Source of the DNA: Planctomycetaceae bacterium
GTDB taxonomy: Bacteria > Planctomycetota > Planctomycetia > Pirellulales > UBA1268
Length of the DNA stretch: 35,335 nucleotides
Reading direction: 5' to 3'
Assembly: GCA_947459185.1 (NCBI GenBank)
Contig: CANHCU010000030.1
Coordinates: forward strand, 1-35,335
Positions 1 through 35,335 of the stretch are shown here, piece after piece (position 1 is the stretch's first letter; each line of letters starts with the position of its first letter). A model generated the notes under the pieces. It did not search any database, was not told the DNA's origin, and saw only the letters and a program-made list of their open reading frames with translations. Both the position numbers and the translations under genes were made by a program.

Positions 1-515
1 GTCATCGTCTCGTAGACCGGCTTGCAGACGGTGTAGGTCTGCTCGCGAGTCTCATACACCGGCTTGCAGACCGTGTAGGGAATTTCCTTGGTGATCGTCT
101 CGTAGACCGGCTTGCAGACCGTGTAGGGGATTTCCTTGGTGATCGTCTCGTAGACCGGCTTGCAGACGGTGTAGGTCTGCTCGCGAGTCTCATACACCGG
201 CTTGCAGACGGTGTACGGGATTTCCTTGGTCATCGTCTCGTAGACCGGCTTGCAGACGGTGTAGGTCTGTTCGCGGGTCTCGTAGACCGGCTTGCAGACC
301 GTGTAGGGGATCTCTTTCGTGATCGTCTCCCACACCGGCTTGCAGACCGTGCTGCGGATCTCACGGGTCTTCGTCTCATACACGGGCTTCATGACCGTGT
401 AAGGAATCTCCTTCACGACCGTCTCCCACACCGGCTTGCAGACGGTGTAGTTGATGGTCCGTGAACGGGTCTCCCACACCGGCTTGCAGACGGTGTACTC
501 GACCTCCTTGAACGA
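1..515 (-). repeat. In-frame tandem repeat encoding YTVCKPV(Y/W)ET units of 14 aa (42 bp) and 16 aa (48 bp)
   Basis: Recurring 'accggcttgcagac(g/c)gtgta' on the + strand; translated units YTVCKPVYETREQT (14) and YTVCKPVYET(I/M)TKEIP (16). Confidence 0.9.
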
Positions 516-845
516 CTTCTCGGTCTCGTAGCGGACGCAGTCGATCTGCTTCTGTTCGACGACCTTCTCGCAGATCGTCTTGTAGCAGGTGTACTGCTTC
601 TGCTCATACACGACGTCCTTCACCAGCCGTGTGCCGCAGCACGAAGGCTTGCTGGCACAGCTCGGCTCGCTGGCGGACGTCTCACAACTCGAACACCCTT
701 CACGAGCCTGCGCGAAGCTGACCGTGGTCATCTTCGTGCCGTCGTGTTGGTAGCTGGCAAGCCCACAGTAGGCGGCGTCGGCTTGTTGGCCCGACGAAGC
801 GATACTGACAAGCGCCAGCAGACAACAAAGCCACGTACGTTTCAT
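1..845 (-). CDS. YTV-repeat secreted/cell-surface protein (planctomycete type), C-terminus truncated by window edge
   Basis: Frame read by reverse complement, absent from the ORF track because no stop lies in the window: MKRTWLCCLLALVSIASSGQQADAAYCG... (signal-peptide-like), Cys-rich linker, then tandem YTVCKPV(Y/W)ET... units; open to position 1. Confidence 0.85.
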   Translation of the reverse strand, partial: MKRTWLCCLLALVSIASSGQQADAAYCGLASYQHDGTKMTTVSFAQAREGCSSCETSASEPSCASKPSCCGTRLVKDVVYEQKQYTCYKTICEKVVEQKQIDCVRYETEKSFKEVEYTVCKPVWETRSRTINYTVCKPVWETVVKEIPYTVMKPVYETKTREIRSTVCKPVWETITKEIPYTVCKPVYETREQTYTVCKPVYETMTKEIPYTVCKPVYETREQTYTVCKPVYETITKEIPYTVCKPVYETITKEIPYTVCKPVYETREQTYTVCKPVYETM

Positions 846-1120
846 GTCTGCTGCCCCTCTTGGGGACGGCTCCTGGAACTGGAAGGAGAGAAAGGGAACG
901 AACCACTGGGGGGCGCGTGGCAGTCCACAGACGCACCTCCTCAAGGATCGACCACAAACTCGCCGCAAGTTGACGAGTCCACGCAATCGGCGCTGCTTTT
1001 CCAGAGCCCCAGACGCGTTACAGTCGTTGCGGACGGCATGAACGTCACGTCTTGGTTGGTATTTGCCGGGTATCCCGGTAGATTCATGCCCGTTCCGGCT
1101 TACGAGCCAGGGGTCTTTCC

Positions 1121-1861
1121 ATGCCAGATCAGCGACCACCGACTTTGCCGACGGGTGAACTCCCGTCCGACGCATCCGTGCCGAAGGTGGTGGTGAGCCG
1201 CCTCAGTCTCTACCTCCGCGAACTGCAACGGCTGGAAGCCGCCGGCCAGCAAACGATTTCATCTGGCCAGTTAGGCACGCTGCTGGGCTTCAGCGATGCC
1301 CAGGTCCGCAAAGACCTCGGCTTCTTTGGTCAGTTCGGCTATCCCGGCGTCGGCTACCGCTGCGATGAACTGATCCGGGCAATGCGGGACATCCTCGGCA
1401 CGAATCAGCCGTGGCCGGTGGTGATGGTTGGTGTGGGCAACCTCGGTCAGGCGTTGCTTGGCTACCGCGGGTTTGGACGGCAGAACTTCTCGATCTACGC
1501 CGCCTTCGATGCCGATCCCGCGAAGGTGGGGCAGACGATCCAGGGCATTCTCGTCAGACCGCTCGATGACCTGCCGGACGTCGTGAAATCCTCGGGCATC
1601 CGACTGGGCATGATCGTAGTGCCTGCCGAGCACGCGCAGTCGGTGGCCGAACGACTGGTGGCGGCCGGCATCGAAGGGATCGTGAACTTCGCCCCGGTCA
1701 CGCTCTCGTTGCCGCCGCAGGTGCAGATCGTAGCGGTCGATCTGGCGATCGAGCTGGAGCAGCTCTCGTTCGCGGTCACAAGCAAACTGGCCAAGGCCGC
1801 CGCGGAGTCGGCCCAGACGCCAGCCCAGCCTCTGGTTCAGGATGGAGCGGCTTCGGCGTAA
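1121..1861 (+). CDS. rex: Redox-sensing transcriptional repressor Rex
   Basis: N-terminal winged helix 'SRLSLYLRELQRLEAAGQQTISSGQLGTLLGFSDAQVRKDLGFFGQFGYPGVGY', Rossmann 'VMVGVGNLGQALLGY', C-terminal 'VTLSLPPQVQIVAVDLAIELEQLSF'. Confidence 0.96.
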   Translation: MPDQRPPTLPTGELPSDASVPKVVVSRLSLYLRELQRLEAAGQQTISSGQLGTLLGFSDAQVRKDLGFFGQFGYPGVGYRCDELIRAMRDILGTNQPWPVVMVGVGNLGQALLGYRGFGRQNFSIYAAFDADPAKVGQTIQGILVRPLDDLPDVVKSSGIRLGMIVVPAEHAQSVAERLVAAGIEGIVNFAPVTLSLPPQVQIVAVDLAIELEQLSFAVTSKLAKAAAESAQTPAQPLVQDGAASA

Positions 1862-1930
1862 GCTGGCAGGCAGCGGACATGGCGGGGCTGTTCGTGAAAT
1901 CACATGAGTCATGACCAGAAGGGATCGCGG

Positions 1931-3757
1931 ATGAACTGGCAAAACAACCTGCTCCGAACGGTGACCACGGTCGGACTATCGGCGGCATGCCTGCTGGCTG
2001 CGGCTCTTCCGGAAGCCGTCAACGCCGAGCCGCATGGCCTGTCGGTGAGGCAGGACAAGTCGGGCGTGACGATCGAGGTGGATGGCGGTCCATTCGCCGC
2101 GTATCGGATCGACGAGGGAAACAAGCCCTACCTCTGGCCGGTCGTGGGCCCCACCGGCAAGCCGATGACGCGTGCCTATCCGATGCGGGATCTGCCGGAG
2201 GAGCCGGCGGCGCAGCGGGATCATCCGCACCACCGCGGGATCACGTTCGGCCACGAGAGCGTGGGCGGGGTCGACTGGAAATTCCCGGAGACGTGGAACG
2301 GGCTCACTGGTGCGGAAACCTACGGCGGCGGTGGCGACACCTGGCACGAGCGACTCACGTTCGATGAGTTCATCGGGCAGGGCAAGATGACGGAGCAGAA
2401 TCGCGCCCGGCTGGCGACCTTGGGCCGGATCGCTCACCGGGAGTTCTCGCGTGTGTCCGTCGATGGCGACCGGGCCGTGATCGAGGAAGTGTGCGACCAC
2501 ATGGATCCCGCTGGCCGTCCCTTCCTCGTGGAGCAGAGGCGGCTCACGTTCCGGGCCGAAGGCGAGACCCGGACGATCGACATCGACCAGGAGTTTTCCC
2601 GCGCGGGGGCCAATGGCGCCCCAGCCGCCGGCCCCGTGCGGTTCGACGACCGCAAGGATGCGGGCCTCTTGATCCGTGTGCCGACCACCATGGCGGTCGA
2701 TTCCAAGGCGGGTGGCCGGATCGTCAACAGCGACGGGCTCGTCGACAAGGACGCCTGGTCGAAGCCGGCCCGCTGGTGCGACTATCACGGCCCGGTCGCC
2801 GGCGAGCACCTGGGCATCGCGATCCTGAACCATCCCGCGAGCTACCGCCATCCGACGCGGTGGCACGTCCGCACCTACGGACTCTTCGCCGCCAATCCGT
2901 TTGCCAGCAGGCAATACGATCCCGCGCTGCCCGACGGCACGACGACGCTCACCCCCGGCGACGTGCTGCGGCTCCACCACCGCTTCCTGTTTCACAAGGG
3001 GGATGAACGGACCGGTGCCGTCGAGGAGGCCTGGAAAGCGTACGCCGCAGAAACGCCCCGTCCGTTTAGCGGGGCCGCCGACCCGGCCACGATCGTGATC
3101 GACGAGGGTGGTCCCGGCTGGCGAGATCTCACGGCCGACGACTTCGAGAACGTCAACGGCGAGCCTGGCACCTGGACCTGGCAGGGAAACTCCGTGCGAT
3201 GCACCGGGAAGCCGGTGGGCGTGATCCGCAGCAGGCGGCCCGTGACCAACCTGGAACTCTCGCTCGAGTGGCGCCACCTCACCAGCGGCGGCAATTCGGG
3301 TGTGTTTCTCTGGGCGCCCGCCGCCGCGCTTGAAAATCTGCCTCCTGGCAAACTGCCTCCCGGCGGCATCGAGGTGCAGGTGCTCGACCACGGCTTCACC
3401 GCGCAGTATGAAAAATCGGCCGGCAAGAAGGCGGACTGGTTCACGACCGACGGCGACGTCTTTCCGGTGGGTACGTCAGCGATGAAGCCCTTTCCGCCGG
3501 TCGCTCCCGATGGGAAACGGAGCTTTCCCACGGCGCGGCATTCCCGCGGCACGCCCGAGTGGAACCACTACTACATCCGCGCCATCGACGGTGAGGTGCG
3601 GCTCTGGGTGAACGGGCACGAAGTGTCGGGAGGCAGCGGCTGCACGCCGGCCAGCGGGTTTCTCTGCCTGGAATCGGAGGGGGCGCCGGTTGAGTTCCGC
3701 CGGCTGCGGATCCGCGAGCTGCCCGGCGGTTCCACAGATGCCGAACGAAAGCCTTGA
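1931..3757 (+). CDS. Secreted DUF6807 (PmoA-like) plus DUF1080 (3-keto-disaccharide hydrolase-like) fusion protein
   Basis: Start chosen at internal ATG (MNWQNNLLRTV..., signal-peptide-like) within ORF 1904-3757. N-terminal half 'RDHPHHRGITFGHESVGGVDWKFPE' (DUF6807-like); C-terminal half 'GWRDLTADDFENVNGEPGTWTWQGNSVRCTGKPVGVIRSRRPVTNLELSLEWRH...GNSGVFLW' (DUF1080-like). Confidence 0.85.
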   Translation: MNWQNNLLRTVTTVGLSAACLLAAALPEAVNAEPHGLSVRQDKSGVTIEVDGGPFAAYRIDEGNKPYLWPVVGPTGKPMTRAYPMRDLPEEPAAQRDHPHHRGITFGHESVGGVDWKFPETWNGLTGAETYGGGGDTWHERLTFDEFIGQGKMTEQNRARLATLGRIAHREFSRVSVDGDRAVIEEVCDHMDPAGRPFLVEQRRLTFRAEGETRTIDIDQEFSRAGANGAPAAGPVRFDDRKDAGLLIRVPTTMAVDSKAGGRIVNSDGLVDKDAWSKPARWCDYHGPVAGEHLGIAILNHPASYRHPTRWHVRTYGLFAANPFASRQYDPALPDGTTTLTPGDVLRLHHRFLFHKGDERTGAVEEAWKAYAAETPRPFSGAADPATIVIDEGGPGWRDLTADDFENVNGEPGTWTWQGNSVRCTGKPVGVIRSRRPVTNLELSLEWRHLTSGGNSGVFLWAPAAALENLPPGKLPPGGIEVQVLDHGFTAQYEKSAGKKADWFTTDGDVFPVGTSAMKPFPPVAPDGKRSFPTARHSRGTPEWNHYYIRAIDGEVRLWVNGHEVSGGSGCTPASGFLCLESEGAPVEFRRLRIRELPGGSTDAERKP

Positions 3758-3760
3758 GCC

Positions 3761-4585
3761 ATGAGTGTGATGCGCTACGCGATCTGCAACGAGACCTTTG
3801 GTGACTGGCCGCTCGCGAAGGCCTGCGAGTGCGCGGCCTCGTGCGGCTATACCGGCCTGGAGATCGCCCCCTTCACGCTCGCGCCGCTCGTCACCGACGT
3901 GTCCGCCTCCGCCCGCGCAGAGATCCGGCGAACGCTCGCCGCCGCTAGGCTCGACTGCATTGGCCTCCACTGGCTGCTGGCGAAGACGGAGGGGTTTCAC
4001 GTCACGCATCCCGATGCCGCCGTGCGGGACAGGACGGTCGCGTATCTGGGCGACATCGCAAGGCTCTGTGCCGATCTCGGCGGCCGCGTGCTCGTTTTCG
4101 GGTCGCCGAAACAGCGGAGCCTGCTGCCAGGCGTTTCCCTTGAGCAGGCCACGGACTATCTCCACGAAGTTTTCACGCGGCTTCTGCCCACGCTCGAATC
4201 GACCGGCACGGTCGTCGCGCTCGAGCCGCTCTCGCCGGTGGAGACCGACGTTCTCACCACGGCGGCCGAGACGTGCCGCCTGATCGAGCGGATCGGGTCG
4301 CCCCATGTGCGGCTGCACCTCGACGTAAAGGCGATGGCGAGCGAACCGCTCTCCATTCCGGAGATCATCCAGGCCAGTGCCCGTCATCTCGAACACTTCC
4401 ACGCCAACGACGTGAACCTCCAGGGGCCGGGTTTCGGCGATGTCGATTTCGTGCCGATCTTCAAGGCGCTCGCAGCGGCCAGCTATCCCGGATGGGTAAG
4501 CGTCGAGGTCTTCGACTACACGCCGGGCGCTGAACGGCTCGCCCGCGAAAGCATCGAGTACATGCGGCGAACGGCCCCCTGCTGA
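3761..4585 (+). CDS. Sugar phosphate isomerase/epimerase (xylose isomerase-like TIM barrel)
   Basis: 'GYTGLEIAPFTL', 'ALEPLSPVETDVLTTAAETCRLIERIGSPHVRLHLDVKAM', 'HFHANDVN', 'YPGWVSVEVFDYTPG'; starts 3 nt after the upstream stop. Confidence 0.9.
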   Translation: MSVMRYAICNETFGDWPLAKACECAASCGYTGLEIAPFTLAPLVTDVSASARAEIRRTLAAARLDCIGLHWLLAKTEGFHVTHPDAAVRDRTVAYLGDIARLCADLGGRVLVFGSPKQRSLLPGVSLEQATDYLHEVFTRLLPTLESTGTVVALEPLSPVETDVLTTAAETCRLIERIGSPHVRLHLDVKAMASEPLSIPEIIQASARHLEHFHANDVNLQGPGFGDVDFVPIFKALAAASYPGWVSVEVFDYTPGAERLARESIEYMRRTAPC

Positions 4586-4625
4586 CGAGGGGCGCACACG
4601 ATTATTTAAGTAGGAAGAGACTGCC

Positions 4626-5540
4626 ATGGGCATCACGACGGCGATTCGCGACACCCTGCTCTTATGCCTGGTCGTTCTCCTGTTCGGACTGGGCAGTGCA
4701 GTCGCTGCCGACACTGCCGCCGAGACGATCCGGCTCTGGCCGGGGGATGCACCCGGCGCGCTCGGCACCGCCGACCACGACATCCCCGTGGTGGCCTGGT
4801 GGCCGGCGACCGGGGCGAAGCAGCCGACGGCGGCGATGGTGGTCTGTCCGGGTGGTGGCTACGGCGGGCTGGCTGACCACGAGGGGAGCGACTACGCCCG
4901 CTGGCTCAACTCGCAGGGCATCTCCGCCTTCGTGCTTCGCTATAGGCTGGGCAGCAAGGGGTATCGGCATCCGGTGATGCTCGGCGACGTCTCGCGAGCG
5001 ATGCGGCTGGTGCGGGCGGACCATGCGCGGCTGGGCATCGATCCAGCGCGGGTGGGGGTGATGGGCAGTTCGGCGGGCGGCCATCTTGCGATCACGTTGC
5101 TCACCCATGGCGACGATGGCGATCAGGCCGCCGCCGACCCGATCGACCGGCAGCCGTCGCGGCCGGCGCTGGGCGTGCTCTGCTATCCGGTCGTCAGTAT
5201 GCTGTCTGCGAACACGCACGCCGGTTCGAGACGCAACCTGCTCGGCGACAATCCTTCTGATGACCTTGCCCAAGAACTCTCTGGCGAACTCGCCGTGACC
5301 GACAGCACGCCGCCGGTCTTTCTCTGGCACACCGTCGAGGACAAGGGCGTGAAGCTGACGGGGGTGCTCGACCTCGCCGCAGCCCTCGACCGGAACGGCC
5401 GGCCGTTTGAACTGCACGTCTACGAAAAGAGACCTCACGGCATCGGCCTCGGCACGCGTCCCTATGATCCGGCGAAGCTCCACCCCTGGACGGTCGAATG
5501 CCGCCGCTGGCTGGCCGAGCGCGGTTTCGCCGGGGAGTGA
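4626..5540 (+). CDS. Secreted alpha/beta hydrolase (acetylxylan-esterase/BD-FAE-like)
   Basis: Signal-peptide-like N-terminus; 'VVCPGGGYGGLADHEG', nucleophile 'GVMGSSAGGHLA', late 'EKRPHGIGLGT' His. Confidence 0.88.
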   Translation: MGITTAIRDTLLLCLVVLLFGLGSAVAADTAAETIRLWPGDAPGALGTADHDIPVVAWWPATGAKQPTAAMVVCPGGGYGGLADHEGSDYARWLNSQGISAFVLRYRLGSKGYRHPVMLGDVSRAMRLVRADHARLGIDPARVGVMGSSAGGHLAITLLTHGDDGDQAAADPIDRQPSRPALGVLCYPVVSMLSANTHAGSRRNLLGDNPSDDLAQELSGELAVTDSTPPVFLWHTVEDKGVKLTGVLDLAAALDRNGRPFELHVYEKRPHGIGLGTRPYDPAKLHPWTVECRRWLAERGFAGE

Positions 5541-5617
5541 GTCGCACGGCGAGCGGCGTGGGGACGAAAACCCCGTGCCTCACCGTTTGCCAGGAGCCTA
5601 TGCTAAATTGGTGATAC

Positions 5618-5688
5618 TGCCCGATGGTGTAACGGTAGCACAAGGGATTTTGGTTCCCTTTGTCTAGGTTCGAATCCTAGTCGGGCAA
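5618..5688 (+). tRNA. tRNA-Gln (anticodon TTG)
   Basis: TGCCCGA...TCGGGCA 7-bp acceptor stem; anticodon arm AGGGA-TTTTGGT-TCCCT; T-arm CTAGG-TTCGAAT-CCTAG; CCA not encoded. Confidence 0.96.
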
Positions 5689-7527
5689 TTGCGCCGCTCG
5701 CTCCAGGGCTGCCACCGTGAACGCCAGCGGATAGAGTTCCTCGTCGTACCAGAGTTGTGCGAAGTAGAGGCCGATGGGGGCGGCGGGGAAACGTGTGCCC
5801 GCGTCCGTGTGTTCCAGCAGCCACGCCACGCCGGAGGCGACGGCGTCGGTCGCCCGGCTGCGGAGCGTCGGATCTCGCGACTCCGCCGCCACGCGGGCCA
5901 ACGCTTCGACGGTGAGTGCCGTCTCCTCGATCGATGGCGTCAGCCCCGGGCCTCCCCCCACGCCGCCGTCGGCTCCCATCGATGCCAAAAGCCACTCAGC
6001 GCCCCGTCGGTCGAGCGTGGCCAGCACCACCCGCGCCGTGCCGTAAGTCGGGTTTGCCTGTGCGACATGATGCTCGTTGCCAAACCAGAGCGGACACCAA
6101 GAGCCATCGGCGGACTGTGCATTCAGCAGATACCGCCGCGCGGAGGCGAGCATGCGTTGCCGCGAGGGAGCCTCACCACGGTTGAGGCTCTCCGCGCCGG
6201 TTGCAAACGGCGACCAGCACTCTGCCGCCCGCAGCGCGTGCGCCGTGATGTCGGGGCACGACGTGTCGAACGGCAGCCGGCCCCAGCCGCGGCAGAATGT
6301 TGGCAGACCGCCGTCGCGGTTGGCGAGCTTCGCCAGCCAGTCGAGCCCAGCATCGGCCGCCTGCCGCACCTCGTCGGCAGGCACGCAGGCCTCCGCCGCT
6401 TCGAGCTGCGCCAGGGCGACGACGGCGCCGCTGGTATCGTCGGCATCGGGAACGCCGCCGGGCAGATCGGTCCACGCCCAGCCGCCGGCCGCGGCGCCGG
6501 TGTACGGATGCACGCGATTCCATTGCTGGCCAAGCAGCCAGCGGCGGATCGCCTCCCGCTCGCGCCGCCCGAGATGCTCCGCGAGACGGCCGCCGGCGGC
6601 GAGCGCCGCCACCGACTGCGTCGTCACCCAGGTGGCGAGGTTCGTGTCGATCGGCCACGAGCCGTCCAGCCGCTGCGACTGCGTCAGAAAAGCCACGCCT
6701 TCGCGGGCCACCGTGTGCGTGGCGAGTCCCATACCGGCGAGGCTCATCGTCACGAACGAAGTCAGCGGTGTCGCCTCCAGATAGCCGCCGTTGTCGGGCT
6801 GGATCGCCGCCAGCGTGCGGAGCGTCGGCTCGCGGGCGGCGTCGCGGATTGGCTTCAAGACACCCCAGCCCGGTGCGGCCGCATGTCGCACCTGCCCGAT
6901 GGCGATGAGCGCGGGGAGCGCGTAGCTCACCACCTGCATGTTGACCAGCCGAAACCAGGCCTGCGGCAACGCCGCCAGTTCGAACGGCAGCTGCGGGATG
7001 AAACGCCATGTCTCGGCCGCTCGCGGATCGCCGAATCGACCGCAGAGCGCGATGTGCGTGAGGATCGGAACGCTGAACGTGCGGTCACGGCCATAGATGG
7101 CCGCCAGCGCTGTCGCAATCGCGGTGGGTTCGAGACTGCCGGCATTCTCGCGAATCCAGGCTGTAGCCCGCTCGAACGCGGCCGTCATGCCGTCGCCGCT
7201 GGTGCGGCCGTCGGCCACTGCCCCGAGTGCCGCCCAGCAAAGAAGCGTCGTGGAGAGGTTGCCCTTGCTAGCCACGGTGTCGCCCCAGCTGCCGTCGGCC
7301 AGTTGCGTGGCCACGAGCCACTGCACACCAGCCTCGATCCGCGCAGCATGGGCACTCGAATCAACGAGTCGCAGGGCGTTGATCGCCGTCGCCGTAGAGA
7401 GCGCGCTCGACGAGAGTCTCCCGATCCAGTGACCGGCGGCCGTCCGGCGGTCGAGCAGCGCGGCCACGGCCGCGCGACGGGCGGCGTGGAAGGCGTCGGA
7501 GGCGAGGATGGAGGGGGAAGAGGCCAT
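5677..7527 (-). CDS. Squalene-hopene cyclase-family terpenoid cyclase
   Basis: Catalytic DXDD-type motif 'PDADDTSGAVVAL'; multiple QW-type repeats 'QLADGSWGDT', 'QRLDGSWPIDTN', 'QSADGSWCPLWFGNEH'; about 616 aa, typical of the family. Confidence 0.88.
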   Translation of the reverse strand: MASSPSILASDAFHAARRAAVAALLDRRTAAGHWIGRLSSSALSTATAINALRLVDSSAHAARIEAGVQWLVATQLADGSWGDTVASKGNLSTTLLCWAALGAVADGRTSGDGMTAAFERATAWIRENAGSLEPTAIATALAAIYGRDRTFSVPILTHIALCGRFGDPRAAETWRFIPQLPFELAALPQAWFRLVNMQVVSYALPALIAIGQVRHAAAPGWGVLKPIRDAAREPTLRTLAAIQPDNGGYLEATPLTSFVTMSLAGMGLATHTVAREGVAFLTQSQRLDGSWPIDTNLATWVTTQSVAALAAGGRLAEHLGRREREAIRRWLLGQQWNRVHPYTGAAAGGWAWTDLPGGVPDADDTSGAVVALAQLEAAEACVPADEVRQAADAGLDWLAKLANRDGGLPTFCRGWGRLPFDTSCPDITAHALRAAECWSPFATGAESLNRGEAPSRQRMLASARRYLLNAQSADGSWCPLWFGNEHHVAQANPTYGTARVVLATLDRRGAEWLLASMGADGGVGGGPGLTPSIEETALTVEALARVAAESRDPTLRSRATDAVASGVAWLLEHTDAGTRFPAAPIGLYFAQLWYDEELYPLAFTVAALERAAQLPD

Positions 7528-7585
7528 GGACGATCACGATACCATCCCGTCGCTCACGCTCGGGCCTTGTATGAAAGCATAGAAG

Positions 7586-7605
7586 CCCCCGGCGCGAGCC
7601 GGGGG
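7586..7605 (-). terminator. Candidate hairpin/terminator between the prenyltransferase-beta-like and cyclase genes
   Basis: Perfect 8-bp stem CCCCCGGC-(tetraloop)-GCCGGGGG in the 101-bp intergenic gap; no clear U-tract. Confidence 0.45.
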
Positions 7606-7628
7606 ATTGCTACACACCCCGTCTCCGG

Positions 7629-8537
7629 TCACACACTGCAATGGCCGAGGGCGACCAGCCCGTAGAACGTGTATTCCGCATCGGGCTCGTCGTCAGCCCA
7701 TGAACCGTGGAAGGCGCCTTCGGCCGTCCAGAGCGTGTCGAGAAAATCGAGCATGCTGTCGCGATGCTCCCGCCATGGCACCTCCAGGGCGTCAAGCGCA
7801 TGGAGTGCGACGGCGGTTGAAAGCAGGTCGGGGATCGGTGCGTCGGGAGCGGCGGTAAACCCGCCCGCCGGATGACGCCGTGCCAGGAGCCACTCGTCAG
7901 CCCCGATTGGGGCGGCCCGTCCGAGCGAGCGGAGCGTGGCGATCGCGGCCGCAGTTGCCGTCGTGGAGCCCTCCGGCTGGTCACCAGAATTCGACCAGCC
8001 GCCGTCGGCGGCGCGGAGCGAGAGCACGCAGGCCGCCAGCTGTTCGGCCTCTGAACCGGATTCGGGGAGCGGCTGCTTCAGATCGGCGCGGGCGTTCATC
8101 GCAAGAAAGCATCCGTAGGCGGTGCCGCGGGCTGCGCCGGCGCGGGAGTTATAGCCACCGTCGGCCGCGCGGTGACGCTCGACGCCGGCGAGCAGGGCCG
8201 CGCGATGTTCCGCAGGCAAGGCATCCGTCGGCTGGGATGCCCAGGCTCGCGCCAGGCAGCAGCGGTGCACGTAGTCGAGCCTGCTGCCGTCGCCAAACGC
8301 ATCGAGATAGCAGCGGGTCGCCGCGGCCTGCTCGTTGCCAGCAGGCAGGGCCTCGAGAGCCAGCAGCGCATCGAGCGCAAACGACGTGTAGTAGAGATCG
8401 GGTCGGCCGCCGCGATTGCAGTAGCCACCACCGGGCGTCGCGAGCGACTGGAGAAACGACACCACGAGTTCAGTCGCCTCGCCGAGCGTCCGCCGGGCGA
8501 GGCGGGCCACCTGCAGCATCTGCAGCCGCTGGCTCAT
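7629..8537 (-). CDS. Prenyltransferase/squalene-oxidase repeat protein, RabGGTase/FTase-beta-like
   Basis: Alpha/alpha-toroid repeats 'GGYCNRGGRPDLYYTSFALDALLAL', 'ADGGYNSRAGAARGTAYGCFLAM', 'ADGGWSNSG', 'GGFTAAPDAPIPDLLSTAVALHAL', 'DAEYTFYGLVALG'. Confidence 0.85.
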   Translation of the reverse strand: MSQRLQMLQVARLARRTLGEATELVVSFLQSLATPGGGYCNRGGRPDLYYTSFALDALLALEALPAGNEQAAATRCYLDAFGDGSRLDYVHRCCLARAWASQPTDALPAEHRAALLAGVERHRAADGGYNSRAGAARGTAYGCFLAMNARADLKQPLPESGSEAEQLAACVLSLRAADGGWSNSGDQPEGSTTATAAAIATLRSLGRAAPIGADEWLLARRHPAGGFTAAPDAPIPDLLSTAVALHALDALEVPWREHRDSMLDFLDTLWTAEGAFHGSWADDEPDAEYTFYGLVALGHCSV

Positions 8538-10336
8538 GCCGTTGCAGCCGGGCTTGCGGCGGCCGACTGCGGTTCGCCGTGGTGCTCGCGAGCCACCTTC
8601 GCCTCCTGCTCCCGGCAGTAGCCCTCGAAGGTGAGTTCGTTGAACATCTTCGCCAGCACCCGCCGCAGCAGCCCCTTCAACGTGGCGTCGGAGAGGCCCT
8701 CGAGGGCCCGCACGGCCTGCTCCTTGTAGCTTTCAAGAAGGAGCGCCGCCTTCTCGTCGGCCTTGGCCGTGCGGATCGCCTCTCGCAGGCGGTCGGGCGT
8801 GGCTGCGGGGTGGGGCTTCCCCGCCGTGATGGCGGCGAGCATCTCGCGGTCATCGCCGCGGGCCCGTTCGGCGGCGAGGGCGAGGACGACACTCGGCCGC
8901 GACTCGACGTTGCTCACAAGCCCAGCGTCATCGAGCATGTCTTCGAGGTCATCCTTGATCTGGTAGGCGATGCCCACCGCCTCGCTGTAAGCCCGCAAGG
9001 CATCGGACACCTCGTCCGCCCGGCCGGCGCCGATGGCAGCCAGTTGCAGCGCCACGTCGAACGCGGGCGATGTCTTGAGCCGGAAGATCTCCAGCACCTG
9101 GCGGCTGGCCAACTGCGAGGGATTGCGGCTCCAGGCGAGTTCGGCACCCTGCCCCTGACAGAGCAGACGCTGCGCACCGGCGGCCTCGCGAACGGCGGCG
9201 CGGATGCGATCGGCATCAAGGCCTGACTCCGCCAGCAAACGATAGCCCTCGCCGATCAGCAGGTCGCCCACGTTGAGTGCAATCGGCACGCCGTGCGCTC
9301 CGCAGAGCGTCGGCTCGCCATACCGTTCCAAATCGCCGTCCTCGATGTCGTCGTGGACGAGCGACGCCTTGTGGAAGCATTCCACCGCCACGGCGATCCG
9401 CTGGATCGCATCGATCGACCGTTGGTCGTGATCGGTGTGCTCAGCGTCGTTCTCGCCACCGTCACCCGGCCGCAGCGCCTGGAACACTGCCGCAGCCAGA
9501 AAGGGCCGCCACCGTCGGCCGCCGACGGCCAGCCACTCCCGGCCGATCTCCTCTGCATGGCCCACCGGCGGCCCCATCAGCCGATCGAGCGCCGGCCGTT
9601 CGAACCACGTCTTCACGGTGTCGTGCAGGCCGCCAAGATCGAGCCGACGCGACCGGTCGGCCGCCTCGAGGTGGATGTAGTCCCAGACCCAGTCCACATC
9701 GACCGTCGTATCGATGCAGTCGTCCTGCAACAGCGGCACGGCCACAGCAGGAATCGCCGCCGCTTGCACGTGCGAAAATGTTTTTTCAAGCACCGCCATG
9801 CAGCTCACGCCGACGATTGCCTCGATCGTACCGGTCTGCACCATCGCCATCACCAGTGCCGAGCCTTCGGCCACGAGCACCGCGTAGCCAAGCCGCTCGG
9901 CCTCCGCCTGAAAATCCTGGATCGAGCAGAGGCCGCACTGTTTGCAGAGCAGGCCGAATTCGTCGAAGGGCGCCGGGCAGCGGTTCTCCACCCGCAGGCA
10001 CTTGGGCATGAGCAGGAGCCGGCGCTCGAAGGGCACGGCAGCGAGGGCGTCGCGCCACGACTCGTTATTGACCGTGACGACCGCGTAATCGAGATACGTC
10101 TCGGGGAGCCCCGCCTCGGCGAGCGCGGCGGTCGCCCGCCGACGGAGTTCCTCCATGCCCAGTGGAGGCACGGCACGGTCATGGGTCATCCCGCGACGCA
10201 CGGCATCGCGGAGGGAATCGCGATCCGCCTTCGTCGGGGGAATGCCGGCCTGCGGCGGCCGCGACCGGATCACCGCTGGCGGCACCGGTGGCGGTAGGAT
10301 CGCAAGCGCAATCGTCGCTGGGTCTACGGTGGACAT
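8534..10336 (-). CDS. DUF116 domain plus polyprenyl diphosphate synthase fusion protein
   Basis: Start chosen at internal ATG (MSTVDPATIALAI...) in ORF 8534-10579. N-terminal Cys-rich DUF116-like 'MPKCLRVENRCPAPFDEFGLLCKQCGLCSIQDF'; C-terminal 'GGRRWRPFLAAAVF', FARM 'SLVHDDIEDGDL', SARM 'AYQIKDDLEDMLDD'. Confidence 0.9.
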   Translation of the reverse strand: MSTVDPATIALAILPPPVPPAVIRSRPPQAGIPPTKADRDSLRDAVRRGMTHDRAVPPLGMEELRRRATAALAEAGLPETYLDYAVVTVNNESWRDALAAVPFERRLLLMPKCLRVENRCPAPFDEFGLLCKQCGLCSIQDFQAEAERLGYAVLVAEGSALVMAMVQTGTIEAIVGVSCMAVLEKTFSHVQAAAIPAVAVPLLQDDCIDTTVDVDWVWDYIHLEAADRSRRLDLGGLHDTVKTWFERPALDRLMGPPVGHAEEIGREWLAVGGRRWRPFLAAAVFQALRPGDGGENDAEHTDHDQRSIDAIQRIAVAVECFHKASLVHDDIEDGDLERYGEPTLCGAHGVPIALNVGDLLIGEGYRLLAESGLDADRIRAAVREAAGAQRLLCQGQGAELAWSRNPSQLASRQVLEIFRLKTSPAFDVALQLAAIGAGRADEVSDALRAYSEAVGIAYQIKDDLEDMLDDAGLVSNVESRPSVVLALAAERARGDDREMLAAITAGKPHPAATPDRLREAIRTAKADEKAALLLESYKEQAVRALEGLSDATLKGLLRRVLAKMFNELTFEGYCREQEAKVAREHHGEPQSAAASPAATA

Positions 10337-10388
10337 CGCGGGCACCTCTCCGGGGGAATCCACAGTATGCCGTTTGGCGCGGTCTTCG

Positions 10389-11303
10389 TCAGGCCGTCCC
10401 ACCCGCATCAGCAGCTCCAGCCGCCTCTTTCGCGGCAGAAGCCCGGGCAGCTGCCGCCTCGACCCGCCGCTGAATCTCCTCGGGAGATGGCAGGGCATCG
10501 AGCACCTCGCGGGGGATCTGCGCCGCGTCTGCGAGCTTTGTGAGGCACCGCCGCCGTTCGGCCAACGCCTGATCGGCACTCCGCTCCTTGGAGAACCTGG
10601 TCTTGGCGTCGGCGCTCCGCTCCCTGAGCTTGGCGTAGATGTCGCCGCCGAGGAGCGCGGAGATGTCGACCTTCATCTTCTCGCGGTGAATGTCCGATTC
10701 CGCCACCGGGCCGCCGTCGATCGGGCCCGCGTGATACTTCGGAAACATGATCGCCACCTCGGGGCAGACCCGCGAGCAGGCTGGGCAGTTGACCTTGCAG
10801 TTAGCCGGGTTCTCGACACGCAGCGTGTGGTCGGTCGCCACGCCGTACACGTCGAACAGGCAGAAGCTCAGGCACTGCATGCAGTTGGTGCACCGAGCCG
10901 TGTCGATCACCGGAAACCACGGCTTCCACGTCTCGGCTGTGTTGGCGATCGGTCCGTTGGCGACGGCAGACGCCTCCGGCGGCCGGTTCATCCGCCGCTC
11001 GCCCCGGGCCTCTTCGACAGCGGCGACGGTCTCGCCGACCGACAGCCCCGTGACGTCGCGAATCGTCACGTCACACCGTCCACTGGCATCACCCACTACG
11101 GGCGGCCCGTCAGAAAAACAGCCGATCACGATCATCGCGCCGCCGGCCTGGAGGTCGGCCGCGGCCGCCCCGGCCCGCGTGACGGCATACCCGCGGTCGA
11201 GAAGCGCTGCAAAGATGCTGGCTCGGTCGGTGGCGGGCAGCGGTGTGGCACCCGCACCCTCGTAGACGACCACCCGCGGCGGAAGCAACGCTTCAGCGAT
11301 CAT
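10389..11303 (-). CDS. 4Fe-4S ferredoxin-type protein
   Basis: 'DTARCTNCMQCLSFCLFDVYGV' and 'NCKVNCPACSRVCPEVAIMFPKY' cluster motifs. Confidence 0.88.
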   Translation of the reverse strand: MIAEALLPPRVVVYEGAGATPLPATDRASIFAALLDRGYAVTRAGAAAADLQAGGAMIVIGCFSDGPPVVGDASGRCDVTIRDVTGLSVGETVAAVEEARGERRMNRPPEASAVANGPIANTAETWKPWFPVIDTARCTNCMQCLSFCLFDVYGVATDHTLRVENPANCKVNCPACSRVCPEVAIMFPKYHAGPIDGGPVAESDIHREKMKVDISALLGGDIYAKLRERSADAKTRFSKERSADQALAERRRCLTKLADAAQIPREVLDALPSPEEIQRRVEAAAARASAAKEAAGAADAGGTA

Positions 11304-11692
11304 GATCGGGCTCCGTCGGGAACCGCGAGCCCGCCGGCCAGCACGGCCTCCGCGGTGTCGGTCCGCATGTTGAGGATCTCCACGCCCTGCTTCGGCAGCG
11401 GTGCATCGGCGAGGGCGAAGAGCCCCTGCACGGCCCGGGGCCAGCAGGCGAATATCCTGAGCGGACGATCGCCACGGGCCAGTTCTGCCAGGTGCGGATC
11501 GCGACGGGCGGCCATCTCGCAGAGATCGGGCACCATTTCAAAGCCACGGCCAGCCGCCGCGAGGCCCTCGAGCACGGCATCCTTGACGGCGGCCGGTACC
11601 ACCTGTGCATACGCGCAGCGGCAATAGAGGATCCGCGTGCTGTCGTCGGCCGGCATGGCGGCCGTTGCTGCCTGTGGTTGTGGCTCGGTCAT
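11300..11692 (-). CDS. Small conserved-looking Cys-containing protein, unknown function
   Basis: MTEPQPQAATAAMPADDSTRILYCRCAYAQVVPAAVKDAVLEGL...MVPDLCEMAARRD...LRIFACWPRAVQGLFALAD...; ATGA overlaps with both neighbours. This start fits better than the 331-aa ORF, which overlaps the radical SAM gene. Confidence 0.78.
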   Translation of the reverse strand: MTEPQPQAATAAMPADDSTRILYCRCAYAQVVPAAVKDAVLEGLAAAGRGFEMVPDLCEMAARRDPHLAELARGDRPLRIFACWPRAVQGLFALADAPLPKQGVEILNMRTDTAEAVLAGGLAVPDGARS

Positions 11693-12903
11693 GGGTGGAT
11701 CCTTCCCGCCGCCGGATACGTACCGAAGTCGTTGAACCAATACCGCTTCGCAAAACGATACATCCAGTGCTTTTCCGGAATCTCGCGGCCCGGGAGATCC
11801 TGGCTCGACCGGGGCGTCATCGCCAGCAGCTCCTGGCGGGCGGTGCCACGCTGGGTCGTGTCGTGCGCCCCGTGGCGGTCGGCGATCTCGAGGATCAGAC
11901 GCGGATTCTCGAGCACCACGCAGCCGCGGCTGTGGCTGGCTGCCGCGTCGCGCATGTCTTTCAAAAACGCCGACTGCGTCACCTGCTCGTAGAACGATCC
12001 CGTGCCGACCTGTTCTACCGCCAGTTGGATGATCGGGCAGGGTTCGATGCCGCCCGACGGGCCGACATGGTGCGTGAGGCCGACCGCCATCGGGCAGAGC
12101 GCGTCTCCCTTGTCGTCGTAGTAGGCGTCGACAATCGCGATCGGGAGCCTCGCCCGCTGTTCCACCACGAACTGTCTCACGCGGACGAGCTGGTCGGGCG
12201 TGAGCGCCAGTTCCGGCGACGCCTCCGGGCCGACCGGGCGATAGCCATGAAACCAGGCGTAGTGCACGCCCAGGTCGATCAGCCGCCGGAGCCACTCCTC
12301 GGTGAGCATCGTGTCGATGTTGGAGCGGCAGAGGCTTGTGGCCACGCCCGTGATCAGTCGAGCCTCGAGGCAGAGTTCGAGGCCACGGAGCGAACGGCTG
12401 AGCACCTGACGGTTGCCGCGGCGGATGTCGCTCGTCGCCGCGTCACCCTCGATGCTCACCAGCGGCGTGGCGTTGCCGAGAGCCTGGAGGCGGCGGGCCA
12501 CCTCGGGCGTGATCAGCTGGCCGTTGGTGAAGATCTGGAAGTAGCAGTCGGGGTGGGCGGCCAGCAGGTCGAGTAGCCGCGGGTGGAGGAATGGTTCGCC
12601 ACCGAGCAGTCCGAAGAACACGTTGCCGTGCGCCTTCGCGTCACGGACGAGTGCATCGAGCGTCTCGAACGGAACCATCGTCCGGGGCGCCTGGACGTCA
12701 ACCCAACAGCCCTGGCACTTGAGGTTGCAGGAGTTGATGATCGAGAGATGGAGAAACGGCGGGAAGACGACTCCGCGACGCTGTCTCGCCTTGAATTTCT
12801 CGACGGCGATCAGCCCCTTCACGCCGAAATTCCAGCCGAATTTCCAGAGGCAGTTGGGCGCCACCGACGACAGCATGTGGCCGGCCATCCGGGGGAGGAT
12901 CAT
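11689..12903 (-). CDS. Radical SAM protein with C-terminal Cys-containing region
   Basis: CxxxCxxC 'INSCNLKCQGCWVD', 'FGLLGGEPFLHPRLLDLL', 'FTNGQLI', C-terminal 'CPMAVGLTHHVGPSGGIEPCPIIQ'. Confidence 0.92.
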   Translation of the reverse strand: MILPRMAGHMLSSVAPNCLWKFGWNFGVKGLIAVEKFKARQRRGVVFPPFLHLSIINSCNLKCQGCWVDVQAPRTMVPFETLDALVRDAKAHGNVFFGLLGGEPFLHPRLLDLLAAHPDCYFQIFTNGQLITPEVARRLQALGNATPLVSIEGDAATSDIRRGNRQVLSRSLRGLELCLEARLITGVATSLCRSNIDTMLTEEWLRRLIDLGVHYAWFHGYRPVGPEASPELALTPDQLVRVRQFVVEQRARLPIAIVDAYYDDKGDALCPMAVGLTHHVGPSGGIEPCPIIQLAVEQVGTGSFYEQVTQSAFLKDMRDAAASHSRGCVVLENPRLILEIADRHGAHDTTQRGTARQELLAMTPRSSQDLPGREIPEKHWMYRFAKRYWFNDFGTYPAAGRIHP

Positions 12904-12916
12904 GGCGTGACTCGTG

Positions 12917-13000
12917 AATGGGACGGGAGCGATTTTCGCGGGGCGGAGGGGAAAGGTGACGGGATCGAGTTGTTGGGGCGAAAGTCGCTCCCGTCCCCAT
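12917..13000. repeat. REP-like inverted repeat (20-bp arms, one mismatch)
   Basis: Left arm 12920-12939 GGGACGGGAGCGATTTTCGC; right arm 12978-12997 GCGAAAGTCGCTCCCGTCCC (reverse complement GGGACGGGAGCGACTTTCGC); ends just before the CobW stop codon. Confidence 0.8.
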
Positions 13001-14116
13001 TTATACCCGCGAGGGGATCCGGTGGGTGGGCACGGGCCGGCCCGGGCGGAAGTGTTCGAGATGGATGACCTCGTGGGGCACGTTTGCCGCCGCGGCCGAC
13101 ACCGCCGCCCGTACCGCCCGCTCGAGGTCTGCCGGGTCGGCCTCGGCCCGCAGGTTCACAAGCAGCCGGCCGATATCCACCGGCTCAGCGAGCCGGTGGG
13201 AGAGGTGGGCCGAGTCGGCGGTGCGAACGAGATTCGCGGCGGCGAGTTCGTAGGGATCCCCCTCGATCGCGAGCGTGCCCTTGAGATGCGCGATTTCGTG
13301 GCCGCTGGCGGCAAGTGCCTCGCGGATCTGCGAAAGGATCGCCACGAGCAGTTCGTTGCCGTCAAACTCAGCCGCATCAGCCGCCCCGATCCGCACTTCG
13401 GCATTGAGCCAGCCGAGCAGCGACTCTCCGAGTGCGTAGCGGTCGTAATCGATCTCGGCAATCGCCGCGGCCTGTGATGTGTCGGCCAGCAGCCGAGCAA
13501 ACCACGGCTCGAGGCCCGTGCCATCGCGGGCCGAGCATTCGAGGACGGATGCCCGCGGGTTCACCGCCGCGAAAGCTGCCCGCAGTCGTTCGAGTCGCGG
13601 GGCATCAACGAGGTCGCACTTGTTGATGACGATGATCTCCGCCTCTTCCAACTGCTTGCGATAGATGTAGCCAACGTGTTCGGAGAGCTTCGCGTCGGCG
13701 AGCCCCAGCACCCGTTCGGCCCGCAGCGGATCGACGACCACGCTCATCGGGGCCACGGTGAACCGGTCGCTGTAGATCTGCTCCAGTGGCAGAGTCACTG
13801 TCGCCACAAGGTCGGTGCAGCTGCCCACCGGCTCGGCGATCAGCACGTCGGGCGCGGTCTCCCGCACCAGCGACTCGGCCGCCTCGACCAGCGACGTGAA
13901 CCGGCAGCAGAAGCAGCCGCCCACGATCTCCTCGACGGGCATCCGGTGGGCCGCGGCGAGCGCCGTATCGACGAGCCCTCCACCCTGATCGTTTGTGACC
14001 AGTCCCACGCGGAGGCCACGGGCGGTGAGCCAGTCGGCCAGCCGCAGGATCGACGTTGTCTTGCCGGCCCCGAGAAAGCCGCCAACCATGATGTATCGGG
14101 CTGTCGCGACGGTCAT
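13001..14116 (-). CDS. CobW/HypB/UreG-family (COG0523-like) GTPase
   Basis: Walker A 'GGFLGAGKTTSILRL', metal motif 'GGCFCC', 'INKCD' (NKxD). Confidence 0.92.
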   Translation of the reverse strand: MTVATARYIMVGGFLGAGKTTSILRLADWLTARGLRVGLVTNDQGGGLVDTALAAAHRMPVEEIVGGCFCCRFTSLVEAAESLVRETAPDVLIAEPVGSCTDLVATVTLPLEQIYSDRFTVAPMSVVVDPLRAERVLGLADAKLSEHVGYIYRKQLEEAEIIVINKCDLVDAPRLERLRAAFAAVNPRASVLECSARDGTGLEPWFARLLADTSQAAAIAEIDYDRYALGESLLGWLNAEVRIGAADAAEFDGNELLVAILSQIREALAASGHEIAHLKGTLAIEGDPYELAAANLVRTADSAHLSHRLAEPVDIGRLLVNLRAEADPADLERAVRAAVSAAAANVPHEVIHLEHFRPGRPVPTHRIPSRV

Positions 14117-14673
14117 ACATCGTCTCCCGGTTCAGACTCGTCAGATGGGGCGGGCATCTCACCAGCATGCCCGTCGCCATCACTATAGCGGGAGGCCTGC
14201 AGCTGATTGATCGTCGCGGTGAGCAGCGCGATGTAGCCGTGGACGTCGAGATGGCCCGGCGTGGGCGTGCCCTGCACAGCATAGAGCCAGCCGGCGCCGT
14301 AGGGGTCGGAATGCGTGAGGCAGGCTTCGGCGGTGAGCGCCGGATTGGACGACTGCAGCGTCCCATCGACCACGCAGAAGAGTTCGCTTACCGCCTTGAA
14401 GCCCTCGACGGTGCCGAGCCGCTCGCCGCCGGCGACGGTCTGGCCCGGCTTCACCTCCAGCACCATCTCCACCAGTTCGCCGAGCATCCGCGTGGCGAAC
14501 TTCGTGAAGCCGACGTGCCAGAGCCGCGGCGTGTCGCCGCGAGCGTCGCGAGTTCCCGCGTCGTCGATGGGCCCGCCATCCGCGGGCCGCATCCAGAAAT
14601 GCGACGGAGTGTAGAGGCAGTCCACGGGGAACCGCGCCGAAAAGTGGGCATGCCGAAAGCGGACGGTTTCCAT
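14113..14673 (-). CDS. GcvH-like lipoyl-carrier protein
   Basis: 'LWHVGFTKFATRMLGELVEMVLEVKPGQTVAGGERLGTVEGFKAVSELFCVVDGTLQSSNPAL...DPYGAGWLYAV', matching the GcvH fold with the lipoyl Lys retained (EGFKAVSEL); ATGA overlap with the CobW gene. Confidence 0.85.
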   Translation of the reverse strand: METVRFRHAHFSARFPVDCLYTPSHFWMRPADGGPIDDAGTRDARGDTPRLWHVGFTKFATRMLGELVEMVLEVKPGQTVAGGERLGTVEGFKAVSELFCVVDGTLQSSNPALTAEACLTHSDPYGAGWLYAVQGTPTPGHLDVHGYIALLTATINQLQASRYSDGDGHAGEMPAPSDESEPGDDV

Positions 14674-14683
14674 GAGTGAAATG

Positions 14684-15706
14684 CTATCCGCCTACCACCC
14701 GCCCACGCAACGAACGCAGCCGGTCGAGCAGCCTTTTGATGTCAGCGGGCAGCGGGCTTTCGAAGCGGAGATCGTCCCCTGTTTCAGGATGCACGAATCC
14801 CAGTTCGGCGGCGTGCAGCATCACCCGCGGGGCCTGCGACGTGTCTTCCACTTTCATGTGCCGCGGGGCGGAGTAGACCCGCTCACCGCAGACCGGGTGG
14901 CCGATCTCGGCAAGATGGATGCGGATCTGGTGGGTGCGGCCGGTCTCGAGCCGGCACTCGACGAGCGTGAAGGCGTCGCCGAAGTGCTCGACGGGTTGGA
15001 CGTGGGTGACAGCCCGCTTTCCTTCCTCTGTCTCAGACGACCCGCGGCGGCCGTCACCGCGATCACGGATGAGGTTCGTCTGAATCGTGCCTGCCCCGAC
15101 CCGTCCCACGCAGATGGCGAGATACCGCCGGTGCGTGGTGTGGGCCCGGAACTGTTCGGCGAGGATCCGCTCGGCCGGAATCGTGCGGGCAAACACGACA
15201 AGCCCGCTCGTCTCCCGATCGATCCGATGCACCGCCCGCACCGGCGGGATGTGGCGGGGCTTTTTATTGCCGCGGGCCCCGTGGCGGGCGAAGAGATAGC
15301 GGGAGATCGCGTCGGGCACCAGTTCATCGAGCGTGGGCTGCACCTGCCGCCGCCGCGTCGGCCAGGAGAGTTCCTCGGTGTGCCGTGTGGTGGTGATGCC
15401 GGTCGGCTTGTCCACCACCACCACCTGATCGTCGAGATGGACGACCCGCACGTCGTCTGCCTTCGGGGGCGCGGCTGCGGCTGCGGCGAGCACCTTCACC
15501 ACCTCGCCATCCTTGAGCCGCCGCGCCGTGTCGGTGCAGATGTTGCCGTGAATCATCACCCGCCGCGACCGCACCAGCTTCTGCACCTGCGACCAACTCG
15601 CCGCACCGGACTCACCCGCGGCCAGCTTGGCGCGGAGAAAGGCCGCAACCGTCTGACCGCGATCGGCGGCGGTGACATGATGGACGATGCCGGGGGAGGG
15701 TTTCAT
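14684..15706 (-). CDS. RluA-family pseudouridine synthase
   Basis: 'VVDKPTGITTTRH', 'HRIDRETSGLVVFAR', 'GRTHQIRIHLAEIGHPVCGE'; S4-like N-terminus. Confidence 0.93.
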   Translation of the reverse strand: MKPSPGIVHHVTAADRGQTVAAFLRAKLAAGESGAASWSQVQKLVRSRRVMIHGNICTDTARRLKDGEVVKVLAAAAAAPPKADDVRVVHLDDQVVVVDKPTGITTTRHTEELSWPTRRRQVQPTLDELVPDAISRYLFARHGARGNKKPRHIPPVRAVHRIDRETSGLVVFARTIPAERILAEQFRAHTTHRRYLAICVGRVGAGTIQTNLIRDRGDGRRGSSETEEGKRAVTHVQPVEHFGDAFTLVECRLETGRTHQIRIHLAEIGHPVCGERVYSAPRHMKVEDTSQAPRVMLHAAELGFVHPETGDDLRFESPLPADIKRLLDRLRSLRGRVVGG

Positions 15707-15817
15707 GCCGCAAATCTAACACGGAGAATCCGGAGTGGGCGAAATCATGGGGGCTTCCAGCCGCTTGCCGTTGCGGGATTCCTGTCGGCTGTATTTCTGG
15801 ACTTGATGTATCCGTGA

Positions 15818-15949
15818 GGGGGTGCCCGTGCCCCGAGAGCCGGCGTTGCTGACCAGCGCAGGCAGGATGCCGGAGCGCAGTCAGCATCGAGTGAGCGCAG
15901 GGCAGGATGCCCGGAGCGAACGTCCGGCTCTCGGGGCACGGGCAGCCCC
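15818..15949. repeat. Composite structured element: about 30-bp terminal inverted repeat enclosing two compensatory small hairpins
   Basis: Left arm GGGGGTGCCCGTGCCCCGAGAGCCGGCGTT (15818-15847); right arm AACGTCCGGCTCTCGGGGCACGGGCAGCCCC (15919-15949); internal GCGCAGGCAGGATGCCGGAGCG and GCGCAGGGCAGGATGCCCGGAGCG. Confidence 0.85.
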
Positions 15950-16013
15950 GAACCGTTGCCAGCGGGCGGCAGAAGCCCCGGCTTGACCGCAGTTTCCGCG
16001 GTTTTAGACTCTG

Positions 16014-16043
16014 TGGGGAGGCCTCAGTTCGGCAGCCTCCCCA
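16014..16043 (+). promoter_or_regulatory. Perfect 9-bp hairpin in the purA leader
   Basis: TGGGGAGGC-ctcagttcggca-GCCTCCCCA, 44 nt upstream of the purA start. Confidence 0.5.
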
Positions 16044-17402
16044 GGCGAGCCGTTTTCTCCTTCTTCTTCAGTGAGGACCTCCTTCCGTGCCCGGCACATG
16101 CGTTATCGGTCTGCAGTGGGGTGACGAAGCCAAAGGCAAGCTCGTCGATATCCTCACCGAGGACCACGAGATCGTCGTCCGCTATCAGGGCGGCGCCAAC
16201 GCCGGCCACACCGTCGTCTCCAACGGCCAGACCTGGAAGCTGTCCCTCATTCCTAGCGGCATCCTCCGCGACAACGTCACCTGCGTCATCACCGGTGGCG
16301 TGGCCCTCGATCCCGCCAGCGTGATCAGGGAGATCGACATGCTCGAAGGCCGCGGCGTGCGGGTCGAAGGCAAGCTGCGGATCAGCGACCGTGCCCACCT
16401 CGTGTTTCCGTGGCACGTGGCCGAAGACAAGCAACTCGACGGCAGTCTGTCGGGGGGCGAGGCGATCGGCACGACCGGCCGCGGCATCGGCCCCTGCTAT
16501 CGCGACAAGGTGGGGCGATCGCTGGCGATCCGTCTCGGCGATCTCTACCGCGAGGAGTTCCGCGGCCGCCTGGAACACATCGTCGGCATCAAGAACCAAC
16601 TATTGTCCGGCTGGAAGTCGGGGAGCGATAGCAAGCCTGAACTACTCGACGCCGCCGCGATCTACGACCAATACATGCAGTATGCGGAACGGCTACGGCC
16701 CTACGTGTTCGACACCACGGCCTACCTGCTCGACGCCATCGAGGGGGGCAGCCGCATGCTCTTCGAGGGGGCGCAGGGAGCGCTGCTCGACATCGACCAC
16801 GGCACCTTCCCATTCGTCACCAGCAGCAACTCATCCGGCGTCGGCGTGGCAAGCGGCTCCGGGATCCCCGGGCGATGGATCGAACGGGTGATCGGCGTCG
16901 TGAAGGCTTATTCAACGCGGGTCGGCGGTGGGCCGATGCCGACCGAACAGACCAATACCATCGGCGAACACCTCCGCGAACGCGGTCGTGAATACGGCAC
17001 GGTGACGATGCGACCGCGGCGGTGCGGCTGGTTCGACGCCGTCGCCGCCCGCTACACCGCGAGGCTGTCGGGCGTGGACGAACTGGCTGTGATGCTGCTC
17101 GACGTGCCGGGCGGTCTCGGCGAGCTGAAGATCTGCACCGCTTACATGGTGGATGGCAGGCAGACGAGCCACTTCCCCAGCCATGTGGACGATCTCAAAA
17201 AAGCCGAGCCTGTCTACGAGACGCTGCCCGGCTGGAGTGAGGACCTTTCGACGTACCGCAGCTACGATGCCCTGCCCGCAGCCGCGAAAGGGTATCTTGC
17301 CAGGATCGGAGAGTTGCTCGGGCGGCCGGTGGCGATCGTGTCAGTCGGCCCCGACCGCGAGCAGACGATCTTCTGCGACCGCACCGACCAGCAGCAGAAA
17401 CC

Positions 17403-18223
<821 letters not shown>

Positions 18224-18227
<4 letters not shown>

Positions 18228-19246
18228 CCACCGAACGAGCATCGTCTGGGCATCCATCCGCTGCGCATCCATCGACGGGGCACACGTCTCCGCCACAGAC
18301 CGGCACGTCTCGGCGTGCTCTGGTTGGGGCCTTCGGGTCTCGCGTTGTCTTCGCGGGCCTGATCACAGCCGCCTTCGCGACGCTCGCCTGGGCAGACTCG
18401 ATCGGCCTCGGCGGCGCGCTGCCCGCATGGTGGCTGCTGCCGGTTGCGATTGTGCTCGCGGTCGGAAGTGTCACCGAAATCGTTCGGCTCTTCGCGGCGA
18501 GAGAGGTCCGACTGCCGGCGTGGCTGCTGCGACCGGCCGTGGTGGCGGTGGTGCTCTCTGCCGCAGCCGGCGCCGAGGCCTTTGCCGCGGCCTCGTCCGC
18601 GGCGTCACCTGCAGCTGCGATGGGCTGGCCTGCGATCACAGTCATCTTCTCGATCATCGCGCTGTTCATCGCGGAGATCGCCACGTACAGTCCCAACGGA
18701 GCCACGATCGACCGACTGGCTGCCGGGGTCTTCACGATCGCGTTCATTGGACTGCCGCTGGCCTGCATCGTGAGCCTGCGGCTCTTATGCCGGGAGAACC
18801 TCGGGCCGGAGCAGACCGGCCCAGGGCATCTGGGCATGCTGCCGCTCGTGAGTCTTGTCGCGGTGACAAAGGCCGGCGACATCGCGGCCTATCTGGGTGG
18901 CACGCTGCTGGGAAGGCATCGCATGGCGCCGACCCTCAGCCCCGGCAAGACATGGGAGGGAGCCGTCGCGGCCCTCGTCGGGTCGTCTGCAGCCGCATGG
19001 ATCGTGCTCGAGCAGTTCGGCAACGGCGGACCGTCGCGGCCGTGGGGCGGCTGGCTCGCCTTCGGGCTCTGCGTGGGACTCGCCGCCATGGTGGGCGATC
19101 TGGCGGAATCGCTGCTCAAGCGGGAGTGCGGGGCGAAGGACTCCGGCAGGACGCTGGGCGGCCTGGGCGGGTTTCTCGATCTCATCGATTCCCTCCTCTT
19201 CGCCGCCCCGGTGGCCTGGCTGTTGTGGGTGCTCGGCGGCCGTTGA
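18224..19246 (+). CDS. cdsA: Phosphatidate cytidylyltransferase (GTG start)
   Basis: Polytopic membrane protein ending 'LAESLLKRECGAKDSGRTLGGLGGFLDLIDSLLFAAPVAW' (CdsA signature); start overlaps uppS stop (GTGA). Confidence 0.93.
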
Positions 19247-19364
19247 AGGCCGCATTCGCCGCACAAAACAGGCTCTGGGCCTGTTGGCTCCGGAGCGGGT
19301 ATACTCTTTCTATTGTCCCGTCTCCCCCTAAAGACCGTTGGTGTGTCACACGCCACGGGCTTCG

Positions 19365-20294
19365 ATGTCCCGCACGTCTATCGCGGTTGTCGATTCGAAG
19401 CGTCTTGTCGCGGTCTTCGGGCCGAGGGACCAACACCTTCGCAGGATCCGGTCAGCCCTCGGGGTTGGTGTTTCGGCCCGCGATGACTCGATCCAGATCG
19501 AGGGCGAGGAGGCTGCCGTTCTGCGTGCCGCCGAGATCTTTGAGCAACTCGACCGCATCGCCCGTGAGCATGGGACCGTCGAGATCGCCGACGTCACCGA
19601 ACTACTGTCGGCAGCCACGGGCACCTCGCAAGCGGTGCCACGCGATCCGATTGAAGTGCACCGCCCGGACAAACAGGTGCAGCCCCGGTCTGCAGGACAG
19701 GCCGCCTATGTGAAGGCGATCCGCGAGCACGATGTCGTGGTCTGCAGCGGGCCGGCCGGTAGCGGCAAGACCTTTCTGGCCGTGGCGATGGCGGTGTCGG
19801 CGCTGCGGACCGAACAGGTTCGCAAGATCGTGCTCGTGCGGCCGGCCGTCGAGGCGGGAGAAAGCCTCGGCTACCTGCCGGGCGACCTGCAGGCCAAAAT
19901 CAATCCCTACCTGCGGCCGCTGCTCGACGCGCTGCGGGAGATGATGGATTACGAACTGCTCAAACGGCTCACGGAACAGGACGTCGTCGAGATGGTCCCG
20001 CTGGCCTACATGAGGGGCCGCACGCTCAACAACGCCTTCATCATCCTCGACGAGGCGCAGAACACCACCGTCGCGCAGATGAAGATGTTTCTGACGCGGC
20101 TCGGCGTCGGCTCCAAGATGGTGATCTCCGGCGACACCACTCAGATCGATCTGCCACCCAACCGCCGGAGCGGCCTGGTCGATGCGATGGAGCGGCTGGA
20201 ACGCGTCCGCGGCTGTGGGCGGGTGCAACTCGGCGGGATCGACATCGTCCGTCATCCGCTCGTTCAGCGGATCGTCGAGGCCTACGGCGACTGA
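19365..20294 (+). CDS. PhoH family ATPase
   Basis: 'VVCSGPAGSGKTFLAVAMAV', 'VRPAVEAGESLGYLPGDLQAKINPYLRPLLDAL', 'FIILDEAQNTTVAQMKMFLTRLG', 'SGDTTQIDLP'. Confidence 0.96.
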   Translation: MSRTSIAVVDSKRLVAVFGPRDQHLRRIRSALGVGVSARDDSIQIEGEEAAVLRAAEIFEQLDRIAREHGTVEIADVTELLSAATGTSQAVPRDPIEVHRPDKQVQPRSAGQAAYVKAIREHDVVVCSGPAGSGKTFLAVAMAVSALRTEQVRKIVLVRPAVEAGESLGYLPGDLQAKINPYLRPLLDALREMMDYELLKRLTEQDVVEMVPLAYMRGRTLNNAFIILDEAQNTTVAQMKMFLTRLGVGSKMVISGDTTQIDLPPNRRSGLVDAMERLERVRGCGRVQLGGIDIVRHPLVQRIVEAYGD

Positions 20295-20300
20295 CGCCCC

Positions 20301-22718
20301 ATGAACATCGCCCCATCCTCCTATCGTCGCCGCGTCAAGCGTGGCTCGTCCGTCGAGGTGCCACACGGTTTCTGGGGCACGCTGCTCGAGACCGTGTCGC
20401 GGTCCGAGGTGCTCCTCCGGCTTGCGCTCTGCCTGGGGGCCGCCCTGCTGCTCCTCATGGTGATGCACGGCTGGTCGGAGCCGTTTCCCTTTCGCGCAGG
20501 GATGGTGTCGCCCCGGGGCGTGGTAGCCCGCGTGCCGTTTGAAAAGCCCGACGCGGAGCGGACCCGCACGGCCCAGGAGCGTGCCGCCGCGCAGGTGCGG
20601 GTGGTCTACTCGCAGGACAAGGCGCCGATCGTGCGGCTGCGCGACGGCCTCAAGAACCGCCTCGCGGAGATCGCGGCGGCAGATGCGGTCACGGCGTCGT
20701 CGCGGGCGGCCTGGCTGGAGTTCGCCCCCGAAGCCGCCCCGGTGATCGATGCCCTGGTAGCCGCCACGGAGAAGCCGGTGGTTCGCGAGCCGCCACTCGC
20801 GCCGGAGCCGCCAGATGCCACGGCCACGCCTGATGCCGATGCCGAAAAGAAGCCCACTGCGGAGCCAGCCGACGCGGCCTCCAAACCTACCGAGTCGCCT
20901 GACAACCGGGTGCTCGAGGCAGGCCAGGCCTTCCAGCGGTTTCGGGCCCGCATCGACACGAAGGAGCGGCTCCTCGAATGTGAAAAGGCGATCGATCGCA
21001 GCTTCGCCGACCTGGCGAGCATGGGCGTGCTCGAGAAGATCCAGCATGGCATCGACGAAGGCAGCCAGACGGAGATCGACGTCCATCCGCTGGGCAACAC
21101 GACCGAGGTCACGCGAGCGCAGGTCGCCGACGTGCTGCAGGGCGAGGCGAAGGTTCGGCTGCGGACACGGCTCGACGAGGAACTCGGAGAGGGGCCACTG
21201 GCCAGCAGAGTATTCTCCTGGCTTGAGCCGCGACTGGCGGGAACGCTCGAGATCGACCGCGACGCGACGGCCAAGGCCAAAAAGGAGGCGGTCGAAAAGA
21301 CGCCCCAGCAGTTCGTCCGTTATGCAGCCGGCGATCTGCTGGCCGATCCAGGCGTGCCGATGAAGGCCAACGACGTGCAACTCCTCGAGCGTGAGCACGA
21401 GGAATACGTCCGCCAGCAGGATGCTCGTCAAAGGATAGGCCGGGCCCTGTCGCTGTTTGGACTGTTTGTGGCGATGTTTGCGCTGTCGGGGTTCTACATT
21501 CACCTGCACCATCGTGAGGTGCTCGATGATCTCGGGCACGTGGCCACGCTGGTGGGGCTTTCCGCGGTGACTGTCGTGCTCTGCCTCCTGTCGGCGGGCG
21601 AAGCGTGGCGGGCCGAGATCGTGCCGCTGCTGGTCTTCGCCATGACCGTGGCGATCGCCTACGACGAAGATCTGGCGCTGCTGCTAGCGGCCGAGGTGGC
21701 GCTCGTCGTGGTGGTCGGGCTGGGCCGCGGCCTGGCCGACCACGTGACGCTCTCCGCAGCCGCGGCGGCGATGGTCTTCTGGATGGGCCGGATCCGCAGC
21801 CGCAGCAAGCTCATCTACGTGGGGCTGTGGGCCGGCGCCGTCGCGTTCGCCACCCAGATCGGGGCCAATCTCCTGGAGGAGCGGCCTTTCGATGTGCAAC
21901 TGCTGTACGAGGCCGGCCGCACCGGCGTGTGGACGCTGCTGGCCGGTTTTCTGATGACCGGCCTGCTGCCGTTCATCGAACGCTCGTTCGGCGTGCTCAC
22001 CGATCTGAGCCTGCTGGAGGTCGGCGACGTGGCCCATCCGCTCCTTCAGGAACTCGTGCGGCGGGCTCCGGGCACCTACAACCACTCGATCAACGTGGCG
22101 AGCATCGGCGAGGCCGCCGCTGATGCGATCGGCGCACGCGGACTGCTCGTGCGGGTGGGCGCCTATTTCCACGACTCCGGCAAGATGCTCAAACCCGCCT
22201 ACTTCATCGAAAATCAGGGACAAGTAAACCGGCATGAGTCGCTCGTGCCGGCGATGAGCACGCTGATCATCATCGCCCACGTGAAGGAGGGCGTGGAACT
22301 CGCGAGACAGTACAACCTTCCCCAGCCGATCGTCGACATCATCGCCGAACACCACGGAACGACGCTCGTGGAGTTCTTCTACCGACGCGCGACAGAACTC
22401 TCGCAGACCGATCCCAACGGAACCGAAATCGACGAACAGAACTTCCGCTACCCTGGTCCCAAGCCAAGTTCGCGGGAATCGGCAGTGCTGATGCTTTCCG
22501 ACGCGGTCGAAAGCGCCAGCCGCGCCCTCACCGAGCCCACGCCCGCCCGCATCGCCAGCCTCGTGCACGATCTTGCCATGAAGCGGCTGCTCGACGGCCA
22601 GTTCGATGAATGCGGTCTGACGCTCGAGGAACTCGAAGTCATCGAGCGGAGTCTGGTAAAGAGCCTCACGGCGGTCTATCACGGTCGCGTCAAATATCCC
22701 GACCAGAGGACCGCGTAG
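20301..22718 (+). CDS. PgpH/YqfF-type 7TM-HD family phosphohydrolase
   Basis: Extracytoplasmic N-terminal region, TM block, C-terminal HD domain 'APGTYNHSINVASIGEAAADAIGARGLLVRVGAYFHDSGKMLKPAYFIENQ', 'IIAEHHGTT'. Confidence 0.94.
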   Translation: MNIAPSSYRRRVKRGSSVEVPHGFWGTLLETVSRSEVLLRLALCLGAALLLLMVMHGWSEPFPFRAGMVSPRGVVARVPFEKPDAERTRTAQERAAAQVRVVYSQDKAPIVRLRDGLKNRLAEIAAADAVTASSRAAWLEFAPEAAPVIDALVAATEKPVVREPPLAPEPPDATATPDADAEKKPTAEPADAASKPTESPDNRVLEAGQAFQRFRARIDTKERLLECEKAIDRSFADLASMGVLEKIQHGIDEGSQTEIDVHPLGNTTEVTRAQVADVLQGEAKVRLRTRLDEELGEGPLASRVFSWLEPRLAGTLEIDRDATAKAKKEAVEKTPQQFVRYAAGDLLADPGVPMKANDVQLLEREHEEYVRQQDARQRIGRALSLFGLFVAMFALSGFYIHLHHREVLDDLGHVATLVGLSAVTVVLCLLSAGEAWRAEIVPLLVFAMTVAIAYDEDLALLLAAEVALVVVVGLGRGLADHVTLSAAAAAMVFWMGRIRSRSKLIYVGLWAGAVAFATQIGANLLEERPFDVQLLYEAGRTGVWTLLAGFLMTGLLPFIERSFGVLTDLSLLEVGDVAHPLLQELVRRAPGTYNHSINVASIGEAAADAIGARGLLVRVGAYFHDSGKMLKPAYFIENQGQVNRHESLVPAMSTLIIIAHVKEGVELARQYNLPQPIVDIIAEHHGTTLVEFFYRRATELSQTDPNGTEIDEQNFRYPGPKPSSRESAVLMLSDAVESASRALTEPTPARIASLVHDLAMKRLLDGQFDECGLTLEELEVIERSLVKSLTAVYHGRVKYPDQRTA

Positions 22719-23242
22719 TGTCCCGACTCCGCGGCCGCGTCGTTCCCCAGCCGTCTCCATCGACGCTCATCGTCGATGTGAGCGACCGGCAGAAAATGAT
22801 GCGGGTCTCGACCCGCGGCCTGGAGCGGCTGGTCTGCAGGGCGCTGGCTGCCGAAGGTGTCGAAGAGGCCGAGATCAGCGTCGTCTTGGTTGACGATCGG
22901 CGGATCGCAGCGGTCCATCGTCGTTGGCTCGGGAAGCCAGGCCCCACCGACGTGATCACGTTCGATCTCGCCGCGGGCACAGCGGGCCCGCCGCGGGCCC
23001 GCGTTCTGACCGGCGACATCGTGGTCAGCACGGAGACGGCCCGCCGCATGGCCCGTGCCGTCGGCTGGACGCCCCGACAGGAACTCGTCTACTACATCGT
23101 CCACGGCCTGCTGCACCTCACCGGCTACGACGATCACACCCCGGCCGACTGCCGTCAGATGCGGGCCCGCGAGCGGGCGGTGATGAAGGCCTGTGGACTG
23201 CCGGTTCCGCCCCGAACGAGAGCCGCAGGCAACGGCCCATGA
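22718..23242 (+). CDS. ybeY: Endoribonuclease YbeY (GTG start)
   Basis: 'GPTDVITFDLA', 'YYIVHGLLHLTGYDDHTPADCRQM' zinc motif; start overlaps upstream stop (TAGTG). Confidence 0.95.
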   Translation: MSRLRGRVVPQPSPSTLIVDVSDRQKMMRVSTRGLERLVCRALAAEGVEEAEISVVLVDDRRIAAVHRRWLGKPGPTDVITFDLAAGTAGPPRARVLTGDIVVSTETARRMARAVGWTPRQELVYYIVHGLLHLTGYDDHTPADCRQMRARERAVMKACGLPVPPRTRAAGNGP

Positions 23243-24567
23243 ATGCCGCGGAGTCCCTCGGAATCGAAACGGCCCTGCTTCTGCTCATGCTAGCCAGTCT
23301 GGCAGCCGTGCAGGCCCGCAGTGTCCGCGGCGCCCAGCGGCATCGCATCCAGGACCTCTGCCGGCGTGCCGGCGTGCCGTCCCACTACGACGAAATCGTG
23401 GCGGGGAGCGAGACGATCGCCTTCGTGGCGGCGTCGGTGGTGGTGATCGCAGCGGTCGTCGCCACGTTGCTGGCGGCCCGCGGCCTGTTGGCCGCTTCCG
23501 GGGGCCTGCTGGCGCTCGAGGTGTCGGCCGTCGGCGGATGGATAGCGATCGTGTGGCTTGTGCTCGTGGTCGTGCCAATGCTGGTGACGAAGTTCGCGGG
23601 GCCGTGGATCGTGGTGGCGACGTGGCGGCTGTGGCGACCCGTAATCGGCGTGCTCGGCCCTGTCGTGCGGCTCCTTGGCAGCCTGGCGGCGGCGATCGGT
23701 CGCGCCCCCGTGGGCCAGGGCGGTGATGATGCGGCGAGCGAGCGCCCGCAGGACGAACTGCGGCTGGTCGTTGACGAGGCGCACCGCGAAGGCCATATCG
23801 AAGGGACGGCACGCGACATGATCAGGGGCGTCATCGGGCTCGACGAGGTCCGCGTGGCGCAGATTATGACACCCCGCACTCAGATGATCGCGATCCCGCT
23901 GGCCACCGATTGGGACGAGGCTGTTCGCATGGCCGCGGAGAGCGGCCACACGCGGCTGCCGGTGTGGGATCGCTCCGCCGACGACGTCGTCGGCATGCTC
24001 CACACGCGGGACGTGCTGAACCGGCTCGCCGAAGGCCTCGCGCCGCAGGCCGCGGCCGCCGCTGCCGATTCCCGCGGCATCCGACAGCTCCTACGTCCCC
24101 CCTGGTTCGTGCCCGAATCGATGAGCGTGAGGACGCTGCTGCTGGAGTTCCAGCGTGGCAAGACGCACATGGCCATTGTCACCGACGAATTCGGGGGCGT
24201 GTCCGGGCTCGTAACCATCGAGGACGCCCTGGAGGAGATCGTGGGCGAGATTGCCGACGAACACGACGAGGCCTTTACGGACGGCATCCGCCTGGTCTCG
24301 CCCGACGCATGCGAGGTGCTGGCGCACGTTCCGGTCGCGCGGGTCAACGCACAAATGGGATTGTCGCTGCCGGAAGAGGCGGGGTATGAGACGATCGGCG
24401 GTTTCGCGTTCCACCAATGCGGCCGCATCCCGGAAGTGGGCGAGAAGGTCAGGTCGCACGGTGCGTTGCTGGAGGTGCTCGCCGCCACTCGCCGGCGGAT
24501 CGACCTGATCCGCATCGAGCGGCTCGGGGACGAACGGCCGGGGAGCACCGGAAACGATGGCAGCTGA
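23239..24567 (+). CDS. Hemolysin/CorC-like membrane protein (CNNM-type, CBS domains)
   Basis: Internal ATG (MNAAESLGIETALLLLM...), TM region, 'VAQIMTPRTQMIAIP', 'MAIVTDEFGGVSGLVTIEDALEEIVGEIADEHDE', C-terminal CorC domain. Confidence 0.93.
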   Translation: MNAAESLGIETALLLLMLASLAAVQARSVRGAQRHRIQDLCRRAGVPSHYDEIVAGSETIAFVAASVVVIAAVVATLLAARGLLAASGGLLALEVSAVGGWIAIVWLVLVVVPMLVTKFAGPWIVVATWRLWRPVIGVLGPVVRLLGSLAAAIGRAPVGQGGDDAASERPQDELRLVVDEAHREGHIEGTARDMIRGVIGLDEVRVAQIMTPRTQMIAIPLATDWDEAVRMAAESGHTRLPVWDRSADDVVGMLHTRDVLNRLAEGLAPQAAAAAADSRGIRQLLRPPWFVPESMSVRTLLLEFQRGKTHMAIVTDEFGGVSGLVTIEDALEEIVGEIADEHDEAFTDGIRLVSPDACEVLAHVPVARVNAQMGLSLPEEAGYETIGGFAFHQCGRIPEVGEKVRSHGALLEVLAATRRRIDLIRIERLGDERPGSTGNDGS

Positions 24568-25372
24568 AAAGGCACGGGCGATCGTCATCCGGACATTCCC
24601 CTTCGGGGAAAGCAGCTGCGTCGTCACCCTGTTTACCCGAGAGTACGGCAAGCTGCGGGCTCTGGCGAAGGGGGCGTGGCGACCCAAGAGCGGATTCGAC
24701 GCCGCCCTTGACCTGCTTTCGATCTGTCAGGTACTCGTCCTCCGCAAATCAACCGATGCGCTCGACCTGCTGACGGAAGCCTGTCTCGAGCATCGGTTTC
24801 GGGTCGGAAGGAGCCAGGCAGCGTTTCTCGGCGGCATGGATGTCGCTGAACTGCTCGACACGCTCACCGCGGATGGCGATCCGCAGCCGGAACTGTTCGA
24901 TGTCGCCCACGCCACGCTGCGAACACTCTCGGCACCTCGTCCTGCCCATGATCACGACGCCTCGACAACTGAACTCACCGACGGCCTCGTGCGGGCATTG
25001 GTCGCGCACACCGAACTGGCCATGCTCAGGCTGGTCGGCCATGCGCCGGCGCTCGTGCGATGCGCCGAGTGTGGCGGCGGTGTCGAAGGCGGGAGCCGAA
25101 TCGCATTCGGGATGCTCGACGGAGGCGTGCTCTGCGAGCGTTGCCGAAGTGGCAAGCGAGCGGTCGTCTCGATATCTGCGGATTGCCTGGCGGCGTTGCA
25201 GTTGCTGGCAGGCACTCCCGACGCGTGGAGGTCTCTGGCTTTGCCACCACCCATCGACGGCGAGGTTCGCGCCGTCATGAACACCATGCTTTCCCATCTT
25301 CTGGGCAGACGGCCGCGGGTTGCACCCCTGCTCCAACCGCGATCTCGCCCCGGCACGTCCCGCTCCTCCTGA
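24557..25372 (+). CDS. recO: DNA repair protein RecO
   Basis: 'KARAIVIRTFPFGESSCVVTLFTREYGKLRALAKGAWRPKS', zinc-binding 'CAECGGGVEGGSRIAFGMLDGGVLCERC'. Confidence 0.93.
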   Translation: MAAEKARAIVIRTFPFGESSCVVTLFTREYGKLRALAKGAWRPKSGFDAALDLLSICQVLVLRKSTDALDLLTEACLEHRFRVGRSQAAFLGGMDVAELLDTLTADGDPQPELFDVAHATLRTLSAPRPAHDHDASTTELTDGLVRALVAHTELAMLRLVGHAPALVRCAECGGGVEGGSRIAFGMLDGGVLCERCRSGKRAVVSISADCLAALQLLAGTPDAWRSLALPPPIDGEVRAVMNTMLSHLLGRRPRVAPLLQPRSRPGTSRSS

Positions 25373-25406
25373 ATTCCGCCACTCCCCTCACCGCGATCCG
25401 TCGTTC

Positions 25407-26708
25407 ATGTCATCAGTCCGCATCACCCACTGTCTTCGGTCGGCCGGATCCGCCTGCTTCGTGGCATCCATCGCCTGCGTGCTCCTGCAGGCAGGATGTG
25501 CCACGATCAAGACGCCGACCTGGCCCTGGGCAAAAAATCCGTCGGCCGACAAGAAGCTTGCCGGCGAACTGGGTGAAGATGCCGACTCCTCCGTGATTTC
25601 CTCGGAGTTCAATCCCACCGAACAGGATCTCGGGTGGGATTATTTCAAAGGTGAGAACGTCAAGAAGCGGTGGAAGAAGGTACTCGGTCGCGGACCCAAC
25701 GAGCCGGTGGCCCGCAAGGCCTTGGCTGAGGCAGATGGCCTGTATCGCGACCGGAAGTACGCCGAGGCTGCCAAGAAATACAAGGTGGCGATCGACCGGT
25801 GGCCCGATTCGGTCATCGAGGAGGATGCCCTCTGGCAGCTTGCCGAGTGCTGGTTCTTCATGGATCGCTACCCCAAGGCCGAGGACTGCTACGACGAACT
25901 GGTGAAAAAATATGCCAACTCGCGGTACCTCGACCGCGTCGCCCAGCGACAGTTTGTGATCGCTCAATACTGGATCGCGCTCGACCAGAAGCACAATTAC
26001 ATGACCATCGTGCCGAACCTCGCCGACCGCAGCCGGCCGCTGTTCGACACTCGCGGGCGGGCGATCAAGGCGTATGACCATGTCCGCATCAACGATCCCC
26101 GCGGGCCGCTGGCCGACGACAGCATCATGGCCCAGGCCAACGCCCACTTTGTTGACCGGCAGTGGCTCGATGCCGACTATTTCTACGGCCTGCTCCGCAC
26201 CGAGTATCCCGAAAGTGACTTCCTCCTCCAGGCCCACCTCCTCGGCCTGCAAGCGAAGCTGCGGGCCTATCAGGGGCCCGGCTACGAAGGGGGCGTGCTC
26301 GATGAGGCCGAGATCCTGGCCGACCAGACGCTCGTGCAGTTCCCCGACCAGTTGAACCCGGACGAGGGTGAGCGCGTGCAGACGACGCGAGCCGCGATCG
26401 CCGCGCAGCAGGCGCAGCGGCACTGGAACCGCGCCGAGTTCTATGCCAAGGGCAAGCACTACACGTCGGCCCGCATCTACTACGCCCTCATCGCCCGCGA
26501 CTATCCCAAGACGATGCTCGCGCAGCAGGCCCGTGACCGGCTCGACAAATACAACGGGCTCGAAGACGTCTCCGACAATCCCTTCCCGACGCTGACGGCG
26601 ATGCTCAACCCCGACTCGCTCAAGGAAGCAGAACTCGACGCGATGGCCGAGGCCGACACGGTGATCGCCCGCGGCGACAACTCCGGCATCGCCCCGCCCC
26701 TGCGTTGA
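25407..26708 (+). CDS. BamD/YfiO-like TPR outer-membrane lipoprotein
   Basis: Lipobox 'VLLQAGC', TPRs 'ALAEADGLYRDRKYAEAAKKYKVAIDRWPDSVIEEDALWQLAECWFFMDRYPKAEDCYDELVKKY'. Confidence 0.85.
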   Translation: MSSVRITHCLRSAGSACFVASIACVLLQAGCATIKTPTWPWAKNPSADKKLAGELGEDADSSVISSEFNPTEQDLGWDYFKGENVKKRWKKVLGRGPNEPVARKALAEADGLYRDRKYAEAAKKYKVAIDRWPDSVIEEDALWQLAECWFFMDRYPKAEDCYDELVKKYANSRYLDRVAQRQFVIAQYWIALDQKHNYMTIVPNLADRSRPLFDTRGRAIKAYDHVRINDPRGPLADDSIMAQANAHFVDRQWLDADYFYGLLRTEYPESDFLLQAHLLGLQAKLRAYQGPGYEGGVLDEAEILADQTLVQFPDQLNPDEGERVQTTRAAIAAQQAQRHWNRAEFYAKGKHYTSARIYYALIARDYPKTMLAQQARDRLDKYNGLEDVSDNPFPTLTAMLNPDSLKEAELDAMAEADTVIARGDNSGIAPPLR

Positions 26709-27292
26709 GACGAAGGGCTTTCATGGCCGCCCGCCTGGACAACCTCCGTCGGCTCGCCTGCGTCGTGCTCGCCTGCGTCGCTATGCCCTGCTGCCTGATC
26801 CCGTGCGCCGGCTGCGCCGGCTATCGTTTCGGCAACAACACGCTCTACGCTCCGAACGTCCGCACCATCTACGTGCCGATCATTCAGTCGGACAGCTTCC
26901 GCACCACGCCGAGCATCGACATCGGCGAACGGCTCACCGAGGCGGTCTGCAAGGAGATCGAGAAACGCACGCCGTTCAAGGTGGTCGGCGATCCTGCCGC
27001 CGACAGCGTACTCACCGCGCGGATCGTGGCCGACACGAAACGGATGGTGGTGGAGAGCCCCACCGACCAGTCGCGGATGGTGCAGATGAATTTCCAGGTG
27101 CTGGTCACCTGGGCCGACCGCGGCGGTGCGGTACTGGCGTCGGGCGGTGTGCCGCTCCCGGCGGCGAGCGTGGACGTCGGCCAGGCCGCGATGCTCGTGC
27201 CGGAGTACGGCCGGTCGGTCGCCAGCACGCAGCAGGAGATGATCATCAAGATGGCCCAGCAGATCGTTGGTCTGATGGAAGAGCCGTGGTAG
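26705..27292 (+). CDS. LptE-like LPS-assembly lipoprotein
   Basis: 'CAGCAGYRFGNNTLYAPNVRTIYVPIIQSDSFRTTPSIDIGERLTEAVCKEIEKRTPFKVV'; TTG at 26705 overlaps the upstream TGA, alternative ATG at 26723. Confidence 0.85.
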   Translation: MRRRAFMAARLDNLRRLACVVLACVAMPCCLIPCAGCAGYRFGNNTLYAPNVRTIYVPIIQSDSFRTTPSIDIGERLTEAVCKEIEKRTPFKVVGDPAADSVLTARIVADTKRMVVESPTDQSRMVQMNFQVLVTWADRGGAVLASGGVPLPAASVDVGQAAMLVPEYGRSVASTQQEMIIKMAQQIVGLMEEPW

Positions 27293-27378
27293 CGGCCGGC
27301 GCCGCGATCCTGTCCCTCCATCCGGCCGTGGAAAGATGGAAACGTCTTCGAATGCGCTGTGCCTGGAAAACCGCAGCC

Positions 27379-28728
27379 ATGAACACGTTCTCGTCCCGAT
27401 TCAAAACATCGCTGCCGGTGATCATCAAGGTCATCTGCACCGCGGCCCTCTGCCTCATGATGCCGACGGGCGCCGCTCAGCCCGCCGACGCGTCGAGCCC
27501 CGTGAAGGCCGTCGAATGCCGGCCCCGGGGCGGGCTGCCCAACTTCTTCGCCAAGGCGAAGGCGGGCGGTGATGTCCGCGTCGCTTATTTGGGCGGCAGC
27601 ATCACTGCCGCGCCGGGCTGGCGGGTGTTTTCGCTCGACCGGCTCAAGAAACAGTTCCCGACGGCTACGTTCAGCGAGATCAGTGCCGCGATCGGCGGCA
27701 CGGGCTCCGATCTGGGGGTCTTTCGCGTCGGCCACGACGTGATCGCCCACCAGCCCGACCTCGTGTTCGTCGAGTTCGCCGTCAACGACGGCGGCACGCC
27801 ACCGGAGCAGATTCTGGCCACCATGGAGGGGATCGTGCGGCAGATCCTGCGGGCCAACGCCGCCACCGACATCTGCTTCGTCTACACGCTCTCGGAGCCG
27901 ATGCTGTCCGATCTCGCCAAGGGCGTGTTCCCCCGCTCTGCATCGACTATGGAGGCCGTCGCCGACCACTATGCGATCCCCTCGGTGCACTATGGCGTCG
28001 AGGTCAATCGGCGAATCGCCGACGGCACGCTCACCTTCAAGGGAGAGAAGCCTGAGAAGCTCGATGCCGCCGCCGCGCCGATGCTGTTCTCGAGCGACGG
28101 CGTGCACCCGCACGTGGAGACCGGCCAGCGGCTCTACGCCGACGTGCTGGCGCGGTCCCTCGCTGAAATCCAGGCCGCGGCGACGACCGCCGCACCGCAT
28201 GCAATGCCCGAACCACTCCGCGCCGACAACTGGGAGAAGGCCAAGCTGATCCCAATCGAGCCGTCGATGCTCCGCGGCGACTGGAAGCGTGTCACCCCGG
28301 CCGACGATGAGCGGGCCAAGTCGTTCGCCGCGCGGATGCCGGTGCTCTGGAAGGCGGAGAAGCCGGACGCGGAACTGGTCGTGGCCTACAACGGCACGCG
28401 GCTGGCGGTCTACGACCTCCTGGGACCGGGCGGGGGAACGGTGTCGGTCCGCATCGATGATGCGGCAGCGAAGAACGTGCCGCGGATCGACGGATACTCC
28501 ACCTACTGGCGCATTGGCACGCTCAACACCGGCAGCCAGCCGGCAGGCACGCACCGAGTCACGATCAGGCTCGAGGCGGCGGCACCCGCCAAGGCGAAGA
28601 TCCTCTTCGAGAAAAACCGTCCGGACTTCGAGAAGAATCCCGCCAAGTACGCGGACAACGCCTGGTATGCGTCGGCGATCCTGCTGCTGGGAGACCTCCT
28701 CCCGGCAGACGCTACCCCAGCGAAGTGA
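27379..28728 (+). CDS. SGNH/GDSL-family hydrolase (secreted)
   Basis: 'VRVAYLGGSITAAPGWR', 'DLVFVEFAVNDGG', 'FSSDGVHPHVETGQRLYADVL'; signal-peptide-like N-terminus. Confidence 0.88.
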   Translation: MNTFSSRFKTSLPVIIKVICTAALCLMMPTGAAQPADASSPVKAVECRPRGGLPNFFAKAKAGGDVRVAYLGGSITAAPGWRVFSLDRLKKQFPTATFSEISAAIGGTGSDLGVFRVGHDVIAHQPDLVFVEFAVNDGGTPPEQILATMEGIVRQILRANAATDICFVYTLSEPMLSDLAKGVFPRSASTMEAVADHYAIPSVHYGVEVNRRIADGTLTFKGEKPEKLDAAAAPMLFSSDGVHPHVETGQRLYADVLARSLAEIQAAATTAAPHAMPEPLRADNWEKAKLIPIEPSMLRGDWKRVTPADDERAKSFAARMPVLWKAEKPDAELVVAYNGTRLAVYDLLGPGGGTVSVRIDDAAAKNVPRIDGYSTYWRIGTLNTGSQPAGTHRVTIRLEAAAPAKAKILFEKNRPDFEKNPAKYADNAWYASAILLLGDLLPADATPAK

Positions 28729-28738
28729 CCGCCCGACC

Positions 28739-28770
28739 GACGGTCGCCCGAGGCTCACACGCGGGCCGTC
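28739..28770. terminator. Candidate hairpin terminator between convergent genes
   Basis: GACGG-(TCG bulge)-CCCG-loop-CGGGCCGTC, directly abutting the DUF4139 stop at 28771. Confidence 0.4.
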
Positions 28771-30903
28771 TTACTTCACATCCAACTGCAGCAGATACGC
28801 GTCGAGTCCCTGCCGTGCCTGGTGCTCCTGCGCCTGCCGCTGGGTGATCTCCTCACGAAGGGTTTCCATGTGGGTTTCCTGCTGTGAGAACTTCTGCACA
28901 TAGCGAGTGTAGAGGTCGCTTGTCCGTTCCAGGCGGCCCATGTTCTCGCGGATTCTGGCCTGCTCCTGTCCGATGGCGTTGATCTCCTGCTCGCGGTCCG
29001 CCTTCTCCCGAACGATCCGCTCGATCTCCTGTTTGCGGCGAATCAACTCCGCGAGCGACTCCTGCACGGCCGGGCTCGTCCCCCGGGCCCGCGAGTAGAG
29101 CAGGATGGCGTTGTCGTCGAGGTTGGCGATCGCAGAGGACTGCTCGACCGGCATCTCCTCGGCGATCTCAAGTGTCAGAGGCTTGCCCGGCTCGGCAGCG
29201 ACGGCGAAGCGATAGCGATCACGGGTGGTCTCGTCGGCCTTCTGGTTCGCGACGAGCTTCCAGCCCGGTTCGATCGGATGTTCGATGAGCAGCTTCACCG
29301 GCTTGGCACCGGAGTTCTTCACCTCCAGCTTCCGCGACCGCGCCAGCCGACGGGCGACCAGGAGCGTGCCCTTCACGAGCCGCACGCTGACGATCTCTTC
29401 CGGCCTGGGTTCAGCTCGCGGCACTATCTCCACGTCGAGATCAACCGCGTAGCTCAACAAGCGTTCACCGCCGGGGGCCATGTCCTCGATCCGCGCATCA
29501 CCACAGTAGCCCTCCGCATCGTAGACGGTGACCGGCCCCTGCATGAGATTGAGCGGCGTCGTGTTCTTGAGCCGAACACCCGAAAGCGGATGCTTCGCCA
29601 GCACGCGTTCGTCGTAGAGCGCCACCCGCTCGGCCGTGACGCGATCGGCCACGATCAGCAGCATCGCCGATCGCTGGCGGGCGAGCGTCACGGGCGTGGC
29701 GATTTCATAACGGAAGAGTTCGCCAAGCGAGACCCCTTCGGCGAGACTCTTCAGGCTCGTGCTCGCGCGAAGCATCTCTGCTTCCTGCCCCTGCATGGGC
29801 AGGGCCGCATCCCCGTCCAAGCCCCCCTGCGCCTCACCCCGTCGCCCAGGTGCCAGCGGCTTTGCTGCTCCGGCCTTGCGGTCCTGCGGCATCTGGCTCT
29901 TCGCCATTTCACGGGCTCGCTCCGCCATGCCGCTGGCGGCACCGGCGAACGCCGCCTTCGCTTCAGCCATGTCCTGGCCGTAGACCTGCGGCAGCAACGA
30001 TGCGTAGAGTTCGGGCCGCACCACCGGTCGCGGCAGGAAGAGCGGCGGATAGAGGTCCATCGCGAACGAGATCGGCCTGCCGCTCACGAGCGACATCCGC
30101 ACGTCCTTCCAATCGTTATCGGTCGTATTCTCCACGATCGCCCAGCCCTGGAGGGCCGCCTTCACCTCCGGTCCAGCACCGTTTCCAGCCCCTCCCGCAT
30201 CGTCGCCGAGCATGAGACGGTAGCTCGTTTTCCAGAGCGGTGACTCCTGGACGTAGCCCACGCGGACCTTTCGGGGCCCCTTGCCCGTGAAGGCGAGCAT
30301 CACCGACTTCTTTTCGTTGTCATGCCCCAGCGCCAGCACCGCGAGGGCCTTTTCCAATTCTTCCTGCAGCCGGGGATTGAGTAGCCGCAGCCGGGTGATC
30401 GACTCAAGCGGCAGCGTCCGCAGACCATCGGCCGCGAGGATCGTGACGAACTGCCGCGAGACTGTCTTGTCGGCGCCGACCGGCACGACCCGTGACTCCA
30501 CCCCCACGATCGTGCCCGTGACTGGCGTTGCCGCATCGATGTCGATCTTCTCGCCGCGCAGCCGGCCGAGCAGGTCGCCTATCGAGGGATTATCGGCGAG
30601 CTTGATGTCGAAGGTGTCGAGCGTCTTGGTGATCGGATCCCGCGAGGCGTAGTTCACCGTCGACGCCGCACCACCCTCATCCTCGACCACCATGCTCTTG
30701 AGCAGATCGTTGACCTCGTCGGCCTTGAACGTCATCTCAACGGTGGCATCGCCCGTCACCTCACCGGCGTGCTGAAAGTATCCCACGCCCGACGTGAAAA
30801 GCACGACCTTCTCCAAGGGCAATGCTGGCTCGGCGGCCGCAACAAAGGACTCCCCGGAGGTCACAATCGCCATCGCCATGACGACACGGATGATGCGATT
30901 CAT
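28771..30903 (-). CDS. DUF4139 domain-containing secreted protein
   Basis: Start at MNRIIRVVMAMAIVTSGESFVAA...; 'LPLEKVVLFTSGVGYFQHAGEVTGDATVEMTFKADEVNDLLKSMVVED', 'VRVGYVQESPLWKTSYRLML', 'GWAIVENTTDNDWKDVRMSLVSGRPISFAMDLYPPLFLPRP'. Confidence 0.9.
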   Translation of the reverse strand: MNRIIRVVMAMAIVTSGESFVAAAEPALPLEKVVLFTSGVGYFQHAGEVTGDATVEMTFKADEVNDLLKSMVVEDEGGAASTVNYASRDPITKTLDTFDIKLADNPSIGDLLGRLRGEKIDIDAATPVTGTIVGVESRVVPVGADKTVSRQFVTILAADGLRTLPLESITRLRLLNPRLQEELEKALAVLALGHDNEKKSVMLAFTGKGPRKVRVGYVQESPLWKTSYRLMLGDDAGGAGNGAGPEVKAALQGWAIVENTTDNDWKDVRMSLVSGRPISFAMDLYPPLFLPRPVVRPELYASLLPQVYGQDMAEAKAAFAGAASGMAERAREMAKSQMPQDRKAGAAKPLAPGRRGEAQGGLDGDAALPMQGQEAEMLRASTSLKSLAEGVSLGELFRYEIATPVTLARQRSAMLLIVADRVTAERVALYDERVLAKHPLSGVRLKNTTPLNLMQGPVTVYDAEGYCGDARIEDMAPGGERLLSYAVDLDVEIVPRAEPRPEEIVSVRLVKGTLLVARRLARSRKLEVKNSGAKPVKLLIEHPIEPGWKLVANQKADETTRDRYRFAVAAEPGKPLTLEIAEEMPVEQSSAIANLDDNAILLYSRARGTSPAVQESLAELIRRKQEIERIVREKADREQEINAIGQEQARIRENMGRLERTSDLYTRYVQKFSQQETHMETLREEITQRQAQEHQARQGLDAYLLQLDVK

Positions 30904-31058
30904 GGACTGTCTCACGACGGGTGAAATGGGATGAGTAGCGGCCGAAACCCCTGCAGAGGCCTGCCGGAAAGGGTCGCATCGCCACACGCTGAAAGCAAAC
31001 CTGACGCCAGCAGAGTTGTTTTGGGACCTCCTACGCTACCCGCTCACCTGGACGGGAT

Positions 31059-33674
31059 TTATCTGGGGTAGCCGATCCGTGCGTTGGAAATGCGGTTCTC
31101 ATCGGGACCGTCCGTTGGGCCGACGATGAGCATCGCGTAGCCGGACTGAAGCTGCTCGGGCAAGTCGCCTCGATCGAAATCCTCGCGAAACCGAAAGGGG
31201 TCGGCATGTGTCACCTCGGCGCCGAGAATCCTCTTTCCGTTGATCCGCAACTCGTAGCGGCCGTCCGCTGCCAGAACGCTCTCGACTTCGGCGTCGATCT
31301 CCCAGTTGCGGCGGACGATAGCTTTTTCGAATTCGACTTCGCGGGATACGTGAAGCCCCTGCCCGCCATCCCAACCGATCGCCGTCCATGAGCCTCCCGC
31401 CACGACTGTTACGTTCTTTTTTCTGCGAGTAAGCGTCGTGACGACATGGCCTTGCTTGTATGGATGCACGATCTGCAGTCCCTGTGCAGTTTCTCTCGCG
31501 AGGTAGCCAAAAGTCCAACGCGAGCCCGCCGAGCTCCAGTCCTTCGGGGCAGGCACCGCGATGCCGCGGGCGCCCGACCGGCCGTTGCCCTTTGGCGGCA
31601 TGAAAGCGATACACCCGCTGGCCAGTCCCTCGATGTTCCTCTTTGCGGCCAGCATTTCGCACACAGTGTCCAAGCTGCGTTCCGATGGCGCTTCCTGCGG
31701 CGAACTCAATCCAGACGGTTGACGATCCAAGCCGAACGTACGTGAAAGCACGAGCGTGCACCCAACGTCCCCCGACCCCAATTCCGTGTCGCGAAACCGA
31801 ACCCGAATCATCCCGTCGTAAGCCGGCTCAGCCTCCACCAGTCCGTGTCGCGCGATAACGTCCACCACGCTGAACGGCTGTTTTCCATCGGCAGCAGCCT
31901 TGAACTCATTGGTTTTGAGGACGCTGGATCTGACGGGATCACTCCAGTCTGGCCACCACGCGATGCCATTGACGAGGGTTGGAAACACTCCTTCGTGCAT
32001 GCCGACGCGAGCCCAACGGCCGCCATACTCCCATTGGAGTCCCTCGGGCGTGAGGAGCAGGTAGTCCGAGTCGTCGACATGAGCCCAGATTGTCGTGCGT
32101 CCCTTATCATCCACAAACTTCGGGTGAGGCATGGATTCAAGCGAGAGCCGCAACTCGCCTTCCGGCCTGTGTGGAGAATTCTTGGGCTCGTTGATCCGCA
32201 CAGCCACCGGGCCGGACGCGGGGGCGATGAATGTCATAGCTGGGCCTATCTTGATCGACCAGGACTTGTCGCCGATTCTCGCAATGAGCGCCCTGAGCGG
32301 ATGCTGGCCACTATACGAGCGGGCTCGTGTCGCTACGGGAAGATCCTTCAGGGGCCCCAGAACCGTTCGCAAGAGCACCGGGCATGTGCCGTCGGGACCG
32401 AATCGTTCGCCGGTTGCGTCGCGGCATTCACCTTCGACCGCAAGCCGATAGCAACGGTCCTTTTCGACCGCGAAGCCCGTGTCGGCCCATTGGTCGGTCA
32501 CGTGCACGTGCGTTGTGACCCGCGCAGCGGTTGCAGACGACCGCCAAACGACAGTGGCCAGCCCAGCCATCATGGAGGCTACGAGGACGATGCCGAGTAC
32601 CTGCCCGGCCCTGCTTCGCGGTACGACCCGCCGCAGCAATCGGCGTCCCGGCAGCCTGACTCCGCAAGCCCTCACCGGTTCGCCTGCCAGATACCTACGG
32701 ATGTCGGCTGCCAGATCCCCGGCGGAGTGATACCGATCACCGCGGCTCTTTTCGAGACACCGATACACGATCGCAGCGACGTCTCGTGGGATCGACTTTC
32801 CCTGAGAACGCATGGGTACCGGCGATTCCTCGCAGACGAGCCGAGCAATCTCGTGAAGCCCCTTTCGGTGAAACTCGTAGGGCAAGGCCCCAACAAGCAC
32901 CTCATACAGAACCACGCCGAGGGAATAGACATCGGCCCGCGGGTCGAGCTCATCCGGGCTGGGACCGAATTGCTCTGGGCTCATGTACTGCGCCGTGCCC
33001 ACGAGGTTTCCCGAGTCGGTCTTCATCGACGTGAGCGTCAGGTCTGAGTCTGTGCTGCGGGCGACGCCGAAGTCGATCACCCGGGGCTTCCCGCTGCCGT
33101 CGATCAGGATATTGCCGGGCTTCAAGTCCCTATGAATGATCCCTCGCTCGTGGCCATGGGACACCGCGTCGCAGACCTCGGCGAACAGGCAAAGACGGTC
33201 TGCGATGGCTAACTCATTCCCGAAGCAATAGTTAGTGATGGGTTTGGCGTCGGCGATGAACTCCATTACATAGAAGGGCACGTCGCCGTAGTCGCTCGAG
33301 TACGTCCCGACGATATAGATCCGTGCGATCCCAGGGTGCTGGAGCTTCGCCAAGAACTCCGCCTCCCGTTCAAACCTGCGGAGCGTCTTTTCCGACGTGA
33401 TGCCCTGCCGGATTACTTTGACAGCGACAGTACGCTCCGGCCTGTCTTGCAACGCCTCGTAGACACGGCCCATCCCACCTTCACCGATCAGTCGGACGAT
33501 CTTGACGCCGCCCAAATCCGTCCCGAGGAGCGGATCCACCCGCTTCGCCTTCGCCCTTGGCCGCGGCATGAGTCCGAAGTCGTCGGTGGCACCGGTGAGG
33601 TCAGCCTGCTCGGCGGGCAGGCTTGGCACTTCATGCTGCGGTGATTTGTCGAAGTTCTGTTCGTCGCGGGTCAT
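31059..33674 (-). CDS. Transmembrane Ser/Thr protein kinase with large C-terminal ectodomain
   Basis: Kinase motifs 'GEGGMGRVYEAL', 'HRDLKPGNILI', 'DFGVARS', 'GTAQYMSPEQ'; TM 'VLGIVLVASMMAGLATVVW'; about 480-aa C-terminal region. Start at MTRDEQNF. Confidence 0.93.
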   Translation of the reverse strand: MTRDEQNFDKSPQHEVPSLPAEQADLTGATDDFGLMPRPRAKAKRVDPLLGTDLGGVKIVRLIGEGGMGRVYEALQDRPERTVAVKVIRQGITSEKTLRRFEREAEFLAKLQHPGIARIYIVGTYSSDYGDVPFYVMEFIADAKPITNYCFGNELAIADRLCLFAEVCDAVSHGHERGIIHRDLKPGNILIDGSGKPRVIDFGVARSTDSDLTLTSMKTDSGNLVGTAQYMSPEQFGPSPDELDPRADVYSLGVVLYEVLVGALPYEFHRKGLHEIARLVCEESPVPMRSQGKSIPRDVAAIVYRCLEKSRGDRYHSAGDLAADIRRYLAGEPVRACGVRLPGRRLLRRVVPRSRAGQVLGIVLVASMMAGLATVVWRSSATAARVTTHVHVTDQWADTGFAVEKDRCYRLAVEGECRDATGERFGPDGTCPVLLRTVLGPLKDLPVATRARSYSGQHPLRALIARIGDKSWSIKIGPAMTFIAPASGPVAVRINEPKNSPHRPEGELRLSLESMPHPKFVDDKGRTTIWAHVDDSDYLLLTPEGLQWEYGGRWARVGMHEGVFPTLVNGIAWWPDWSDPVRSSVLKTNEFKAAADGKQPFSVVDVIARHGLVEAEPAYDGMIRVRFRDTELGSGDVGCTLVLSRTFGLDRQPSGLSSPQEAPSERSLDTVCEMLAAKRNIEGLASGCIAFMPPKGNGRSGARGIAVPAPKDWSSAGSRWTFGYLARETAQGLQIVHPYKQGHVVTTLTRRKKNVTVVAGGSWTAIGWDGGQGLHVSREVEFEKAIVRRNWEIDAEVESVLAADGRYELRINGKRILGAEVTHADPFRFREDFDRGDLPEQLQSGYAMLIVGPTDGPDENRISNARIGYPR

Positions 33675-33834
33675 GTTGCGTTCGTGCAGTTCGGAAATGC
33701 CTCCGGCCGCACTAGAACCCCTCTCGGAGAGCGCTCTCCCCGCAATGCGCGGGGACAGAATTGGTCGTAGTGTACGGCGAGATCCTGCGGTGGCCATGGC
33801 TCCGACCACCTCCTCACAGAATCAAACAAGGGAT

Positions 33835-34191
33835 TCATCTCATCAGTTGTTGGATGACGAGCACGAGCAGCGTGATTGCAGTCACGAGAACGAATAGACC
33901 CTTGAATCCGCGCGACTTCAGCCATTTCACTCCAAATGACTGGCGTGGCGAAGTCGTGTTGCCTACAGGAGATAGCCCCTGCTTTGCTGCCTCAATTTCC
34001 CCCGAAGAAGGCACCTGCCAGGTTCGGACACTTTTGGGCGGCGGGGGAAACCCCGAGATTCGGCATCCGGAGCGCGACGAGGGATGCGGCGAACTCTGGA
34101 AATGGGCGGTCACGGCAGGCAACTCTCCTCTGTAGGTTCTGCCGACCATGGTCCCCGCAGGTTCATTCGGCACCACAGCGTCGCCGCCCAT
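33835..34191 (-). CDS. Hypothetical small protein with C-terminal TM helix
   Basis: 'MGGDAVVPNEPAGTMVG...SRGFKGLFVLVTAITLLVLVIQQLMR'; starts 4 nt after the LRR-like stop at 34196. Confidence 0.35.
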   Translation of the reverse strand: MGGDAVVPNEPAGTMVGRTYRGELPAVTAHFQSSPHPSSRSGCRISGFPPPPKSVRTWQVPSSGEIEAAKQGLSPVGNTTSPRQSFGVKWLKSRGFKGLFVLVTAITLLVLVIQQLMR

Positions 34192-34195
34192 GAAA

Positions 34196-35186
34196 CTACG
34201 GCGACGCTGGCCGCACGAACCAGTTTCCCTGACGAACATGCGAATTGTTTCTGATAGCGGCTTTGGCTTTGTCACCAAGTTCGCGCATCGCATCAGAGCC
34301 GATAACGAACCCGGTTTCCGGTGCCCCGCTGTGCGTGGCAAGAATCATCGCCACCGCATCATTAAGTGCATCGATGCCGTCGAGATGGATCACGCCCTTG
34401 CAGCCCACAAGTTCCTCCGCCGCTTCGGGCGATAGGCTCTTGAGACCGGTCAGCTGAAGATGTCCGACATGTGGCTTGAGCCCCCGCGCCACGTCAGGCT
34501 TCAGTGTGGAAAGACCGCCCAGGCACATGGCTCCACGGTGCGTGCCAAGCTCGGAGGCCGCCTCCGCAGACAAGTCTTTTACGCTGCCCAAGTCGACCGC
34601 TCCCTGATTCTTGGCAAGCGCTGCTGCAGTTTCCTCATCAAGCGAGCCCACTCCGTCCAAGTCAAGCACTCCCTTGTGAGACGCAAAATGCGCCGCGGTG
34701 GGACCATCGACCGCATCAAGCCCGTTGAGATACAAGTCGCAGGTCGTGTGAGCGAAGCCCGCAGCCACGTCTGGCTTCAACTCCTTGAGGTGCACCAGCA
34801 TGATCGCATCGCCCCGGGCGGCGAGCGTCTTGGCCAGGCGTGGCGAGTCCAGAACATGCAGGCCATCGAGGTACAGAGGCGCCCGGCATTGCGCGAGCGC
34901 TTCACTGATCGGCGGAGCAAGTTTCGTCAGTCGATTGAGGTGAAGCGTCACGGCCTGCCCGGCTAGCGTGCGGGCAAGTGCGGGTGATTCCAATGCTGTC
35001 AGCCCTTCGAGTGACAGAAATCCGCGGCATGCGGCCAATGCCCTCGCAGCATCGTCCTGCAACGCCGCGATGCCGTTGAGGTAGAGGCCATCACTATGGG
35101 TAGCGAGCGTTTTTGCCACCTCAGCGGACACCGTCGGCAAGCCGTTCAGCCTGAGGGGCTGGCCGCGGTATTTCGTGACGAGATCC
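34196..35186 (-). pseudogene. LRR-like 23-residue repeat protein, 5' end apparently lost to IS insertion
   Basis: About 12 units such as 'LYLNGLDAVDGPTAAHFASHKGV', 'LDLDGVGSLDEETAAALAKNQGA'. Reading frame continues into IS-like sequence (ORF start 35260). Confidence 0.75.
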
Positions 35187-35335
35187 TGACCTGCCCCCCT
35201 TAAACGGCACCGCTTCCAGAGAGAGAATCTGGGGGTGGAGCAAACCAAGGGAGGCAACAAATGCCACGCGGAAAGAAGGAACTGGCTGAGCAGATTATCC
35301 CCAAGCTTCGAGAGGTCGAGGTTGAGGTGGGGAGA
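35187..35335 (+). mobile_element. IS3-like insertion sequence, left end (truncated by window edge)
   Basis: Putative terminus TGACCTGCCCCCCTTAAACGGCACC followed by a strong SD and an OrfA-like start. Confidence 0.7.
35261..35335 (+). CDS. IS3-family transposase OrfA N-terminus (partial)
   Basis: SD 'aagggaggcaaca' then MPRGKKELAEQIIPKLREVEVEVGR, resembling OrfA N-termini (xxEQIixKLREVEV). Confidence 0.75.
   Translation, partial: MPRGKKELAEQIIPKLREVEVEVGR

Follow-up and report, generated by a model that had tools for sequence, protein, structure and literature searches.

The window, that is, the whole 35,335-nucleotide stretch of DNA analysed here (contig CANHCU010000030.1 of a Planctomycetaceae bacterium), harbors a conserved operon with a gene in which a DUF116 domain is fused to a trans-polyprenyl diphosphate synthase. 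This fusion may catalyse the first committed step of an unnamed but conserved reductive pathway whose end product is a cyclised polyprenoid, DUF116 being the Fe-S electron port, a reading to which we assign a probability of about one half.

The fusion gene and its operon

Eight minus-strand genes lie in the order GcvH-like, CobW GTPase, radical SAM, HdrA-N-like, ferredoxin, fusion, torA and torB, with 4-base overlaps at four of the junctions:

14113–14673 (−): GcvH-like lipoyl-carrier protein (PF01597, 59.3 bits; lipoyl-Lys motif VEGFKA kept)
13001–14116 (−): CobW-type GTPase (PF02492, 92.7 bits)
11689–12903 (−): radical SAM protein (PF04055, 55 bits; CNLKCQGC motif; operon orthologues)
11300–11692 (−): 130-aa HdrA-N-like protein (CxC...DLC...ACxxRAV; four invariant Cys in nine homologues)
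10389–11303 (−): 304-aa protein with a 4Fe-4S ferredoxin domain at about residues 130–186 (operon orthologues)
8534–10336 (−): DUF116::trans-polyprenyl diphosphate synthase fusion (Pfam PF01976 and PF00348; full-length orthologues; AF2 match to prenyl synthases)
9677–10114 (−): DUF116 domain of the fusion, residues 75–220 (seven invariant Cys)
8819–9550 (−): polyprenyl synthase domain of the fusion, residues 263–506 (FARM DDIED 329–333, SARM DDLED 462–466)
7629–8537 (−): torA, 302-aa single alpha-alpha toroid (Prenyltrans PF00432; 4-base overlap with the fusion)
5677–7527 (−): torB, 616-aa SHC-like class II terpene cyclase (PF13243/PF13249 above cut-off; PDADDT, i.e. DxDD)

The fusion is a single ORF of 600 aa that starts with the ATG at 10336 and whose stop ends at 8534. 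The preliminary description, which had already read it as one ORF joining DUF116 to a trans-polyprenyl synthase, was exact in its coordinates, and both domains lie far above their Pfam cut-offs (DUF116: E 1.5e-36, 125.6 bits against 25; polyprenyl_synt: E 2.8e-35, 122.2 bits against 27); no further domain was found in the Pfam scan of the protein. An ORF begun at the alternative GTG at 10579 would be longer but overrun the upstream ferredoxin gene, and the alignment of the orthologues begins at the ATG. Full-length orthologues are present in all four other species sampled from the genus (91–96% identical) and in many other genera, those of the same family being 72–83% identical; the fusion is therefore real, and an assembly artefact was ruled out. 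Since three further PF00348 proteins are encoded in the source genome, it is not the housekeeping synthase.

The synthase half retains the FARM, SARM (DDLED), KT, Q and RP residues. It aligns with E. coli IspB at a probability of 99.6% (hhalign), and its AF2 model (pLDDT 82.5) matched GGPP and octaprenyl-PP synthases with E values down to 4e-11. None of the NCBIfam prenyl synthase equivalogs was reached, the best being the family 2 encapsulin cargo polyprenyl transferase (108.8 of 450 bits). The synthase had been called complete, which holds for the motifs just listed and has to be qualified elsewhere: the RRG that follows the FARM is replaced by RYG in the fusions (64/64 relatives in which the pattern was located), GGKR is replaced by GGRR in the window's synthase half, and in the window's fusion the loop that follows the SARM, which carries a Lys in IspB (GKNVGDDLNEGK), is shorter and Lys-less. 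RRG, GGKR and the post-SARM Lys are accessory substrate-binding residues and do not define the PF00348 family.

The FARM of the fusion (HDDIED) has no two-residue insertion and is preceded by Ser at position −4 and Ala at position −5. As proposed earlier, these positions are non-aromatic and the insertion is missing, a state that recurs in 71/71 relatives, with Ser at −4 and Ala or Ser at −5 in every fusion protein. By the classical −4/−5 chain-length rule, the absence of both an aromatic residue and a FARM insertion goes with products of C20 or longer, although the rule does not tell eukaryote-type GGPP synthases apart from C30–C40 synthases. The earlier prediction of C20 or longer is indeed what the rule yields, and the predicted product could, by the rule, be anything from C20 to C40. 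The best solved relative of the fusion by sequence, the GGPP synthase of P. horikoshii, has Tyr at −5.

In the DUF116 half, an alignment of 26 domains from Planctomycetota, Verrucomicrobiota, Lentisphaerota, Kiritimatiellota and Bacteroidota revealed seven invariant Cys (residues 113, 120, 131, 134, 137, 179 and 207 of the window's fusion), and the Cys motif quoted in the preliminary description is present here. DUF116 was previously reported to contain at least six Cys including CxxCxxC, and both a flavodoxin-like fold and a role in electron transfer were proposed for it (Makarova et al. 2015, PMC5898192). The domain model shows alternating alpha/beta elements (pLDDT 83.7), in line with that proposed fold, and a fold search with it against solved structures gave no confident match. 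Judging by the Cys pattern alone, the domain probably carries an Fe-S cluster. Standalone DUF116 genes in other planctomycetes (L157:4482-7309, L160:4536-5934, L159:4496-5951 and L162:4074-6964) directly follow fmt (methionyl-tRNA formyltransferase), with rsmB next in two loci. Because a standalone copy sits between fmt and rsmB, the general role of DUF116 need not involve isoprenoids, and its interpretation as an isoprenoid-specific domain was discarded.

Several of the remaining operon proteins are of Fe-S type. The 130-aa protein, which we take to resemble the N-terminal domain of HdrA, has no Pfam match; the 304-aa protein falls slightly below the cut-offs of the Fer4 models, shows weak PorD/HgcB-like matches and matched no solved structure. 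The radical SAM protein is related to NirJ/AhbC/ScmF-type enzymes and was assigned to no NCBIfam equivalog, while PADLOC returned a generic viperin-like resemblance and nothing further. The CobW GTPase is conserved in the planctomycete/verrucomicrobial version of the operon, and the lipoyl-Lys motif of the GcvH-like protein was located in 15/16 relatives. In torA, the Cys/His positions that serve as zinc ligands in protein prenyltransferases are not conserved. TorB combines the double toroid of class II terpene cyclases (PF13243, PF13249) with their DxDD motif, the PDxDDT sequence being invariant in 47/47 relatives, and scores below both SHC cut-offs, with 51.9 of 431 bits for TIGR01507 and 72.2 of 322.7 bits for TIGR01787. 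Promoter and terminator signal in the window was no greater than chance. At the edge of the window, a protein cut by the contig end (3–1175, minus strand) is composed of repeated Cys-containing units of the YTVCKPVYETxTKEIP type.

Distribution, ancestry and cysteine state

The gene set of the window, order included, recurs in related genera, and its core (HdrA-N-like/ferredoxin, radical SAM, fusion, torA and torB) is shared with Planctomycetota, Verrucomicrobiota, Lentisphaerota and Bacteroidales at large. Of the best 80 matches in a scan of 84,980 species genomes, about 43 were fusion loci, distributed over Planctomycetota, Verrucomicrobiota, Lentisphaerota, Kiritimatiellota and Bacteroidota; the Bacteroidota carriers among these 80 matches were Parabacteroides sp., Tannerella sp., rumen Bacteroidaceae and Prolixibacteraceae. 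The survey suggested in the preliminary description thus places the fusion, in many cases at full length, in several phyla. DUF116 proteins of fusion size were found in 57/246 sampled Planctomycetota genomes, in about 25/141 genomes of the class of the Prosthecobacter-type genome and in about 11/198 of the order of the rumen Bacteroidaceae genome. One contig titled Candidatus Kuenenia stuttgartiensis (CAMBSN010000147.1, locus L067) contains the same operon as the window, its proteins being 94% identical, and probably comes from a MAG that is mislabelled or mixed.

A single protein combines the HdrA-N-like and ferredoxin domains in Bacteroidales. Several of the operons there have as neighbours PQQ-type propellers, a Tat-signal NHL-like propeller, a Tat-signal polyferredoxin and a NapH/NosR-like membrane ferredoxin (L087:12611-18571, L079:7465-13522, L099:14110-19810 and L086:262-6355), and L086 additionally encodes a NuoF-like protein; together these flanking genes look like an undescribed periplasmic electron chain. 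In many planctomycetes, a 180-aa family (L047:10029-10571 and 11 relatives) lies directly 3′ of the fusion. It belongs to no Pfam family and weakly resembles chorismate lyase (UbiC/Rv2949c), which points to a possible 4-hydroxybenzoate link: one of 12 members gave a sub-threshold match to PF01947 (E 0.005), and the hhalign comparison with UbiC was likewise weak (E 1e-4, probability 58%), with the Arg and Glu positions aligned and conserved.

The source genome encodes a second DUF116-like::PPS protein (G000:C72), which is Cys-poor and received no Pfam DUF116 call. Its locus (L035, G000:C72:1-18000, genes between 302 and 12101) contains a true SHC (PF13243, 428 bits), a HemN-like radical SAM gene, a two-component pair, an AP_endonuc_2 protein and, unusually placed in a hopanoid-type locus, QueE- and QueF-like genes; an SQS_PSY gene lies farther along the contig at C72:19905. 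In the phylogenetic tree this paralogue falls within a Pirellulales/Gemmatales clade and the window's copy nests beside Verrucomicrobiota (support 83–98%), a placement that points to acquisition of the window's operon by horizontal transfer.

Among Planctomycetota, the fusion and torB occurred together in 54/246 genomes, with three exceptions in each direction (Fisher p ~8e-47, a value that ignores relatedness); in at least one exception, genome G156, a DUF116 fragment adjoins torB on the same contig. Linkage was counted only where a fusion locus had 3 kb or more on each side, and partners were scored within 8 kb. Fusions that bear the DUF116 Cys had torB nearby in 38/40 loci, ferredoxin and torA in 25/40 each, and radical SAM in 22/40, torB being beyond reach in the two remaining loci (L071 and L085). 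At all 15 loci with Cys-less fusions, torB, torA, radical SAM, ferredoxin, HdrA-N, GcvH and CobW were absent within the same distance. The DUF116 cysteines persist only in loci with Fe-S-type partners. On the fusion tree, three changes of Cys state were counted, at least two of them on strongly supported branches, so that the concordance between Cys and partners rests on about three events rather than on 55 independent ones. The Cys-less natural fusions keep the synthase motifs, which suggests that the cluster is rather not needed for chain building, and the two kinds of fusion constitute a ready natural experiment.

Proposed pathway and rival readings

We infer the chain length, Fe-S cluster, electron path, reductive step and product of the pathway as follows. 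The synthase half would build a C20+ diphosphate by condensing IPP onto an allylic starter, and this chain, or a dephosphorylated or reduced derivative of it, would be protonated and cyclised by torB, with torA as its partner toroid. Electrons would pass from the ferredoxin/HdrA-N-like pair to the Fe-S cluster of DUF116, which could drive a reductive step on the new allylic chain, for example loss of the diphosphate, IspH-like in kind. The radical SAM enzyme would modify the skeleton, and CobW and the GcvH-like carrier would be accessory in some lineages. In favour of this model are the 4-base overlaps, the multi-phylum core, the torB linkage and the Fe-S partners that follow the same split, the co-occurrence with torB in 54/246 planctomycete genomes, the invariant DxDDT, the intact FARM, SARM and KT, the seven invariant Cys and the 7/12 Bacteroidales/Lentisphaerota genomes in which no SQS_PSY protein was detected. 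Against it stand the presence of radical SAM in only 22/40 and of ferredoxin in only 25/40 Cys-bearing loci within 8 kb, the few tree changes behind the Cys concordance, the two Cys-bearing loci out of reach of torB, the standalone DUF116 between fmt and rsmB and the DUF116 model that matched no solved structure with confidence. The reductive step is the least certain part and is, taken by itself, doubtful: DUF116 would either act on the chain in this way or supply electrons to the radical SAM enzyme.

The latter option leads to a different reading, in which DUF116 is an electron-transfer module for the radical SAM or another operon protein, the fusion merely co-localises the pathway, and an ordinary C20+ synthase feeds a torB that cyclises without any redox step on the diphosphate. 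This is possible, though we do not expect it: Cys state does track the Fe-S partners while the Cys-less fusions keep their synthase motifs, and electron transfer is what was proposed for DUF116 in 2015 (PMC5898192), but the closer companion of the Cys-bearing fusions is torB (38/40) rather than radical SAM (22/40), so that DUF116 tracks the cyclase better, with the proviso that distance may hide unlinked copies. The preliminary description had instead inferred from the metal-cluster domain either redox control or channelling. Its metal/redox component agrees with an operon whose products include a 4Fe-4S ferredoxin, a radical SAM enzyme and a CxC/C/C HdrA-N-like protein, and with the retention of the DUF116 cysteines solely beside such partners; no evidence was found for channelling, and redox control is the least supported version of the DUF116 role, since Cys-less natural fusions retain the PPS motifs. 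Allosteric regulation of the synthase by redox or Fe-S sensing, to which the physical fusion with a catalytic domain and the invariant Cys of a Cys-rich domain might point, is thus improbable: it leaves the loss of Cys together with specific partner genes unexplained, and no evidence of regulation was found.

Two readings place the fusion in established pathways. Attachment of the chain to an aromatic acid, as in a ubiquinone-like or other prenylated aromatic pathway, would accommodate the chorismate-lyase-like gene that follows the fusion in 14/40 Cys-bearing and 13/15 Cys-less loci and that weakly resembles UbiC/PF01947 with aligned Arg and Glu positions. That resemblance is sub-threshold, however, neither the window's operon nor the Bacteroidales version contains the gene, and there is no UbiA gene in the operon, the three UbiA copies of the genome being unlinked; this reading is accordingly quite improbable. 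Ordinary hopanoid biosynthesis, with the fusion supplying FPP for squalene and torB as a diverged squalene-hopene cyclase, is more improbable still. TorB is of SHC type, SQS_PSY proteins are encoded in the source genome and the Cys-less paralogue lies near a true SHC, but torB misses every SHC cut-off, a true SHC is elsewhere in the genome and Ala at −5 is not of the FPP type. Moreover, no SQS_PSY protein was detected in 7/12 sampled Bacteroidales/Lentisphaerota genomes with fusion-type DUF116, for which genome completeness is not given; squalene is therefore an unlikely substrate there, and torB of these groups probably does not use it. A simple hopanoid locus was thus ruled out for the window on the missed cut-offs, a true SHC elsewhere and the SQS_PSY-less carriers.

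Relation to known systems and implications

The reductive pathway proposed above has partial counterparts among known systems. Archaeal-type GGPP synthases and bacterial long-chain synthases (1wy0 and IspB) have the fold, the FARM DDxxD, the SARM and KT in common with the fusion, whereas the N-terminal DUF116, RYG for RRG, GGRR and the Lys-less post-SARM loop belong to the fusion, and 1wy0 has Tyr at −5 where the fusion has Ala. The hpn (squalene-hopene cyclase) loci combine, like the window's operon, a prenyl synthase, a double-toroid class II cyclase and a radical SAM enzyme, in their case HpnH. However, torB and the radical SAM protein of the window are far below the SHC/HpnH cut-offs or unmatched, and its operon is without a squalene synthase and has Fe-S proteins, a GcvH-like protein and CobW added. 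IspH (LytB), which catalyses Fe-S-dependent reduction of an allylic diphosphate, serves only as a model of how DUF116 might work: the fusion has no sequence match and the DUF116 model no fold match to it, and it is not a member of that family.

The fusion itself has been known since 2015, when the same combination of domains was named in one sentence for Psta_0175 of Pirellula staleyi, a member of the same phylum (Makarova et al. 2015, PMC5898192); operon, cyclase, Cys loss and distribution were not analysed in that report. The operon is the more important part, which the preliminary description had missed, and its conservation, its link to the cyclase and the pattern of Cys loss seem to be new: searches of the open-access literature turned up no paper about it, most subscription papers and preprints lying outside the search, and a planctomycete paper on terpenoid clusters says merely that they hold 'polyprenyl synthetases or ... 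terpene cyclases'. In Akkermansia muciniphila, the adjacent 'terpene cyclase/mutase' genes AMUC_RS06010/06015 are slightly bile-induced and were read as hopanoid genes (PMC7671984); they may be torA/torB of the same operon type.

Should the proposed pathway be correct, a class of isoprenoid membrane compounds of planctomycetes, verrucomicrobia and gut/rumen Bacteroidales would have escaped notice or been classed as 'hopanoid', and a testable role for DUF116 would be gained. A bolder version, in which the cyclised polyprenoid is possibly redox-active or tied to the periplasmic Fe-S/PQQ-propeller chain of gut Bacteroidales and DUF116 reduces a prenyl diphosphate as a second enzyme type beside IspH, is unlikely. 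Culturable carriers exist among Rhodopirellula species, Prosthecobacter-type bacteria and Parabacteroides relatives, which makes gene deletion combined with lipidomics feasible.
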